Of a DNA stretch of 64,000 nt, positions 1 to 64,000 are shown one piece after another; position 1 is the first letter of the stretch, and each line of letters starts with the position of its first letter. The stretch comes from Zoogloea sp. GTDB lineage: Bacteria; Pseudomonadota; Gammaproteobacteria; Burkholderiales; Rhodocyclaceae. A program made the position numbers and the translations under genes. The stretch lies in contig NZ_JAQVCN010000019.1 in NCBI RefSeq assembly GCF_028689785.1, positions 1 through 64,000 on the forward strand, written 5' to 3'. The notes beneath the pieces are model-generated. The model saw nothing but the letters and a program-made list of their open reading frames with translations. It did not search any database and was not told the DNA's origin.

Positions 1-127
1 CTTCAAGGGTGCGGGCGGTATCCAGAACGTGTGCCAGCATCGGCTTGGCAGCCAGCGGCTGCAAAACCTTGGGCAACACCGAACGCATGCGCTTACCTTG
101 GCCGGCGGCCAGTACGATCACTTCCAT
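1..127 (-). CDS. glmU: Bifunctional UDP-N-acetylglucosamine pyrophosphorylase / acetyltransferase GlmU, N-terminal fragment
   Basis: Only the first 42 codons are in the window, and the gene runs off the left edge. The translation opens with [16 protein letters not shown] followed by [13 protein letters not shown]. This is the nucleotide-binding signature (LAAGxGxRM) and the following PK-L element at the start of GlmU. GlmU makes UDP-GlcNAc for peptidoglycan and LPS in the cytoplasm. The start is the ATG at 127-125. It is divergent from pgi across about 210 bp. A related sugar nucleotidyltransferase is possible, but the GKRMRS..LPKVL form fits GlmU best. Confidence 0.8.
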
Positions 128-339
128 GGGAGGCCTTATGCTTGATTTATATGCGCGGCAGATTTTATCAGGCGGATGTTAATTTCTGCTGCGAAGCAGC
201 ACGCGCTTTGTGTAAAAGAGTGGTTAGAAGGAAGTACGTCACGCCCAGGTCCGGTGCTGAGCGGGGTCGCCCCTTTGGCTTATTGACTGTTGATAGAATC
301 GCGACCTGCACCTGTGCTGTTCCTGGATACCTGAATTCA

Positions 340-1989
340 ATGCCCAATATCAATACACCGGCCTGGAAGGCCTTGCTGGCCCATCGTGATCAGATCTCCG
401 GTCTGCATCTGCGCGACCTTTTTGCGGCCGACCCTGATCGTTTCAAACGCTTTTTGGTTGAGCTGGACGGGCTGTTGGTGGATTTCTCCAAGCAGCGGCT
501 GGATGAGGAGGCGCTGCGCCTGCTTATTGATCTGGCCGAGACGGCGCGGCTGGCGGAGTGGCGGGACAGGCTGTTTTCGGGCGACAAGATCAATTTCAGC
601 GAGAAGCGGGCGGTGCTGCACCCGGCCCTGCGGCATCTCAAGCTGGGGGCGTTTCCGTCGGCCGAGAATGACGTGATGCCCGAGGTGCGGGCGGTGCGCG
701 CGCAGATGCGGCAGTTTTCGGAGAAGGTGCGCGGCGGGTTGTGGCGGGGGTTTTCGGGTGAGGCGATCCGCGATGTGGTGAACGTCGGCATTGGCGGGTC
801 GGACCTGGGGCCCAAGACGGTGGTGCGCAGCCTATCGGCGTATCAGCATCCGGGGCTGCGGATGCATTTTGTGTCCAACATCGACAGCGCCCATCTGGCC
901 AAGCTGCTGGACTCCCTCGACCCGCGCAGCACGCTGTTTGTGGTGGCCAGCAAAACCTTCACCACCCAGGAGACCATGCTCAACGCCTACACGGCGCGGG
1001 AGTGGTTGTGCGCAGCGGCGGGCGAAGACTGGGCCCGGGCGCTGCCCCTGCATTTTGTGGCGGTGAGCTCGGCGGTGGATAAGGCGGCGGCCTTCGGCCT
1101 GCCCGAGGCCAATGTGTTCCGGATGTGGGACTGGGTGGGGGGGCGGTATTCGTTGTGGTCGGCGGTGGGGCTGTCGATTGCCCTGGCCATTGGCATGAAC
1201 GGCTTCGAGCGCCTGCTCTCGGGCGCCCAGACCATCGACAACCATTTTCGCGAGGCGCCGTTTGAGCGCAACCTGCCGGTGCTGATGGCGCTGGTGGGGG
1301 TGTGGAACACCAATTTTTTGGGGGCCTCCACCAGCGCTGTGCTGCCCTACAACGAGTCGCTGCGCTTTCTGCCTTCCTTCCTGCAGCAGTTGGAGATGGA
1401 GTCCAACGGCAAGACGGTGGGGCGCGACGGCCAGCCCTTGAGTTGCCAGGCCAACCCCATCGTGTGGGGCGAGATTGGCTCCAATGGCCAGCATGCTTTC
1501 TTCCAGCTGCTCCACCAGGGCGGTTGGCTGGTGCCCTGCGACTTCATCGCCAGCGCCCAGAGCGACTTTCCGCTGCCGGGCCATCAGGCGCCCCTGATGG
1601 CCAACTTTCTGGCGCAGAGCGCGGCCCTGGCCTTTGGCAAGACCGAAGCCGAAGCCCGCTCCGAACTCGAAGCCGCGGGTGTGCCCGCCGACCAGGTGGC
1701 ATCCCTGCTGCCCCACAAGGTCTTTGCCGGCAACCAGCCCTCCACCACCATCATTCTGCCCCGGCTGGACCCTTTCCACCTGGGCATGCTGATGGCGCTG
1801 TACGAGCACAAGGTGTTTGTGCAGGGCGTGGTGTGGGGTATCAACTCGTTCGACCAGTGGGGGGTGGAGCTGGGCAAGCAACTCGCCGGGCGCCTTCTGC
1901 CGGCCCTGCAGGGTGTGGGCGACACCGTTGGCCTCGATCAGTCCACCCGCGAGCTCATCGCCTGGTGCCGCGAACACGGCGATTTTTGA
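340..1989 (+). CDS. pgi: Glucose-6-phosphate isomerase
   Basis: Interconverts glucose-6-phosphate and fructose-6-phosphate in the cytoplasm. The 549-aa length matches classical bacterial PGI. Visible signatures are VGIGGSDLGP in the first SIS domain, SKTFTTQET, the family pattern WDWVGGRYSLWS, and the C-terminal pattern INSFDQWGVELGK with its conserved lysine. The frame stays open upstream to position 31. The ATG at 340 is chosen because family homology begins there (MPNINTPAWKALLAH) and the upstream residues look like translated intergenic DNA. It is divergent from glmU and followed by a short palindrome and a metallo-beta-lactamase gene. Confidence 0.95.
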   Translation: MPNINTPAWKALLAHRDQISGLHLRDLFAADPDRFKRFLVELDGLLVDFSKQRLDEEALRLLIDLAETARLAEWRDRLFSGDKINFSEKRAVLHPALRHLKLGAFPSAENDVMPEVRAVRAQMRQFSEKVRGGLWRGFSGEAIRDVVNVGIGGSDLGPKTVVRSLSAYQHPGLRMHFVSNIDSAHLAKLLDSLDPRSTLFVVASKTFTTQETMLNAYTAREWLCAAAGEDWARALPLHFVAVSSAVDKAAAFGLPEANVFRMWDWVGGRYSLWSAVGLSIALAIGMNGFERLLSGAQTIDNHFREAPFERNLPVLMALVGVWNTNFLGASTSAVLPYNESLRFLPSFLQQLEMESNGKTVGRDGQPLSCQANPIVWGEIGSNGQHAFFQLLHQGGWLVPCDFIASAQSDFPLPGHQAPLMANFLAQSAALAFGKTEAEARSELEAAGVPADQVASLLPHKVFAGNQPSTTIILPRLDPFHLGMLMALYEHKVFVQGVVWGINSFDQWGVELGKQLAGRLLPALQGVGDTVGLDQSTRELIAWCREHGDF

Positions 1990-2002
1990 GGCACGCCCCC
2001 AA

Positions 2003-2020
2003 GGTCGAATTCATTCGACC
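2003..2020. repeat. Solo copy of the GGTCGAAT palindrome
   Basis: An 18-bp palindrome with perfect 8-base arms GGTCGAAT and ATTCGACC around a TC centre. It lies 14 bp after the pgi stop codon. It matches the terminal hairpins of the roughly 90-bp composite elements found elsewhere in the window (for example 3495-3586 and 34549-34637). A transcription-stop or mRNA-stabilising role is possible but there is no T-run. Confidence 0.7.
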
Positions 2021-2052
2021 AGCAATGCCATTGGCAACTACAATCCCCCGCC

Positions 2053-3462
2053 ATGAATGCAAACATCATCCATCATGGCGCGTTTCAGGGGGTGACGGGG
2101 TCGTGTCACCAGTTGTTCATTGATGAACTCAATAGCCTGCTGATCGACTGTGGCCTGTTTCAGGGGGCCGAGACGGCGCCGGACGGGGTGTCGGGGGCGG
2201 ACAGGCTGGAGATTCCGTTTCCGGTGGAGCGGGTGCAGGCGCTGGTGGCCACCCATGTGCACATCGACCACGTGGGGCGCATCCCCTGGTTGCTGGCGGC
2301 GGGCTTCAAGGGGCCGATCCTGTGCAGCGAACCCTCCGCCAGGCTGCTGCCGGTGGTGCTGGCCGATGCCTTTGCGGTGGGGGTGACGCGGGACACGCGG
2401 CTGCTGGAGCGCTACCTCAAGATGGTTGAGGCACGTATCCGGCCGATTCCGTGGCGCACCTGGTATCCGGTGTTCTCGGGGCCCAAGGGGAGTTGCCGCA
2501 TCCGCCTGCAGCGTGCGGGGCACATCCTGGGCTCGGCCTATGTGGAGTGCGAGTTGACCCGGCCGGGCGGCGAGCGCCTGCGGGTGCTGTTCTCCGGCGA
2601 CCTGGGCGCCCCCTACGCGCCCTTGCTGGCGGCGCCCAGGCCACCCTGGACGGCTGATGTGGTGGTGCTGGAAAGCACTTACGGCGATCAGGTGCACGAA
2701 AAGCGCAGCGCCCGGCGCGCCCGCCTGCAGGCGGTGGTCGAGAAGGCCCTGGGCAACGGCGGCACGGTGATCATCCCGGCCTTCAGCATCGGCCGCACGC
2801 AAGAGCTGTTGTATGAGTTTGAGGACATCCTGTATCGCCAGCGCCAGAAGCCGGGGCGTTTTGCCGAACGCTGGGCCAAGCTGCCGATCTACCTGGATTC
2901 GCCCCTCGCCGGGCGCTTCACCCGCATCTACCGGGAGCTGCAGCCCTACTGGGACGCCGAGGCCCAGGCCCGGGTGAGGGCGGGGCGCAAGCCGCTGGAG
3001 TTCGAGCAACTGGTGGCCATTGATGAGCACGCCGACCACGAGGCCAACGTGCGTCGTCTGGCCCGCAATGGCGAGCCGGCCATCGTGATCGCCGCCAGCG
3101 GCATGTGCGCCGGTGGCCGGGTGATGAACTATCTCAAGGCCATGCTCCATGATCCGCGCCACGATGTGCTGTTCGTCGGCTACCAGGCCCGTGGCACCCC
3201 CGGCAGCGCCATCCAGACCTTCGGCCCGCGGGGCGGCTATGTGGATATCGACGGCGAACGCATCGAGATCCGCGCCGGCATCCACAGCCTGCCCGGCTAC
3301 TCCGCCCACGCCGACCAGAACGACCTCGTCCGATTCGTCACCCGCATGCGCCATCTCCCCACCGAAGTCCGCCTCATCCACGGCGACCCCGAAGCCCGCC
3401 ACGCCCTGGCAAGCCGGCTGCAGGATGCGACAGGGGGCAGGGTGAAGGTGATGAATGGGTGA
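2053..3462 (+). CDS. MBL-fold beta-CASP RNA-processing exo/endonuclease-like protein
   Basis: A 469-aa protein of the metallo-beta-lactamase/beta-CASP group (CPSF-73/YSH1-like bacterial proteins). The zinc-binding signature is THVHIDHVGR near residue 72. Later motifs are LFSGDLGAPYAP, VVVLESTYGD, the beta-CASP segment IPAFSIGRTQELLYEFEDIL, SGMCAGGRVMNYL and the C-terminal GYSAHADQNDLVRF. Family members cleave RNA, and the substrate here cannot be read from sequence. The ATG at 2053 gives a normal N-terminus. It stands alone between palindromes at 2003 and 3495, so it is probably monocistronic. Confidence 0.85.
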   Translation: MNANIIHHGAFQGVTGSCHQLFIDELNSLLIDCGLFQGAETAPDGVSGADRLEIPFPVERVQALVATHVHIDHVGRIPWLLAAGFKGPILCSEPSARLLPVVLADAFAVGVTRDTRLLERYLKMVEARIRPIPWRTWYPVFSGPKGSCRIRLQRAGHILGSAYVECELTRPGGERLRVLFSGDLGAPYAPLLAAPRPPWTADVVVLESTYGDQVHEKRSARRARLQAVVEKALGNGGTVIIPAFSIGRTQELLYEFEDILYRQRQKPGRFAERWAKLPIYLDSPLAGRFTRIYRELQPYWDAEAQARVRAGRKPLEFEQLVAIDEHADHEANVRRLARNGEPAIVIAASGMCAGGRVMNYLKAMLHDPRHDVLFVGYQARGTPGSAIQTFGPRGGYVDIDGERIEIRAGIHSLPGYSAHADQNDLVRFVTRMRHLPTEVRLIHGDPEARHALASRLQDATGGRVKVMNG

Positions 3463-3494
3463 ATCATTGCGCAGCCTCTCCCCATGCAATTCTT

Positions 3495-3586
3495 CCCCGT
3501 GGGGTCGAATTTATTCGACCTCGACACGCCAAACCATCGACATGCCGGTGATCACAAGTCCGAGGTCGAATAAATTCGACCCCACG
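3495..3586 (-). repeat. Composite palindromic element, copy A (about 90 bp)
   Basis: Both ends carry the hairpin GGTCGAATTTATTCGACC or its inverse, flanked outward by GTGGG/CCCAC. The ends are therefore inverted repeats of each other and each is also a palindrome. The asymmetric interior, read on the minus strand, contains GGACTTGTGATCACCGGCAT then GTCGATGGTTTGGCGTGTCG. The same interior occurs on the plus strand at 34549-34637 with only a few changes. The element lies between the beta-CASP gene and the phasin terminator. No transposase is visible in the window. Confidence 0.85.
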
Positions 3587-3603
3587 AAGCTTGCACCCCA
3601 CGC

Positions 3604-3641
3604 AAAAAACCCCGCCATGCTTGCGCAAGGCGGGGTTTTTT
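3604..3641. terminator. Bidirectional intrinsic terminator between the MBL gene and phasin
   Basis: The stem AAAAAACCCCGCC / GGCGGGGTTTTTT encloses a 12-nt loop. It has T-runs in both directions, so it can stop the phasin transcript on the minus strand as well as the beta-CASP transcript on the plus strand. It sits about 54 bp past the phasin stop codon. Confidence 0.85.
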
Positions 3642-3694
3642 ACCGGCCAGTCGGGCGACGCCGGGGCGTCACCTTTCCGTGAGGGTTTGCCTGA

Positions 3695-4258
3695 TTAGGC
3701 AACCTTCTTGGAGGACTTGGCGGGAGCGGTGGTGCTGACGGCCTTGACGGTGGCGCTGGTGGCAGCGGCAACGTTGGCTTCGGCGATTTCGGCGACTTGC
3801 TTGGCAGCCTTGGTCACGCTGTCGTAGGCGGAGTTGGCGGCGGCGATGGCGGACTTGACAGCGGCCACGGCAACGTCGGAACCGGCGGGAGCGGACTTGG
3901 CAGCCTTGTCCAGAGCGGCGGCGAAGGACTTGTTGGCTTCGGCCACTTGGGCTTCAACCAGCTTGCTCACTTCTTCTTGGGTCTGGGAGGCGATTTCGTA
4001 GATGCTGCGGGAGTAGGCAACAGCCTTCTCGACCAGGGGCTGAGCCAGGGAGGTTTGCAGAGCCAGCAGCTCTTGCACGTCCTTGGCGCCCAGCAGGGCC
4101 TTGGTGGAGGCAACGCTGTCTTCCAGAACGGCGCGAGCGGTGTTCAGGTTCAGGGCGGCGATGCGCTCGGCGCTGGCGAAGGCGGTGTTGGCCAGGGTCA
4201 GCAGGGTTTCAACGTTGGCCTTGTTGGCAGCGACGATTTGCTCGGGGGTGGTGGTCAT
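3695..4258 (-). CDS. phaP: Phasin (PhaP family granule-associated protein)
   Basis: A 187-aa alanine- and lysine-rich, almost wholly helical protein with no membrane segment. It opens with MTTTPEQIVAANKANVETLL and contains ALNLNTARAVLEDS and the LLALQTSLAQP region, all typical of the Phasin_2 family. The C-terminus is low complexity, ending in KSSKKVA. Phasins coat polyhydroxyalkanoate granules and control their size. The start is supported by the strong Shine-Dalgarno AAGGAG 7 nt upstream. A near-consensus sigma70 promoter lies about 80 bp upstream, which suits high expression. An isolated transcription unit is likely, with promoter and terminator both visible. Confidence 0.92.
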   Translation of the reverse strand: MTTTPEQIVAANKANVETLLTLANTAFASAERIAALNLNTARAVLEDSVASTKALLGAKDVQELLALQTSLAQPLVEKAVAYSRSIYEIASQTQEEVSKLVEAQVAEANKSFAAALDKAAKSAPAGSDVAVAAVKSAIAAANSAYDSVTKAAKQVAEIAEANVAAATSATVKAVSTTAPAKSSKKVA

Positions 4259-4338
4259 GACAATCTCCTTGAGTGAATGGACAAATTACTGTCTGGGTTT
4301 TGCAATGCCCCTGATTGGTGCGCTGCAACATGTAGTCC

Positions 4339-4366
4339 ATTATATGCACACAAAGAGTGCTGTCAA
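4339..4366 (-). promoter_or_regulatory. Strong sigma70 promoter for phaP
   Basis: On the minus strand there is a perfect -35 TTGACA (4366-4361), a 16-bp spacer and a perfect -10 TATAAT (4344-4339). It lies about 80 bp upstream of the phasin start codon. The spacer contains TGTGTGCA, a TGC-containing sequence that could bind a PhaR-type repressor. That last point is inference only. Confidence 0.85.
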
Positions 4367-4383
4367 TAGTTTTTTGCTGCGCC

Positions 4384-4438
4384 GCACAAAAAACCTTTCG
4401 TTTTGTAACCTCGTTGAAAACTAAAGGTTTTTTTGTGC
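4384..4438. repeat. AT-rich inverted repeat between lptA and the phaP promoter
   Basis: The arms GCACAAAAAACCTTT (4384-4398) and AAAGGTTTTTTTGTGC (4423-4438) face each other across a 24-bp loop. The segment is far more AT-rich than its surroundings. Read on the minus strand it lies after lptA and could serve as a weak bidirectional terminator. It could also be an operator area upstream of phaP. Confidence 0.55.
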
Positions 4439-4504
4439 ATTGGGCGGCGAGTGGGGCATCTGGCGGAGATCAAGGCCTGGCGCGGTTCTCCGGCCGACAG
4501 GGGG

Positions 4505-5050
4505 TCAGTTGGCGCCGTCGCCGTCCTTTTTCTTGGGCTGGATGGTGACCTGGACGCGGCCTTGCTGGCTGGGTACGGTGGTGGCGTTGGGGCCGTTGGT
4601 GACCACGTAGGTTTCGGTCAGGCCGTTGAATTGAATGTACTGGCCGCGTACTTCGTCGGTGCCGCTGCGCACCTTGGCGCGCTGGAAGAACTGGGAGAGC
4701 TCGCTTTTGGCGTCATGCTCGATGCGCTCGCCTTCGCCTTCGACCCATTCGTTCCTGCCTTCTCGCTTCTGGCGGAAGTGGGCCAGCCCGCCCTCTCCAC
4801 CGGTGGCCACGCCGCGCTGGTAGCCTTCCACGTCCTGGCTGACGACGAGCTTGTCACTGCGGATGGTAAGGGTGCCCTGGGTGAGGACGACCTTGCCTTC
4901 GAAGATGTGGATCTTGTTTTTGTCGTCTACGGTGACGCGGTCGGCGGCAATGTTGACCGGCTTGCTGCGGTCGGCTCTTTCGGCGTGGGCGACGGGGACG
5001 GCCAGGGCCAGGAGGGCGAGGAGGGTGAACTGCCGGAGTGCGGTTTTCAT
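4505..5050 (-). CDS. lptA: Lipopolysaccharide transport periplasmic protein LptA
   Basis: A 181-aa periplasmic protein of the OstA/LptA family, which forms the bridge carrying LPS from LptC to LptD. The signal peptide MKTALRQFTLLALLALAVPV ends with an AHA cleavage site. The mature part has the family pattern KPVNIAADRVTVDDKNKIHI, then FEGKVVLTQGTLTIRSDKLV, and GQYIQFNGLTETY. The C-terminus is charged (PKKKDGDGAN). It overlaps lptC by 4 bp, so translation is coupled. The usual downstream partner lptB is not found here. The next gene on this strand is phaP. Confidence 0.9.
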   Translation of the reverse strand: MKTALRQFTLLALLALAVPVAHAERADRSKPVNIAADRVTVDDKNKIHIFEGKVVLTQGTLTIRSDKLVVSQDVEGYQRGVATGGEGGLAHFRQKREGRNEWVEGEGERIEHDAKSELSQFFQRAKVRSGTDEVRGQYIQFNGLTETYVVTNGPNATTVPSQQGRVQVTIQPKKKDGDGAN

Positions 5051-5631
5051 GGTTTCGGCGTCGGGGTATTTCGGTAGAGGGTGCCGCGCACCTGGCCCTG
5101 CAGGCGGATGTTGCCGACGATGTTGTCGCTTTCCATGCGCTCGGCGGTGACCACCGTCTTGCCCTGGGTGAGGGTGACGGGGGTGTCGCTGCGCATTTTT
5201 TCGTCGTCCGGCCAGACGGTCATGCGTTCGGTGCGGAGGGTGGATTCGGGCTTGCCCGGTTGGGCGGCGCGGCGCAGGTAGACGTTGTCGTTGAGCACGA
5301 CGGTCTCGCCGTCCTTGCTCACGGTGGCAAAGTCGGACTCCATGCGCACGGGCTCGGGCCGGTTGAGGTAGTCGAGGCGCGGGCGGGTGAGTTCGGTGCT
5401 TTCGTCGTCGCCGAAGTGCACCATGCGGTCGGCCACCAGAATGTATTGGGTCTTGCCTGTGAGGTCGAAGCGACGCAGGGTGAGCTTGTCGGCAGTGAAG
5501 TCGGGCTCGTGCTGCGATTTGTCCGTTTTGATGGTTTCTTCCTGCTGGGTCACCCGGTCGAGCCATACGCTGACCCCGGCCAGCAGGAGCAGCACGATGA
5601 TGGGGAAGAGGCTGTGGCCGCGACTGTTCAT
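5047..5631 (-). CDS. lptC: LPS export ABC transporter periplasmic protein LptC
   Basis: A 194-aa bitopic inner-membrane protein. One N-terminal transmembrane helix (about residues 8-24, LFPIIVLLLLAGVSVWL) is followed by a periplasmic beta-jellyroll of the YrbK/LptC type (PDFTADKLTLRRFDLTGK, DNIVGNIRLQGQVRGTLY). It docks on LptB2FG and hands LPS to LptA. It lies 9 bp downstream of kdsD and overlaps lptA by 4 bp. The phosphatase gene kdsC, which commonly lies between kdsD and lptC in proteobacteria, is absent from this position. Confidence 0.88.
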   Translation of the reverse strand: MNSRGHSLFPIIVLLLLAGVSVWLDRVTQQEETIKTDKSQHEPDFTADKLTLRRFDLTGKTQYILVADRMVHFGDDESTELTRPRLDYLNRPEPVRMESDFATVSKDGETVVLNDNVYLRRAAQPGKPESTLRTERMTVWPDDEKMRSDTPVTLTQGKTVVTAERMESDNIVGNIRLQGQVRGTLYRNTPTPKP

Positions 5632-5640
5632 GGGGCTCCG

Positions 5641-6633
5641 TCAGATGACTTTGGCGAGCATCAGGTCGTGGTGGTTGAGGGCGCCGACCAGGCGGCCCTC
5701 GGCGTCGGCCACCAGCAACTGGCTGATGCGCAGGCGCTCCATCATTTCGGCGGCTTCGACGGCCAGGGCGCCGGCCTGGATGGTGCGCGGGCCGCGCTTC
5801 ATTACGTCGGCCACCCGGGCGGTGGAGAAGTTGCAGCCGCTGGCGAGGGAGCGGCGCAGGTCGCCGTCGGTGTAGATGCCGATGATGCGCTCGTCGCTGC
5901 CGACGATGGCGGTCATGCCCATGCCGGCGCGGGTCATCTCCATGAGGGCGTCGCCGAGCAGGGCGTCCTCGCCGACCCGGGGGATGGCGGCGCCGCTGCG
6001 CATCACGTCGGCCACATGGGTGAGCAGACGCCGGCCGAGGGCGCCGCCGGGGTGGGAGCGGGCGAAGTCGTCGGGGCCGAAGCCGCGGGCGTCGAGCAGG
6101 GCCACGGCGAGGGCGTCGGTGAGGGCGAGGGCTGCGGTGGTGCTGGCGGTGGGGGCGAGGTTGAGGGGGCAGGCCTCTTCGCGCACGGCGCCGTTGAGGT
6201 GTACGTCGGCCTCGCGGGCCAGGGGCGAGTCGGGGTTGCCGGTGAGGGCGATGAGCCGGGCGCCCTGGCGCTTGACCAGGGGCACGATCTTGAGGAGTTC
6301 TTCGCTGCTGCCGGAGTAGGAGATGGCCACCAGCACGTCGTTGGCGGTGATCATGCCCAGATCACCGTGGGCGGCTTCGGCGGCGTGCACGAAGTAGGCC
6401 GGGGTGCCGGTGCTGGCCAGGGTGGCGGCAAACTTGCGCCCGATGTGCCCGGTCTTGCCGATGCCGGAGACGATGACCCGGCCCCGTGAGGCAAGGATCA
6501 GGTCCACGGCCCGGGTGAAGGTTTCGTCGAGCTGGCTGGCGAGCGTCTGCACGGCTTCGGCTTCGATCGCCAGGACGCGGCGGGCGAGGGCGATAACGCG
6601 GGCATGGGCAGCGGCAATCGGGGCTGAGCTCAT
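5641..6633 (-). CDS. kdsD: D-arabinose 5-phosphate isomerase (KpsF/GutQ family)
   Basis: Converts ribulose-5-phosphate to arabinose-5-phosphate, the first step towards KDO for LPS. The 330-aa protein has an N-terminal SIS domain (GRVIVSGIGKTGHIGRKFAA, SYSGSSEELL, SHPGGALGRRLL). Two CBS domains follow (HVADVMRSG... and RVADVMKRG...), ending NHHDLMLAKVI, the normal family layout and length. The ATG at 6633 is preferred over a TTG two codons upstream. It heads the kdsD-lptC-lptA unit and is divergent from the antiporter gene across 74 bp. Confidence 0.92.
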   Translation of the reverse strand: MSSAPIAAAHARVIALARRVLAIEAEAVQTLASQLDETFTRAVDLILASRGRVIVSGIGKTGHIGRKFAATLASTGTPAYFVHAAEAAHGDLGMITANDVLVAISYSGSSEELLKIVPLVKRQGARLIALTGNPDSPLAREADVHLNGAVREEACPLNLAPTASTTAALALTDALAVALLDARGFGPDDFARSHPGGALGRRLLTHVADVMRSGAAIPRVGEDALLGDALMEMTRAGMGMTAIVGSDERIIGIYTDGDLRRSLASGCNFSTARVADVMKRGPRTIQAGALAVEAAEMMERLRISQLLVADAEGRLVGALNHHDLMLAKVI

Positions 6634-6707
6634 GGGCAACGTGGGTATAATCGGGCACCGGAGTATATCAGAACGACTATTCGGCCCGTCCGGCGGGCCT
6701 GCTTCCC

Positions 6708-8681
6708 ATGCATACCTTCGAGCTCGTTCTTGTTCTCCTTGCCGGCGCTGTGCTGGTGGTGGGGATCTTCCGCTCTCTCAATCTTCCGCCGGTCCTGGGC
6801 TACCTGATGGTGGGGGCTGCCGTCGGCCCTCACGCGATGAATCTCATGCCCGACACGGGCGGCGCCCGTTACCTGGCGGAGTTCGGGGTGGTCTTCCTGA
6901 TGTTCACCATCGGGCTGGAGTTTTCTCTGCCGCGGCTCTACAGCATGAAGCGCATCGTCTTCGGGCTGGGGGCGATGCAGGTGCTGGGTTGCGTGCTGTT
7001 CGTCACTCTGGTCGGCGGTGTGGCCGGCCTGGGCTGGGGGCCGAGCTTTGCGCTGGGGGGCACGCTGGCCATGTCGTCCACGGCCATTCTCTCCAAGCTG
7101 CTGTCCGACCGCCTGGAGCTGGATTCAAAGCACGGCCGCGAGACCATCGGCGTGCTGTTGTTCCAGGATCTGGCGGTGGTGCCCTTGCTGATCCTCATCC
7201 CGGCCCTGTCCAAGCCCGCCGACGAAATGCTCACCACCCTGGCCCTGGCCACCGTGAAGGCGGTGGTGATGCTGGGCCTGGTGCTCTTTCTGGGCCAGAA
7301 GATCATGCGCCGCTGGTTCTTTCAGGTGGCGCGCCAGCGCTCGGCCGAGTTTTTCATGCTCAACGTGCTCTTCATCACCCTGGGCCTGGCATGGCTGACG
7401 GAGATTGCCGGCCTGTCGATGGCGCTGGGGGCTTTCCTGGCCGGCATGCTGATCTCCGAAACCGAGTACCGCTATCACGTGGAGGAGGACATCAAACCTT
7501 TCCGCGATGTGCTGCTGGGGTTGTTTTTCGTGACGGTGGGGATGTTCCTGGACGTGGGGCAGATCATTGTCAGCCTGCCCGCCGTGATGGCCATGCTGGG
7601 GGCCTTGCTGGTAGGCAAGTTCCTGCTGGTGGGGGCGGCGTCGCGCCTGATGGGCAGCCCCCAGGGCACGGCGGCGCGGACCGGCCTGTGGCTGTGCGCG
7701 GGGGGGGAGTTCGGTTTTGTGTTGCTGAGCCAGATCGACGCGGCCAGTCTGCTGCCGCCGGCTCTGTCACAGGTGGTGGTGGCGGCCCTGGTGCTGTCCA
7801 TGCTGCTGGCGCCGCTGGTCGTGCAGTACAGTGAAAAGCTGGTGCTGCGCCTGGTGCCGTCCGAGTGGATGAGCCGATCCCTGCAGCTCACCAACATCGC
7901 CACCCAGTCCATGTTCGTGGACAAGCACGCCATCCTGTGCGGCTTCGGCCGTAACGGGCAGTACCTGGGCCGGATGCTGGAGCAGGAGGGCATCACCTAT
8001 ATCGCCCTCGATCTGGACCCGGAGCGGGTGCGTGAGGCTGCGGCGGCTGGCGAGACGGTGGTGTTTGGTGATGCTGCCAAGCGTGAAACCCTGATGGCGG
8101 CAGGTATCAACCGGGCGTCGGTGGTGGTGGTGACCTATGCCGACACCGATGCCGCCCTGCGCGCCATGAGTCAGATCCGCGCCTGCCGGCCGGACGTGCC
8201 GGTGGTGGTGCGCACGGCCGATGAGGTGGACCTGGACAAGCTGCGCCAGGCCGGCGCCGCCGAGGTGGTGCCCGAGGCGGTGGAGTCGTCGCTGATGCTC
8301 GCGTCCCACGCCCTGGCACTGCTGGGGGTGCCCATGCCGCGCATCCTCAAGCGCATCCGAGAAGTGCGCGCTGAGCGCTATCACTTGCTGCGGGGGCTGT
8401 ACCGGGGTGGCGAGCACCTGCACGAAGAGGTGATTGAAGAGCGTCAGCAGGCCCGCCTGCATTCCGTGGTGATGGCCGTCGGCGCCCATGCCATCGGCCA
8501 TAGCCTTGAAGAACTGCGCCTGCGCGAGACCGGTGTCGAAGTCAGTGCCGTCCGCCGCCAGCGCATCCGCGTCGTAGACCCCATCCCGGAAACCCGCATC
8601 GAGCTGGACGACGTGCTCGTTCTCCTCGGCACCCCCACCCAGCTCGCCTCCGCCGAAACCCGTTTGTTCAAAGGCCTGTAA
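6708..8681 (+). CDS. Kef-type monovalent cation:proton antiporter (CPA2) with TrkA-N/TrkA-C domains
   Basis: A 657-aa inner-membrane protein. Residues 1-380 form the Na/H-exchanger-type membrane domain with about 12 helices (for example VLGYLMVGAAVGPHAM, MFTIGLEFSLPRLYSMK). Then comes a RCK/TrkA-N nucleotide-binding domain with the Rossmann motif AILCGFGRNGQYLGRMLEQ, and a C-terminal TrkA-C domain (LRLRETGVEVSAVRRQRIRV). This is the KefB/KefC layout: K+ efflux gated by a cytosolic ligand. No KefF/KefG-type ancillary gene is adjacent. A specific kefB or kefC assignment is not possible from sequence alone. Confidence 0.88.
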   Translation: MHTFELVLVLLAGAVLVVGIFRSLNLPPVLGYLMVGAAVGPHAMNLMPDTGGARYLAEFGVVFLMFTIGLEFSLPRLYSMKRIVFGLGAMQVLGCVLFVTLVGGVAGLGWGPSFALGGTLAMSSTAILSKLLSDRLELDSKHGRETIGVLLFQDLAVVPLLILIPALSKPADEMLTTLALATVKAVVMLGLVLFLGQKIMRRWFFQVARQRSAEFFMLNVLFITLGLAWLTEIAGLSMALGAFLAGMLISETEYRYHVEEDIKPFRDVLLGLFFVTVGMFLDVGQIIVSLPAVMAMLGALLVGKFLLVGAASRLMGSPQGTAARTGLWLCAGGEFGFVLLSQIDAASLLPPALSQVVVAALVLSMLLAPLVVQYSEKLVLRLVPSEWMSRSLQLTNIATQSMFVDKHAILCGFGRNGQYLGRMLEQEGITYIALDLDPERVREAAAAGETVVFGDAAKRETLMAAGINRASVVVVTYADTDAALRAMSQIRACRPDVPVVVRTADEVDLDKLRQAGAAEVVPEAVESSLMLASHALALLGVPMPRILKRIREVRAERYHLLRGLYRGGEHLHEEVIEERQQARLHSVVMAVGAHAIGHSLEELRLRETGVEVSAVRRQRIRVVDPIPETRIELDDVLVLLGTPTQLASAETRLFKGL

Positions 8682-8702
8682 GGGCGATCCGTTGGGGCGA
8701 TG

Positions 8703-8760
8703 TGTAGGAGCGACTTACTTTAGTTAGGGGCGACTTGTGGGCGACTTCAGTCGCCCCTAC
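8703..8760. repeat. REP-like GGGGCGACTTCAGTCGCC repeat, degenerate tandem copy
   Basis: The stretch begins GTAGGAGCGACTT, repeats TAGGGGCGACTT, then has the full hairpin GGGCGACTTCAGTCGCCC and closes CCTAC. It sits between the convergent antiporter and pilin-like genes, so it may act as a two-way transcript end. Related copies are at 16166, 26278 and 29190-29276. Confidence 0.75.
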
Positions 8761-8773
8761 TGGCGCACCTGCG

Positions 8774-9430
8774 TCAGAACGCTGCGCACACGGTATAGAT
8801 GCCGCTATCCACCAGGTCGGCCGGGTTGATGGCGGTGCCGTTGGGGGCACCGCCGGGGAGCAGGCGGACGGAGCCGCTGGCGGGGAGACCGTCGTCCATG
8901 GCGATGTCGATCTGGCGGGCGAAGTTGCCGGCGAGGTTGTCCTGACAGATGAAGAAGGTGCCGGCCCAGGCGGTGATGGGCGGGGTGCCGGTGATGCCGA
9001 TGCGGCCGCCGACGGCGTTGCGGGGAAGCCAGTCCTGGAGGGTGACGCCTTCTGTGATGGGGCTGCGCCCATCGCCCGTGGCGAGATTGGCCAGGCGCAC
9101 GTGCTGCCAGAACAGAACGGATTCGTCGGTGGGTGTGGTGGAGTTCCAGTTGCCTTCGATGCGCCCGTTGCCCACGCTGCCCCCCGTGCTGGCGCGGAGG
9201 GCGCCGGTGAGGCGGTTGGCGACGCCCGGGTCGTCACCGGGCATGGCGCGGAAGCGGTCCTGGTAGCTGAAGACGTAGGTGGAGGTGGCGCGGAAGTCGC
9301 TGACCACGCTCTTTACCTTGGCGCTGTTGATGAGCTCCTGGCCTTTCAGTACGCCGCCGAGGAGCAGCCCTATGATGACCAGGACGACTGCGATTTCGAC
9401 CAGGGTGAAGCCGCGCTGCCGTGTCTGCAT
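8774..9430 (-). CDS. Type IV pilin / pseudopilin-like protein
   Basis: A 218-aa protein with a textbook class III prepilin leader: MQTRQRGFTLVEIAVVLVII, with cleavage expected after G and Phe+1, Glu+5. A hydrophobic helix GLLLGGVLKGQELINSAK follows. The remainder is not recognised beyond the general pilin fold. It includes two cysteines late in the chain (FICQDN and YTVCAAF) that could form the usual C-terminal disulfide loop. It is an orphan, with no pilus assembly genes beside it. The ATG at 9430 is chosen because the leader begins there. Confidence 0.75.
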   Translation of the reverse strand: MQTRQRGFTLVEIAVVLVIIGLLLGGVLKGQELINSAKVKSVVSDFRATSTYVFSYQDRFRAMPGDDPGVANRLTGALRASTGGSVGNGRIEGNWNSTTPTDESVLFWQHVRLANLATGDGRSPITEGVTLQDWLPRNAVGGRIGITGTPPITAWAGTFFICQDNLAGNFARQIDIAMDDGLPASGSVRLLPGGAPNGTAINPADLVDSGIYTVCAAF

Positions 9431-9492
9431 TTTTGACCCCAATGGAATATGTGTGGAGTGGATGTTAATGCATATGACATTTCGTGGCGCGT

Positions 9493-9525
9493 AAAAAAAC
9501 CCGCCTGGCCACCCGGTGAGCGGGG
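9493..9525 (-). terminator. Probable intrinsic terminator of the nadC-proximal unit
   Basis: Read on the minus strand, CCCGCTCACCGGGTGGCCAG is followed by GCGGG and seven Ts. The hairpin starts 15 bp past the stop codon of the 298-aa gene. Confidence 0.6.
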
Positions 9526-9539
9526 GCGGGGCGGGGGCT

Positions 9540-10436
9540 TCAGTGCAGGGTGTCGGGGCGCTCGGGAGTCTGGACGTCGAGCCACACGTCGCTGCCGTCC
9601 TCGCTTTCGCGGATCTGCAGGCCGAAGGTGGCAAAGGCCGCCTGCACGTCGCGGCGCAGGGGGATGTCGGCCAGTTCGCCCGGGCCGATGGCATGGCCGG
9701 CGGTCAGGTGCTGGGCGGTGGTGAGCCAGATGGGCGACAGGAAGGAGCCGGCGACGAGTTCGTGCATTTCGGCGCTGACGGCCTTGAGGGGCTGGCCGAG
9801 GCCGTCCAGGTAGCCTTGAACGTGGGCGACGGCCTGCATCAGGTGGGCGATGCGGCCGAGGCTCTTGGCAAACAGGTCGTCCAGGTCTTGCGCGGCGTAA
9901 TACAGGGTGATTTCTTCCTGCATGCCGTCGGGCAGGGCCTGGATGAGGGCCGCCAGGTGGTTGAGGAGGAGGTCGGAATCGGCCGGCACCGACCAGGCGC
10001 TGCGCCGGTTGATGTGGTATTCCTGCCACATGGCCGCCAGGATGGGGGCCAGGGCGCGGGCCAGGGGCGCGTCGTTGCTTTCGGGCACCGGGGCCCGGGA
10101 GTCGTGCAGACGCCAGCATTCCTTGTGCAGGTGGTGGATCAGGCGGGCGATTTCGGCGCCGTCGCCGGAGAGGATCTGCCACAACTTGCTGCCGTCGAAG
10201 AGCAGGGCCAGCCCGCCCTCGTCGGAGACGATGCGCGACAGGTGATCGGCACCCGCCGGGGTGACACCGAACCTTTGCTCGGTGGCGGCCAGGTCGTCAA
10301 CCACGAGGATGCGCGACAGGGCGGCGAGGTCCAGGTCTTCGTCGCGGGCCTGGATGCGTTCGAGCAGGGCTTCGAGCACCTGCCGGAGGGTGTGGGCGTT
10401 GGCGGTGGAGATGGGGCCGTCGAAGTCGATGTGCAT
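9540..10436 (-). CDS. Conserved-looking protein of unknown function
   Basis: A 298-aa soluble, acidic, helix-rich protein opening MHIDFDGPISTANAHTLRQV. There is no signal peptide or membrane segment. Notable parts are LRQVLEALLERIQARDEDLD, ILSGDGAEIARLIHHLHKEC and PIWLTTAQHLTAGHAIGPGE. I do not recognise a family. The frame is open upstream to 10628, but that part overlaps nadC and reads as shadow sequence. The ATG at 10436 leaves a 25-bp gap after nadC, so the two are probably co-transcribed and share the terminator at 9493. Confidence 0.7.
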   Translation of the reverse strand: MHIDFDGPISTANAHTLRQVLEALLERIQARDEDLDLAALSRILVVDDLAATEQRFGVTPAGADHLSRIVSDEGGLALLFDGSKLWQILSGDGAEIARLIHHLHKECWRLHDSRAPVPESNDAPLARALAPILAAMWQEYHINRRSAWSVPADSDLLLNHLAALIQALPDGMQEEITLYYAAQDLDDLFAKSLGRIAHLMQAVAHVQGYLDGLGQPLKAVSAEMHELVAGSFLSPIWLTTAQHLTAGHAIGPGELADIPLRRDVQAAFATFGLQIRESEDGSDVWLDVQTPERPDTLH

Positions 10437-10461
10437 GGTCGGGAGGGGCGTGCAGCAGGCT

Positions 10462-11310
10462 TTATTCTTCGACGTGGCGCAGGGACAGGTCGATGGCGCG
10501 GACGTCCTTGGTGAGGCTGCCGATGGAGATGCGATCAACGCCGGTTTCGGCGATGGCGCGCACCCGTTCGAGATTGACACCGCCGGAGGCTTCGAGCTCG
10601 GCGCGCCCCTTGTTGATGGCCACTGCATCGCGCATCTGGGCGAGATCCATGTTGTCGAGGAGGATCATCTTGGCGCCAGCGGTCAGGGCTTCCTCAAGCT
10701 GTTCGAGGTTCTCGACCTCGACTTCGATGAACACGTTGGACGGGGCGAAGGATTTGGCCTGCTCGATCACGGCCTTGATGCTGCCGGCGGCGATGATGTG
10801 GTTTTCCTTGATCAGGATTCCGTCGTAGAGGCCGATACGGTGGTTGGTGCCGCCGCCGACCTTGACCGCGTATTTTTGGGCCAGGCGCAGGCCGGGGAGG
10901 GTCTTGCGGGTGTCGACGATCTTGGCCTTGGTGCCGGCCACGGCTTGCACGAAGGTGGCGGTGAGGGTGGCGGTGCCGGAGAGCAGCTGCACGAAGTTGA
11001 GGGCGGTGCGTTCGGCGGTAAGCAGGGCGCGGGCGGAGGCGTCAACCTCACAGAGCAGCTGGCCGGGCTTGATGCGCTCGCCGTCGCGGGCGTGCCAGAT
11101 TACGGAGGCGTCGGGCTCCAGCGCGGCAAAGGCCGCGTCGAACCAAGCGGTGCCGCACAGTACGGCGTCTTCGCGGGTGATGACGCGGCCACGGGCATTG
11201 CGGCTGGCGGGCACGAGGCGGGCGGTGAGGTCGCCGGTGCCGATGTCTTCGGCCAGGGAGGCGGCCACGGAGCGCTGGACTTCAACGCGAAGCTGTTCTG
11301 CAAATTCCAT
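10462..11310 (-). CDS. nadC: Nicotinate-nucleotide pyrophosphorylase (quinolinate phosphoribosyltransferase)
   Basis: Converts quinolinate and PRPP to nicotinate mononucleotide in de novo NAD synthesis. The 282-aa length is normal. Motifs are EDIGTGDLTARLVP, TALNFVQLLSGTAT, VDTRKTLPGLRLAQKYAV, GGGTNHRIGLYDGILIKENH, IEVEVENLEQLEEAL, MILLDNM and the phosphate-binding SGGVNLERV. The start ATG at 11310 is divergent from the FMN glutamate-synthase-like gene, with 57 bp between them. nadA and nadB are not in the window. Confidence 0.95.
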   Translation of the reverse strand: MEFAEQLRVEVQRSVAASLAEDIGTGDLTARLVPASRNARGRVITREDAVLCGTAWFDAAFAALEPDASVIWHARDGERIKPGQLLCEVDASARALLTAERTALNFVQLLSGTATLTATFVQAVAGTKAKIVDTRKTLPGLRLAQKYAVKVGGGTNHRIGLYDGILIKENHIIAAGSIKAVIEQAKSFAPSNVFIEVEVENLEQLEEALTAGAKMILLDNMDLAQMRDAVAINKGRAELEASGGVNLERVRAIAETGVDRISIGSLTKDVRAIDLSLRHVEE

Positions 11311-11367
11311 CGGGAGTCACCTAAGATGTTACCGGCCTTGAATTCTAACACCGGGGGGGAAAGCGTC

Positions 11368-12882
11368 ATGACCACGATGATGGGCGTGCTGGAGGTGAGC
11401 CTGGGGGTGCTGATCGTGGTGCTGCTGGTGGGCGGCACGGTCTATTGGTATGTCCAGGACATCACCCAGAAGAAGCACGCCATTCTGCGCAATTACCCGC
11501 TGGTTGGCCATCTGCGCTACTTTTTCGAGCAGATGGGCGAGTACTTCCGGCAGTACTTCTTTCTCAATGACCGGGAGGAGATGCCCTTCAACCGGGCCAC
11601 CCGTGGCTGGGTGTATCGGCTGGCGAAGAATGAGGGCGGGGTGGTGGGGTTTGGCTCCACCTACGACCTGCATCACCCGGGGGCGCTGATCTTTGTGAAT
11701 GCCGGCTTTCCGGTGCTGGAAGAGGACCAGGCCCCCACACCGCCCCTGGCGATTGGCGACGGTCATGCGGAGCAGCCTTTTGTGGCCCGCTCCATCATCA
11801 ACATCAGTGGCATGAGCTACGGCGCCCTGTCGGGCCCGGCGGTGCTGGCGCTGTCAAAGGGAGCGGCCGAGGCGGGCTGCTGGATGAGCACTGGCGAGGG
11901 CGGGCTGGCGCCGGCTCACCTGGAGGGCGGCGCCGACATCATTCTGCAGATCGGCACTGCCAAGTACGGTGTGCGCGACGCCCAGGGGCAGCTGTCGGAC
12001 GAGCGCCTGCGGGAGCTGGCGGGCCATGCGGCGGTGAAGGCCTTTGAGATCAAGCTGTCCCAGGGGGCCAAGCCGGGCAAGGGTGGGGTGTTGCCGGCCA
12101 GCAAGGTGACGCCGGAGATCGCGGCGATCCGCGGCATTCCCGTGGGGGTCGATTCCATCAGCCCGAACCGCCACCGGGACATTGGCAACGTCAATGAGTT
12201 GCTCGACATGATCGTGCGGGTGCGCAGGGTGACGGGCAGGCCGGTGGGCATCAAGACGGCCATCGGCGGGCGGCGTTTCCTGCATGAGTTGTGTGAGGCG
12301 ATCCTGCGCCGGGGGCCCGATTCGGCCCCGGATTTCATCACCGTGGACGGGGGCGAGGGCGGCTCCGGTGCGGCGCCCCAGGCCTTGGCCGATCACATGG
12401 CCCTGTCCATTGATGAGGCCCTGCCGCGGGTTGTGGACACGCTGATTGAGTTCGGTCTGCGGGAGCGCATCCGGGTGATTGCTGCCGGCAAGCTGGTGAC
12501 CTCGGCCCGGGTGGCCTGGGCCCTGGCCTGCGGGGCGGATTTTGTGAATACGGCGCGGGGGTTCATGTTCTCCCTGGGATGCGTGCAGGCCATGCGCTGC
12601 CATCAGAACACCTGTCCGACCGGTATCACCACCCACAATCCAAAACTGCAGCGTGGCCTGGTGGTGGAGGAGAAGTACCTGCGGGTGGCCAACTATGCCC
12701 GTAACCTCAACAAGGAGGTCGATATGATCGCCCATGCCTGCGGGCTCCAGCATGCCCGGGAGTTCCGGCGGGAGCATGTGCGTCTGGTGCAGTCGGAAGG
12801 GCGCAGCGAGGCCTTCAACATGCTCTATCCCTATCCGGAACCCTTTGATGGCGCCCATGGCCGGCATGGCGGGCTGGTCTGA
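11368..12882 (+). CDS. FMN-binding glutamate synthase family protein (stand-alone GltB-like domain)
   Basis: A 504-aa protein made of one N-terminal transmembrane helix (about residues 7-28, VSLGVLIVVLLVGGTVYW) and the central FMN/Fe-S domain of glutamate synthase. Seen are NISGMSYGALSGPAVLALS, STGEGGLAPAHLEGGADII, a pattern resembling the GltB PGxGG site (AKPGKGGVLPASKV), VDGGEGGSGAAPQ, and the cysteine cluster CVQAMRCHQNTCPTGIT for a 3Fe-4S centre. The amidotransferase domain is missing, so classical glutamine-dependent activity is unlikely. The physiological reaction of this family is not settled. The ATG at 11368 places the membrane anchor at the N-terminus. Confidence 0.85.
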   Translation: MTTMMGVLEVSLGVLIVVLLVGGTVYWYVQDITQKKHAILRNYPLVGHLRYFFEQMGEYFRQYFFLNDREEMPFNRATRGWVYRLAKNEGGVVGFGSTYDLHHPGALIFVNAGFPVLEEDQAPTPPLAIGDGHAEQPFVARSIINISGMSYGALSGPAVLALSKGAAEAGCWMSTGEGGLAPAHLEGGADIILQIGTAKYGVRDAQGQLSDERLRELAGHAAVKAFEIKLSQGAKPGKGGVLPASKVTPEIAAIRGIPVGVDSISPNRHRDIGNVNELLDMIVRVRRVTGRPVGIKTAIGGRRFLHELCEAILRRGPDSAPDFITVDGGEGGSGAAPQALADHMALSIDEALPRVVDTLIEFGLRERIRVIAAGKLVTSARVAWALACGADFVNTARGFMFSLGCVQAMRCHQNTCPTGITTHNPKLQRGLVVEEKYLRVANYARNLNKEVDMIAHACGLQHAREFRREHVRLVQSEGRSEAFNMLYPYPEPFDGAHGRHGGLV

Positions 12883-13042
12883 GACGGCATTTCCTGCCGT
12901 TTGCACGCCCGGCCGTTGATCCATCCCTTGTGCGGCGCGGTCGGGGCGCCCGCTTGCCGGCGGCAGATTTTTCCGGATCCGGTGAGCGGGCACCCCCGGG
13001 CGCAGGCGCGCCGGGTCGGAGGGGGGCTTTTCGGCGAATCTG

Positions 13043-13078
13043 CTTAACTGGACTTTACCTGTCTTAACGCTTGTTAAC
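13043..13078. promoter_or_regulatory. Repeated CTTAAC/GTTAAC motifs upstream of the EF-hand gene
   Basis: CTTAAC occurs at 13043 and 13063 (20-bp period, two helical turns) and GTTAAC at 13073. All lie in an AT-richer patch of the 313-bp gap before the EF-hand gene. The regular spacing suggests a transcription-factor binding array, but the regulator is unknown. The rest of this gap shows no gene. Confidence 0.35.
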
Positions 13079-13195
13079 GGCAAGATCGCCGCTTTTCGGC
13101 CGCTAAATTGCTACATGAGAGGCTCGGAGGTATGCCTGCCTCCCGCCCCGGATGGACCGGCGGGTTTTCCGGTCAGTTCTGCAAAGGATCGCATC

Positions 13196-13885
13196 ATGGT
13201 CAGCAGTATCGGCAGTAACAGCGTGGCTTCCATGGCGAATGTGTCGCGCCACGACCCGAGCCGGATGGCGAGCAATATCTTTTCCAAGCTCGACACCAAG
13301 GGTCAGGGCTATATCGAGGCCAGTGACCTGCAATCGGCCTTGAGCCAGATCAGCAGCACATCGTCTGCCAGCACCGAGAGCGATAGCGCCGCCCTGTTCA
13401 AGGCGCTGGACGGGGACAGTGACGGCAAGGTGACGGAGAGTGAGTTTTCCAGCAGCATGCAGAAACTCGCCGATGCCCTGGATAGCCAGGCCTTCAGCAG
13501 CCGAATGGCGGGTGCCATGCCCCCGCCACCCCCGCCGCCTTCAGGGGGGGACGACGCGGGTTTTACCCAGGATGAGCTGAAGAGTCAGCTGGAGGAAATC
13601 GGCTCGACAGACAGCGCACGTTCGGAGCTGATCTCCAAGGTGGCAGATAACTTTGAAGCTGCCGATACCAACGGTGATGGCAAGGTGAGTGCTTCGGAGG
13701 CCATGGCCTATGAGCTGAAGACCGCCAATGACGGCAGCAGCGACAGCGCTACCGCGAGCACATCGTCCTCCTCCGGCACCCGCAACACCGAGGCCGTGCT
13801 GGCCCAGCGCCTGATGGAGCTGATGCGCGCCTACGGTGACGACGGCGAATCCAGGCGCAATTCCAGCGTCGCCGTGACCGCCTGA
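13196..13885 (+). CDS. EF-hand calcium-binding protein
   Basis: A 229-aa serine-rich protein with three clear EF-hand loops: DTKGQGYIEASD (residues 33-44), DGDSDGKVTESE (72-83) and DTNGDGKVSASE (157-168). A fourth degenerate site may lie near GFTQDELKSQ. A run of seven prolines (about residues 109-115) separates the two halves. The chain ends in a serine/threonine-rich tail. There is no signal peptide, so a cytoplasmic or non-classically exported Ca2+ sensor or buffer is possible. The ATG at 13196 has an AAAGGA ribosome site 7 nt upstream; the longer frame lacks one. Confidence 0.8.
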   Translation: MVSSIGSNSVASMANVSRHDPSRMASNIFSKLDTKGQGYIEASDLQSALSQISSTSSASTESDSAALFKALDGDSDGKVTESEFSSSMQKLADALDSQAFSSRMAGAMPPPPPPPSGGDDAGFTQDELKSQLEEIGSTDSARSELISKVADNFEAADTNGDGKVSASEAMAYELKTANDGSSDSATASTSSSSGTRNTEAVLAQRLMELMRAYGDDGESRRNSSVAVTA

Positions 13886-13983
13886 TCCCGGCTGCCCTGT
13901 CTGAAGGTGGTGGGAGCGCCCGGGCAAAGCCGCGGGGCCTCAAGGGGGCAGGTAATTTCAGGCCGAGGACAGCAGGTTCACGC

Positions 13984-15930
13984 TTATTCGGCGGCCTTTT
14001 CTGAACGGCCCAGGTGCTTCTCCAGGAAGCCGTCGAGGGCCTTCAGGTACTGGAGGCGGTGGGTGGGCTGGCCGAGGCTGTGGCCGGCGCCCTTGAGTTC
14101 GAGGTATTCAGGCGGGCGGCCGGCCCGGGTCAGGGCTTCGACCATGCTGCGGGCTTGCTCCACCGGCACGGTCTGGTCGGCGTCGCCCTGGATGAGGAGG
14201 AGCGGCGTTTTGATGGCGGCGGTGTGGAACACCGGCGAGGTGGCGCGCAGCCTGGCACTGTCGCTCCAGAAGCTGCCGAACTGCAGGCGTGCCAGGCTGC
14301 GGCCGCCGCGGCTGCGTAGGTGGTGGATGAGCGCTTCCAGGTCGGTGACGCCGTTTACGCTGACTGCGCAGCGGTAGGCGTCGGGGGTGCGGATGGTGCC
14401 CATCATGGCGGCATAGCCCCCGTAGCTGCCGCCGACGATGCAGATCCGCCCGGGGTCTGCGATGCCCTGCTTGATCGCCCACTGTGTGGCGTCGGTGAGG
14501 TCGTCCTGCATCTCCAGGCCCCAGCGCTGCAGGCCGGCCATCTCGAAGCTGTGGCCGTAGCCCGACGAGCCCCGGAAGTTGACCTGCAGCACCGTGTAGC
14601 CCCGGCTGGCGAGGAATTCGCTCATGGGGTCGAAGTCGTTGCCATCGCGGGTGTGGGGGCCGCCGTGGGGGAGGAGCACCAGAGGCCCGGGGGCGGTGCC
14701 GGCTGACTTGGGACGGCTGAGCCAGGCGTGGAGTGGCAGGCCGTCCCGGGCGGTGATGCTTACGGCCTCCTTGCCGACCAGTTGCGCCCGCGGGAGGTGG
14801 GGGTATTGCTCGGCCAGCAAGCTCAGGCGCCCGGTCTGGCGGTCACCGAGGTAGTACTGGCCCGGCTGGCCATTGCCGCTGGAGTGCACCAGGTAGCGCA
14901 TCTCGTCGCGACTGAGTTCGAGCAGCCGGTTGAAGCGCCCGGGCAGGGCCTTGTCGATCTCGGTGGCGAGGGTGGCCAGCTCCGGGTCCCAGAAGCGGCT
15001 GGTCTGGCCGTCGTCGTCTGCATCACCGATCAGTCCGACGGCTTCGCCGGTCAGCGGCGAGCGGATCAGGCGGCCGTCCAGATCTTGTTTGGGGTGGGCG
15101 AGCCGCAGCACCCGTGGCAGGGCCGGGTCGCGCAGGTTGACGCTGAATACGGCGTCGCGGCCTTCGTGGAGAGCCATGACGAAGAGCGTGTAGGGGTCTT
15201 GATCGAAACCCAGGGGGGTGACGCTCTCGGCGGAGAACAAGGGGTAGGACCACAGGGTGCGCCAGGCGTGGCCGTCCGGATCGCGGGTGATGATGTCGAT
15301 CTGCTCGCCCTGCTGGCGGATGCCCAGACGGACCCGGTGCTGGGCGTCGGTCATCCAGCGGCCGACCCGGCGCTGGGGTGGTTCGAGCATGCGTCGGCTG
15401 CCGGACTCGATATCCAGCTTGTAAACGGCGGGGCTGCGGGCGGTAGGGGCGTCCAGCGCGAGCAGGATGTGGCGGCCATCGCCGGGCAGGAGGTCGACCA
15501 CCTCGTCCTGGATCTGCTGGCTGGCCCGCAATCCGGTGTCGTCCAGCTCGCTCAGATCCCGTTGTTCGCCGCCGTCCAGGTTGATGGCCACCAGGCGGGT
15601 CTGGGTGCGCCCCTTTTGCTTGCGGTAGTGGACGCTGGCAATGAGGCGGTCGTTGGAAACCCAGCGCGCCCAGCCGAGTGCCACGGTTGTGTTGTCGGAG
15701 AGAAGTACGTTGCGTATGGCCCCGCCGTCGGTGGCCTGGGTGACGAGCACCGTGCCGTCGGGCAGGTTCATGAGCCCGGCGATATGCTTGCCGTCGGGGG
15801 CGAGGGTGACCCCGCTGATGAATGGAGGCTGGGCGATCTGCTCTGCGCTCAGTGGCGGTGTGCCAGAGGCTGAGAAAGCAGGGAAGGCAGGCAGCAGGGC
15901 GACAAAAGCCAGGGCCGGGAGGTGGCGCAT
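13984..15930 (-). CDS. S9 family (prolyl oligopeptidase-type) serine peptidase, exported
   Basis: A 648-aa protein with the signal peptide MRHLPALAFVALLPAFPAFS. Residues of about 30-370 form a beta-propeller-like region (VTLAPDGKHIAGLMNLPDG). The C-terminal alpha/beta-hydrolase domain carries the nucleophile motif GGSYGGYAAM, the acid in QGDADQTVPVEQ and the histidine in LKGAGHSL. This is the acylaminoacyl/dipeptidyl peptidase layout of S9. The likely site of action is the periplasm. A Fur-box-like sequence lies immediately upstream of the start codon, suggesting iron control. It is flanked by the EF-hand gene (convergent) and repeat-rich DNA. Confidence 0.88.
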   Translation of the reverse strand: MRHLPALAFVALLPAFPAFSASGTPPLSAEQIAQPPFISGVTLAPDGKHIAGLMNLPDGTVLVTQATDGGAIRNVLLSDNTTVALGWARWVSNDRLIASVHYRKQKGRTQTRLVAINLDGGEQRDLSELDDTGLRASQQIQDEVVDLLPGDGRHILLALDAPTARSPAVYKLDIESGSRRMLEPPQRRVGRWMTDAQHRVRLGIRQQGEQIDIITRDPDGHAWRTLWSYPLFSAESVTPLGFDQDPYTLFVMALHEGRDAVFSVNLRDPALPRVLRLAHPKQDLDGRLIRSPLTGEAVGLIGDADDDGQTSRFWDPELATLATEIDKALPGRFNRLLELSRDEMRYLVHSSGNGQPGQYYLGDRQTGRLSLLAEQYPHLPRAQLVGKEAVSITARDGLPLHAWLSRPKSAGTAPGPLVLLPHGGPHTRDGNDFDPMSEFLASRGYTVLQVNFRGSSGYGHSFEMAGLQRWGLEMQDDLTDATQWAIKQGIADPGRICIVGGSYGGYAAMMGTIRTPDAYRCAVSVNGVTDLEALIHHLRSRGGRSLARLQFGSFWSDSARLRATSPVFHTAAIKTPLLLIQGDADQTVPVEQARSMVEALTRAGRPPEYLELKGAGHSLGQPTHRLQYLKALDGFLEKHLGRSEKAAE

Positions 15931-15934
15931 GTTT

Positions 15935-15953
15935 GATAGTGAGAATTGTTATC
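15935..15953. promoter_or_regulatory. Fur-box-like operator upstream of the S9 peptidase
   Basis: GATAGTGAGAATTGTTATC matches the classical 19-bp Fur consensus (GATAATGATAATCATTATC) at 15 of 19 positions. It ends 5 bp from the start codon of the S9 peptidase, so a bound repressor would cover the ribosome-binding area and probably the transcription start. The remaining DNA up to 16206 holds only repeats. Confidence 0.6.
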
Positions 15954-16012
15954 GATTGCGCCGAATCGTAGCATGGTTTGCGGCTGTCATAACGACAGCT
16001 GCGGCCCGCCCC

Positions 16013-16030
16013 GTGGGGTCGAATTCATCC
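16013..16030. repeat. Partial copy of the GGTCGAAT palindrome
   Basis: CGTGGGGTCGAATTCATC is the left half of the terminal hairpin of the 90-bp element, truncated before the second arm. It lies between the S9 peptidase and miaA. Confidence 0.5.
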
Positions 16031-16165
16031 TATTTTCCTAGGTTGTCCTCTCTAAGGCAGACGCAAACCCAATGCTGAAGCGGGTTTTTCCTCCCTTGGC
16101 CGGATCAGCCGATGGTTGAAGCTGAAGGGGTTTATGGGACGCGCTGAGGGCAGCTGGAGGGACTG

Positions 16166-16186
16166 TGGGGGCGACTTCAGTCGCCC
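16166..16186. repeat. REP-like GGGGCGACTTCAGTCGCC repeat
   Basis: One full 18-bp hairpin copy, GGGGCGACTTCAGTCGCC followed by CG, lying about 20 bp past the miaA stop codon. It may protect or end the miaA transcript. Confidence 0.75.
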
Positions 16187-16206
16187 GCGTTCTTCGACCG
16201 GCATGC

Positions 16207-17166
16207 TCAGCCCAGCCGGGTCATCACCTCTTCGGCTACCCGGGCTTCCAGGTCAGGGGCAAGGCAGTCGAGTTCCTGCAGGTCGCCCCAGTTGTCGCGG
16301 AAGTTGCGTTGCCAGGTGATTTGGCGTTTGGCGAGCTGACGGGTGGCAAAGATGCCTTTGTCGCGGAATGTGGCGAGGCTGCAGTGGCCTTCCAGATATT
16401 CCAGGGCCTGGCGGTAGCCGACGCAGCGCATGGAGGGCAGGCTGGCGTCGAGTCGGTAGTGGCGGCGCAGGCGCTCCACCTCGTCCACAAAGCCGGCCAG
16501 CAGCATGGTGTCGAAGCGCCTTTCGATACGGGCGTGGAGCACGGCCCGGTCGCCGGGGGTGAGGGCCAGGGGAATCAGGCGGTGGGTGTCGGCGGCGCTC
16601 TCGCGGCGGGCGTAGCTGGCGGCCAGGGGCTGGCCGGTGAGGCGTACGATTTCGAGGGCGCGCTGGATGCGCTGGGCGTCCTTGGGTTCCAGGCGGGCGG
16701 CAGCGTCGGGGTCGAGGCTGGCCAGCTCTGCATGCAGTGCCGGCCAGCCGTCCCGGGCGGCGGTATCTTCGATTTCGCGGCGCAGGGCGGGGTCGGCCTC
16801 GGGCAGGTCGGAGAGGCCTTCGCGCAGGGCCTTGTAATACAGCATGGTGCCGCCCACCAGCAGGGGTATGCGCCCGCGGGCGCTGATTTCGCCCATCAGG
16901 CGCCGGGCGTCGTGGCAGAAGCGGGCTGCGGAGTAGGCTTCTTCGGGGCTGAGGATGTCGATGAGGTGATGGGGGCAGGCGGCCTGCTCGTCGCGGCTGG
17001 GCTTGGCCGTACCGATGTCCATGTCCCGGTACACCAGGGCCGAGTCCACGCTGATGATCTCCACCGGCAGGCTGCGGGCAAGGGCCAGGGCGCAAGCGGT
17101 CTTGCCGCTGGCGGTGGGGCCCATGAGCAGGATGGCGGGCGGAAGCGGGGAGGTTTGGGGCATCAT
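16207..17166 (-). CDS. miaA: tRNA dimethylallyltransferase
   Basis: Adds the dimethylallyl group to A37 of tRNAs reading UNN codons. The 319-aa length is normal. Motifs are the P-loop [15 protein letters not shown], the following [43 protein letters not shown] and, near the C-terminus, [15 protein letters not shown] and [15 protein letters not shown]. The start ATG at 17166 ([11 protein letters not shown]) is divergent from the TraB/GumN gene with a 44-bp gap. mutL and hfq, common neighbours elsewhere, are not here. Confidence 0.94.
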
Positions 17167-17210
17167 GCGCCTTTCAATTGGACGCGCATTGTAGCGGGTG
17201 GGGTTGCCCT

Positions 17211-18128
17211 ATGAGCATGAGGATGAGTCGGGCCTGGCGGGCCCTGGTGGTGGTGTGGCTGATGCTGTGGGCGGGGCTGGCGTCCGCTGCTTCGCCGCTG
17301 TTCCTGTGGGAGCTGCGGGATGGTGCGGGTGGGCTGCGGGCCTGGCTCTACGGCACCATCCATGTTTGTGATGCGGCCTGCTTTCCCTTGCCGGCGCCGG
17401 TGCAGGGGGCGCTGGCCGAGGCTGACAGCCTGGCCCTTGAGCTGGATCTGGAAGACCCGGCGGTGATGCGCCGCCTCGGCGAGGCGGCCGTGCTGCCGGC
17501 CGGGACGCAGCTCGATACCCGGCTGCCCCCGGCTCTGCGGCCGCGCCTGGTGCTGGCGTCCACCCGCCTGGGCCTGCCCCCCGAGGCGGTGCAGCGCCTG
17601 CAGCCGTGGATGGTGAGCACCCTGCTGACTATCCGGGTGGCGGAGCTGGCGGGCTTCCGCACCGAGCAGGGGGTGGATCTGTGGCTGGCGCGTCAGGCCC
17701 GGGAGCGGGGCAAGCCCCTGTGGGCCCTGGAAACCGTGGAGCGGCAGATCCAAGCCATGGCCGGGGGCGGCGACGCGGCCCAGGTGGCCAGCCTGACCGA
17801 GGTGATCGAGCTGATCGAGTCGGGCGAGGCTCGGGCCTACTTCCGGCGCATGCTCGACGCGTGGCGCGGCGGCGACGTGGCGGCCCTGGATGTGCTGTTG
17901 CGGGAGGAGATGGCCAGTGCAGACATGGCGCCCCTGTTTGAAGAAATGCTGGACCGGCGCAATCGGGAGATGGTCGATACCCTGCTGCGCCGGCTGGAGG
18001 GGGGCGGGCGGCCCTTCGTGGCAGTGGGGGCCGGGCACTTTGGCGGTAGCGCAGGCCTGCTGGCCGAGCTCACCCGGCGAGGCTACACCTTGACGCAGGT
18101 GGAGGCGCCTGCCGCCGCAGCGGATTGA
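17211..18128 (+). CDS. TraB/GumN family protein
   Basis: A 305-aa exported protein. The signal peptide spans about residues 1-26 (MSMRMSRAWRALVVVWLML, cleavage near ASA). The family hallmark LYGTIHV follows near residue 47. The C-terminal half has the second hallmark FVAVGAGHFGGSAGLLAEL. TraB/PrgY/GumN proteins are metalloprotease-like. The start at 17211 is the first ATG that keeps the signal peptide intact. It is followed after 12 bp by the amidase, so the pair may be co-transcribed. The exact substrate is unknown. Confidence 0.85.
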   Translation: MSMRMSRAWRALVVVWLMLWAGLASAASPLFLWELRDGAGGLRAWLYGTIHVCDAACFPLPAPVQGALAEADSLALELDLEDPAVMRRLGEAAVLPAGTQLDTRLPPALRPRLVLASTRLGLPPEAVQRLQPWMVSTLLTIRVAELAGFRTEQGVDLWLARQARERGKPLWALETVERQIQAMAGGGDAAQVASLTEVIELIESGEARAYFRRMLDAWRGGDVAALDVLLREEMASADMAPLFEEMLDRRNREMVDTLLRRLEGGGRPFVAVGAGHFGGSAGLLAELTRRGYTLTQVEAPAAAAD

Positions 18129-18140
18129 GCCACCTGCCGG

Positions 18141-18875
18141 ATGATGTTCATGAACCCCATGCTCACGCAGGCGGCGGGGCTGGCCCTGAGCCTGATGGCT
18201 CTGCAGGCACTGGCCGGCGTGCCGGTGGCTGTCGATGTCGGCCATTACCTGGACAAGCCCGGGGCCATCAGTGCCCATGGCGTCACCGAGTTTGAGTACA
18301 ACCACGCCCTGGCCGCGGTGCTGGCGGCCCGGCTTGCATCGGCGGGTACGCCCGTGCGCCTGATCGGCCAGCGGGGCGAGATGGCCGATCTGCGCGCCCG
18401 GCCCCGGGAGGCGGAGGCGGCAGGGGCGGGCTTCTTCCTGTCGGTGCATCACGATTCAGTGAAAGAGCAGTACCTCCAGCCTTGGGTCTGGCAGGGGCGG
18501 GCCCTGCGCCATGCCGAGGGCTTTGCCGGCTTCTCGTTGTTCGTGTCGCGCCTCAACCCCCGGCTGGACGAAAGCCTGGCCTGTGCCAGCGCCATCGGGG
18601 CGGCCCTGCGTCGGGCCGGGTTGCCGGTGGCCACCCATCACGGGGTGTCGTCGGAGGGCGTGGCCCGGCCCTGGGCCGATGAGGCCAACGGGGTGTATTT
18701 CTATGACAATCTGGTGGTGCTCAAGACGGCCACGGTGCCGGCGGTGTTGCTGGAGGCCGGGGTGATCATCAACCGGGACGAGGAGCGCGCCCTGGCCACG
18801 CCCGAGCGCCGGGCCCTCACCGCCGAAGCCGTGGTGGATGGGCTGCAGCACTGCGGCGTGGTCGCTGCCCCGTGA
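18141..18875 (+). CDS. N-acetylmuramoyl-L-alanine amidase (amidase_3 family)
   Basis: A 244-aa exported zinc amidase that would cleave the lactyl-amide bond of peptidoglycan. The signal peptide (MLTQAAGLALSLMALQALAG) precedes VAVDVGHYLDKPGAISAHG with the first zinc histidine. Next come the FEYNHALAAVLAARL helix with its glutamate, SVHHDSVKEQYL with the second histidine, and the catalytic-glutamate region AVLLEAGVIINRDEE. There is no LysM or AMIN domain, so it is a minimal catalytic form. It lies directly after the GumN-family gene. Confidence 0.85.
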   Translation: MMFMNPMLTQAAGLALSLMALQALAGVPVAVDVGHYLDKPGAISAHGVTEFEYNHALAAVLAARLASAGTPVRLIGQRGEMADLRARPREAEAAGAGFFLSVHHDSVKEQYLQPWVWQGRALRHAEGFAGFSLFVSRLNPRLDESLACASAIGAALRRAGLPVATHHGVSSEGVARPWADEANGVYFYDNLVVLKTATVPAVLLEAGVIINRDEERALATPERRALTAEAVVDGLQHCGVVAAP

Positions 18876-18939
18876 CCGGCGCCGCCGGATCGGCCAGAAT
18901 GCCACCCGAACGAATTGACCGGCCTGCGCCATCGACATC

Positions 18940-19683
18940 ATGAAGACCGTACTGCTGTCCTACTTTTCTGCTGCCCGCAGTCTGACCCGGCCGGGCGTGC
19001 TGTGGCATCTCATGTGGCCGACCTTGCTCGCAATGAGCGTCTGGACGACCCTGCTGGTGTCCAGCTGGGGCACGCTGATCGAGCTGGGCACCGGCCTGAT
19101 CACCGCCATGCCTCTGGTGGGCGGCTGGTTGGCCAGCACCGACAGCGCCCTGATGGTGGCCCTGGTGATGTTCAAGATCGGCCTGGTGGTGCTGGCCCTA
19201 CCCATCATCTACGTGACGGCGGCCTTTCTGGTGGCGGCGGTGGCCCTGCCCTTGATGGCCGAGAAGGTGGCCGCCCAGGATTACGCCGACATCGCCCGGC
19301 GCAAGGGCGGTAGCCAGATGGGCAGTGTGTGGAATGCGCTGGTGGCGGTCGTGCAGTTTGTGCTGCTGCTGGTGCTGAGCCTGCCTCTGTGGCTGATTCC
19401 AGGGGTCGGACTGGTGATTTCCCTGGTGCTCACCGCCTGGCTCAACCAGCGCGCCTTCCGCTACGACGCCCTGATGGCCCACGCCGACGGCTTCGAGATG
19501 AAGGATCTGCCCGCACGCCATTCCAGCAGCCTGTTTGGCGTGGGCCTGCTGGGTGCGGTGCTGGCCCATGTGCCCCTGGTCAATCTGTTTGCGCCGGCAC
19601 TCTCCGGGCTGGCTTTTGTCCATTACCTGCTGTCGGCCCTGCGGGTGAGCCGGCAGGGCGAGAACATCATCGAGGTAAAGTAA
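18940..19683 (+). CDS. EI24 / CysZ-like integral membrane protein
   Basis: A 247-aa membrane protein with about five to six helices (for example LMVALVMFKIGLVVLALPII, VVQFVLLLVLSLPLWLIPGV, and VNLFAPALSGLAFVHYLLSA). It belongs to the EI24/CysZ domain family. CysZ itself is a sulfate permease, but substrate identity cannot be inferred here because no cys genes are adjacent. The stop codon abuts the ATG of the next gene (19684) with no gap, indicating coupled translation. Confidence 0.75.
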   Translation: MKTVLLSYFSAARSLTRPGVLWHLMWPTLLAMSVWTTLLVSSWGTLIELGTGLITAMPLVGGWLASTDSALMVALVMFKIGLVVLALPIIYVTAAFLVAAVALPLMAEKVAAQDYADIARRKGGSQMGSVWNALVAVVQFVLLLVLSLPLWLIPGVGLVISLVLTAWLNQRAFRYDALMAHADGFEMKDLPARHSSSLFGVGLLGAVLAHVPLVNLFAPALSGLAFVHYLLSALRVSRQGENIIEVK

Positions 19684-20457
19684 ATGACTGACAACGCGGC
19701 GCCGTCCTTTGGCGCACTCATCATTGGCGACGAACTGCTCTCCGGTCGCCGCGAAGACAAGCACCTGGGCAAGGTGCTGGAGCTGCTCAAGGCCCGGGGC
19801 CTGCGCCTGGCCTCGGTGCGCTACGTGGGCGACGAGCGCCCGCGTCTGGTCCAGACCCTGAAGGAGAGTTTTGCCGGCAATGACATCGTGTTCAGTTTTG
19901 GCGGTATCGGTGCCACGCCCGACGACCACACCCGTCAGGCCGCTGCCGAGGCTCTGGGCCTGCCCCTGGCCCTGCACCCCGAGGCCGAGGCCGAGATCCG
20001 CGCCCGCTTCGGTGACGAGACCACGCCCCAGCGCCTGCAGATGGGTGTCTATCCGGAAGGCAGCGAGATCATCCCCAACCCCTACAACCGCATTCCGGGC
20101 TTCTCCATCCGTAACCACTTCTTCGTGCCGGGCTTTCCGGTGATGGCCTGGCCCATGGTGGAGTGGGTGCTCGACACACGCTTCGCCCACCTGCATCACA
20201 AGGCCGACTACGTGGAAGCGTCCATCATCGTCTGGGACGCTCTGGAAGGGCATCTCATCGATTTCATGGAGCGCATTACCGCCGACTTTCCCGATGCCAC
20301 CCTGTTCAGCCTGCCCAGCGTCGGTGGTGAGGGCGGGCGTCGCCACATCGAGCTGGGCATGAAGGGCCCCGCCGCGCGGGTGGAGCAAGCCATGGCGCTG
20401 ATCACCGCCGAGATGAGCCAGCGCGCTTACGCCTGGGAGCCGGCCCGGAGCTTGTGA
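19684..20457 (+). CDS. CinA N-terminal-like / molybdopterin-binding domain protein
   Basis: A 257-aa cytoplasmic protein of the MoCF_biosynth (MoaB/CinA-N) fold. The N-terminus FGALIIGDELLSGRREDKHL and the segment DIVFSFGGIGATPDDHTRQA match the classic GDE(I/L)L..G and GG(I/L)G.TPDD motifs. The C-terminal nicotinamide deamidase domain of full CinA is absent. It lies in a tight cluster with the EI24 protein upstream and a small membrane protein downstream (GTG start overlaps directly after the stop). The function may be nucleotide or cofactor pyrophosphohydrolysis. This is not certain. Confidence 0.78.
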   Translation: MTDNAAPSFGALIIGDELLSGRREDKHLGKVLELLKARGLRLASVRYVGDERPRLVQTLKESFAGNDIVFSFGGIGATPDDHTRQAAAEALGLPLALHPEAEAEIRARFGDETTPQRLQMGVYPEGSEIIPNPYNRIPGFSIRNHFFVPGFPVMAWPMVEWVLDTRFAHLHHKADYVEASIIVWDALEGHLIDFMERITADFPDATLFSLPSVGGEGGRRHIELGMKGPAARVEQAMALITAEMSQRAYAWEPARSL

Positions 20458-20835
20458 GTGAGCAAGGACGCAGCCGGCAGCTATCGCGATTTTCCTGGCC
20501 GGCGCTGGCTGGTGGTGGGGCTGCGCGCGGCCCACATCGCCGGCGTGGTGGGCGTGGGGGCTGGGCTGCTGGCCCCGCCAGGGCGTCCGGCCGATGGTTT
20601 CGTGCTGCTGATGGTGGCCTCGGGGCTGGTTATGGCGGCCCTGGATGCCTGGTCCAACCCCGTGTGGCTGCGGGAATACGCCGGCCTGTCCCTGTTGGTC
20701 AAGTTTGCCCTGCTCGGCTGGTTTGTGGCCGATGACGCCGCGCGGCCGCTGCTGTTCTGGGGAATCCTGGTGTATTCCGTGATCTTTGCCCACGCCCCCG
20801 CCAGCTTCCGCCACCGCCAGCCGGGGCGCGGGTAA
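20458..20835 (+). CDS. Small membrane protein of unknown function
   Basis: A 125-aa protein with a GTG start at 20458 immediately after the upstream stop codon. It has three or four predicted transmembrane helices (WLVVGLRAAHIAGVVGVGAG, GFVLLMVASGLVMAALDAW, LSLLVKFALLGWFVADDA, LLFWGILVYSVIFAH) and a short basic tail HRQPGRG. It is likely the last gene of the 18.9-20.8 kb unit. No family is recognised with certainty. Confidence 0.7.
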   Translation: MSKDAAGSYRDFPGRRWLVVGLRAAHIAGVVGVGAGLLAPPGRPADGFVLLMVASGLVMAALDAWSNPVWLREYAGLSLLVKFALLGWFVADDAARPLLFWGILVYSVIFAHAPASFRHRQPGRG

Positions 20836-20846
20836 GCGTCCGCGGT

Positions 20847-20871
20847 CGACCGAATTCGACCCCACGATGGC
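20847..20871. repeat. Degenerate solo copy of the GGTCGAAT palindrome
   Basis: CGGTCGACCGAATTCGACCC followed by CACG. This is one arm and the outer CCCAC flank of the 90-bp element, with a rearranged left arm. It lies just past the stop of the small membrane protein. Confidence 0.5.
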
Positions 20872-20954
20872 AGGTGGCTTTGCCGGCTGTCACCGTCCTG
20901 AATCATTCATCCCTTACCCTCGCCCTCCGATTGGGATGATGTCCGGAGGGCGTG

Positions 20955-21476
20955 ATGGATTCGAACTGGATGCCGGGGAAGACTGCGGCGGGTGGGGAAG
21001 AGATTGCGACCCGCGCCGGGCGACTGCCACCGCGCCTGCGCACGCTGCTGATCCTGGTGGATGGCCGGCGCACGCTGCGCCAGTTGGGGGAGCTGGTGGC
21101 CGATCCGGCGGTAGGCGAGGGCCTCACCGAGTTGCTGGCGCGGGGGCTGATCACGCCTCGGCCGGTGCCGGCGCCCCATCCATCTCACGCCGGTGAGCCC
21201 GCCAGTCGGGCCTCGCTTGACCCGAAGACCCGCGCCACGGCCCCCGCCGACCGGCGGCGTTCCCTGGCCCTTGCGCGTTTTTACTTGCTCGACGCCATGG
21301 AGCAGAGCCTGCGCACCCGGGATGTGGCCATCCGCGAGCAGCTGCGCCAGGCCACTACCCGGGACGAGCTGCTGCAGGCCTTCGCCCGCTGCCGCGTGAT
21401 CGCTGCCGAGGTGGGCGTGGCCCACGTGACGACCATCGAGATGCGCTTCATGGATATGCTGCCCGAGGAGGGCTGA
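20955..21476 (+). CDS. Hypothetical protein with an N-terminal winged-helix-like segment
   Basis: A 173-aa soluble protein. The ATG at 20955 is preferred to an adjacent GTG. The N-terminal part, [20 protein letters not shown] then [23 protein letters not shown], resembles the short helical module that precedes or regulates PilZ/response proteins in betaproteobacteria. The C-terminal part ([20 protein letters not shown]) is helical. No enzyme motif is seen. A role in signalling is possible but unproven. Confidence 0.55.
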
Positions 21477-21490
21477 CGCGCAGGGCGGGC

Positions 21491-21503
21491 TGGTCGAATT
21501 CAT
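21491..21503. repeat. Fragment of the GGTCGAAT palindrome
   Basis: TGGTCGAATTCATCG is the inner arm of the 90-bp element, without its partner. It lies between the hypothetical gene and the terC promoter. Confidence 0.35.
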
Positions 21504-21534
21504 CGGCGACGTTCACGTTAAGCGTGGATTTCCC

Positions 21535-21563
21535 TTGAAACCGCCTCCCGGGCCTTCTATAGT
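21535..21563 (+). promoter_or_regulatory. Sigma70 promoter of the terC leader
   Basis: The -35 TTGAAA (21535-21540) and -10 TATAGT (21558-21563) are separated by exactly 17 bp. They place the transcript start near 21570, just before the conserved riboswitch sequence. Confidence 0.75.
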
Positions 21564-21570
21564 TCGGAAG

Positions 21571-21745
21571 TCCCAAGGGGGAGTAGCTCCACACTGGTGG
21601 GTCGTCAGTACGAAGAATGCCGTGATGTCTGCGGGTATCTTCCGGCCGCCAGGCAGTTGCCGGGTTTTTCGGGTAGCTGTGAGCAAGACCTTTGCCGTGA
21701 TGGCGAAGTGTCTTCAGGTAAACCGGCTCCCCTGCCGGACCAACT
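21571..21745 (+). ncRNA. yybP-ykoY (manganese) riboswitch in the terC leader
   Basis: The leader carries the two conserved loop sequences of the yybP-ykoY class: GGGGGAGTAGCTCC at 21577-21590 (consensus GGGGAGUAGC) and AAGACCTTTGCC at 21685-21696 (consensus AGACCUUUGC). Helical segments such as CCACACTGGTGG and CCGGCTCCCCTGCCGG lie between and after them. Members bind Mn2+ and control exporters, including TerC/Alx-type proteins. Here the aptamer is followed by a terminator (21747) and then a TerC-family gene, the classic arrangement. The boundaries are approximate. Confidence 0.88.
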
Positions 21746-21746
21746 C

Positions 21747-21786
21747 AAAGGCCTTTCGCCGTTGCCGGACGAAAGGCCTTTTTGTT
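21747..21786 (+). terminator. Expression-platform terminator of the yybP-ykoY riboswitch
   Basis: A 12-bp perfect stem AAAGGCCTTTCG / CGAAAGGCCTTT with an 11-nt loop and a T-rich tail (TTTTTGTTT). It stands 25 bp before the terC start. Mn2+ binding would be expected to favour read-through. Confidence 0.85.
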
Positions 21787-21810
21787 TGGTTCCGATTTGG
21801 GAGAGACGTG

Positions 21811-22788
21811 ATGGAAAGTATCGGTACGTGGTGGATGTGGGCGGGCTTTGCCGCCGTGGTGCTGGTGATGTTGGCCATCGACCTGTTTGTGGTGGGGGGC
21901 GGCAAGGAGCACAAGGTATCGGTCCGCGAGGCGGGTATCTGGACCGTGGTGTGGGTTAGCGTGGCAATGCTGTTTGCCGGCGCCCTATGGTGGTATCTGG
22001 ACGGGTCGGTGGGGCGCGAGCTAGCCAATGCCCGGGCGCTGGAGTTCGTTACCGGCTACCTGATCGAGAAGGCCCTGGCCGTAGACAACGTGTTTGTCTG
22101 GCTGATGCTGTTCTCCTTTTTTGCCGTGCCGCCCGAGTTGCAGAAGCGGGTGCTGGTCTACGGTGTGCTGGGTGCCATCGTGATGCGTACCGGCATGATC
22201 TTCGCGGGGGCCTGGCTGATCAGCCAGTTCCACTGGGTGCTGTATCTCTTCGGCGGCTTTCTGCTGCTTACCGGCGTGAAGATGATGTGGTTTGCCGACC
22301 ACGAGCAGAACCTGGACAAGAACCCCTTGCTGCGCTGGCTGCGTGGCCACATGAAGATCACCAGCGAGTTTCACCATGAGCGCTTCTTCGTGATGAAGGA
22401 GGAGGGCGGCAGGTGGGTGCGCTATGCCACGCCCCTGTTCCTGGCCCTGGTGCTGGTGGAGATCTCCGACGTTATCTTTGCGGTGGATTCGATCCCGGCG
22501 ATCTTCGCCATCACCACAGACCCCTTCATCGTGCTCACCTCCAATGTGTTCGCCATCCTCGGCCTGCGTGCCATGTATTTCCTGCTGGCCGACTTCGCCG
22601 GGCGCTTTTCGCTGCTCAAGTACGGCCTGGCGGCGGTGCTGATGTTCATCGGCACCAAGATGCTGCTGCTGGATGTGGTGAAGATTCCGGTGGGCATCTC
22701 CCTGGGCGTGGTGGCGTTGCTGATTGCTACCTCGGTGGTGCTGTCCCTGCGCAAGGACCGCCTGAAGACCTCGCCCCGGCAGGGTTGA
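21811..22788 (+). CDS. TerC/Alx family integral membrane protein
   Basis: A 325-aa inner-membrane protein with about nine helices. Conserved acidic membrane motifs are seen: [39 protein letters not shown], and [20 protein letters not shown] with [11 protein letters not shown]. Alx/TerC proteins are implicated in Mn2+ export and metal loading of exported enzymes. The ATG at 21811 follows GGGAGAGACGTG, an adequate ribosome site. Control by the manganese riboswitch upstream supports an Mn2+ export role. Confidence 0.9.
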
Positions 22789-22816
22789 GGGTGGACGGGG
22801 CCAGGCTGCGTGGGGC

Positions 22817-23371
22817 ATGCTGCCGGGCCCTGGTGTTCCGATACCGTTTGCTGCCGTGCTGATCCGCAATGAAACCCCGGCCGATGCTGTCGCCGTGCAT
22901 GAACTGAATGTGGCTGCTTTTGAGGGCAGCGCCGAGGCCGACCTGGTGGATGCCCTGCGCGGCCACACCTTTCCCTACGTGTCCCTGGTGGCTGACGACA
23001 AGGGGGTGATCGCGGGGCATATCCTCTTCACCCCGGTGCATCTGCCGGGTCACCTCCGGGCGCGGTTGATGGCCCTGGCACCCTTGGCCGTGCTGCCCGG
23101 CTATCAGCGCAGCGGCGTGGGCTCGGCCCTGGTCGAAGCCGGGTTGGAGCGGGCCCGCGAGGCCGGAGCCGGTGCAGTGGTCGTGCTCGGCCACCCCGGC
23201 TATTACCCGCGCTTTGGTTTCGTGCCGGCGTCGCACCACGGTATCCGCTGCACCTACATGGATTCCGGCGAGGTGCCCGACGAGGCCTACATGATCCTCG
23301 AACTGCAGCCTGGCCACCTGGAGGGGCTGGCCGGCTGCGTCGAGTATCACGCGGCCTTCTCGGCCGTCTAG
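22817..23371 (+). CDS. GNAT family N-acetyltransferase
   Basis: A 184-aa cytoplasmic acetyltransferase of the YhbS-like group. Motif A is LAVLPGYQRSGVGSALVEAG (the acetyl-CoA loop is QRSGVG). Next comes VVVLGHPGYYPRFGFVPAS, a YPRFGF signature common in this subfamily, and YMILELQPGHLEGLAG. The start is uncertain. The ATG at 22817 or a GTG at 22856 (VLIRNETPADAVAV) are both possible, and the second fits family length better. Its stop codon overlaps that of the convergent DMT transporter (23368-23371). The substrate is unknown. Confidence 0.8.
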   Translation: MLPGPGVPIPFAAVLIRNETPADAVAVHELNVAAFEGSAEADLVDALRGHTFPYVSLVADDKGVIAGHILFTPVHLPGHLRARLMALAPLAVLPGYQRSGVGSALVEAGLERAREAGAGAVVVLGHPGYYPRFGFVPASHHGIRCTYMDSGEVPDEAYMILELQPGHLEGLAGCVEYHAAFSAV

Positions 23372-24267
23372 CCGCCGCTTCCTGCCAGGCGGCGCAGCAG
23401 CGGCCGCCACAACTCGCCCTGGTGCACGGCCAGACCGAGCAGGATCAACCCGGTGCCGGCCCACAGGCGCAGGCTGATCACCTCACCGTTGAGCAGGTTT
23501 CCCAGCAGCAGGGCGAGCACGGGCGTGATCAGGGTGATCAGCGCCACCCGCGAGGCGTCCAGGTGCTTGATCACGTAGTAGTAAAGGGCAAAGCCCAGTA
23601 CCGACCCGAAAACCCCGAGATAGACGATGGCTGCACCGGCACGGGGCGGAACGGCGCTGGGCAGGTGCCCGTCGCTGAGTAGCCACACCAGGGTGAAGAA
23701 GGGCAGGGCGACGGTCAGCGTGCCCACGGTGGTGGCCAGGGGCGGGCTGTCGTCACCGATGTGCTTGAGGGACACCAGGCTGCCCGAGTACACCAGCACC
23801 GCGGCCAGCAGGGCCGCGAGGCCTTCCAGTGCATGCTCGCCGCCCAGGCTGTCACCGTGCACGAAGATCACCCCCAGCCCGGCAGCGCCCAGCAGGGTGC
23901 CGGCGAGGCGCGCCGGGGTGAGGGCCCGTTCGCCCAGGAACACGGCCGCCAGCACTGCGGCGAACAGGGGGGACAGGCCGAACAGTACTGCCACCAGCCC
24001 GGAGTTCACATAGCGGGCGCCCCAGTAGGTCAGCGCCATGGCGCCGAACAGGCCGACACCGCCCGACAGGTAGGCCCGTCGCGCCCGGGCATGCAGCGGA
24101 AAGCCGATTCGCCACACCAGCACCAGCAGCCCGGCCACCAGCGCACCGATGGCCATGCGGGCGAGCACGGCGAAGGCGAAGCCGATGCCTTCGGTGCTCC
24201 ACTGGATGGCCAGGGGCGTGGTGGACCAGATCAGGATGATGCCGAGGTAGGCAGCGGGCAGTGACAT
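23368..24267 (-). CDS. EamA/DMT family transporter
   Basis: A 299-aa inner-membrane protein with ten predicted helices in two EamA repeats (LPAAYLGIILIWSTTPLAIQ, GALVAGLLVLVWRIGF, GLSPLFAAVLAAVFLGERAL in the first; SLVSLKHIGDDSPPLATT, FGSVLGFALYYYVIKHLDAS and LITPVLALLLGNLLNGEVIS in the second). This is the RhaT/YdcZ superfamily of small-molecule exporters, with substrate not predictable. The ATG at 24267 has an AGGAG site 7 nt upstream. A strong intrinsic terminator lies between this site and a short upstream ORF, which implies attenuation. Confidence 0.85.
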   Translation of the reverse strand: MSLPAAYLGIILIWSTTPLAIQWSTEGIGFAFAVLARMAIGALVAGLLVLVWRIGFPLHARARRAYLSGGVGLFGAMALTYWGARYVNSGLVAVLFGLSPLFAAVLAAVFLGERALTPARLAGTLLGAAGLGVIFVHGDSLGGEHALEGLAALLAAVLVYSGSLVSLKHIGDDSPPLATTVGTLTVALPFFTLVWLLSDGHLPSAVPPRAGAAIVYLGVFGSVLGFALYYYVIKHLDASRVALITLITPVLALLLGNLLNGEVISLRLWAGTGLILLGLAVHQGELWRPLLRRLAGSGG

Positions 24268-24280
24268 GGGGTGACTCCTG

Positions 24281-24316
24281 AAAATGAAAAAGGCCGCGGA
24301 GGGAAATCCGCGGCCT
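24281..24316 (-). terminator. Attenuator-type intrinsic terminator upstream of the DMT transporter
   Basis: Read on the minus strand, a perfect 10-bp stem AGGCCGCGGA / TCCGCGGCCT with a TTTCCC loop is followed directly by TTTTCATTTT. It lies in the 5' leader, only a few bases before the Shine-Dalgarno AGGAG and 14 bp before the coding start of the transporter. Transcription must read through it to express the gene. Confidence 0.8.
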
Positions 24317-24345
24317 GTCGTGAAATCGGTGAAGCGACTAAGCAA

Positions 24346-24444
24346 TCAACCCGATCCCGGCCCCGGACGGACGGCCACGCGCCATGCGCGCAGGGCGCGA
24401 CGGCGGGCGGGCAGCAGGGGGCAGGCGATATAAGGGCAAGGCAT
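24346..24444 (-). CDS. Putative 32-aa leader peptide of the DMT transporter
   Basis: A short ORF MPCPYIACPLLPARRRALRA followed by WRVAVRPGPGSG, ending 30 bp before the terminator hairpin. It holds a cluster of arginines around a single tryptophan. The DNA over this cluster (GCGCCATGCGCGCAGGGCGC on the plus strand) can itself form a hairpin that could compete with the terminator. A possible promoter (TTGACG at 24480, GAGAAT at 24456) would start the transcript almost at this ATG. No clear ribosome site is seen, so coding status is uncertain. Confidence 0.4.
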   Translation of the reverse strand: MPCPYIACPLLPARRRALRAWRVAVRPGPGSG

Positions 24445-24509
24445 GGCCTCATTCTCGCGGCCGGACACGCAATGCGTCAAGGGCCGGCATGCCGATCGCT
24501 CAATGCGCG

Positions 24510-24535
24510 AAGGTCGAATGAATTTGACCCCACGG
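24510..24535. repeat. Solo copy of the GGTCGAAT palindrome with outer flank
   Basis: AGGTCGAATGAATTTGACCC then CACGG. This is the right terminal hairpin of the 90-bp element with its CCCAC flank and no partner hairpin on its left. Confidence 0.65.
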
Positions 24536-24573
24536 GGTGCCGCAGTGCGTGCTGCAGGCTGAGAGGCCGCGCT

Positions 24574-24664
24574 TGTGTGGGGGCGCATTCATTCGACCAC
24601 GGACTTCCGGTCACCGGCCTGCCTGTGATGCAGCGCGGGGAGGTCGAGTGAATTCGACCCCAAG
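24574..24664 (+). repeat. Composite palindromic element, copy C (about 90 bp)
   Basis: The left hairpin CATTCATTCGACC preceded by GTGTGGGG, and the right hairpin GGTCGAGTGAATTCGACCCC, enclose a core starting CGGACTTCCGGTCACCGGCC. The core's first part matches the GGACTTGTGATCACCGGCAT core of copies A and B. The second part differs (TGTGATGCAGCGCGGGGA). It lies upstream of the meta-cleavage operon. Confidence 0.75.
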
Positions 24665-24678
24665 GGGGCGTGCTGTTG

Positions 24679-24743
24679 ATACCTGGTAGGTATTGGAGAC
24701 AAAGTTATTAGGTATTGGACGGTATGTGTCCCCGTTCATAGAC
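24679..24743 (+). promoter_or_regulatory. GGTAT-motif operator array and weak promoter of the meta-cleavage operon
   Basis: The dyad ATACC-TGGTA-GGTAT (24679-24693) is followed by further GGTAT copies at 24711 and 24721 and by ATACC near 24753. The longer unit TAGGTATTGGA is repeated exactly at 24687 and 24709, 22 bp apart. A possible promoter is TTGGAC (24715-24720) with CATAGA 16 bp on. The array lies 60-120 bp before the first gene of the operon. No matching regulator gene is in the window. The rest of the 24268-24802 gap contains the leader, attenuator and repeats. Confidence 0.4.
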
Positions 24744-24802
24744 TGCCTCCCATACCGGACCTGCGGGTTCGGGCACTTCAGACCATTGATCGGGGTTTAA
24801 GC

Positions 24803-26263
24803 ATGCGTCTCATCGAGAATTTCATCGGCGGGGAATACACCGCCGGCCACAGCGGCAGGACTTTCGAAAAGCGTTCTCCGGTGGATAACCGGGTCATCGC
24901 CCGCATCACCGAGGCAGGGCGGGGCGAGGTGGACGCAGCGGTGTGTGCCGCCCGAGCGGCCCTCAATGGCGAGTGGGGTGGCCTGACTCTGGAGCAGCGG
25001 GTCGACCTGCTCTACGGCGTGGCCGACGAGATCACCCGCCGCTTCGAGGACTTCGTGGCCGCGGAAATGGCCGATACCGGCCAGCCCTCCCATGTCATGC
25101 GCCATGTGTTCATTCCTCGCGGTGCGGCCAATTTCAAGGTCTTTGCCGACGTGGTCAAGAACGTGCCGGCCGAGTCCTTTCAGATGTCCACGCCCGACGG
25201 TCGGGGTGCCCTCAACTACGCCATCCGGGTGCCCAAGGGGGTGATCGGGGTGATCAGCCCGTGGAATGCCCCTTTCCTGCTGATGACCTGGAAGGTGGGC
25301 CCGGCTCTGGCCTGTGGCAACACGGTGGTGGTGAAGCCTTCTGAGGAGTCGCCCCACACCGCCGCGCTGCTCGGCGAGGTGATGAACACGGTGGGTGTTC
25401 CCAAGGGTGTTTACAACGTAGTGCAGGGCTTCGGGCCGGACTCGGCCGGCGAGTTCCTGACCCGTCACCCTGGCGTGGATGCCATCACCTTCACCGGCGA
25501 GACCCGCACTGGCGCGGCCATCATGAAGGCCGCCTCCGACGGCATGCGCGACGTGTCCTTCGAGCTGGGGGGCAAGAACGCCGGCATCGTGTTTGCAGAC
25601 GCCGACTTTGACGCGGCGGTGGACGGCATCTTCCGCTCTGCATTTCTGAATACCGGGCAGGTGTGCCTGGGCACGGAGCGGGTATATGTGGAGCGGCCGA
25701 TCTTCGAACGTTTCGTGCAGGCCCTCAAGATGAAGGTCGAGGCGGTGAAGTTTGGCCGGCCCGAGGACCACGCCGCCAACTACGGCCCCCTGATCAGCCA
25801 GGAGCACCGCCAGAAGGTGCTTTCCTACTACCGCAAGGCGGTGGAGGAGGGCGCCACGGTGGTGACCGGCGGCGGCGTGCCCGACATGCCGGCCGAGCTG
25901 GCCGAGGGCGCCTGGGTGCAGCCCACCATCTGGACCGGCCTGCCCGAAACCGCCGCCGTGGTGCAGGAGGAGATCTTCGGCCCGTGCTGCCACATCCGCC
26001 CCTTCGACAGCGAGAACGAGGTGGTGGCCCTGGCCAACGACACCGACTACGGGCTCTCCACCACCATCTGGACCACCAACCTGGCCCGCGCCCACCGCAT
26101 GGCAGCACGTATCGAGGTGGGCATCACCTGGATCAACAGCTGGTTCCTGCGCGACCTGCGCACGGCCTTTGGCGGGTCGAAGCAGTCGGGCATCGGCCGC
26201 GAGGGTGGGGTGCATTCCCTGGAGTTCTACACCGAGACCCGAAACATCTGCGTGAAGCTGTGA
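24803..26263 (+). CDS. 2-hydroxymuconic semialdehyde dehydrogenase
   Basis: A 486-aa NAD-dependent aldehyde dehydrogenase of the DmpC/XylG group, oxidising the ring-cleavage product to 2-hydroxymuconate (the oxalocrotonate branch). Motifs are GVIGVISPWNAPFLLMTWK, the glycine-rich ITFTGETRTGAAIM, the glutamate loop SFELGGKNAGIVF and the catalytic cysteine in NTGQVCLGTERVYVE. The C-terminal WFLRDLRTAFGGSKQSGIGR is typical of the subgroup. It is the first gene of the operon. 2-aminomuconate semialdehyde dehydrogenase (AmnC) is a close relative that cannot be excluded. The neighbouring catechol dioxygenase favours the hydroxy form. Confidence 0.88.
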   Translation: MRLIENFIGGEYTAGHSGRTFEKRSPVDNRVIARITEAGRGEVDAAVCAARAALNGEWGGLTLEQRVDLLYGVADEITRRFEDFVAAEMADTGQPSHVMRHVFIPRGAANFKVFADVVKNVPAESFQMSTPDGRGALNYAIRVPKGVIGVISPWNAPFLLMTWKVGPALACGNTVVVKPSEESPHTAALLGEVMNTVGVPKGVYNVVQGFGPDSAGEFLTRHPGVDAITFTGETRTGAAIMKAASDGMRDVSFELGGKNAGIVFADADFDAAVDGIFRSAFLNTGQVCLGTERVYVERPIFERFVQALKMKVEAVKFGRPEDHAANYGPLISQEHRQKVLSYYRKAVEEGATVVTGGGVPDMPAELAEGAWVQPTIWTGLPETAAVVQEEIFGPCCHIRPFDSENEVVALANDTDYGLSTTIWTTNLARAHRMAARIEVGITWINSWFLRDLRTAFGGSKQSGIGREGGVHSLEFYTETRNICVKL

Positions 26264-26277
26264 CGGCGCGGAATCCG

Positions 26278-26298
26278 TAGGGGCGACTTCAGTCGCCA
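26278..26298. repeat. REP-like GGGGCGACTTCAGTCGCC repeat inside the meta-cleavage operon
   Basis: The copy GTAGGGGCGACTTCAGTCGC lies 15 bp after the dehydrogenase stop codon and 49 bp before the hydratase-decarboxylase gene. As an intra-operon hairpin it could stabilise the upstream mRNA segment. Confidence 0.8.
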
Positions 26299-26346
26299 GC
26301 GGACTTGCAGCAAAGACGGACCGATCGGTACCGGAAGGACATGCAT

Positions 26347-27993
26347 ATGAACGAAGAGAAGATCCACCAATACGGCGACGAGCTCTACGAGGCTTTCCTC
26401 AGCCGCCGTCCGATCCGCCCCCTGCTGGAGCGTGAGCCGGAGATCACCATCGCCGACGCCTATCGCATCCAGGAGCGCTTCGTGGCCCGCCGCGTGGCGG
26501 CTGGCGAGAAAGTGATCGGCAAGAAGATCGGCGCCACCAGCAAGCCGGTGCAGGACTTTCTGGGCGTGTATCAGCCCGATTTCGGCATCCTGCTGTCGGG
26601 CATGGTGTACAGCGAAGGCGACACCATCGACCTGGGCCAGCTGATCCAGCCCAAGGCCGAGGCCGAGTTGGCCTTCGTGCTCAAGGAAGACCTCAAGGGC
26701 CCGGGCATCACCGCCATGGACGTGATCCGCGCCACCGACTACGTGCTGCCCTGCTTCGAGATCGTCGATTCGCGCATCACCGACTGGAAGATCAAGATCC
26801 AGGACACCGTTGCGGACAATGCCTCGTGCGGCGTGTATGTGCTGGGCAAAACCAAGGGCGACCCGCGCAAGCTGGACATCACCCTGGCCGGCATGGTGCT
26901 GGAGAAGAACGGTGAGCTCTTCTCCACCGGCGTCGGCGCTGCCGTGCAGGGCTCGCCCGCCAACGCGGTGGCCTGGCTGGCCAACACCCTGGGCGAGCTG
27001 GGCATCCCCTTCAAGGCCGGCGAGGTGATCCTGTCCGGTTCCCAGTCGGCCCTGGTGCCCGTGGTGGATGGGGACGAGCTGGTGTGTACGGTGGGCGGCC
27101 TGGGGAGTTGTCGGGTGAGGTTTGCGGGGCAGAGCGCCACCCCTGGCGCGGCCGCTCCTGCCAGCGAGGCCCGCCCCGGCAGCAGCACCGCCGGCATGAA
27201 CCTGACCCTGGGCCGCGAGGACATCGTGCGCCTGTGCGAGCGCATCGAAGGTGCTCAGACCCGCGCACGTGCCATCCCCAAGCTGACCGACGAATATCCG
27301 GGCATGACCATCGGTGACGGCTACGCTGTGCAGATGGCCCTGCGTCAGCGCTTCCTGGCGGCAGGCCACACCCAGGTGGGCTGGAAGGCCGGCCTGACCT
27401 CGAAGGCCAAGATGGTCCAGATGGGCGTCAACGTGCCCTCCATCGGCTTTCTCACCGACCGCATGGCCCGCCCGGAGAACTCGGCCATTTCCACGGCCGA
27501 CCTGGTGCACCCCCGCGTCGAGTGCGAGGTGGCCTTCGTGATGAAGAAGGCCCTGCAAGGCCCTGGCTGCACCCGCCAGGACGTGCTGGATGCCACCGAC
27601 TACGTGCTGCCGGCGGTGGAGATCATCGATTCGCGCTTCTCCGGCTTCAAGTTCGACCTGCCCAGCGTGGTGGCCGACAACGGCTCGTCGGCCCGCTTTG
27701 TGGGCGGCGGCCGGGCGCGCTACGTGACCGACATCAACCTGGAAACCCTGGGCGTGGTGATGGAGAAGAACGGCGAGCTGGTGGCCATGGCCGCCTCTGC
27801 CGCCGTGCTCGGCCACCCGGCCGACGCTATCGCCATGCTGGTGAACATCCTGGCCGAGCTGGGTGAAGGGCTGCCCGCCGGCAGCTTCGTGATGAGCGGC
27901 GGGATCACCGAAGCCATCGCGGTCAAGCCCGGCGACAACGTGATTGCCCGCTTCCAGGAGCTGGGCAGCGTGTCCATGCGCTTCGTCGAGTAG
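26347..27993 (+). CDS. Fused 2-oxopent-4-enoate hydratase / 4-oxalocrotonate decarboxylase
   Basis: One 548-aa chain joins two enzymes normally made as separate subunits, DmpE/XylJ and DmpH/XylI. Residues 1-258 match the hydratase ([52 protein letters not shown]). Residues 284-548 match the decarboxylase ([40 protein letters not shown]). Metal-site glutamates are visible in both halves ([14 protein letters not shown]). Between them is a 25-residue Ala/Pro/Ser linker. The ATG at 27196 that begins the second half has no ribosome site, so internal initiation is unlikely. The start at 26347 is preferred to an ATG 6 bp upstream because GGAAGG is better spaced. Confidence 0.9.
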
Positions 27994-28050
27994 CGATACG
28001 GCCCCGCAGGAAACCCATTCGCCCCAACCCACCCCGTGGAGAGAGAGCCC

Positions 28051-28266
28051 ATGCCAATTATCGAGATGCACATGATGGTGGGTCGCACCACCGAACAGAA
28101 GAACAGGGTTGCCGTTGCGGTAACCGAGGCCGTGGCGAAGAGCCTCGACTGCAGCGCCGACACGGTGCGCATCCTGATTACCGAACACGCCAGCGACGGT
28201 TTCTACGTGGCCGGCCAGACCATGGCCCAGCGCGCCGCCGCCCGGGCCCAGGAGAAAAGCGCATGA
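28051..28266 (+). CDS. dmpI: 4-oxalocrotonate tautomerase
   Basis: A 71-aa tautomerase that ketonises 2-hydroxymuconate to 2-oxo-3-hexenedioate. The mature N-terminus would be Pro-1 ([20 protein letters not shown]), the catalytic base of the family. A conserved arginine follows in the [17 protein letters not shown] region. It is slightly longer than the classical 62-residue enzyme, through an Ala/Arg-rich tail. The ATG at 28051 follows GGAGAGAGAGCCC. It overlaps the acetaldehyde dehydrogenase gene by 4 bp (ATGA), so translation is coupled. Confidence 0.9.
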
Positions 28267-29171
28267 AGAAGATCCGCTGCGCCCTGATCGGCTCGGGCAA
28301 CATCGGCACCGACCTGATCTACAAGATCCAGCGCAGCCCGGTGCTGGAGCCCGTGTGGATGGTGGGCATTGACCCCAGCTCCGAAGGGCTGGCCCGCGCC
28401 CGCGAGATGGGCCTCAAGACCACCGCCGAGGGTGTGGATGGGCTGCTGCCCCATGTGCTGGAGGACAATATCCAGATCGCCTTCGACGCCACCAGCGCCT
28501 ATGTGCATGCGGAGAACAGCCGCAAGCTCAACGCCCTGGGGGTGATGATGATCGACCTGACGCCCGCCGCCATCGGCCCCCTGTGCGTGCCGCCGGTCAA
28601 TCTGCGCCAGCACGCCGAGAAAGTGGAGATGAACGTCAACATGATCTCCTGTGCCGGCCAGGCGACGATCCCCATCGTCAATGCCGTGTCGCGCATCCAG
28701 GGCGTGGGCTATGCCGAGATCGTGGCCAGCCTGTCGTCGAAGTCGGTGGGCCCCGGCACCCGGGCCAACCTGGACGAGTTCACCTACACCACCTCCAGCG
28801 CCATCGAGCAGGTGGGCGGGGCGCGCAAGGGCAAGGCCCTGGCCATCATCAACCCGGCCGAGCCGCCGATGATCATGCGCAACACCATCTCCTGCCTCAC
28901 CGATGATGAGCCCGACCACGGCAGGATCACCGAATCCATCCTGCAGATGATCGGTGAAGTGCAGAAGTACGTACCGGGCTACCGCCTGGTGAATGGCCCG
29001 ATCTACGACGGCAACAAGGTGCAGGTGTTCATGGAGGTGGCCGGGCTGGGGGATTACCTGCCGCGCTACGCCGGCAACCTGGACATCATGACCGCCGCAG
29101 CCACCTGCACCGCCGAGATGTTCGCCGAGGAGATCCTCAAGGGCAGCATCAGGCTGGAGCCTGTCGTGTAG
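28263..29171 (+). CDS. dmpF: Acetaldehyde dehydrogenase (acylating)
   Basis: Converts acetaldehyde, NAD+ and CoA to acetyl-CoA, taking acetaldehyde directly from the aldolase through a channel. The 302-aa length is normal. Visible features are the Rossmann motif [20 protein letters not shown], the catalytic cysteine in [20 protein letters not shown], and the C-terminal [20 protein letters not shown] with [17 protein letters not shown]. It is immediately coupled to the tautomerase, with dmpG 149 bp downstream behind a REP pair. Confidence 0.95.
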
Positions 29172-29189
29172 CGACCGCAGGGGCAACTT

Positions 29190-29276
29190 GTAGGGGCGAC
29201 TTCAGTCGCCCATCCGCACGGAATACCCGGCGCCATTCGCCGATCGAAGTCCGCGGGCGGCTGAAGTCGCCCCTAT
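29190..29276. repeat. Paired inverted REP-like repeats between dmpF and dmpG
   Basis: GTAGGGGCGACTTCAGTCGC at 29190 and its inverse GGCTGAAGTCGCCCCTAT ending at 29276 face each other across about 45 bp, forming a BIME-like unit. A third, degenerate copy (CAGGGGCAACTTG) precedes it. The unit splits the otherwise tight dmpF-dmpG pair. Confidence 0.85.
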
Positions 29277-29319
29277 CGGGTACGGCCGCATCGCCACACC
29301 CTTTACATTGGAGAGACCC

Positions 29320-30363
29320 ATGGATCTCAAAGGCAGGAAAATCACTCTGCACGACATGTGCCTGCGTGACGGTATGCACGCCAAGCGCGAGCAGATCAGC
29401 GTCGATCAGATGGTCAAGGTCGCCACCGCCCTGGATGCGGCCGGTGTGCCCTATATCCAGGTAACCCACGGTGCGGGCCTGGGCGGCAACTCGCTGCAGC
29501 ACGGCTTCGCCCCCCATAGCAACGAGGAATACATTTCCGCCGTGGCCAGCAAGATGACCCAGGCCAAGGTGTCGGTGCTGCTGATCCCCGGCCTGGGCAC
29601 CATGAAGGAGCTGCAGTCTGCCTACGATTGCGGTGCCCGCAGCGTGCACGTGGCTACCCACTGCACGGAGGCCGACACCGCACCCCAGCACATCGCCTTT
29701 GCCCGCAAGCTGGGCATGGACACCACTGGTTTCCTGATGATGGCCCACCTCAACGACCCCGATGGCATCGCCCGGCAGGGCAAGCTGATGGAGAGCTATG
29801 GTGCCCATACGGTGTATGTCACCGACAGCGCCGGCTACATGCTGCCGGACGACGTGAAGGCCCGTATCGGCGCTCTGCGCGCCGTGCTCAAGCCGGAAAC
29901 CGAGATCGGCTTCCATGGTCACCACAACCTGGGCATGGGCATCGCCAACTCCATCGCCGCTATCGAGGCCGGCGCCACCCGCATCGACGGCTCTGCCGCC
30001 GGGCTGGGCGCCGGCGCCGGCAACACGCCGCTGGAGGTCTTTGCCGCCGTGTGCGAGCGCATGGGCATCGAGACCGGTGTGGATCTCTTCAAGCTCATGG
30101 ACGTGGCGGAAGAAATCATCGTGCCGATGATGGAGCACGTGGTGCGCGTCGATCGGGAATCCCTGACTCTAGGTTTTGCCGGCGTGTATTCCACCTTCCT
30201 GCTCCACTCAAAGCGTGCCGCCGACCGCTTCGGCGTACCCGCCCGGGACATTCTGGTAGAGCTGGGACGCAAGAAGATGATCGGCGGTCAGGAAGACATG
30301 ATCATGGACACCGCCATGACCATGGCCAGGGAACGTGGCCTGCTCAAGGCCGTGGCAGCCTGA
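29320..30363 (+). CDS. dmpG: 4-hydroxy-2-oxovalerate aldolase
   Basis: Cleaves 4-hydroxy-2-oxovalerate to pyruvate and acetaldehyde. A 347-aa class II (Mn2+) aldolase. Motifs are the N-terminal [20 protein letters not shown], the metal-binding [40 protein letters not shown] and a C-terminal DmpG communication domain ([18 protein letters not shown]). The ATG at 29320 follows a GGAGAG ribosome site. It pairs physically with DmpF. Confidence 0.95.
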
Positions 30364-30430
30364 ACACACGGACGGGGTGCCCACGCAGGCGCCCCGCAGT
30401 AGCACCCCCCATCCACCAATGGAGACAAAG

Positions 30431-31366
30431 ATGGCACTCAGAGGATTGCTTCGCATGGGCGAAGTGGCGATACGCGTACTCGACATGGGCGAAGCCCGCG
30501 AGCACTACGGCAAGCGCATGGGCCTGCACGAGGTCATGACCGACGCCGCCGGACAGGTGTATTTCAAGGCCTGGGACGAGCACGACCACCACTGCCTGGT
30601 GCTGCGCGAGGCCGAGTCGTCGGGCATGGACTACTTTGCCTTCAAGGTCTTCGATGACGCTGCCCTGGTTGAACTGGAGCCCAGGATCCGCGCCTTCGGC
30701 CTGCAGGTGGAGCACATCGAGGCCGGGGTGTACCCGAAGAGTGGGCGGCGCCTGCAATTCACCCTGCCCAGCGGCCATGTGATGCAGCTGTACGCCCACA
30801 AGGAGCAGACCGGCAACAGCCTGCCCTTGCTCAACCCGGGGGTGTTGCCCGACGAAGGGGTGATCCGTGGCTTCCGCATCAACCGCCTCGATCACGCCCT
30901 GGTGGGCGGTGTGAACATCGACGAATCGGCGCGGCTGTTCACCGAGGTGTTCGGTTTTGATCTGAGCGAGCGCCTCATCGACGCCGAGAGTGGCCAGTCC
31001 CTGGCCCTGTTCCTGAGCTGCTCCACCAAGCCCCACGACATCGCTTTCGTGCTGCAGCCCACACCGGGGCGCTTCCACCACGTGTCCTTCCTGCTGGAGT
31101 CGGTGAACGACGTGATCCACGCCGCCGACCTCATCGGCAAGTACCGCATCCCGGTGGACGTGGGCCCCAACCGCCATGGTGTCACCCGCGGCGCGACCAT
31201 CTATTTCTTCGATCCGTCGGGCAACCGCAACGAGGTCTTCTCCGGCGGCTACGTGCATTACCCGGACACCCCGACCCTCACCTGGGACACCACCGAGCTG
31301 GGGCATGCCACATTCGCCCAGGACAATGTGGTGCGCGAGAGCTTCCTGACCGTGCTGACGGGCTGA
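30431..31366 (+). CDS. dmpB: Catechol 2,3-dioxygenase
   Basis: Extradiol ring cleavage of catechol to 2-hydroxymuconic semialdehyde. The 311-aa two-domain vicinal oxygen chelate protein is close to the classical 307-aa XylE/DmpB. The Fe(II) ligands are H155 (NRLDHALVGG), H217 (GRFHHVSFLLES) and E268 (NRNEVFSGGY). Their spacing equals that of XylE. The ATG at 30431 follows GGAGACAAAG. The gene is 67 bp after dmpG and 4 bp before the SDR gene. It is placed after the lower-pathway genes, unlike dmp/xyl operons. Confidence 0.93.
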   Translation: MALRGLLRMGEVAIRVLDMGEAREHYGKRMGLHEVMTDAAGQVYFKAWDEHDHHCLVLREAESSGMDYFAFKVFDDAALVELEPRIRAFGLQVEHIEAGVYPKSGRRLQFTLPSGHVMQLYAHKEQTGNSLPLLNPGVLPDEGVIRGFRINRLDHALVGGVNIDESARLFTEVFGFDLSERLIDAESGQSLALFLSCSTKPHDIAFVLQPTPGRFHHVSFLLESVNDVIHAADLIGKYRIPVDVGPNRHGVTRGATIYFFDPSGNRNEVFSGGYVHYPDTPTLTWDTTELGHATFAQDNVVRESFLTVLTG

Positions 31367-31370
31367 CATC

Positions 31371-32135
31371 ATGACGACGATCTCCTCTCCCGCCGAGCTG
31401 GCCGTGGTGGTGGGCGCCACCGGCGCCTTCGGCAACGCCATGGTCGAGCGCCTCGCCGCTGCCGGCCTGGGCGTCGTAGCGGTGGCGCGCAGCGCCGATT
31501 CCCTGGCGGCCCTGCAAGACCGGGTGCCCGGGCTGGTGGCCTGCGCTGCCGACATCGCCAGTGACTCGGCCATCGCGGCGATTGCCGCCGTGGTGGACCG
31601 GCCGGTGCGCATGGTGGTGCATGGGCCGGGCGTGACTGTGGCCGGGGGCATCCTCACCGCGCCCACCGCGACCATGGTGGATGCAGTGAACATCAAGGTT
31701 GGGGGCCTGCTGCGCCTCAGCCGTGCTGTGGATGGTTGGCTGGCAGCGGGGTCACGGATTGTTGCCATAGGCGGCCACTACGGCTTTGAGCCCACTGCCT
31801 ACGCCGCTTCGGCCGGGGTGGCCAATGCCGCGCTGGTGAATGTGGTGCGCCAGCTCAGCCTGGCCTACGGCCCGCGCGGCGTGACAGCCCACCTGATCGC
31901 CCCGGGCCCGGCCGATACCGAGCGCCTGCGCCGGGTTGCCGCCGACCGGGCCGCACAGCGTGGCATCACGGTGGACGCCGTGCTGGCCGAGATGCTGGCT
32001 GAATCATCCATCGGCCGCTTCACCACCCCGGCGCAGGTGGCCTGGGCGGTGTCCATGCTGCTGGCGCCCGAGGCCGACGCCATGACCGGCTCCAGCCTGA
32101 TGCTGGATTCCGGCCGTCGCCGCGGCCTGCCATGA
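31371..32135 (+). CDS. SDR family oxidoreductase-like protein lacking the usual catalytic lysine
   Basis: A 254-aa protein with the SDR coenzyme motif VVVGATGAFGNAMVERLAAA and the C-terminal FTTPAQVAWAVSMLLAPEAD. The position of the catalytic YxxxK motif reads YAASA (in EPTAYAASAGVANAAL), so the lysine is replaced by alanine. The usual preceding serine context is GGHYGF. The Asn of NIKVGG is present. Loss of lysine suggests altered or absent dehydrogenase activity. It starts 4 bp after catechol dioxygenase and probably belongs to the same operon. Substrate unknown. Confidence 0.75.
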   Translation: MTTISSPAELAVVVGATGAFGNAMVERLAAAGLGVVAVARSADSLAALQDRVPGLVACAADIASDSAIAAIAAVVDRPVRMVVHGPGVTVAGGILTAPTATMVDAVNIKVGGLLRLSRAVDGWLAAGSRIVAIGGHYGFEPTAYAASAGVANAALVNVVRQLSLAYGPRGVTAHLIAPGPADTERLRRVAADRAAQRGITVDAVLAEMLAESSIGRFTTPAQVAWAVSMLLAPEADAMTGSSLMLDSGRRRGLP

Positions 32136-32151
32136 CTGGGGCCGCGATGTG

Positions 32152-32240
32152 CCGCGAGGTCGCATTCAATCGACCTCCCGACCCTGATCCACAGGTCAGC
32201 CGCCGGCCGGAAGTCCGTGGTCGAATGAACTCGACCCCAC
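32152..32240 (-). repeat. Composite palindromic element, copy D (about 90 bp)
   Basis: On the minus strand the ends read TGGGGTCGAGTTCATTCGAC and GGTCGATTGAATGCGACC. The core begins CACGGACTTCCGGCCGGCGG and differs after that from copies A and B. It lies between the SDR and the second tautomerase, interrupting the operon without a clear terminator. Confidence 0.7.
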
Positions 32241-32272
32241 AAAGCAAATAGACATCGCCCAGGAGCTACACC

Positions 32273-32701
32273 GTGCCCATTGTGAACTTTCATCTGGTCG
32301 AAGGCATGAGCACCCCTGAGCAGGACGAACGCCTGCTGGTAGGTGCCTGCCAGCTCTACGCCGAAGTGCTGAAGGCACCCATGGAACGCATCCGCGCCTT
32401 CATCACACCCCATCGCCCCGGGCAGTTTGCCGTGGCCGGCGGCCTGTGCGCCCACCACGGGCTGCACGCACCGTATTTCGAGTTCATCGTGCTCGAAGGA
32501 CGATCCCTGGAAGATCGGCATCGCCTGATGCGCCGTTTCACCGACCTGCTGGTGGACACCCTGGACGTACGCCGCGACCTGATCCGTGGCAGCTGTCGCC
32601 GCGTCGAACCCCAGGACTGGGCCATCGCCGGAGAACCCGCCAGCGTCATCCGCAAAGACGAAGTCGCCGCCCGTGCCGCCCAGGACAGCCCACCCGCGTA
32701 A
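32273..32701 (+). CDS. Long tautomerase-superfamily protein (cis-CaaD-like architecture)
   Basis: A 142-aa protein with a GTG start (SD AGGAG 7 nt before) that gives Pro-1 after methionine removal (PIVNFHLVEG). It is twice the length of a 4-OT subunit and appears to contain two beta-alpha-beta units. The second begins near YFEFIVLEGRSLEDRHRLMR, whose EGRS motif resembles the active-site arginine region of cis-3-chloroacrylic acid dehalogenase. The first cis-CaaD arginine is not conserved and His-28 is replaced by Tyr. The function is uncertain, possibly tautomerisation of a related dienol. Confidence 0.65.
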   Translation: MPIVNFHLVEGMSTPEQDERLLVGACQLYAEVLKAPMERIRAFITPHRPGQFAVAGGLCAHHGLHAPYFEFIVLEGRSLEDRHRLMRRFTDLLVDTLDVRRDLIRGSCRRVEPQDWAIAGEPASVIRKDEVAARAAQDSPPA

Positions 32702-32743
32702 AAGGGCCCAGGCAAGCCTGCCGCCGGGCCGTCCCAAGGCAGG

Positions 32744-32800
32744 CGCCCGCCCCCTCGGGGGGCAGCGATCCCCACGGAGTGGGGTGAGCGTGGGGGCCCA
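32744..32800. repeat. GC-rich imperfect repeat/hairpin block
   Basis: GCCCGCCCCCTCGGGGGGC is followed by ATCCCCACGGAGTGGGGTGA and GCGTGGGGGCC, giving two adjacent hairpins. I recall similar intergenic blocks in other betaproteobacteria. It probably belongs to a dispersed repeat family, though only one copy is seen here. Confidence 0.4.
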
Positions 32801-32853
32801 TGTCTCCCTCGACCGAAGCCGATCCTCTCCTCTCTGGAATTCGGTCGTGTTTA

Positions 32854-32890
32854 CCCCTTCGTGAGGGCGGCTCGCGAAGGGGCTTTTTTT
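32854..32890 (+). terminator. Intrinsic terminator before the quinone reductase gene
   Basis: The stem CCCCTTCG / CGAAGGGG (loop TGAGGGCGGCTCG) is followed by C and seven Ts. It marks the end of the meta-cleavage transcript, so the next two genes have their own promoter or depend on read-through. Confidence 0.8.
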
Positions 32891-32947
32891 GGCGATGGGC
32901 GCTGAATTCGATCCAACGGCTTTCGCTGGATGCTGAAGGAAAAACGC

Positions 32948-33658
32948 ATGAATGTATTGATCGTCTTTGCCCACCACGAACCCCGCTCCTTCAACGCCGC
33001 CATGAAGGACGAGGCGGTGCGCCTGCTGCAGGGGGAGGGCCACGCGGTGCAGGTGTCCGACCTCTACGCCATGCACTTCAACCCGGTGGCCAGCGCTGCC
33101 GACTTTGGCGAGCGGGCCAACCCGGACTACCTCGTCTATGCACTGGAGCAGCGCAACGCCTTCAACAAGGGCCGCCTGGCGCCGGATATCGCGGCCGAGA
33201 TCGACAAGCTCAAGTGGGCCGACCTGATCATCTTCAACTTCCCGATCTACTGGTACGGCATGCCGGCAATCATGAAGGGCTGGGTGGACCGGGTCTTCGT
33301 TTCCGGCTTCTGCTACGGCGGCCGGCGCATTTACGACAAGGGCGGGCTGAAGGGCAAGTCGGCCATGCTGGCCATCTCCCTGGGTGGCCAGGCCCACATG
33401 TTCGGGCCGGATGCCATCCACGGCGAGCTGGAGGTGATGCTCCAGCCCATCCTGCGCGGCATGCTCGGCTACGTCGGCCTGACGGTGCTGCCGCCTTATG
33501 TGGCCTGGCATGTACCCTACGTCAGCCCCGAGGCCCGTGCAGAGATTCTCCAGGGCTACCGCCGGCACCTGCTGACCCTGGATGAGCGCGCGCCGCTACG
33601 CTTCCCGTCGGTTGACGATTTCGATCAGGACCTGCGCCCCCGGCCTGCGGTAGATTGA
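32948..33658 (+). CDS. NAD(P)H:quinone oxidoreductase (flavodoxin-fold, NQO family)
   Basis: A 236-aa cytoplasmic FAD/FMN enzyme of the NQO1/MdaB/KefF family. It begins MNVLIVFAHHEPRSFNAAMK, then IIFNFPIYWYGMPAIMKGWV, FVSGFCYGGRRIYDKGGLKG and MLAISLGGQAHMFGPDAIHG, all family hallmarks. Two-electron quinone reduction would remove catechol-derived quinones. The ATG at 32948 follows GAAGGAAAAACGC. It lies 246 bp after the tautomerase, beyond a terminator, and 28 bp before the aldolase. Confidence 0.85.
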   Translation: MNVLIVFAHHEPRSFNAAMKDEAVRLLQGEGHAVQVSDLYAMHFNPVASAADFGERANPDYLVYALEQRNAFNKGRLAPDIAAEIDKLKWADLIIFNFPIYWYGMPAIMKGWVDRVFVSGFCYGGRRIYDKGGLKGKSAMLAISLGGQAHMFGPDAIHGELEVMLQPILRGMLGYVGLTVLPPYVAWHVPYVSPEARAEILQGYRRHLLTLDERAPLRFPSVDDFDQDLRPRPAVD

Positions 33659-33686
33659 GGCTTCAGACGATACGGAGGGACACACG

Positions 33687-34487
33687 ATGGAATTTTCCGA
33701 GAACCGCTTCAAGCAGCGCCTGCTGGCGGGGGATCTGCAATACGGCCTGTGGCTGGGCCTGTCCGAGATCTTCAGTGCCGAGATCTGTGCTGGCGCCGGC
33801 TTTGACTGGCTGTTGATCGATGCCGAGCATGGCCCCAACGATCTGCGCACCATCTTTGCCCAACTCCAGGCCATCGCGCCCTACACGTCCCAGCCGGTGG
33901 TGCGTCCCCCCCAGGGCGACCATGTGCTCATCAAGCAATTGCTGGAGACCGGCGTGCAGACCCTGCTGATTCCCATGGTGGAGTCAGCCGAGCAGGCCGC
34001 CCATCTGGTGGAGGCCATGCGTTACCCGCCGGCCGGTATCCGAGGGGTGGGCAGCTCGATTGCCCGGGCCTCCCGCTGGGGCCGCATTGGCGACTATGCC
34101 CAGCGGGCCAATGACGCCATGTGCCTGCTCGTGCAGGTGGAAACCCGCGCCGGTATGGCCGAGCTGGACGCGATCCTGGCGGTGGACGGGGTGGATGGGG
34201 TGTTCTTTGGCGCAGCCGATCTGGCCGCCTCCTGCGGCCTGCTCGGGGAGTCGAATCACCCGCAGATCGTGGCCATGATAGAACAGGGCCTGAGCCGGGT
34301 GGCTGCGTGCGGCAAGGCTGGCGGGGTGTTGTGTGGCGACCGGGAGTTGGTGGGGCGCTACCGGGAGGCCGGTGCGCGCTTCATCGCCGTGGGGGTGGAT
34401 TCGATGTTGCTGGCGGCGGCGACATCCAGCCTGTGTGCGTCATACAAAGGCGGGGCGTCTTGCGACGCCCCGGGGTCTTCGTACTGA
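33687..34487 (+). CDS. HpcH/HpaI family aldolase
   Basis: A 266-aa class II aldolase of the HpcH/HpaI family, which cleaves 4-hydroxy-2-oxo acids such as 4-hydroxy-2-oxoheptanedioate to pyruvate plus an aldehyde. Motifs are [56 protein letters not shown], the QVET metal site with its Glu ([14 protein letters not shown]), and [15 protein letters not shown]. Its neighbour is a quinone reductase. It could serve a second lower pathway, for example homoprotocatechuate, but no hpa genes are present. Confidence 0.85.
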
Positions 34488-34548
34488 GGATGGGGGACAA
34501 GCCGTTTTCTGCTGTTTGACGTGGCCCCACAGCCCGCGCTGCGGGGCC

Positions 34549-34637
34549 TGTGGGGTCGGGTTCATTCGACCATGGACTTGTGATCACCGGCATGTCGATG
34601 ATTTGACGTGCCGAGGTCAATAGACTCGACCCCACGG
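34549..34637 (+). repeat. Composite palindromic element, copy B (about 90 bp)
   Basis: The left end TGTGGGGTCGGGTTCATTCG and the right end CGAGGTCAATAGACTCGACC followed by CCACG enclose the core GGACTTGTGATCACCGGCAT, GTCGATGATTTGACGTGC. The core is nearly identical to copy A at 3495 in reverse orientation. A separate hairpin (CCCCACAG / CTGTGGGG, 34525-34555) abuts its left end. It lies between the HpaI-like aldolase and the convergent efflux operon. Confidence 0.88.
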
Positions 34638-34662
34638 GCCCTCCCGTCCACCTCGGTAGCCT

Positions 34663-36096
34663 TCAGCGGGCTGCGGCCTGAGGGGCGTTGCTGTCTTTCC
34701 AGCCGCCGCCCAGGGCCTTGAAGAGATCCACCGACGAGGACAGCCGGGCTTGGCGGTTCTGCACCCAGGCCACGGTGGCGTCGTTGCTGGTGCGCTGGGC
34801 GGTCAGCACTTCCAGGTAGGGCGAATAGCCACTGTCGTAGCGGGTCTGGGCGAGATGCAGGCTGCGTTTGGCGGCCTGCATGGCCTGGTCTAGGGCTACT
34901 TCGCTTTCGCCGTTCTGGCGCACCGTGATCAGGGCATCGTTCACCTCCCGGAAGGCGGTTTGCACCGACTTGCGGTAGGCCTCCAGGCTCTGCTTCTGCT
35001 GGGCGCTGACCTGTTCCACCTGGGCACGCAGACGGCCACCTTCGAAGATCGGCTGGGTCAGGCCTGCTCCGATGGACCACACCGCTGAGGCCGGGCTGAA
35101 CAGGTCGGACAGGTCGCGGCTTTCCCGGCCGAAGGTGCCGGTCAGGGTGATGCTTGGGAACAGGGCGGCCTTGGCCACGCCGATCCTGGCATTGGCGGCG
35201 ATCAGGTCGGTTTCGGCCTTGCGCACGTCGGGGCGGGTTTCGAGCAGGCTTGAGGGCAGGCCGGCGGGCGGCACCGGCGGCACTGGCAGGCTGCGCAGAT
35301 CCCCCGGGGCCACCTTCAGGCCAGGTTGGCCGACCAGCAGGCCGAGCAGGCTTTCGGCGAGCGCACGGCTCTTTTCCAGTTGAACCTGGGCTGCGGTGTA
35401 GGTGGCCAGGGCGCCTTCGGCCTGCTGTACGTCCAGTTGCGAGACGTAGCCCCGATCGAAGCGGATGCGGGTCAGCTGGGTGCTCTTTGCCTGGCTGCTC
35501 ACCGAATCGCGGTTGGCGAGTAGCTGGGCGTCGATGCTGCGCAGGTTGAGGTAGGCCTGGGTGACGCTGGCTGCGAGACTCAGAGACACGGTTTCGCTGG
35601 CGTAGCGAGTGCCCAGGGCCTGGGCTCGGGCGCCCTCGGAGGCGCGCCTCAGCTTGCCCCACACATCCAGCTCGAAGGACGTGGACAGGCCGATCTTGTT
35701 GGTGTTGCGCACCAGCCCGCTGGGCGGGTTGGTGTTGGGCAGGATGGTCCGGCTGCGAGATACGCCGGCGTTGGCATCGACCTGGGGCAGCAGGGCGGCA
35801 TTTACCTGGCGCAGCACGGCGTCGGCCTCTTCGATGCGGGCGGCGGCACTCAGGGCATCGGGGCTGCTGGCCAGCGCCTGATCCACCAGGGTGTCGAGCT
35901 GAGCATCACCGAACAGGGCCCACCAGCGGCCGGCCAGCGCTGGGGTGCTGGCTGGTGTGCTTGCGACGGCCTCATTGGCGTAGCTGTCGGGCAGGGTCAG
36001 TCGGGCGTCGGGGCGCTGGTAGTCAGGGCCGATGGCACAGCCGGCCAGGGCCAGTGGAATGGCGAGGGCGAGCAGGGTCAGACGGGGGCGGATCAC
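34663..36096 (-). CDS. RND efflux outer-membrane factor (OprM/NodT family lipoprotein)
   Basis: A 477-aa outer-membrane channel protein. The lipoprotein signal (LTLLALAIPLALAGC) ends in the acylated cysteine and continues AIGPDYQRPDARL. Both TolC-type OEP repeats are present (WWALFGDAQLDTLVDQALAS; FELDVWGKLRRASEGARAQA; IFEGGRLRAQVEQVSAQQKQ; YDSGYSPYLEVLTAQRTSND). It would complete the tripartite pump. The GTG start at 36096 has AAGGAGG 7 nt before it and overlaps the RND gene stop by 4 bp. It is the last gene of the operon. Confidence 0.92.
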   Translation of the reverse strand: MIRPRLTLLALAIPLALAGCAIGPDYQRPDARLTLPDSYANEAVASTPASTPALAGRWWALFGDAQLDTLVDQALASSPDALSAAARIEEADAVLRQVNAALLPQVDANAGVSRSRTILPNTNPPSGLVRNTNKIGLSTSFELDVWGKLRRASEGARAQALGTRYASETVSLSLAASVTQAYLNLRSIDAQLLANRDSVSSQAKSTQLTRIRFDRGYVSQLDVQQAEGALATYTAAQVQLEKSRALAESLLGLLVGQPGLKVAPGDLRSLPVPPVPPAGLPSSLLETRPDVRKAETDLIAANARIGVAKAALFPSITLTGTFGRESRDLSDLFSPASAVWSIGAGLTQPIFEGGRLRAQVEQVSAQQKQSLEAYRKSVQTAFREVNDALITVRQNGESEVALDQAMQAAKRSLHLAQTRYDSGYSPYLEVLTAQRTSNDATVAWVQNRQARLSSSVDLFKALGGGWKDSNAPQAAAR

Positions 36097-39000
36097 GGCT
36101 TCACCTCCTTGGTGCTGGTGTGGTTGTGGGGCAGGTGACCCGCCGGATGACGCGCCTTGCCGCGGCTTAGCCACTTGAAGAACAGCGGAATGAAGATGGT
36201 CGCGATGAAGGTGGCGGCGATCATGCCCCCCACCACGCCGGTACCCATCGAGCGTCGTGCCGCTGCGCCGGCCCCGGACGAGATGGCCAGGGGCAGCACG
36301 CCAAGGATGAAGGCCAGGGAGGTCATCACGATGGGCCGGAAGCGCAGGCGGGCTGCCTCGATGGCCGCGTCTACCACGCTCATGCCCTCAGCCTGCTTTT
36401 GGGCCGCGAACTCGACGATCAGGATGGCATTTTTTGCCGCCAGGCCGATGAGCACCACCAGGCCGATCTGGAAGTAGATGTCGTTGGGCATGTTGCGCAT
36501 CAGCACGGCCACCAGTGCACCGAGCATGGCGAAGGGCACTGCCATGATCACTGCCAGGGGCAGGGACCACTTTTCGTACTGGGCCGCCAGGATCAGGAAA
36601 ACCATGATGATGCCGAACACGAAGGCGATGATGGAGGCGCTGCCGGTGCGCTTTTCCTGGAAGGCTTGGCCGACCCATTCGGTGCGGTAGCCCTCGGGCA
36701 GGCTGGCGCGGGCGACTTCCTCGACGGCCTTGATGGCATCGCCGGAGCTGTAGCCCGGAGCTGCGTTGCCCATTACCTTGGCAGCCACGAAGCCGTTGAA
36801 ACGCTCCACCATCTCGGCGCCGGTGATGGTCTTCACGGAGGCCACGGCCGACAGGGGAACCATGGTGCCGGCGGCAGTACGCACGTAAGGCTTCAGCAGG
36901 TCTTCCGGCTTCATGCGGTAGGCGGAGTCAGCCGACAGCTGGACCTTGTAGGTCTTGCCGCTACGGTTGAAGTCGTTCACGTAAAGGGTGCCGGTGCTGG
37001 CCTGCAGGGTGGCGTAGATGCTCTCCAGGGGGATGCCCATGGACAGGGCCTTGGGTTCATCCACTTCCACGTACAGCTGAGGTGCGGTGACCCGGAAGAA
37101 GGTGTTGATGCCTGTCAGCTCGGGGCGCTGCTTGAGGGCTTCGACGAACTGGGCATTGACGGTGGCCAGGGTGCGCGGGTCACCGTCGGCACGGTTCTGC
37201 ACATATACCTCGAAGCCGCCGGCGGTGCCGAGGCCCTGGATGGGGGGCGGATTGAAGACCAGCCCCATGCCGTCCGGCAGGCTCATGCCGATACCCATGA
37301 ACTTGCCCGCCATTTCGGGTGTGGTTACCGTCCGCTGGTCCCAGGGCTTGAAGATGATGAAAGTGGTGGCGACGCTGGGGCGGTTGTTGCCGGTGATGAA
37401 GTCGACGCCATTGATGAAGAAGATGTTCTCGATGTCGTCGGACATGACGCGCTCGCGCATCTGCTCGGCCGCTACACCGGTGCGCTGGGTGGATGCGCCG
37501 TCCGGCAGGGTGACGAAGCCGAACAGGTAGCCCTGGTCCTCGGCCGGTACGAAGCTGCCCGGCACGACGCGCAGCAGGCCTACGGCAGCGGCGATGGTGA
37601 GCAGGAACACCAGGGTGCCGATGATGCCATGGCGCAGGGTCAGGCCAACGGTGTTGGTGTAGCTGCGGGTGAAGCGCTCGAAGAGGCGGTTGAAGGGCCG
37701 GAAAAGGGGCTTTTCTTCATGGGTGGGCTTGAGCAGCAGGGCACACAGGGCCGGGGTGAGGGTCAGGGCAACGATGCCCGAGATCACCACGGCCACGGCC
37801 ACTGTTACCGCGAACTGCTTGTACAGCACCCCGGCAATGCCGCCCAGGAAGGCTACCGGGACGAACACCGCGCACAGCACCAGCACGATGGCGATCACCG
37901 CACCCGACACCTCGCGCATGGCTTCGATGGCGGCGTCCTTGGGAGACATCTTCTGCTCGCTCATCAGACGCTCGACGTTCTCGAGCACGACGATGGCGTC
38001 ATCCACCACGATGCCGATGGCCAGCACCATGGCGAACAGGGTCAGGGTGTTGATGGAGAAACCGAACAGCCACATGCCGGCGAAGGTGCCGATCAGGGAC
38101 ACGGGCACCGCCACGACCGGGATCAGGGTGGCGCGCCAGTTCTGCAGGAACAGATAGACCACGGCGATCACCAGGATCGCTGCTTCGATCAGGGTGTGGG
38201 TTACCTCCTTGGCCGATTCCTGGATGAAGCGGGTGGTGTCGTAGGGGACGAAGTACTCGATGCCCTTGGGGAACTGCTTGGACATCTCATCCAGGCGGGC
38301 CCGCACGTTCTTGGCGGTTTCCAGAGCATTGGCGCCAGACTGCAGATAGATGCCCATGCCCGACACCGGGGCGCCGTTCACGCGGGCGCTGCGATCGTAG
38401 CCGTCGGCCCCCAGCTCCAGGCGTGCCACGTCCTTCAGGCGTACCACACCGTTGGGGCCCTCGGCGCGCAGCACGATGTTGCCGAAGTCGTCCGGGGTCA
38501 GCAGGCGGCCTTTGGCCGTGACGGTATAGGTGAGCTGCTGGCCATTGATCACCGGCTCGGCGCCGATCTTGCCGGCGGCATTCTGGGTGTTCTGAACCCG
38601 GATGGCGGCGGCCACGTCGGAGGTGGTGATGCCCATCTTGGCCATCACATCGGGTTTCAGCCACACGCGCATGGCGTAGACAGGGTCAAACTGCTGGGCA
38701 TCGCCCACGCCGGGGATGCGGCGGATTTCCTCGACGATGTTGATGGAGACGTAGTTGGACAGGTAGAGGGCGTCGTAGGTGTTGTCGGGCGAGCGCAGGG
38801 CCGCAAACATCAGGATGTTGTTGGAGCGCTTCTGGACCAGCACGCCGGTCCGCCGCACGTCATCGGGCAGGCGCGGTTCGGCCACCTTGACCCGGTTGTT
38901 CACGGCGATCAGGGCCGTGTCGGGGTTGGTGCCCACCTCGAAGGTGGCGGTGATGCTGACCGTACCGTTGGAGGTGCTCTGGGAGTTGTAGTAAAGCAGG

Positions 39001-39221
39001 CCTTCAACGCCCGACAGCTGCTCCTCGATGGGTGCAGCGACGGTTTTGGAGAGGGTCTCGGCGTTGGCGCCGGGGAAGGTGGCGGAGATGATCACCGTGG
39101 GCGGCGTGATCTCGGGGTACTGAGCCACCGGCAGGGTGAGGGAGGCCATGAGGCCTGCGATCACGATGACGATGGAGATGACCGAGGCAAAGATCGGCCG
39201 GCTGATGAAGAAGCGTGACAT
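36093..39221 (-). CDS. RND family multidrug efflux inner-membrane pump (HAE-1, AcrB/MexB/TtgB type)
   Basis: A 1042-aa proton-driven transporter of normal length for AcrB. It opens MSRFFISRPIFASVISIVIV and has twelve helices. Motifs include GVDFITG.., the relay aspartates in MVLAIGIVVDDAIVVLENVE, GAVIAIVLVLCAVFVPVAFL, SGIVALTLTPALCALLLKP, and the C-terminal QIGLVVLIGLAAKNAILIVE. The usual substrates of this group are drugs, solvents and bile-like detergents. The start at 39221 is chosen to match the family N-terminus. It is 14 bp after the membrane fusion gene. Confidence 0.95.
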   Translation of the reverse strand: MSRFFISRPIFASVISIVIVIAGLMASLTLPVAQYPEITPPTVIISATFPGANAETLSKTVAAPIEEQLSGVEGLLYYNSQSTSNGTVSITATFEVGTNPDTALIAVNNRVKVAEPRLPDDVRRTGVLVQKRSNNILMFAALRSPDNTYDALYLSNYVSINIVEEIRRIPGVGDAQQFDPVYAMRVWLKPDVMAKMGITTSDVAAAIRVQNTQNAAGKIGAEPVINGQQLTYTVTAKGRLLTPDDFGNIVLRAEGPNGVVRLKDVARLELGADGYDRSARVNGAPVSGMGIYLQSGANALETAKNVRARLDEMSKQFPKGIEYFVPYDTTRFIQESAKEVTHTLIEAAILVIAVVYLFLQNWRATLIPVVAVPVSLIGTFAGMWLFGFSINTLTLFAMVLAIGIVVDDAIVVLENVERLMSEQKMSPKDAAIEAMREVSGAVIAIVLVLCAVFVPVAFLGGIAGVLYKQFAVTVAVAVVISGIVALTLTPALCALLLKPTHEEKPLFRPFNRLFERFTRSYTNTVGLTLRHGIIGTLVFLLTIAAAVGLLRVVPGSFVPAEDQGYLFGFVTLPDGASTQRTGVAAEQMRERVMSDDIENIFFINGVDFITGNNRPSVATTFIIFKPWDQRTVTTPEMAGKFMGIGMSLPDGMGLVFNPPPIQGLGTAGGFEVYVQNRADGDPRTLATVNAQFVEALKQRPELTGINTFFRVTAPQLYVEVDEPKALSMGIPLESIYATLQASTGTLYVNDFNRSGKTYKVQLSADSAYRMKPEDLLKPYVRTAAGTMVPLSAVASVKTITGAEMVERFNGFVAAKVMGNAAPGYSSGDAIKAVEEVARASLPEGYRTEWVGQAFQEKRTGSASIIAFVFGIIMVFLILAAQYEKWSLPLAVIMAVPFAMLGALVAVLMRNMPNDIYFQIGLVVLIGLAAKNAILIVEFAAQKQAEGMSVVDAAIEAARLRFRPIVMTSLAFILGVLPLAISSGAGAAARRSMGTGVVGGMIAATFIATIFIPLFFKWLSRGKARHPAGHLPHNHTSTKEVKP

Positions 39222-39235
39222 GGATGGCGACCCCC

Positions 39236-40432
39236 TCAACCCTTGGCCGGCGCAGCCGGGGCGGCAGCCGGCTTGGCACCGGGGCCTTCACCCGGCGCGT
39301 GGGGCGCCACCGGCGCACCCGGACGGGTCTTGATCAGGTTGTCGATGATGACCTTGTCGCCGGCCTTGAGGCCGCCGAGGATTACCCAGTCCTTGCCGCT
39401 CCATTGGCCGGTCTTGACGGGCCGCGGTTCGACCTTGTTGTCGGCGTTGGCGAGCATCACCACCGCGCCCTTGTCGCTTTGTATCACGGCGTTCTGGGGG
39501 ACGAGGAAGACGCCGTCACGGTCACCGGTGAGGAGCCGTGCCCGCACGAACTGGCCGGGGAGCAGGGCGCCGTCGGGGTTGGGGAACTCGCCGCGCAGTT
39601 GCAGGGTGCCGAGGGTCGGGCTGACCTGGCTTGCTGCAAAGTTCAGCTTGCCGCGTACCGGGTAGGTGCTGCCGTCGGGCAGGATCAGTTCGACGCCACG
39701 CACCACCTGGGGTTTGAAGCGACCGCTGGGGGTGGCGGCATCGAGTTCGGCCTCGGACACCGAGAAGCGTACCCACATGGGGTTGAGCTGGACGACGCTG
39801 GTCACCAGGCTGTTGGTGGCCACCAGGTTGCCCTCGGAGATGACGGCGCGGCCGCTGGTGCCGGCTACCGGGGCGGTCACGGTGGACCAGCCCAGGTTGA
39901 GCTCGGCCTGGCGCAGGGCGGCGTCGGCCGACTGCACGGCAGCCAGGGCGGCGGCCTTGTCGGAACCGGCCGTGTCATACTCGCGCTGGCTGATGGCCTG
40001 CTCGGCGAGCAGACCCTTCAGGCGGGCGGCTTCCCGGTCGGCCTGTTCGGCGCGGGCCTTGGCCTGGGCCAGGTTGGCCCGGGCCTGGGCGACGGCCACT
40101 TCGAAGGGTGCCTTGTCGAGCTGGAACAGGGGCTGGCCGGCCTTGACCGGGCTGCCTTCCTCGAACAGGCGCTTCATGACGATGCCGCCGACGCGGGCAC
40201 GGACTTCCACTTCACGGGCGCCCTCGGTCTGGGCAACGGCCTCGACATTGCTTTCCACTTTGGTCGGCTTCATCTCGAGGACGGTGACGGGCAGGGCCGG
40301 CATGGCGCCGCCCGGCGGGCCGGCGGGTGGCTGATCCTTGCCGGAACAGGCCGACAGGACAAGCGCAGACAGGGCAATGACGGGCAGTGAGGAACGCAGG
40401 GCGCGGGGAAGGGGCGTTGAGCGGACAGTCAC
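39236..40432 (-). CDS. RND efflux periplasmic adaptor (membrane fusion protein)
   Basis: A 398-aa periplasmic lipoprotein of the AcrA/MexA/TtgA family. The lipobox is in LPVIALSALVLSACSGK. The hairpin with lipoyl halves (EVRARVGGIVMKRLFEEGSP, VKAGQPLFQLD), the coiled coil (RANLAQAKARAEQADREAAR) and the beta-barrel (LNPMWVRFSVSEAELD) follow. The C-terminal tail is Ala/Pro-rich. The GTG at 40432 (VTVRSTPLPRA) is preferred over the ATG at 40474, since it has GGAGG 6 nt upstream and the ATG would be almost leaderless next to the operator. It is divergent from tetR. Confidence 0.9.
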   Translation of the reverse strand: MTVRSTPLPRALRSSLPVIALSALVLSACSGKDQPPAGPPGGAMPALPVTVLEMKPTKVESNVEAVAQTEGAREVEVRARVGGIVMKRLFEEGSPVKAGQPLFQLDKAPFEVAVAQARANLAQAKARAEQADREAARLKGLLAEQAISQREYDTAGSDKAAALAAVQSADAALRQAELNLGWSTVTAPVAGTSGRAVISEGNLVATNSLVTSVVQLNPMWVRFSVSEAELDAATPSGRFKPQVVRGVELILPDGSTYPVRGKLNFAASQVSPTLGTLQLRGEFPNPDGALLPGQFVRARLLTGDRDGVFLVPQNAVIQSDKGAVVMLANADNKVEPRPVKTGQWSGKDWVILGGLKAGDKVIIDNLIKTRPGAPVAPHAPGEGPGAKPAAAPAAPAKG

Positions 40433-40479
40433 GGAGGCCTCCAGGGGCTGGATTTTTGGTTGGTATTGGGGCATAGTTT

Positions 40480-40497
40480 ATACATTCAAGAATGTAT
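40480..40497. promoter_or_regulatory. TetR-type operator overlapping the efflux promoter
   Basis: ATACATTCAAGAATGTAT is a perfect 18-bp palindrome (8-base arms, AA centre). It lies midway between the divergent efflux operon and the TetR regulator. It overlaps a minus-strand promoter (TTTACA at 40502-40497, TAAACT at 40480-40475). Binding of the repressor would block efflux transcription, a common AcrR/TtgR arrangement. Confidence 0.8.
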
Positions 40498-40542
40498 GTA
40501 AAGGCTTTTGCCACAACCTGGATGTGATTGCAGGCATGTCAA

Positions 40543-41148
40543 ATGGTTCGTAAAACCAAGGAGGAAGCCGATCTTACCCGCCGCCAGATCATCGATGCTG
40601 CACGGCGTGTGTTTCTAGAGTGCGGTGTGAGCCACACAACCCTGGAAAAGGTTGCTGCCGCTGCAGGGGTGACTCGGGGGGCGGTGTATTGGCACTTCCG
40701 CAACAAGACCGAGCTGTTTTTCGCCATGCGCGAGCAGGCCATCCTGCCCTTCATCGATCGGGTGGTCTTCGACGAAGCAGATGAAGATCCGCTGCAGGGG
40801 ATAGGTACGGCACTGCAGGAGATCATTCATATCCTGGAAGACCAGGTGGCTACCCGCGAAACTTTCGAGATCATCAGTTTCAAGTGCGAGTACGTGCGGG
40901 AGCTGACGCCGATGATGTACTGCACGGATGGGCAGCTGACCTTTCTGACGCAGCTCACCGATGCCTACCGGCGGGCGGCTCGGAAGGGCGTTCTACGCCC
41001 TGGTCCGACTCCCGAGGACCTTGCCCACGACACTTTCCTGTTTGTTGGGGGGCTGATCAAGCACTGGCTGGCGGGTAGGCCGGATGAGCGTTTCCGTACC
41101 GATGCGGTCGCCCTGATTCGCACCCACATAGCCTTGCGCCGGGCTTGA
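40543..41148 (+). CDS. TetR/AcrR family transcriptional regulator of the efflux operon
   Basis: A 201-aa repressor. The N-terminal HTH domain reads MVRKTKEEADLTRRQIIDAA, TLEKVAAAAGVTRGAVYWHF and RNKTELFFAM, the standard TetR pattern. The C-terminal ligand domain resembles AcrR/TtgR (AVALIRTHIALRRA end). It is divergent from the RND operon across a palindrome and would derepress it on drug or aromatic binding. The ATG at 40543 is chosen because the HTH begins there. It is followed 6 bp later by the convergent histidine kinase gene end. Confidence 0.9.
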   Translation: MVRKTKEEADLTRRQIIDAARRVFLECGVSHTTLEKVAAAAGVTRGAVYWHFRNKTELFFAMREQAILPFIDRVVFDEADEDPLQGIGTALQEIIHILEDQVATRETFEIISFKCEYVRELTPMMYCTDGQLTFLTQLTDAYRRAARKGVLRPGPTPEDLAHDTFLFVGGLIKHWLAGRPDERFRTDAVALIRTHIALRRA

Positions 41149-41153
41149 GCGGG

Positions 41154-43097
41154 TCAGGCCGGGCCGGTGCCTCCGGCCTGCTCCAGCCACTTGAGCAGGG
41201 TGGCGTAGAGGCGCTCTGGGTCCACCGGCTTGCTGACGAAGTCGTTCATGCCCGCTGCGAGGCAGCGAGCCTGGTCTTCGCCGAAGGCGTTGGCCGTCAT
41301 GGCGATGATGGGCAGGCTATTGGCCGAGTGGGTCTCGCGGATGCGCCGGGTGGCCTCAAGGCCATCCATCACCGGCATCTGCATGTCCATCAACACCAGG
41401 GCGTAGCCCGGATTGTCTCCCTGCAGCCGCTCGACGGCTTGCTGGCCGTTGTCCAGCACATCCAGCTCCAGCCCGATTTCCGCAATCAGATCCCGGGCGA
41501 CCTCCTGGTTGACCATGTCGTCCTCCACCAGCAGCAGTCGGGCATGGGCATGGTGCTGGCGCAGGGTGGCCTCGGCTGTCTCGTCGTCGGTGGTGGCGGC
41601 AGTGGCGGCGGGGCTGATGTCGGTTTCGGCGAGGCGTGGCAGGCGGGCGGTGAACCAGAAGCGGCTGCCCTGGCCGGGGGTGCTCTCGCCGCCGGCATCG
41701 CCGCCCATGAGGCGAGCCAGGCGCCGGGTGATGGCGAGACCCAGGCCGGTTCCGCCATGGATCCGGGTGGTGGAGCTGTCTGCCTGCCGAAAAGGCTCGA
41801 ACAGCTCGGCCATGGTGTCCGCCGGGATTCCGGCCCCTGTGTCGCGTACCTCGAAGCGTAAGCGCAGCCCTTTGGCGTTCTCGTCTTCCTGGGTGATCGA
41901 CAGGCGGACGCTGCCCTGTTCGGTGAACTTGATGGCATTGCCGGCGAGGTTGAGAAAGGCCTGGGTGAGGCGGGTGCGGTCGCCGGACAGCAGCGGCAAG
42001 GGCGGGGTGTCGATTTGTAGGTCGATGCCCTTGTCCCGGGCCTGCTCGCCGAGCAGGGAGATGATGCTGGCGCCGAGCACGCGCAGATCTACCGGCTGGG
42101 CTTCCAGGACCAGCTTGTCCGCTTCGATCTTGGAAAAGTCGAGGATGTTGCTGATCACCGACAGCAGATGGCGGGCGGCGTCGCCGATCCTGCCGAGCTT
42201 GTCGAGCAGTTCCTGATCGTTGCTCCGCCGACGCAGCAGGTGGGTGAGGCCGACGATGGCGTTGAGTGGGGTCCGTATCTCATGGCTCATGTTGGCGAGA
42301 AACTCGGATTTCGCCCGGCTGGCTGCGGCTGCGGCTTTGTTGGCCGCCAGCAATTCCACTGTGCGGGCCTCGACCAGTTGTTCGAGGTGGTCCCGGTAGC
42401 CCTCCAGCTCGGCTTCCGCTTTGCAGCGCTCTTCGATCTCGAACTGGAGGGCGGTGAATGCCGCATCCCGGGCTCTGTTGTGACCAACGATGCTGCGCGA
42501 GGCCAGCACGCCCGCGATGATCACGCCTGAGCCGGCTAGAGCAGCGGCAATCAGCAGGCCGATGCGGCTCATGTCGAGTTGCCGGGTCAGCTCTGCGGCG
42601 GCGGCGTCAGTGCGGCGGGTGTTGATGTCGGTGAGCTTGCGCAGGCTCAGGGCCAGTAGTTTGCCGTGTTCTTCTTGCAGCGCAGCTTCGATGCTGGCTG
42701 TGTCCGCTTTGCCGGCACGCAGGGCGATGACTCGTGCCATGTCTGCCTGGTAAAGCTTCATGTAGCGGTCGACGCTGTCGAGCACGGCTCTTTCGCTTTC
42801 GTCGAGCTGCCCCAGAGCGCGGTAGCTGGTCAGATAGCCCTCCAGGCGTTCGATCTCGGCCTGGAAGCGCTCCGCTTCGTCACCCCCTTCGCGCACGAAA
42901 TTGTTGAAGTGCTCGGTGGCCAACCCCAGGCGCAGGGCGCTACGCAGCATCACCTGATGCCGGCCAGCGATCACCGTCGACATCTCCGTCCAGCTGCTGG
43001 AGAGTTGCGACAGGACGAAAAATGCCATCAGCACCACACCCAGCACGGCCAGCAGGGTAGTGCCGAAACCGATGATGAGTGCGTGCCGAACTCTCAT
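41154..43097 (-). CDS. Hybrid sensor histidine kinase/response regulator
   Basis: A 647-aa inner-membrane protein. Transmembrane helix 1 is residues 7-29 and helix 2 about 178-200. They flank a roughly 150-residue helical periplasmic domain. A coiled coil ([20 protein letters not shown]) leads to the phospho-acceptor H272 ([20 protein letters not shown]). The HATPase domain shows [28 protein letters not shown] and [15 protein letters not shown]-terminal receiver domain has [20 protein letters not shown], the acceptor aspartate in [13 protein letters not shown] and the lysine in FVSKPVD. It overlaps the dctP gene by 4 bp. The output partner is not in the window. Confidence 0.92.
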
Positions 43098-44068
43098 TCT
43101 GCCGCGGCCTCCACCACCCGCCTGACATAGGCACCGACGGGGCTGGCGTACCACTTTTTATACACGGAAGAGGTGGCTTCGACGAAGGGGGTGCGATTGA
43201 CTCGACTGATCTGTATGCCGCTGGCCACGAGCGCCTGCTGTGCCTCCTCCTCGCCCCGCCGGGCCATGGCCCGCTGCTGGGCGGTGGCCTCGTCGGCAGC
43301 GGCACGGATGATGTTCCGGTCCGCAACGGAGAGCGTGTTCCATGTGCGGAGACTCATCACAAAGGGCGTGATCTCGTACTTGTGGGCCGTCAGGGATAGG
43401 TAGGGTTGAACCTCCTGCAGCTTTGCGGAGCGGAAGTTGGTTAGGGGGTTCTCCTGGCCGTCGGCGGCACGCCTCTGCAGGGTTTGGTAGAGCGCGGCGA
43501 AGCGGATCTCGACGGGCCGGGCGCCCAGGGCGCGGACAATGTCAGTGGTGACGGGGTCGGCCGGGGTGCGGATCTTCAGCCCTGTGAAGTCGGCGGGTTT
43601 GAGCAAGGGGCGTACTGAATTGGAGAAATGCCGGATGCCGTTGTCCCAGAAACCGAGCAGGATGAAGCCGGCGTCGGCCATGCGTTGGGCTAACTGATCA
43701 CCCAGAGGGCCATCCAGCAGCCGGAGGGCTCGCTCGGGCCGGTCGAAGAGGAAGGGTAGGCCGAAGGCGTTGATCTCGGGTACATAGGCCGAGATAGGCC
43801 CCTGGCTGTTGGCGGAGATGTCGAGGCTGCCATCCTTCAGGGCGGTAAGCATGGCCACGTCGTCACCGAAGCTGGCGCCGCCGAGCACTTCTACGGTGAG
43901 ATGTCCGCCGCTGCGCGTCCTGACCGCTTCGGCAAAGTGACGCGAAGCACGGGCGCGCGGGTGGTCAGCGCTTTGCGCGTGCCCAAGGGTGAGTACCGTG
44001 TCGGCATGGGCCCGAGCCGGAAGGGCAAGGACGAGCGCCGCAAAGAGAGGTAGGAAAATGGCCTTCAT
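43094..44068 (-). CDS. TRAP-type solute-binding protein (DctP family), orphan
   Basis: A 324-aa periplasmic binding protein of TRAP transporters. The signal peptide [20 protein letters not shown] is followed by [20 protein letters not shown]. Later segments are [40 protein letters not shown] with the usual arginine that binds carboxylates, [20 protein letters not shown] and ENPLTNF. No dctQ/dctM membrane genes are present. The gene is coupled to the hybrid kinase (ATGA overlap), so a sensory rather than transport role is likely. The ligand is probably an organic acid. Confidence 0.88.
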
Positions 44069-44188
44069 GAGTGCTTATCGTCATTCGTGCAGGCAAACCT
44101 GAACACAATCATGGGTGTAAAGCACCACGGGCGGCCACGCCTCCCTGCAGCCCGCCCGAACGGCGCCGGACAGGCTGTTTCGAGCAGA

Positions 44189-45037
44189 TCAGTAGGTGTA
44201 GAAGCCCTGGCCGGTCTTGCGGCCCAGGTAACCTGCATCCACCATCTCCCGCAGCAGGGGAGCCGGACGGTACTTGGGATCATTGAAGCCGTTATAGAAC
44301 ACTTCCATCACAGCCAGCATGGTGTCCAGACCGATGAGATCGGCCAGGGCCAGAGGGCCGATGGGGTGGTTGCAGCCGAGCTTCATGCCCTCATCGATGT
44401 CTGCCGCGGAGGCCAAGCCTTCCTGCAGGGCGAAGATTGCCTCGTTGATCATCGGACAGAGCAAGCGATTGACCACGAAGCCCGGGCTGTTCTTTACGGC
44501 GATCGGGGTCTTGCCGATGGCGCTGGCGAAGGCCTGGACAGCGGCTACGGTCTCGTCGGAGGTCTGCAGGCCGCGGATCAGTTCAACCAGGGCCATCAGC
44601 GGCACCGGGTTGAAGAAGTGCATGCCGATGAAGCGCGACGGGGTGGATACTGCTGCCGCGAGCTTGGTGATGGAGATTGACGAGGTGTTGGTGGCGATCA
44701 CGGTGGTGGCCGGAACGATGCTGTCGATTTCCTTGAGGATGCGCAGCTTGAGGCCTTCGTTCTCGGTTGCCGCCTCGATCACCAGGTCGGTGCCGGCCAG
44801 GTCGGCGTAGGCGGTGGTGCCCTTGATGCGGGCCAGGGCGGCGGCTTTGTCGGCCTCTGAGATTTTTTCTTTCTTGACCATGCGGTCAAGGCTGCCGGAA
44901 ACGGTTTTGATACCGCGATCGACCGCCTCGGCGGTGATGTCCACCATCACTACATTGACACCTGAGAGGGCGCAGACCTGGGCGATGCCATTGCCCATGG
45001 TGCCCGCACCGATAACGCCGATATTCTGAATTGCCAT
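44189..45037 (-). CDS. 3-hydroxybutyryl-CoA dehydrogenase
   Basis: A 282-aa NAD-dependent enzyme converting 3-hydroxybutyryl-CoA and acetoacetyl-CoA. The N-terminal Rossmann motif is IGVIGAGTMGNGIAQVCALS. VIATNTSSISITKLA and the catalytic-histidine region RFIGMHFFNPVPLMALVELI follow, with NSPGFVVNRLLCPMINEAIF and the C-terminal YLGRKTGQGFYTY. It belongs to fatty-acid or PHB turnover, in line with the phasin gene nearby. The ATG at 45037 (MAIQNIG) has AAGGAG 7 nt before it. The upstream 237 bp hold the tRNA promoter region. Confidence 0.93.
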   Translation of the reverse strand: MAIQNIGVIGAGTMGNGIAQVCALSGVNVVMVDITAEAVDRGIKTVSGSLDRMVKKEKISEADKAAALARIKGTTAYADLAGTDLVIEAATENEGLKLRILKEIDSIVPATTVIATNTSSISITKLAAAVSTPSRFIGMHFFNPVPLMALVELIRGLQTSDETVAAVQAFASAIGKTPIAVKNSPGFVVNRLLCPMINEAIFALQEGLASAADIDEGMKLGCNHPIGPLALADLIGLDTMLAVMEVFYNGFNDPKYRPAPLLREMVDAGYLGRKTGQGFYTY

Positions 45038-45232
45038 GCTGTAGCTCCTTGTTGCATTGATTTTTTGAGATGCTGTTTTCTTGCGCGGTGCGTACAAGTT
45101 CTACTGCCATTCCGCGCCGCACGAGGATACCCGAGTGGCCGGGGCGATGGCTTAAGAACACGCAAGCACGGCCCTTTTCGCCCTGATTTGATGCGAATGT
45201 CGCAAGCTTGGATGATGCGCCGCAAAATAAAT

Positions 45233-45261
45233 TTGACGCAGTTAAGGTGATGGTCTAATAT
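45233..45261 (+). promoter_or_regulatory. Sigma70 promoter of tRNA-fMet
   Basis: The -35 TTGACG (45233-45238), a 17-bp spacer and the -10 TAATAT (45256-45261) put the start near 45268, 7 bp before the tRNA. The sequence is AT-rich compared with its surroundings, as is usual for stable-RNA promoters. Confidence 0.85.
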
Positions 45262-45274
45262 CTCTCCTCTCAGA

Positions 45275-45351
<77 letters not shown>

Positions 45352-45358
45352 GATTCAT

Positions 45359-45396
45359 GCAAAAGGCCCGATCACTCAGGTGATCGGGCCTTTTGC
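45359..45396 (+). terminator. Terminator of tRNA-fMet
   Basis: A perfect 17-bp stem (GCAAAAGGCCCGATCAC / GTGATCGGGCCTTTTGC) with a 4-nt loop TCAG. The run of T in the right arm and the T-rich sequence after it support termination. It starts 8 bp after the tRNA and may also serve the convergent luciferase-like gene. Confidence 0.88.
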
Positions 45397-45450
45397 TTTG
45401 GATTTTCGCACTGTTTCAGCCCCCGTCAGGGGATGGAGCTTCGCTGCCCG

Positions 45451-46470
45451 TCACTTCGTTGTCAGGGCGTCACGGGCTGCCACGGCCAGGTCCAGGGCGC
45501 GCAGGCGCAGGCCTGGATCGAAGATGTCGCAGACGAGCATCAGCTCGTCTGCGTTGGTGGCGGCCAGCAGGTGGGCCAGGCCGTGGCGTATCGTGTTGGG
45601 GCCGCCAATGACGGCAGCCCCGAGAAAGTCGCCAATGGCGGCGCGTTCCTCCGGGTGCAGCCCGGCCATGAAGTTCTCTTCCGGAGGCTGCAGACGTCGC
45701 CGGTCGCCTCGCAGGATGCCGAGAACGCGCCGGAAGGTACTGCTGGCGAGAAATTCGGCTTCTTCGTCGCTGGGTGCGGCGATCAGCGGGACGCCAATGA
45801 TCACGTACGGGGCGGCGAGTTGGGCCGACGGGCGGAACTCGCGACGATAGAGTTCGATGGCCTGCAACAGAAGTCGCGGCGCAAAGTGGGAGGCGAAGGC
45901 GTAGGGCAAACCTCGGGCTGCGGCCAGACGGGCCGAGAAGAGGCTGGAGCCGAGGAGCCAGATGGGTACCTGGGTGCCGGCGCCGGGCATGGCGATGAGC
46001 TGTTGGCCGGGTTCGGCCGGGGCCAGCAGGTGTTGCAGTTCGGCTACGTCGCGGGGAAAGTCTTCCTCCCGTTCGATGCGGTCCCGGCGCAGGGCGCGCA
46101 TGGTCAGCCCGTCGGTGCCGGGGGCGCGTCCGAGGCCCAGGTCGATCCGCCCGGGGTAGAGCTCGGCGAGGGTGCCGAAGGCTTCGGCAACCACTAGTGG
46201 GGCGTGATTGGGCAGCATGACGCCGCCCGAGCCGACCCGGATGGTCCGGGTGCCGCCAGCGATGTGGCCCACCAGCACAGCGGTGGCCGAACTGGCGATC
46301 CCGGCCATGTTGTGGTGTTCGGCCAGCCAGTAGCGGGTGAAGCCGAGTGCTTCGGCATGGCGTGCCGTGTGCAGGGAGATGGCCAGAGCGTCGGCCACGG
46401 TGCTCCCTTCACGGACGGCAACCAGGTCGAGAAAGGAGAGGGGGACGGGCGGCGTGGAGGTGGCGTTCAT
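45451..46470 (-). CDS. LLM class flavin-dependent oxidoreductase
   Basis: A 339-aa luciferase-like monooxygenase family protein (bacterial luciferase superfamily, YhbW-like). It contains [80 protein letters not shown] and [10 protein letters not shown], all conserved in the group. The FMN and substrate roles are not resolved, and there is no partner reductase here. The start [13 protein letters not shown] at 46470 is chosen over a longer frame, since the upstream codons read as shadow. It lies 56 bp past the HD-GYP gene stop. Confidence 0.82.
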
Positions 46471-46526
46471 GCCCGCCAGTGTCCGCCAGAACACTGCGGC
46501 AGGGAAGCGTTGCGGCTGGGGGGCTT

Positions 46527-47354
46527 TCAGGCCAGCATCCACCAGTCGCCGTCCCAGCCCTCTGTGGCGTGGTAGACGCGTTCCTGCTCGACCATGCGCT
46601 GGCGTGTCTGCTTGATCTGTTCGGCGATGCTCAAGAAGGCGTCGACGACCTGGGAGTCGAACTGCTCGCCGCGTCGTTCGCGGATCATGGAGAACACTGT
46701 ATCCACGGGCAGGGCTTTGCGATAGCTGCGGTCGTGGGTCAGAGCGTCGAAGAAGTCAGCGACGGCGACGATCCGCCCCGCTAGGGGGATGTCCCGACCG
46801 CACAGGCCGAGGGGGTAGCCGGCACCGTTGTAATGCTCATGGTGGGTCATGGCGATCTCGCTGGCGAGCTGGAGCAGGGGCTCATCTGACTGGCCGATGA
46901 TGGCCGCACCGATCCGCGGGTGTTCGCGCATTAGTCGCCACTCTTCGGTGGTGAGCGGGCCGGTCTTGCTGAGGATGCTGTCGTGGATGCCGATCTTGCC
47001 AATGTCGTGCATCTGGGCCGCGCTTTCGAGCAGTTCGCACCAGGCGGGCGTACAGCCGAGGCCGGTGGCGATCAGGCCGGAATAGGCGCCGATCCGGGCG
47101 GTATGCAGTGGTGACTCGCCGTCCCGCTGCTCGGCGCGGCGGGCCAGATCGAAGAAGGCTTCTCGGTTGAGCTTGCGGATGGTGCTGACGGCCCGGTCTC
47201 TTTCCCGCTGGATCACTGCCATCTGGCCATGGGCCTGTTCAAGTTGGGCGCGGGCTGTGGAGGCCTCGTGCTCTGCTTCTTCAAGCAGTTTGGTGAGGCG
47301 CTCGAACGGGGGCACGGGGGGGAGGTCGAGAGGAGTCTTGGTTTGGGGCGTCAT
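46527..47354 (-). CDS. HD-GYP domain protein (c-di-GMP phosphodiesterase-like)
   Basis: A 275-aa cytoplasmic protein. An N-terminal coiled coil ([20 protein letters not shown], to about residue 75) precedes an HD-GYP domain: [60 protein letters not shown] and the GYP motif itself, then [19 protein letters not shown]. All metal-binding residues appear intact, so c-di-GMP hydrolysis is likely. The N-terminus has no receiver domain, so the input signal is unknown. The ATG at 47354 follows a long open frame. It is divergent from the YeeE pair. Confidence 0.88.
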
Positions 47355-47431
47355 GGTTGTCAGATCAGGCCTTTCTAGGGCTTGGCATCTGGGATGGCTG
47401 GGATCTCCCGTGCAATGTAGTTCATGTCTAA

Positions 47432-47449
47432 ACGTTAAATACGTTAAAT
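47432..47449. repeat. Tandem ACGTTAAAT direct repeat in the HD-GYP / YeeE intergenic region
   Basis: The 9-bp unit ACGTTAAAT occurs twice with no gap, 78 bp upstream of the HD-GYP start and 209 bp upstream of the YeeE start. It may be a regulator-binding site. The rest of the 303-bp gap (47355-47657) shows no gene and no strong promoter. Confidence 0.4.
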
Positions 47450-47657
47450 TCGCCACAATCATTGCGATTGCTGAGGTGATTTGCAAACTATTGTGCAGGC
47501 TTGCGGCTCCTCCTGGTTTGCTTGAACCAATCCCCGGAGCGCTATTTGCGCGCTCCAGCGGGTGGGTTTCGGGGGGGAGTCCGGGGTACACTCGCGCCCT
47601 TTCGGATGCAGTGCCGGGCCAGGAGGCCGGCCTGCAGATTGTGGAGGGTTTTCCTCG

Positions 47658-48101
47658 ATGACCATCGACTGGGCGCATTTCACGCCAGCGGCGTCCCTTG
47701 GCGGCGGGGGGCTGATCGGGCTTGCTGCGGCGATCCTGTTCATCGGCAGTCGCCGGATCGCCGGCATCAGCGGGATTTTTGGCGAGGTTCTGAACGGCGC
47801 TCGTGACGGGATGGGCTGGCGGCTGGCCTTTCTGGCCGGGTTGCTGGCGGCGCCCTGGGTGGTGCCGGGGCTGGTGGAGGGTACCGGGACGGCGCGTTTC
47901 GGGGTGTCCTTGCCGGTGTTGTTTGTCGCGGGCCTGCTCACCGGCTACGGCACGCGCATTGCCCGCGGCTGCACCAGTGGTCACGGGGTGTGCGGTCTGT
48001 CGCGCCTGTCGCCCCGCTCGCTGGTGGCGGTATTGTGTTTCATGGCCTCGGGCATGGTCACCGTGACCGTGCTGCGACTCTTGACCGGAGCGGCGCCATG
48101 A
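47658..48101 (+). CDS. YeeE/YedE family membrane protein (sulfur transport), first half
   Basis: A 147-aa membrane protein with four to five helices. It carries the signature GYGTRIARGCTSGHGVCGLS with the two conserved cysteines of the TsuA/YeeE thiosulfate-uptake family. The second gene of the pair supplies the other half. The ATG at 47658 is the first in frame after a long shadow. The stop overlaps the next start by 4 bp (ATGA), so the two halves are coupled. Confidence 0.82.
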   Translation: MTIDWAHFTPAASLGGGGLIGLAAAILFIGSRRIAGISGIFGEVLNGARDGMGWRLAFLAGLLAAPWVVPGLVEGTGTARFGVSLPVLFVAGLLTGYGTRIARGCTSGHGVCGLSRLSPRSLVAVLCFMASGMVTVTVLRLLTGAAP

Positions 48102-48511
48102 GTGGCTTGGTGGTGTGGCTGGTGCCACTGGTGGCCGGGCTCTTGTTCGGTATTGGGTTGATGCTGTCGGGTATGGTCGAACCGGGCAAGGTGCAGGCCT
48201 TCCTGGACGTGGGCGGGCGCTGGGATCCCTCGCTGGCGCTGGTGATGGGCGGTGCGATTGCCGTGGCGCTGCCGGTGTTCCAGTTGGCCAGACGGCGTCA
48301 TCCGTCGGCCCCCCACGGCCCGGTGGATGGGCGCCTGATCATCGGCAGCGTGCTTTTCGGGCTTGGCTGGGGGCTGTCGGGCTACTGCCCGGGGCCGGCC
48401 CTGGTGGCTGCCAGCGGTGGCAGCGGTGAGGCCCTTGCCTATGTGATGGCGATGGGCCTTGGCATGATCGCAGGCAACCGTTTCGGAGCGCGGGAGTTGC
48501 GGCAGACTTAA
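48098..48511 (+). CDS. DUF6691/YeeE-like membrane protein, second half
   Basis: A 137-aa membrane protein of the DUF6691 family, paired with the preceding YeeE half. It has four helices and the second cysteine motif LGWGLSGYCPGPALVAASGG, the counterpart of the GCTSGHGVCG motif in the first half. The two would form the pore of one transporter. The last residues (GARELRQT) fall just before the Epd-like gene. Confidence 0.8.
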   Translation: MSGLVVWLVPLVAGLLFGIGLMLSGMVEPGKVQAFLDVGGRWDPSLALVMGGAIAVALPVFQLARRRHPSAPHGPVDGRLIIGSVLFGLGWGLSGYCPGPALVAASGGSGEALAYVMAMGLGMIAGNRFGARELRQT

Positions 48512-48549
48512 GGGCCGGCGGCCAGGTGGTGGCCGGAAAACAGGACGGG

Positions 48550-49584
48550 ATGACGGGCATGGCGTTGCGGATTGCAATCAACGGTTACGGACGGATCGGG
48601 CGGTGTTTCCTGAGGGCCCTGCTTGCCTCTCCGGTACGTGAGCATTTCGAGATAGTGGCCATCAATGAGCCGGCAGACCTGGAGAGCATGGCCTACCTGA
48701 CGCGCTTCGACTCAACCCATGGCTGCTTTCCGGGCACAGTGGAGGTGGGGACGGGCAGCCTGTGTATCGATGGGTGGACGATTCCGGTCTTTCATGCCGA
48801 CACGCCGGAGGGGGTGGCCTGGGGTGAGCTGGGCGTGGATGTGCTGGTCGAGGCCTCCGGCCGCTACAGCCAGCGCCAGGATCTGGAGCGCTTTCTGGTG
48901 GCCGGTTGCCGGCGTCTGCTGCTGTCGCACCCGGGGCAGACGGCGGAGGACGTGGATCAGACCATCGTGTTCGGCATGAATCACGAACGCCTCCGCGGCA
49001 CGGAGCGCATCGTGTCGGCGGCGTCCTGTACCACCAACGCGATCGTGCCGGTGCTATCCATGCTGGATGAGGCCTTCGGGCTGGAGCACGCCATGCTCAC
49101 CACCCTGCATTCGGTGATGAACGACCAGCCCTTGATCGACGGCTATCACCATACTGATCTGCACCGCACCCGCTCCGCCATGCAATCGATGATCCCGGTG
49201 TCCACGGGCTTGGCCAGGGGGGTGCAGCGCATGTTGCCGGGGCTGGCCGGGCGGATCGAGTCAAAGGCCATCCGGGTGCCGGTGGTGAATGTGTCGGCCA
49301 TCGATCTGGTGGCTACCCTGCGTCGCGGCACGGACGCAGCGGAGGTGAAGGCCCTGCTGCGGGGGGCGGCGGAGGGCGGTGGAGCCGGGCGCATGATGTA
49401 TACCGACCGACCCCATGCCTCCATCGATTTCAACCACAGCCCCCACTCGGCCATCATCGATGGCGGCCAGACCCGCCTGAGCGGCGATCGCCTGCTCAAC
49501 CTGCTGGTGTGGTTCGACAACGAGTGGGGCTTTGCCAACCGGATGATCGATGTGGTGGCGTTCTGGGGACAGCGCATGGCGTGA
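48550..49584 (+). CDS. Erythrose-4-phosphate/glyceraldehyde-3-phosphate dehydrogenase-like protein
   Basis: A 344-aa GAPDH-superfamily enzyme. It has the NAD motif LRIAINGYGRIGRCFLRALL, VLVEASGRYSQRQDLERFLV, the catalytic cysteine SAASCTTNAIVPVLSMLDEA, HSVMNDQPLIDGYHHTDLHR, and the C-terminal LLVWFDNEWGFANRMIDVVA. The HSVMNDQ...HHTDLHRTRSAMQSMIPV stretch resembles Epd (D-erythrose-4-phosphate dehydrogenase, used in vitamin B6 synthesis) more than glycolytic GAPDH. The start at 48550 is preferred to an ATG 9 bp downstream because AGGA is 4 bp before it. No pdx genes are adjacent. Confidence 0.8.
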   Translation: MTGMALRIAINGYGRIGRCFLRALLASPVREHFEIVAINEPADLESMAYLTRFDSTHGCFPGTVEVGTGSLCIDGWTIPVFHADTPEGVAWGELGVDVLVEASGRYSQRQDLERFLVAGCRRLLLSHPGQTAEDVDQTIVFGMNHERLRGTERIVSAASCTTNAIVPVLSMLDEAFGLEHAMLTTLHSVMNDQPLIDGYHHTDLHRTRSAMQSMIPVSTGLARGVQRMLPGLAGRIESKAIRVPVVNVSAIDLVATLRRGTDAAEVKALLRGAAEGGGAGRMMYTDRPHASIDFNHSPHSAIIDGGQTRLSGDRLLNLLVWFDNEWGFANRMIDVVAFWGQRMA

Positions 49585-49641
49585 TATGGCCGGGGACCGG
49601 CCTCTGAACTGCCTGGCGAGCTCAGTGGCCTGCCAGATGGC

Positions 49642-49860
49642 TCACTTGGCATTCAGTTCGGCGGCCACCTCGGCGCCACCCACCAAGGTGCAGGGGGTTC
49701 TCCTGCGGCGATCAGGCCCTCGGCCAGGTCTCGCCGGGGCTCTTGCCTGGCGCACAGCACCACGGTATCGACCTCCGACAGGCGGTTCTGCCCGTCTCCC
49801 CGGATGTGCAGGCGGGTATCGTCGATGCCCAGATATTCCACGCCGCCCAGCATATCCCCC
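49642..49860 (-). pseudogene. Remnant of 2,4-dienoyl-CoA reductase (FadH), C-terminal tail
   Basis: On the minus strand, GVEYLGIDDTRLHIRGDGQN then LSEVDTVVLCARQEPRRDLA then EGLIAAGE is similar to the C-terminal part of NADPH 2,4-dienoyl-CoA reductase. The frame then shifts by one, and the expected ending LVGGAEVAAELNAK appears in another frame and stops at 49642. The N-terminal about 600 residues are absent. It lies directly after the MFS gene stop. Confidence 0.6.
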
Positions 49861-49871
49861 GCGTTGCTTCC

Positions 49872-51356
49872 CTAGCGGAAGGCCCGCTGGAAGGCCACCA
49901 CCAGGAAAATGGCGCCGGCCAGCGCACCCCCGGCCGTGAAAGCGTCGGCACAGGCCTGGGCCAGAGCGGCGGCGGTGGGCGAGGTGGAGGCCGTGGCCAG
50001 GCTGTCGTGGAGAAGGGTTGTCCATTCACCGGGGGCACTGCCCGGGGCTCGGTGGGCCGCGTAGCGCCATTCCAGCAGCACGGAGCCGCTGGTGATGGCC
50101 GATGACAGGCCCAGCTGGCGGACGATGTTCTTTACTTGGTAGGCGTGGGAGAACACCGCCGGATCGATGCGCACGAAGGTGCCGAAGGCCACCGGCCCCA
50201 TGTAGAGCGGAAGGGCCAGCCCGGTGAGCAGGGCCGGCAGGATCAGTGACCGCCAGTCTCCCGTGCCCGCCGACAGACCCAGCCACAGGTTGCCGACGCA
50301 GATCAGAGCCAGACCGATGAGCATGAAGGGGCGCAGGCGCGGCCAGTGACGCGCCAGGCTGGCGTGGGCCAGGGCTGCGAGCACGCTGCAGCTCATGGCG
50401 CCGGTCAGGAGCCAGGCAGTGCTGCCCATGTCCAGCCCGAGCCCGTGCTGAAACAGGATGGGCATCAGGAAGCCGCCCAGGCCGATCAGAAAATAGCCGC
50501 AGAAATAGAACAGAATGCCCAGCAGATAGCGCTGCTGGAAGAGACGACGGTAGTCGATCAACGGGTGCTCCCGCCGCCACTGACGGGCCGCAAAAAGGGT
50601 TAGGGCGGCGATGGCGACGGCGGCGGTGGCCAGTACCGGCCGCGGGGCCGAGAACAGACTGAACTGCAGGGCCTGGATGGAGTACTGGAGCGCGAACACT
50701 GCCACCACCAGCCCGATCAGCCAGCCCCAGTGTTCGCGGCTGCGGGCCTCCGGAGCCACCGTGTCCCGGGGCAGGCGGGGGGCCAGAAAGGCGGCAAGGC
50801 CGGCCGCCAGGGGCAGCATCACCCAGAAGACAGCCTGCCACCCACCGGCAGCCATCAGCCCTGCGGCCAGCGCCGGCGCGATGGCCGCACCGCCCAGCAG
50901 GGTGCCTATGAAGGTGAGCAGCCCGGAGAAGCGTGCCGTCTCGGGCAGACGGTTGATCTGCATGCGGCCGGCGGTGAAGAAGGTGGCTCCCGCGGCTCCC
51001 TGCAGGGCTCGGCCGACGGTGAACTGACCCGGCCCGCCGGCCGTGGCGCAGAGCAGCGCACCCAGGGCGAAGACTCCTAGGGAGGCGAGGATGAAGTTTC
51101 GGTAGCCGATGCGCTCCACCATCCACTGGTGCTTGTAGAGCATGAAGATGGCGCCCACCCCGTAGACGGTCCAGGCCATCGCAAAACCGCGGGCGTCGAT
51201 GCCCAGCCCGCCCATGATGGGAGCGGCGGCAAAGGTGACCATGCCCGTCTCGATGAACTCGATACCGGTAACGGCGGCGACCACCCACAGCAGATCCCGG
51301 ACGCTGAGTGACGAATGATTGGCGCGGGGCAGGGCGAGTGCAGGGTCGGCGTTCAT
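49872..51356 (-). CDS. MFS transporter (DHA2-like, 14-helix drug exporter)
   Basis: A 494-aa inner-membrane protein with about 14 helices. The N-terminal loop motif A region appears in VYGVGAIFMLYKHQWMVERI, with GRALQGAAGATFFTAGRMQI as motif C-like and PLYMGPVAFGTFVRIDPAVF late. The closest relatives are DHA2 efflux proteins of the EmrB group. The substrate is not predictable. The start MNADPALALPRA at 51356 avoids an upstream shadow. It is divergent from the LysR gene across 79 bp and probably controlled by it. Confidence 0.82.
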   Translation of the reverse strand: MNADPALALPRANHSSLSVRDLLWVVAAVTGIEFIETGMVTFAAAPIMGGLGIDARGFAMAWTVYGVGAIFMLYKHQWMVERIGYRNFILASLGVFALGALLCATAGGPGQFTVGRALQGAAGATFFTAGRMQINRLPETARFSGLLTFIGTLLGGAAIAPALAAGLMAAGGWQAVFWVMLPLAAGLAAFLAPRLPRDTVAPEARSREHWGWLIGLVVAVFALQYSIQALQFSLFSAPRPVLATAAVAIAALTLFAARQWRREHPLIDYRRLFQQRYLLGILFYFCGYFLIGLGGFLMPILFQHGLGLDMGSTAWLLTGAMSCSVLAALAHASLARHWPRLRPFMLIGLALICVGNLWLGLSAGTGDWRSLILPALLTGLALPLYMGPVAFGTFVRIDPAVFSHAYQVKNIVRQLGLSSAITSGSVLLEWRYAAHRAPGSAPGEWTTLLHDSLATASTSPTAAALAQACADAFTAGGALAGAIFLVVAFQRAFR

Positions 51357-51412
51357 GGGAAGGGAGCGGGGGAAGGTTGAGTTGAGTCTAGGTGGGGATG
51401 GTGAATGTCTCA

Positions 51413-51429
51413 AATCGATCTTGTCGATT
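51413..51429. promoter_or_regulatory. Candidate LysR operator between the MFS and lysR genes
   Basis: AATCGATCTTGTCGATT is an imperfect palindrome with arms AATCGA and TCGATT (5-bp centre). It lies in the divergent intergenic region and has the T-N11-A character of LysR-family boxes. Assignment is by position and symmetry only. Confidence 0.45.
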
Positions 51430-51435
51430 CATAAT

Positions 51436-52380
51436 ATGAAAATGATCGATATTGACTACGCCGCCTTTCGTCGCCTGGATCTCAATCTTCTTGTGGCCTT
51501 CGATGCGTTGGTCAGTGAGGCCAGTGTCAGCCGTGCCGCCGCCCGTCTTTACGTGGGCCAGCCGGCCATGAGCCATGCGCTGGCGCGCCTGCGCGAGACC
51601 TTCGGCGACGACATCCTGTTTCGCGAGGGGGCGGTGATGCGACCGACGCCCAGGGCCCTGGCGCTGGCGGGGGCAGTCAGGCAGGTGCTCGACGACATTC
51701 AGCAACTGGCCCGTGGCGCCCGGGACTTCGACCCGGCGGCAGCGGAAGGGCGTGTGCGCATCGCGCTTACCGACCCTCTGGAGGCCTTGTTGCTGCCCGG
51801 CCTGGTGGCACGCCTGCGGGAGAGGGCGCCGGGCCTCATCCTGTCGGTGCTGCCCATCCCCGCATCACGTCAGCTGGAGCAGCTGGACGCGGGGGCGGTG
51901 ACCCTCGTGGTGGGGCATTTCCCTCAGCTGCGGGAGGTGCATGAGGGGCTGGCTCTGCATGAATCGGGCTTTTCGTGTGTTTTCAACCCCGCCCTGATCC
52001 AGGTGCCGCACGGTCCGAGGCTGGCGGATCTGGCGGGGTTGCCGCACATCCACACTAACTACGTGGGGGAGCCGCCGGGCCTGGTGGACCGGATTTTCAA
52101 GGCCCAGGGGTTGAGCCGCCAGGTGGTGGCCCGCAGTGCCATGCCCCTGTCGATTCCCTTTGTGTTGAAGCGCAGCCCGCTGGTGGCGATCCTGCCCGAC
52201 ATGCTGGCCCGGATGTTCCTGGCCCATATGGACCTGCGTTTCGAGCCCCTGGACGTAGATGGCCTGAGCCTGCCGATCAGTCTGGTGCGCCACCGCCGGG
52301 AGCGTAGTGATCCGCTGACCGGCTTCGTGGCCGGTCTGCTGGCGGACAGTGTTGCAGAGTGGGTGGCGGCAGGCGGTTAA
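51436..52380 (+). CDS. LysR family transcriptional regulator
   Basis: A 314-aa regulator. The N-terminal wHTH is LDLNLLVAFDALVSEASVSR, AAARLYVGQPAMSHALARLR and ETFGDDILFREGAVMRPTPR, a normal LysR pattern. The effector domain (about residues 90-300) follows. The ATG at 51436 is chosen, with an alternative at 51442. It is divergent from the MFS exporter, its probable target. The effector is unknown. Confidence 0.9.
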   Translation: MKMIDIDYAAFRRLDLNLLVAFDALVSEASVSRAAARLYVGQPAMSHALARLRETFGDDILFREGAVMRPTPRALALAGAVRQVLDDIQQLARGARDFDPAAAEGRVRIALTDPLEALLLPGLVARLRERAPGLILSVLPIPASRQLEQLDAGAVTLVVGHFPQLREVHEGLALHESGFSCVFNPALIQVPHGPRLADLAGLPHIHTNYVGEPPGLVDRIFKAQGLSRQVVARSAMPLSIPFVLKRSPLVAILPDMLARMFLAHMDLRFEPLDVDGLSLPISLVRHRRERSDPLTGFVAGLLADSVAEWVAAGG

Positions 52381-52385
52381 GGGGG

Positions 52386-53549
<1,164 letters not shown>

Positions 53550-53617
53550 CGTAAAATGGCGTGCAGGTGGCGCGCGGGTGCGCAGCCGGAGTGCTTGGGT
53601 TTTAAGGAGTGGCGGCC

Positions 53618-54364
53618 ATGGAAAGAGCCGAATTGCAGCGTTATCTCGACAATCTGCTCGAAGTTGGGCGCTTCAGGGATTATTGCCCAAACGGGTTGCA
53701 GGTGGAAGGACGCGCTGAGATCCAGCGCGTGGTGTGCGGCGTGACCGCCAGCCAGGCCCTGCTCGATGCGGCGGTGACCCGCGAGGCCGATGCGGTGCTG
53801 GTGCACCACGGGTATTTCTGGCGCGGCGAGGACGGCGTGATCACCGGTTTGCGTCGCAAGCGCCTGGGTAGCCTGCTGAACCACGACATCAGCCTGTTTG
53901 CGTATCACCTGCCCCTGGATGCCCATCCGGATCTGGGCAACAACGCCCAGTTGGCGCGTCTGATGGGCTGGACGCCGGAGGGGCGCTTCGGCGAGCAGGA
54001 TATTGGCTGGACAGGTCGGTTGCCCCAGGCCACGAGGGGCGATTTATTGGCCCGGCAGGTGGCAGCCCGGCTTGGGCGGGAACCCTTGCTGCTGGGCGAT
54101 CCGGCAAAGACGGTAGCGCGGATCGCGTGGTGCACGGGCGGAGCCCAGGGCTACTTCGAGCAGGCGATTGCCTGTGGTGTGGATTGCTTTGTTTCCGGAG
54201 AGGCGTCGGAGCAGACCACGCACCTGGCGCGGGAGTCGGGGGTGAGTTATCTCGCTGTTGGCCATCACGCCAGCGAGCGTTACGGGGTGCAGGCGCTGGG
54301 GGCACACCTGGCCGAGCGCTTCGGGCTCGAAGTGAGTTTTGTGGAGGTGGATAACCCGGTCTGA
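53618..54364 (+). CDS. Nif3-like dinuclear metal-centre protein (GTP cyclohydrolase I type 2 family)
   Basis: A 248-aa cytoplasmic protein of the NIF3/YbgI family. It has [20 protein letters not shown], the metal-site [34 protein letters not shown], and ITFVSGE-like [18 protein letters not shown] with [16 protein letters not shown]. Conserved His/Asp/Glu clusters would bind two metals. The ATG at 53618 is chosen because AAGGAG stands 8 nt upstream. The biochemical role is unresolved across the family. Confidence 0.88.
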
Positions 54365-54368
54365 GGGT

Positions 54369-56213
54369 TCAGGCTGCGGCGCTGTTCCGGTCTTCGGCGC
54401 CGCGGGGCGGCTCCATCTCCACGAGGCTCAGTTCGTTGGGCGGCTTGTAGGTGCCCAGCTCGTCGTCGAGGACGGCCAGCAGCAGCAGCAACTCTTCGAC
54501 CACGGTCAGCGGGAAGCCCTGGCGGGTGCCGTTGCGGTTGTCGCGCAGGAGTTGGTGGATATAGGCCTGGGCCTCCTGGGTGCCCCACACGTCTTGCAGG
54601 CGCTGGATGACGTGGGGCATCTGCTCGACCGTATCGGCACCGCCGTGAATGGTCTTGAAGTCGCTCCAGCTGATCATCTTGACGTTGAAAGTCTTGTTGA
54701 GCTGGCGGGTCAGGGCTTCGAATTCGGCACGCATGCCGGCCACATGATAGACCTCAAGCAGCTTGAGCCAGGGCTTCACGGCCTGCCGGGGGTTATTGCG
54801 GATGTAGTCGGCGAGGGTCTCGGCGGCACCCTGGGTGCGCCCGAAGGACATCATGATCTCGGCCAGTTCGAGGGCTGAGTCGTGCTCGTCGACATTCTCG
54901 TCGAAGGGGATCGGGTGTGCCGGGGCAAAGGTGGGTTCCGACCACTCTGCGCTGCTATCGGCCTGTGCCGACGGCTGGCTGCGGGGGGCGGACGCCCGCA
55001 TCTCGGGCAGGGACGAAACGGCTTCGATGCTGGCGGCGGAGGGGGCAATGACATGCTCTGGCCTGATGGCACCGACCGGGGGGGCCGGGTGCTGCAGCGT
55101 GGTGTGGAACTCGGGTTCGCTCAGGGTCGGAGCATCGGTGTTGCTGCGTCGGCGCCTCAGGTAGATCAGCGCGCCACCCCCCAGCAGAACGGCGAGAAGG
55201 CCGGCGACCGGGGCCGCCCATTGTTCTAGCAGTGCCTGCATGCCATCCGTCTCGGCCTGCTGGCCTGCTGGCGATGTGGCTTGCACCGGTGCGGCGGCGG
55301 GTTTGCGGTTCTGATCGAGTTGGGCCACCCTTTCTTTGAGCAGGGCCTGGTATTCCTCCAGGCGCTTTATCTTCTCATCCAGCTCAAGCTGCGCCGCTAT
55401 GCGGTCGTCGATCTCTGCCAGAGTGCGCTGTTCCTGGCTGCGTGGGATCGGCGAGGCACTGCTGTCGTCACTCTTTGGCGGGTTGGCGAGCTGGGCCGAC
55501 ATGCGCAACGGTACCAGGCTGGCCTCGTCACCGGCCCCAATGACGAGACGGTCTTGGTGCGCGGGTTCGGAGGTGCGGGGTGCTGCGGTGCGAAGCGGGG
55601 TTGTGGCCGTCGCTGTCGCCGGAGCGGGCCCGGTCTGGCGTGCCGGGGTAGCGGCCTTGGCAGGTGCTGGTGCAGTGCGTTGTGCGGTGGTGGCCGGGCG
55701 GGGGGTTTGACGCGCAGCTGCAGGGCTGGGGGTGGTGCGGCGGTTCGTTGCCGCTGAGGATGGTGTGTTGTCCAGGGCCTTGTCCGGGGCCGCAACAGGA
55801 GTGTCAATCAGCTGGGCCGTGCGGCCGACGGCGGGGGGAGACAGCAGGAGCGTGAATTCCCGGCGTAGCTCGAAGCCGCAGGCAACCCGCAGGCCAAGCA
55901 TGGCGACAGGGTGATTGACGGGCTCCCGCGTGGTGACCAGCAGCCTGTCGCCGACGAGCCTGATCCGGGCATTGCTAATCCACGGCATGTCGTCACTGCC
56001 ACCGGGCACTGCCTTGACGCAGTTCGCGTCGATGTCCTCTCCCGGTGCCCGCATCAGCCTCACTTCGGCGCGCAAGGGTTCTCCCAGGGATGAGTGAGTG
56101 GTGAGCTCACCCAGGCCGGCAGCGTGGGCGGCGGCTCCGCAGAAAGGGGCAAGCGTCGCGATCAGGAGGGGGATTGTTTTGCGCGCGAGGTTCATCAAGG
56201 GGACGTTGGACAT
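54369..56213 (-). CDS. FimV-like protein, short form
   Basis: A 614-aa inner-membrane protein with the FimV N-terminal region. The signal peptide MNLARKTIPLLIATLAPFCG ends near AAHA and continues LGELTTHSSLGEPLRAEVRL. A Pro/Ala/Thr-rich linker, a coiled coil (LDEKIKRLEEYQALLKERVA) and one membrane helix (VAGLLAVLLGGGALIYLRRR) follow. The C-terminal TPR-like FimV domain is about residues 440-590 (LAEIMMSFGRTQGAAETLAD). The LysM domain common in longer FimV proteins is not seen. FimV proteins organise polar pili and secretion. The start is 56213 or 56195. Neither has a strong ribosome site. Confidence 0.75.
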   Translation of the reverse strand: MSNVPLMNLARKTIPLLIATLAPFCGAAAHAAGLGELTTHSSLGEPLRAEVRLMRAPGEDIDANCVKAVPGGSDDMPWISNARIRLVGDRLLVTTREPVNHPVAMLGLRVACGFELRREFTLLLSPPAVGRTAQLIDTPVAAPDKALDNTPSSAATNRRTTPSPAAARQTPRPATTAQRTAPAPAKAATPARQTGPAPATATATTPLRTAAPRTSEPAHQDRLVIGAGDEASLVPLRMSAQLANPPKSDDSSASPIPRSQEQRTLAEIDDRIAAQLELDEKIKRLEEYQALLKERVAQLDQNRKPAAAPVQATSPAGQQAETDGMQALLEQWAAPVAGLLAVLLGGGALIYLRRRRSNTDAPTLSEPEFHTTLQHPAPPVGAIRPEHVIAPSAASIEAVSSLPEMRASAPRSQPSAQADSSAEWSEPTFAPAHPIPFDENVDEHDSALELAEIMMSFGRTQGAAETLADYIRNNPRQAVKPWLKLLEVYHVAGMRAEFEALTRQLNKTFNVKMISWSDFKTIHGGADTVEQMPHVIQRLQDVWGTQEAQAYIHQLLRDNRNGTRQGFPLTVVEELLLLLAVLDDELGTYKPPNELSLVEMEPPRGAEDRNSAAA

Positions 56214-56410
56214 CCGGCTAAGGTGGCCTTGTGGGTATGTTGGGCTACGGCGGAACCTTCGCGCCATAGCCGAAGCTACAGTATTCTAAAGAAGTTTGCA
56301 GCGTGCCGCGCCGACTTGTCGGCTGCTGGAGGCGCGGAGTGTTGCAGTTGGTGCCGTACACGCCTTTTTTTACCTTATTTTGCCTGATCGATTTTCTTCG
56401 CCCTACTGAC

Positions 56411-56962
56411 ATGCCTCTTTCCGAGCCTGCCTCCCCGCGTACCCGCGCTCATACCCGCCGGGTCGAAATCCAGGGGTTCATGCGTGATGATGGTCTCCTT
56501 GATCTGGATGCCCGCATCACCGACCTAAAGGACGTGGACTATCCCATCGCGTCCGGCGTACGCCGGGTTGGTGACCCTGTGCACGACCTGCTGGTACGGG
56601 TGACCATTGATCCGGGGTTCTTCATTGTTGATGTTGAGGCCGTGTCTGACTGGGTTCCCTATCCCGGTGGTTGCGACACCATCGGTCCGGCCTATCGTCA
56701 GCTCATCGGCCTGAATCTCGTGCGGGGGTTCCGGCGTACCGTCGGCGAGATGTTTGCAGACGTGCGAGGCTGCTCGCACCTGACCGAGTTGCTGCTGTCT
56801 CTTCCCACTGCGGCGATCCAGACATTCGCCACCTTCCGGCGAGATAACGAGGATGACGGTGAAAAGCCATTCCAGCTGGATCGCTGCCATGCCCTTGAAA
56901 CAACCTCGGAGACCGTCATGCGTTACTACCCGCGTTGGTATCGGGGCCCTGCGGCGAAGTGA
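56411..56962 (+). CDS. DUF2889 domain protein
   Basis: A 183-aa soluble protein of the DUF2889 family, with unknown function. It opens MPLSEPASPRTRAHTRRVEI and contains QGFMRDDGLLDLDARITDLK, GDPVHDLLVRVTIDPGF, and GCSHLTELLLSLPTAAIQTF. It is 289 bp upstream of sucC on the same strand. The ATG at 56411 is chosen because upstream codons read as shadow of the intergenic region. A link with acyl-CoA metabolism is speculation. Confidence 0.72.
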   Translation: MPLSEPASPRTRAHTRRVEIQGFMRDDGLLDLDARITDLKDVDYPIASGVRRVGDPVHDLLVRVTIDPGFFIVDVEAVSDWVPYPGGCDTIGPAYRQLIGLNLVRGFRRTVGEMFADVRGCSHLTELLLSLPTAAIQTFATFRRDNEDDGEKPFQLDRCHALETTSETVMRYYPRWYRGPAAK

Positions 56963-57019
56963 GTGGTGGCCTGAAGGTGTGCACTGCGGCGTGAAACCGG
57001 CCGCACGTTCTCTTTCGTA

Positions 57020-57250
57020 TATAATCCTTTGATCCGTAATCCGGAGTAGTCCGGGATGTTGCGGAGTCAAGACCGTCCTTTTATGCATCTGCTCAATGGT
57101 GATCAGATTGTATGAGGGGGCGGAGCGGTGCGTACGCTGGACGAGGGAGAACGGCGTACCGCATCGCGGAGCACGGGTGTGCTCCGAAGAGTCCCATCAA
57201 CCAAGCGTGAGCGGCCTTTATAAGGCCAAGACTTCGATCGAAGGGCAACC
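57020..57250 (+). promoter_or_regulatory. sucC promoter (-10 TATAAT) and long structured 5' leader
   Basis: A perfect -10 TATAAT lies at 57020-57025, with no good -35 upstream, giving a leader of about 220 nt before sucC. The leader contains the hairpin ATCCGGAGTAGTCCGGGAT (57036-57054), other GC-rich palindromes such as GGAGCACGGGTGTGCTCC, and GAAGAGTCCC. No coding region is evident. Its length suggests an RNA regulatory element. sucC ribosome site GAAGGG lies 5 nt before ATG. Confidence 0.5.
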
Positions 57251-58411
57251 ATGAAAATTCACGAATATCAGGGCAAGGAAATCCTGAGAAAATTTGGCGT
57301 CACGACGCCGCGCGGCGTGCCGTGCTTCTCAGTCGATGAGGCAGTCAAGGCAGCGGAAACGCTGGGCGGCAAGGTCTGGGTCGTCAAGGCTCAGATTCAC
57401 GCCGGCGGCCGAGGCAAGGGCGGCGGCGTAAAGGTCGCCAAGTCCCTGGACGAAGTGCGCCAGTACGCCGGGCAGATTCTCGGCATGCAACTGGTCACCC
57501 ATCAGACCGGGCCCGAAGGCCAAAAGGTGCGTCGCCTGCTCATCGAGGAAGGCGCCGACATCAAGAAAGAATACTACGTTGCCGCGCTGACTGACCGTGC
57601 CACGCAGAAGGTCGCCATGATGGCCTCCAGCGAAGGTGGTATGGACATTGAGGAAGTCGCCCACTCCACCCCCGAGAAGATCCTGAAGGTCTTCGTTGAT
57701 CCGGCCACCGGCCTGACCGACGAACAGGCCCTGTATCTCTCCAACGGTATCGGCGTTCCCGAAGGCTCCACCGCTCAGGCTGTGGACACCCTCAAGAAGC
57801 TGTACACCACCTACATGGAAACCGATGCTTCCCTGGCGGAAATCAACCCGCTGATCCTGGAAGGCAACGGCACCATCAAGGCTCTGGACGCCAAGTTCAA
57901 CTTCGACTCCAACGCCCTCTATCGTCATCCCGAAATCGTCGAGTTCCGCGATCTGGATGAAGAGGATGCCGATGAAATCGAAGCCTCCAAGTTTGATCTG
58001 GCCTACATTTCCCTGGATGGCAACATCGGCTGTCTGGTGAACGGTGCAGGTCTGGCCATGGCTACCATGGACACCATCAAGCTGTTCGGCGCCGAGCCGG
58101 CCAACTTCCTCGACGTGGGCGGCGGTGCCACCACCGAGAAGGTGACCGAAGCCTTCAAGATCATGCTCAAGAACCCCAAGGTCAAGGGCATTCTCGTCAA
58201 CATCTTCGGCGGCATCATGCGTTGCGACACCATCGCTACCGGCGTTGTGACCGCGGCCAAGGAAGTGCATCTGTCGGTTCCGCTGGTTGTCCGCATGAAG
58301 GGCACCAACGAAGAGATCGGCAAGCAGATCCTGCGCGATTCGGGCCTCCCGATCATCGCTGCCGACACCATGGCCGAAGCGGCCCAGAAGATCGTCGACG
58401 CGGTCAAGTAA
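57251..58411 (+). CDS. sucC: Succinyl-CoA synthetase (ADP/GDP-forming) beta subunit
   Basis: A 386-aa TCA-cycle enzyme subunit with an ATP-grasp nucleotide-binding fold. [60 protein letters not shown], and [20 protein letters not shown] with [17 protein letters not shown] are conserved. The gene is 11 bp before sucD. GAAGGG precedes the start by 5 nt. Codon use differs little from neighbours, but the local GC at third positions is slightly lower, as is common for highly expressed genes. Confidence 0.97.
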
Positions 58412-58422
58412 GGAGTTAGCGA

Positions 58423-59316
58423 ATGTCCATCCTGATCAACAAAGACACCAAGGTCATCACCCAGGGGATCACCGGCAAGACCGGTCAGTTCCACACGGAA
58501 AAGTGCCAGGAATACGCCAACGGCAAGGAATGCTTCGTTGCCGGCGTGAACCCCAAGAAGGCTGGCGAGAAGATCTTCGACATCCCCATCTACGCCTCCG
58601 TCAAGGAAGCGGCCGCCGAAACCGGCGCCACCGTCTCCGTGATCTACGTGCCGCCCGCTGGCGCTGCTGCTGCGATCTGGGAAGCCGTTGAAGCCGACCT
58701 CGACCTGGCCATCTGCATCACCGAAGGCATCCCCGTCCGGGACATGCTGGAAGTGCGCAACAAGATGAAGAAAAAGGTTGCTGCCGGCGGCAAGGAAACC
58801 CTGCTGCTGGGCCCCAACTGCCCGGGCCTCATCACCCCCGAAGAGATCAAGATCGGCATCATGCCGGGTCACATCCACCGCAAGGGTCGCATCGGCGTGG
58901 TTTCCCGCTCCGGCACCCTGACTTACGAAGCTGTTGCCCAGCTGACCGAAATCGGTCTGGGCCAGTCTTCCGCCGTCGGTATCGGTGGTGACCCGATCAA
59001 CGGTCTGAAGCACATCGACGTGATGCGCATGTTCAACGAAGATCCCGATACCGATGCTGTGATCATGATCGGTGAGATCGGTGGTCCGGACGAAGCCGAA
59101 GCCGCCCAGTGGTGCAAGGCCAACATGAAGAAGCCGATCGTCGGTTTCATCGCCGGTGTGACTGCTCCCGCGGGCAAGCGCATGGGCCATGCTGGTGCGC
59201 TGATCTCCGGCGGTGCCGATACGGCCGATGCCAAGCTCGCCATCATGGAAGAGTGCGGTTTCACCGTGACGCGCAACCCGTCTGAAATGGCCAAGCTGCT
59301 GAAGGCCATGCTGTAA
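58423..59316 (+). CDS. sucD: Succinyl-CoA synthetase alpha subunit
   Basis: A 297-aa subunit with a CoA-binding domain and an active-site histidine. It begins MSILINKDTKVITQGITGKT, then YVPPAGAAAAIWEAVEADLD, ITEGIPVRDMLEVRNKMKKK and LLGPNCPGLITPEEIKIGIM. The histidine phosphorylation region is AGVTAPAGKRMGHAGALISG. AAGGAG precedes the start. It is followed by a strong terminator and ends the sucCD operon. Confidence 0.97.
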   Translation: MSILINKDTKVITQGITGKTGQFHTEKCQEYANGKECFVAGVNPKKAGEKIFDIPIYASVKEAAAETGATVSVIYVPPAGAAAAIWEAVEADLDLAICITEGIPVRDMLEVRNKMKKKVAAGGKETLLLGPNCPGLITPEEIKIGIMPGHIHRKGRIGVVSRSGTLTYEAVAQLTEIGLGQSSAVGIGGDPINGLKHIDVMRMFNEDPDTDAVIMIGEIGGPDEAEAAQWCKANMKKPIVGFIAGVTAPAGKRMGHAGALISGGADTADAKLAIMEECGFTVTRNPSEMAKLLKAML

Positions 59317-59340
59317 TCTCGGCTTTCGAGCCTGATTCGC

Positions 59341-59377
59341 ACCGCGCCCGCGCTGATGCCCGGGCGCGGTTTTTATT
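59341..59377 (+). terminator. Terminator of sucCD
   Basis: A perfect 10-bp stem ACCGCGCCCG / CGGGCGCGGT, loop CGCTGATGCC, followed by TTTTATTTG. It lies 25 bp after the sucD stop codon. Confidence 0.9.
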
Positions 59378-59453
59378 TGTGGGGCAGCTTTTGCGGGGAT
59401 TGCCGCCTGGCTGCTTCAGGTAAAGTCACTCCGTTTATGGCTGAAGGTTGAGT

Positions 59454-60224
59454 GTGAGCAAAGGCAGGGCTAGCTGGCGGATGGCGATGGCGTCCCATGT
59501 TGGGCAGGTGCGCTTGCGCAATGAGGACTGCGTCGCCTGTGACGAGTCACGGGGCTTAGCCGTTCTGGCCGATGGTATGGGTGGTCATGCGGGTGGCGCG
59601 GAGGCCGCCAGGATGACTGTGCTGACCTGGATGGATCGCTTGCTCGCTGTGGAAATGGGGACGCTGGTCGAGGATGATCTGCGCCATGCCGCCCATCTCG
59701 CCAATCGCGCCGTTTTCATGGCAGCCCGTCGTGACCCTGGTTTACGGGGCATGGGCAGCACGCTCGTGGCGGCCTGTTTTCGGGCCGACGGGGTGTTGCT
59801 GATAGCCAATGTCGGTGATTCGCGTCTCTATCGCCTGCGTGGAGACACGCTTGAATGTCTCACCCGGGATCACAGTGTATTGCGGGCGCAGTGCGACGCG
59901 GGCATGATTGGGTCCGCATCCGAGGGGCCTCCGGCGCTGCGTGGCCTGCTGACCCGGGCGATCGGCGTGGAGGCGGACGTTGTTCCGGACGTAGGTGCGT
60001 TTGACGTCGAACCCCATGATCATTACCTCCTGTGCTCTGATGGCCTGACCGACATGGTGCCCGATCTGGATATCGCCGAAATCCTGGCAACGCTTGGCGC
60101 CAGTCCTCAGGTGGCAGCAGAGCACTTGGTCGATCTGGCGAATGATCGGGGTGGGATGGATAATGTGTCGGTGATCGTGGTGTCATCTTGTGCCTCCGTG
60201 CGGCTTGGCACGGAGCTCGGTTAA
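59454..60224 (+). CDS. PP2C-family serine/threonine protein phosphatase
   Basis: A 256-aa cytoplasmic metal-dependent phosphatase. Motifs in order are VRLRNEDCVACDESRGLAVL, ADGMGGHAGGAEAARMT, GLRGMGSTLVAACFRADGVL, IANVGDSRLYRLRGDTLECL, TRDHSVLRAQCDAG, LCSDGLTDMVPDLDIAEIL and DNVSVIVV. All metal-binding aspartates appear present. The GTG at 59454 is chosen with GAAGG 6 nt before it. It opens a cluster with an FHA protein, an MBL protein and a GAF-GspE ATPase. Its kinase partner is not seen in the window. Confidence 0.92.
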   Translation: MSKGRASWRMAMASHVGQVRLRNEDCVACDESRGLAVLADGMGGHAGGAEAARMTVLTWMDRLLAVEMGTLVEDDLRHAAHLANRAVFMAARRDPGLRGMGSTLVAACFRADGVLLIANVGDSRLYRLRGDTLECLTRDHSVLRAQCDAGMIGSASEGPPALRGLLTRAIGVEADVVPDVGAFDVEPHDHYLLCSDGLTDMVPDLDIAEILATLGASPQVAAEHLVDLANDRGGMDNVSVIVVSSCASVRLGTELG

Positions 60225-60248
60225 GGCTGGTTTCGGATAGGAAAAGCA

Positions 60249-60929
60249 ATGCCCAGGTTGATTTTGAGCATGGATGGTCTGGTGTTGAAGGAAATGCCTC
60301 TCGAGAAGGAGCGCACGACCATCGGCCGCAAGCCTCACAACGATATTCAGATCGATAATCTGGCCATCAGCGGTGAGCATGCGGCGATCGTGACCATCCA
60401 GAACGACGCCTTTCTGGAGGATCTGAACAGCACCAACGGTACATACGTGAACGGCCAGCCAGTCAAGAAGCACGTTCTCCAGAATAACGACGTGGTTGAA
60501 CTGGGCAAATATCGCCTTAAGTTTCTCACTGAGCACAGTGCGGGGGCGTCTGAACAGGATGAGGCTATGGCCTTCGGTTCTGCCGTGGCTGTCGAGTCGT
60601 CCACCGCCAGCGCCGCAGCTCAGTCTGCCGATCCTGTGGTGGCGCCGGTCAGCAACGTCGTTGGCATGATCCAGATCCTCAGTGGAACCCACGCGGGCCG
60701 GACGCTGGAGTTGTCCAAATCCTTGACCACGCTGGGCAAGCCGGGTACCCAGGTAGCGGTGATCACCCGCCGTCCCCACGGCTATTTCATTACCCATGTG
60801 GAAGGCACTGTCTTTCCCGTCGTCAATGGCCATTCCCTCGATGCCCAGGCCCATCGCCTCAATGATCATGACATAATCGAGATCGCCGGCGTCAAGATGG
60901 AGTTTTTCTCCCAGACAGCCCAGCAATAG
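60249..60929 (+). CDS. FHA domain protein
   Basis: A 226-aa soluble protein. The N-terminal FHA fold (about residues 20-95) has KERTTIGRKPHNDIQIDNLA, ISGEHAAIVTI, and DLNSTNGTYVNGQPVKKHV, with the conserved Arg and SxxH for phosphothreonine binding. The C-terminal half (MIQILSGTHAGRTLELSKSL, TTLGKPGTQVAVI) looks like a second, degenerate FHA-like domain. A Ser/Ala-rich linker joins them. It is 24 bp after the PP2C gene and is likely to read out phosphorylation controlled by that phosphatase. Confidence 0.9.
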   Translation: MPRLILSMDGLVLKEMPLEKERTTIGRKPHNDIQIDNLAISGEHAAIVTIQNDAFLEDLNSTNGTYVNGQPVKKHVLQNNDVVELGKYRLKFLTEHSAGASEQDEAMAFGSAVAVESSTASAAAQSADPVVAPVSNVVGMIQILSGTHAGRTLELSKSLTTLGKPGTQVAVITRRPHGYFITHVEGTVFPVVNGHSLDAQAHRLNDHDIIEIAGVKMEFFSQTAQQ

Positions 60930-61080
60930 TGGAGATTGCGGGGCCGCGTTACCGGAACGTGATATTTCTGACGCCAAATGTCTCCGTCGGATCGTATTCT
61001 GTTGCACTTGCGTTGGATTTCATTTCGGTGTCTGGGCATGCCGTCCGGTTGCCCCTCTTGCGGAATTTCATGGGTACAAG

Positions 61081-61851
61081 ATGAAGGTGCGGGTTCTGGG
61101 GTGCAGCGGCGGTATCGGAGGGCGCGACCAGCGCACCACGGCGCTGCTGGTCGATCATGACATCCTGATCGATGCAGGCACCGGGGTGGGTGACCTGGAG
61201 TACGACGAACTCCTCAGGATTGATCATGTCTTCGTCACCCATGCGCACCTGGATCACATCGCGATGATCCCCTTGCTGGTGGACACCGTAGGGGAGGCGC
61301 GATCCATGCCCATTGTCGTGCATGGCTCCCCGGAGACCCTGCGTATCCTGCGTTCCCACATTTTCAACTGGTTGGTGTGGCCGGATTTTTCATCCATCCC
61401 TGATCGTCACAACCCCTTCCTGCGTTTCCAGGAAATGCGGGTGGATGAAACGGCAAAGCTCGGTGGCGGGCGACAGATCAAGGCTCTGCCTGCGCTGCAC
61501 ACCGTTCCGGCGGTGGCCTATCAAGTGTCCGGTGAAGGAGGCAGCTTGGTGTTCTCGGGTGATACGACCTACTCGGAGCCGCTGATTGCTGCCATCAACG
61601 ACATTCCCGATCTGCGTTATCTGCTGGTCGAAACTGCATTTCCCGATGCGCTCCATGATCTGGCGCTGGCCTCGCGGCACCTCTGCCCAAGCCTGCTGGC
61701 GGTTTTTCTCGAGCGGATCAAATCGAATCCGGAGGTGTGGATCACCCACCTCAAGCCCAGTCGGGCGCAAACAACCCTGGATGAGATCCTCAGTTACTGT
61801 GGCCGTTTCTCACCTCGGGCGCTGTACAACGGGCTTGAACTGGCCCTCTGA
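61081..61851 (+). CDS. MBL-fold protein, class II cyclic-nucleotide phosphodiesterase-like
   Basis: A 256-aa metallo-beta-lactamase fold protein. It begins MKVRVLGCSGGIGGRDQRTT, carries the zinc motif VFVTHAHLDHIAMIPLLVD, then LVFSGDTTYSEPLIAAI and LLVETAFPDALHDLALASRH, and ends with ITHLKPSRAQTTLDEIL. The architecture is that of class II 3',5'-cyclic-nucleotide phosphodiesterases (PdsA family). cAMP or another cyclic nucleotide could be the substrate. The 151-bp gap before it (60930-61080) has no clear gene. It sits between the FHA gene and the GspE-like gene. Confidence 0.82.
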   Translation: MKVRVLGCSGGIGGRDQRTTALLVDHDILIDAGTGVGDLEYDELLRIDHVFVTHAHLDHIAMIPLLVDTVGEARSMPIVVHGSPETLRILRSHIFNWLVWPDFSSIPDRHNPFLRFQEMRVDETAKLGGGRQIKALPALHTVPAVAYQVSGEGGSLVFSGDTTYSEPLIAAINDIPDLRYLLVETAFPDALHDLALASRHLCPSLLAVFLERIKSNPEVWITHLKPSRAQTTLDEILSYCGRFSPRALYNGLELAL

Positions 61852-61953
61852 GCCCAGAACCTGGCGTAGGGAACGGGAAGCCCGCCCGGGAGTCTTTTTC
61901 AGGTCTCCTGCCCCGCAATGGTCGGGGCCCATTTTTCCGGAACTGACCCAAGC

Positions 61954-64000
61954 ATGAGCAGCATTCATAAGGGTGGTGTGAGTGATGTCGCCAGCCGTCT
62001 GGCCTTTTTCAAGGGGCTGCAGACGGTTACCAACCGCATCCATGCCACCGAGAATATCGACGAGATCATTTTCGAACTGTCAGCTGACATCTGCTCGCTG
62101 TTCGCAGCAGATCGTCTGACGATCTATGTGGTTGACGAGAGCAAGACCACCATCTCGTCCAGAGTGAAAACCGGGTTGCACAGCATTCGTACCATTCGCC
62201 TGCCGATCGCCGAGAACAGTGTGGCGGGTTATGTTGCGCTGACCGGACAGATGCTCAACATCCATGACGCCTACGATGAGCATGAGCTCAAGGCCATCTC
62301 GATGCGCATGGAGTTTCGCCGGGAGGTTGACGAGCGTACAGGTTATCGCTGCCATCAAATGCTCGTTGCGCCCATTGCCAGTGCGGAGACGGGCGATGTG
62401 CTGGGGGTCATCCAGCTCATCAATACCCGCAGCGGAGAGATCTTCTCGGCCATCGCCGAGGAGGGCATTCAGGGCCTCGGGCAGACGCTTGCGGTGGCTT
62501 TTGCGCACCGCCGCCATGCATTGGTGCAGCCGAAGTCCAAGTATGAAGGCCTGGTCAATGATGCCAAACTTACCAGTGCCGAGCTTGAGGCCGCCACCAG
62601 CCAGGCTCGGGAGCTGGGCGTCTCCGTCGAGCAGTTGCTGCTCGACGATTACAAGCTCAAACCAGTGGATATCGGTAGCGCCATCTCACGTTTTTTTGGC
62701 GTTCCCTACGAGCCTTTCCGGCCAGATCGGGTCAAGCCGCTGGATCTGCTCAGAAACCTGAAGAAAGACTATGTGCAGCAGGCCCAGTGGCTCCCCCTTG
62801 AGGAGAATCCAGATGGGCTGCTGACCCTGGTGACCGATCCCGAGCAGGCGATCGCGTCCCGCGTTGTCCAGAACGTGTTCCCGAAAGCCACGCCGGTGTT
62901 CTGTGTCACCACTCAGGTGGAGTTCATGCAGACCGTCGCCCAGTTTTTCGGGGGCGGCACTAGTGATGATGCATCGGTATCTGATCTCCTCTCGGACATG
63001 CATGACGATGATGGAGATGGCAATCCGATCGCCGAGGATGTCTCCGCTGCGGCCGACAACGAGCTTGTCAAATTGGTGAATCGCATCATCATCGATGCCC
63101 ATCGGCAGGGGGCCTCCGACATCCACATCGAGCCGCGCCCGGGTAAGGAGAAGACGCAGATCCGCTTTCGTCGTGATGGCTCGCTGGTTCCCTACATCGA
63201 AGTTCCGTCCAGCTATCGCAGCCCTATTGTCACGCGCATCAAGATCATGTGCGATCTGGACATCTCCGAGCGGCGCAAGCCCCAGGACGGCAAGATCAAG
63301 TTCCGTCGTTTCGGGCCCCTCGACATCGAACTGCGTGTAGCCACGGTGCCGACCACGGGTGGGATGGAAGATGTGGTCATGCGTCTGCTGGCCAACAGTG
63401 AGCCACTACCCCTCGACAAGCTTGGTCTGCTGGAGAGCAACTACGAGCGGCTCCAGCAGACCATCGCCAAGCCCTACGGGATCTTCTTCGTCTGCGGCCC
63501 TACCGGTTCGGGCAAGACGACCACGCTGCATTCCATCCTCGGCCACATCAACACCCCGGAGACCAAGATCTGGACCGCGGAGGATCCGGTGGAAATCACC
63601 CAGAAGGGGCTGCGCCAGGTGCAGGTCAATCGCAAGGCCGGCCTGGATTTTCCGACGGTGATGCGTTCCTTTCTGCGCGCCGACCCCGACGTCATCATGG
63701 TGGGTGAAATGCGGGACAAGGAAACCGTGTCGATCGGTCTTGAGGCTTCCCTCACCGGGCACCTTGTGTTCAGCACCCTGCACACCAATAGCGCGCCGGA
63801 ATCCATCGTGCGCCTGCTCGACATGGGTATGGACCCCTTCAATTTTGCTGACGCCCTGCTCGGCATCCTTGCCCAGCGGCTCGCCAAGCGTCTGTGCGGA
63901 AAATGCAAGAAGGCTTACCATCCTGGTGAGGATGAGATCCGGCATATGCTAGACGAGTACTGTGAGGATCTTCGTCAAACCCCTGCTTTCGTGGAGGACG
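61954..64000 (+). CDS. GAF domain-containing GspE/PilB-family secretion ATPase, C-terminus off the edge
   Basis: The frame is open from the ATG at 61954 to the end of the window (682 codons). Residues about 30-185 form a GAF domain (ENIDEIIFELSADICSLFAA, SVAGYVALTGQMLNIHDAYD). A T2SSE_N/MshEN-like segment follows (LLLDDYKLKPVDIGSAISRF). The ATPase shows SDIHIEPRPGKEKTQIRFRR, Walker A GPTGSGKT at 515-522, TAEDPVEITQKGLRQVQVNR, Walker B LRADPDVIMVGEMRDKETV (about 574) and HLVFSTLHTNSAPESIVRLL. The zinc CxxC (LCGKCKKAY) has begun. A GAF domain on such an ATPase implies small-molecule control. No pilus genes lie upstream. Confidence 0.9.
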   Translation, partial: MSSIHKGGVSDVASRLAFFKGLQTVTNRIHATENIDEIIFELSADICSLFAADRLTIYVVDESKTTISSRVKTGLHSIRTIRLPIAENSVAGYVALTGQMLNIHDAYDEHELKAISMRMEFRREVDERTGYRCHQMLVAPIASAETGDVLGVIQLINTRSGEIFSAIAEEGIQGLGQTLAVAFAHRRHALVQPKSKYEGLVNDAKLTSAELEAATSQARELGVSVEQLLLDDYKLKPVDIGSAISRFFGVPYEPFRPDRVKPLDLLRNLKKDYVQQAQWLPLEENPDGLLTLVTDPEQAIASRVVQNVFPKATPVFCVTTQVEFMQTVAQFFGGGTSDDASVSDLLSDMHDDDGDGNPIAEDVSAAADNELVKLVNRIIIDAHRQGASDIHIEPRPGKEKTQIRFRRDGSLVPYIEVPSSYRSPIVTRIKIMCDLDISERRKPQDGKIKFRRFGPLDIELRVATVPTTGGMEDVVMRLLANSEPLPLDKLGLLESNYERLQQTIAKPYGIFFVCGPTGSGKTTTLHSILGHINTPETKIWTAEDPVEITQKGLRQVQVNRKAGLDFPTVMRSFLRADPDVIMVGEMRDKETVSIGLEASLTGHLVFSTLHTNSAPESIVRLLDMGMDPFNFADALLGILAQRLAKRLCGKCKKAYHPGEDEIRHMLDEYCEDLRQTPAFVED

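Follow-up and report, generated by a model that had tools for sequence, protein, structure and literature searches.

A fused dmpE-dmpH gene in a catechol meta-cleavage operon

The window (the whole stretch of 64,000 nucleotides of Zoogloea sp. DNA that was analysed) carries a lower catechol meta-cleavage operon. It comprises dmpC, dmpE-dmpH, a tautomerase gene, dmpF, dmpG and dmpB, followed by genes for an SDR protein, a two-domain tautomerase, an FMN reductase-like protein and an HpaI-like aldolase. The dmpE-dmpH gene at 26347-27993 of the forward strand is a single open frame of 548 codons with no internal stop. The main features are listed below, with the scores or comparisons that define them.

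24803..26263, + strand: dmpC, 2-hydroxymuconic semialdehyde dehydrogenase, upstream operon gene (TIGR03216, 895.3 bits against a cut-off of 693.25; syntenic in relatives)
26347..27993, + strand: fused dmpE-dmpH gene, 548 codons plus stop (two family models over their cut-offs)
26347..27126, + strand: N-terminal DmpE-type 2-oxopent-4-enoate hydratase domain, residues 1-260 (TIGR03220; PDB 8ih6_A)
27127..27195, + strand: linker, residues 261-283 (23 residues), rich in Gly/Ala/Ser/Pro/Thr (junction alignment with separate-gene relatives; pLDDT below 50 at residues 263-282)
27196..27990, + strand: C-terminal DmpH-type 4-oxalocrotonate (2-oxo-3-hexenedioate) decarboxylase domain, residues 284-548 (TIGR03218; NahK 5d2i_A)
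28051..28266, + strand: 4-oxalocrotonate tautomerase-type gene, 71 codons (TIGR00013, 54.5 bits over the first 69 residues, just under the cut-off of 56.9; syntenic)
28263..29171, + strand: dmpF, acetaldehyde dehydrogenase (acetylating) (TIGR03215, 457.9 bits against 282.25)
29320..30363, + strand: dmpG, 4-hydroxy-2-oxovalerate aldolase (TIGR03217, 552.5 bits against 286; the start codon is a choice within the frame 29308-30363)
30422..31366, + strand: dmpB, catechol 2,3-dioxygenase (TIGR03211, 363.3 bits against 320.2; the start codon is a choice within the frame 30335-31366)

Judged by curated NCBIfam scores, the predicted product belongs to both the DmpE and the DmpH families, in agreement with the earlier note, which had read the uninterrupted 548-codon frame as two such halves. 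The N-terminal half (residues 1-278 scored, match at 5-259) reaches 454.8 bits with TIGR03220 (DmpE) against a cut-off of 408.8, and the C-terminal half (residues 279-548 scored, match at 284-546) reaches 423.8 bits with TIGR03218 (DmpH) against 350.55. When each half is scored with the model of the other, the values (224.9 and 216 bits) are far below its own. The hydratase domain matches PDB 8ih6_A with an E-value of 2e-66 and the decarboxylase domain matches NahK 5d2i_A with an E-value of 1.1e-88. Pfam FAH_hydrolase covers two stretches within the chain, and the two halves are homologous to each other. Residues K60, E105, E107, E138, D141, S142 and R143 of the hydratase half are invariant across 32 aligned rows, in an alignment that put dmpH-only rows onto this half and is distinct from the one used for structure prediction. 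Their counterparts in the decarboxylase half (K347, E392, E394, E425, D428, S429 and R430) are all present, the first four of them also aligning with NahK. We take the conserved Glu residues of both halves to be metal holders in this family, and K60, E105, E107 and E138 of the hydratase half are presumably metal-binding or catalytic positions. The metal-site residues previously claimed for both halves are intact as conserved positions, with a putative role in metal binding.

The order dmpC-dmpE-dmpH-4OT-dmpF-dmpG is kept in 17 of 19 compared loci, fused and unfused (the 19 were chosen from 155, and two of them, L058 and L120, are the same Zoogloea oleivorans contig). Within the stretch examined, one of the two exceptions (L042) is without a tautomerase match and the other (L048) without a dmpF or dmpG match. 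In the window, the stop of the tautomerase gene overlaps the dmpF start at 28263. A second tautomerase-like gene of 142 codons lies near the operon end (32273-32701, + strand). Tautomerase-like sequence covers it twice (1-61 and about 72-127), making it a tandem 4-oxalocrotonate tautomerase fusion itself, with a match at the same place in many compared relatives. After the meta-cleavage genes, the region 32945-34487 (+ strand) contains the FMN reductase-like gene, which is KefF-like (92.8 bits, well under the cut-off of 210), and the HpaI-like aldolase gene (358.9 bits, just under 368.8). Upstream of dmpC, an inverted repeat at 24512-24598 consists of two 22-base arms, 86% complementary and 43 bases apart, and a third stretch resembling the arms is seen by eye near 24645. 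This could possibly be a repeat element or an operator. A promoter scan gave nothing beyond chance, and Rfam and ARAGORN found one tRNA only in the window, distant from the fused gene. Further dmpE-like (63% and 60%) and dmpH-like (55%) genes are located on other contigs of the same genome (C120, C97 and C74), and the fused protein thus need not be the sole enzyme for these steps.

Distribution and descent of the fusion

The same open fusion was found in three more Zoogloea genomes, namely MAG.494 (L038), Aved BAT3C.309 (L039) and UWPOB_ZOOG2 (L040), with 95-96% protein identity. The earlier note had proposed a search for other chains carrying both domains in this order; these three, all from Zoogloea, are what it yielded. 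The four fused genes have 548-550 codons with the frame open in each, and that of Aved BAT3C.309 sits in a contig of 2.0 Mb. In our genus sample (23 genomes, the window's included), 4 genomes have the fusion and 7 have a close pair as separate genes, with a hydratase half 83-92% identical. In one genome (G009) the sole match is a dmpH fragment (89%) at the start of a contig, from which the fused or unfused state is not readable, and another (G002) carries a pair at 62%, with stops present. Among the matches listed, none of 75% or more comes from the remaining ten genomes, several of which are incomplete drafts in which absence is weak evidence. Separately, genus genome G005 contains a second dmpE-like gene in two overlapping pieces (C7:615853-616634), which suggests a frameshift or a sequencing error in that copy.

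When loci were ranked by likeness to the fused query, the best 79 of 575 confirmed stretches comprised 3 fused genes, 73 separate adjacent genes (dmpE then dmpH) and 3 loci with no dmpH half within the stretch examined. In the family sample, a stop-free full-length match was present in 4 of 395 genomes among the matches listed, and 173 had any match. No fusion beyond the window's own was found in the order sample (399 genomes, of which 11 matched at E<=1e-100) or in the phylum sample (398 genomes, of which 19 matched at E<=1e-60). These family, order and phylum searches scored at most 3 candidates per genome and may therefore have overlooked a fusion that is distant or matches weakly. Several full-length single matches with an internal stop (L131-L137 and L156, as well as L161, L163, L164 and L165) were considered as candidate fusions, and all proved to be two frames. 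On plasmids, the fusion was absent from the best 40 of 538 matching records, each of which matched in two pieces, and none of the 14 records matched by megablast reached 80% coverage. No description of the fusion was found among titles and abstract starts of the best matches in the open-access PubMed Central literature. In the main text of a systematic fusion survey (PMC4921024), 'oxalocrotonate' and words beginning with 'hydratase' are absent. Among the genomes covered by these comparisons, only one Zoogloea clade has the fusion.

The nearest relative without the fusion is Z. oleivorans. It has the same operon gene order as the window, and its hydratase and decarboxylase are 94% and 87-88% identical to the window halves (two genomes). 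Unlike in the window, two separate genes encode them; these overlap at ATGA, and a ribosome site is present. PMC7012976 describes the phenol/catechol meta-cleavage operon of Z. oleivorans Buc as ORF 17-25 and lists the hydratase (ORF 18) separately from the decarboxylase (ORF 19); it credits ring breakdown during microaerobic toluene degradation to a different, partial meta-cleavage cluster.

In a tree built from five operon genes (dmpC, dmpE, dmpH, dmpF and dmpG; 25 rows, 23 of them distinct), the four fused rows form one side of a 100/100 branch, and the nearest rows to this group are the Z. oleivorans pair (83/92). In an rpoB tree of 15 genus genomes, the two fused genomes with an rpoB match are joined at 100/100; the other two are absent from it for lack of an rpoB match, and letter make-up was flagged for three rows, including that of the window. 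For the hydratase half, the dN/dS ratios of the six pairs of fused genes lie between 0.051 and 0.100; those for the decarboxylase half lie between 0.083 and 0.120. Both ranges show purifying selection acting on both halves with similar strength. The gene fusion is real but evolutionarily local.

The linker and the lost start site

In a junction alignment, the linker occupies the position of the stop/start junction of separate dmpE and dmpH genes. Many separate-gene relatives, Z. oleivorans included, have an AGGAG-type site here, with stop and start overlapping as ATGA. The fused genes show an altered AGGAG-type site, and the linker stands in place of the overlap. The halves are separated by 66 or 72 bases in the fused genes versus 20 in the commonest separate arrangement, and the 46 or 52 extra bases bring both halves into one frame. 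A linker of 25 residues rich in Ala/Pro/Ser had been proposed earlier; a linker rich in small residues is indeed there, but with 23 residues (261-283) and a Gly/Ala/Ser/Pro/Thr-rich composition. The linkers of the four fused genes have diverged in sequence, and their sole length difference, 6 bases, is in frame. Their dN/dS (0.09-0.80 over 23-25 codons) is too noisy for a firm value. A search of the window's own genome for the source of the linker DNA gave chance-level matches only, the best other match having an E-value of 0.02.

For the start of the fused gene (26347), the SD-like energy is -5.7. At the inner ATG (27196), anti-Shine-Dalgarno pairing is -2.0 kcal/mol in the window and -1.8 to -3.2 across the four fused genes. 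Among 73 dmpH genes that stand separately, the median for the best start in the vicinity of the domain is -8.0, with 4 of them weaker than -4. This choice of the best start favours strong values, and the same span in the fused genes holds the inner ATG only. On this comparison, the inner ATG of the fused genes is shown to be without a good ribosome site, the site having been lost relative to separate-gene relatives. The earlier statement that neither a stop nor a ribosome site precedes the inner ATG is thus borne out. In-frame GTG codons have better SD-like scores: codon 257, upstream of the inner ATG (-7.9 in the window, but between -3.2 and -3.4 in the remaining fused genes), codon 246 (-6.0, in the window and in MAG.494), and codon 294 or 296, inside the decarboxylase half (-5.9 in three of the four). 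Some internal initiation is therefore possible.

Predicted function, parallels and alternative explanations

The AlphaFold2 model of the fused chain (mean pLDDT 88.7, pTM 0.86) has two well-predicted domains, and residues 263-282 have a pLDDT below 50. It was built from an alignment of 27 rows, 15 of them made by joining two separate genes across a stop. From this model, the linker is predicted to be disordered. A Foldseek search with the model retrieved NahK (5d2f), HpcG, MhpD and chains of 8ih6, matched to single domains. PDB entry 8ih6, from Pseudomonas sp. AP-3, is titled as a decarboxylase-hydratase complex and has five chains per sequence; no open-access PubMed Central paper containing '8ih6' was found. 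4-Oxalocrotonate decarboxylase is reported to work in complex with vinylpyruvate hydratase (PMC5480330), and the hydratase and decarboxylase are said to form bifunctional complexes (PMC10470539). PMC5480330 also mentions an E106Q variant of the P. putida mt-2 hydratase that spares decarboxylation; the counterpart of E106 in the hydratase half of the fused chain would be E105 or E107. The claim of the earlier note that these partners form a complex therefore has precedent in 8ih6 and in PMC5480330.

The vinylpyruvate hydratase/4-oxalocrotonate decarboxylase complex (DmpE-DmpH, XylJ-XylI; 8ih6) resembles the fused chain in that the same families catalyze the same successive reactions. It differs in that two polypeptides assemble in the 8ih6-type complex, whereas here one chain has both domains: both components are encoded together at the window locus, yet as one frame and not as two polypeptides. 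By this analogy, the fused chain most likely works like the known complex.

The best parallel to the fused enzyme, in a related pathway, is HpcE/HpaG of the homoprotocatechuate pathway (PDB 1i7o and 1GTT), which likewise has two FAH-fold domains in a single chain and unites successive enzymes. The families and the reactions are different. According to PMC12718150, this enzyme is a single polypeptide in E. coli, the decarboxylase being assigned to its second domain, and two interacting proteins in A. baumannii, where the separate pair forms a 1:1 complex with decarboxylation 60- and 12-fold above either protein alone. Membership of the fused protein in the HpcE/HpaG family was rejected (NF011750, 15.6 bits versus a cut-off of 811). 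A similar packing of the domains was also rejected, since the predicted model compared with 1i7o_A gave TM scores of 0.31/0.39 and an rmsd of 22.0 Å over 520 columns.

Taking these sequence data together, we consider it highly likely that the gene encodes one bifunctional decarboxylase/hydratase polypeptide for two successive steps of catechol meta-cleavage, i.e. a covalent form of the known complex. The tautomerase-type gene product would supply the substrate of the decarboxylase half. The C-terminal DmpH half would decarboxylate 2-oxo-3-hexenedioate to 2-hydroxy-2,4-pentadienoate, the N-terminal DmpE half would hydrate the latter to 4-hydroxy-2-oxopentanoate, and DmpG would then split this product. 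The domain order is the gene order (hydratase first), which is the reverse of the reaction order. We infer that the protein is expressed as a single chain with both activities present, and that it could assemble into an 8ih6-type hydratase-decarboxylase particle with domain numbers made equal by covalent linkage. With both domains on one chain their numbers would be equal, and the 1:1 ratio of 8ih6 would thus be kept. The idea of the earlier note that a fusion would lock the channel at 1:1 goes beyond equal domain numbers, channelling being a matter of kinetics. In a closed particle, each decarboxylase domain may be held to a hydratase domain by the covalent link, and such constant pairing may raise direct handover of 2-hydroxypentadienoate, making the protein a natural covalent hydratase-decarboxylase complex. 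We put this idea forward tentatively and hold it to be rather unlikely. In a study cited by PMC4921024, gene fusion alone did not promote channelling.

That study is also in line with the fusion being a neutral accident: the partners already assemble, loss of the stop would have been costless, and the chain would be no better than the separate pair. This explanation is compatible with the bifunctional reading, and we find it plausible, although not quite an even bet. It would account for finding the fusion in just one clade of the genomes compared. It also fits HpaG1/HpaG2-type relatives, which according to PMC12718150 work as separate proteins in a complex and are read as descended from a bifunctional enzyme, which is the opposite direction. 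However, the fusion was kept in all four descendants through divergence to 95-96% protein identity, with a linker that is in frame and rich in small residues. Such retention shows that the fusion is tolerated and argues weakly that it is favoured.

Two polypeptides could still be made, either by internal initiation, for which GTG codon 257 of the window with its SD-like energy of -7.9 is an example, or by cleavage of an exposed linker, which the model gives low confidence as expected of disorder. We judge this improbable, given that in the other three genes the codon 257 site reaches just -3.2 to -3.4, and that the inner ATG is weak in all four. It is still less probable that one half is inactive and serves as a scaffold only, because the conserved positions are intact in both halves and purifying selection on them is similar. 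Finally, the window genome is a draft of 128 contigs, and an assembly or sequencing artefact might be suspected. The same open fusion in three other genomes with separate records, one of them in the 2.0 Mb contig, and with diverged linkers, makes this negligible; its recurrence rules out chance and a single mis-assembly. The earlier note had rejected an assembly error, rightly in our view. It had also named, as grounds for doubting the fusion, separate genes in close relatives together with a mis-joined junction: the genes are indeed separate in Z. oleivorans, but the junction is real and recurs in four genomes.

The bifunctional polypeptide is thus the reading that we retain, and the fusion is very probably functional, as far as can be judged from sequence. 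The comparison of the junctions shows a path from an ATGA-overlapping gene pair to one gene. That known partners are fused provides independent evolutionary evidence for the functional pairing of hydratase and decarboxylase. The partners were already known to pair, and the fusion is a natural experiment rather than a new kind of system: comparing the fused chain with a version of it divided at the linker, and with the very similar separate proteins of Z. oleivorans, would be a clean way to ask if covalent linkage changes how the intermediate passes between the domains.
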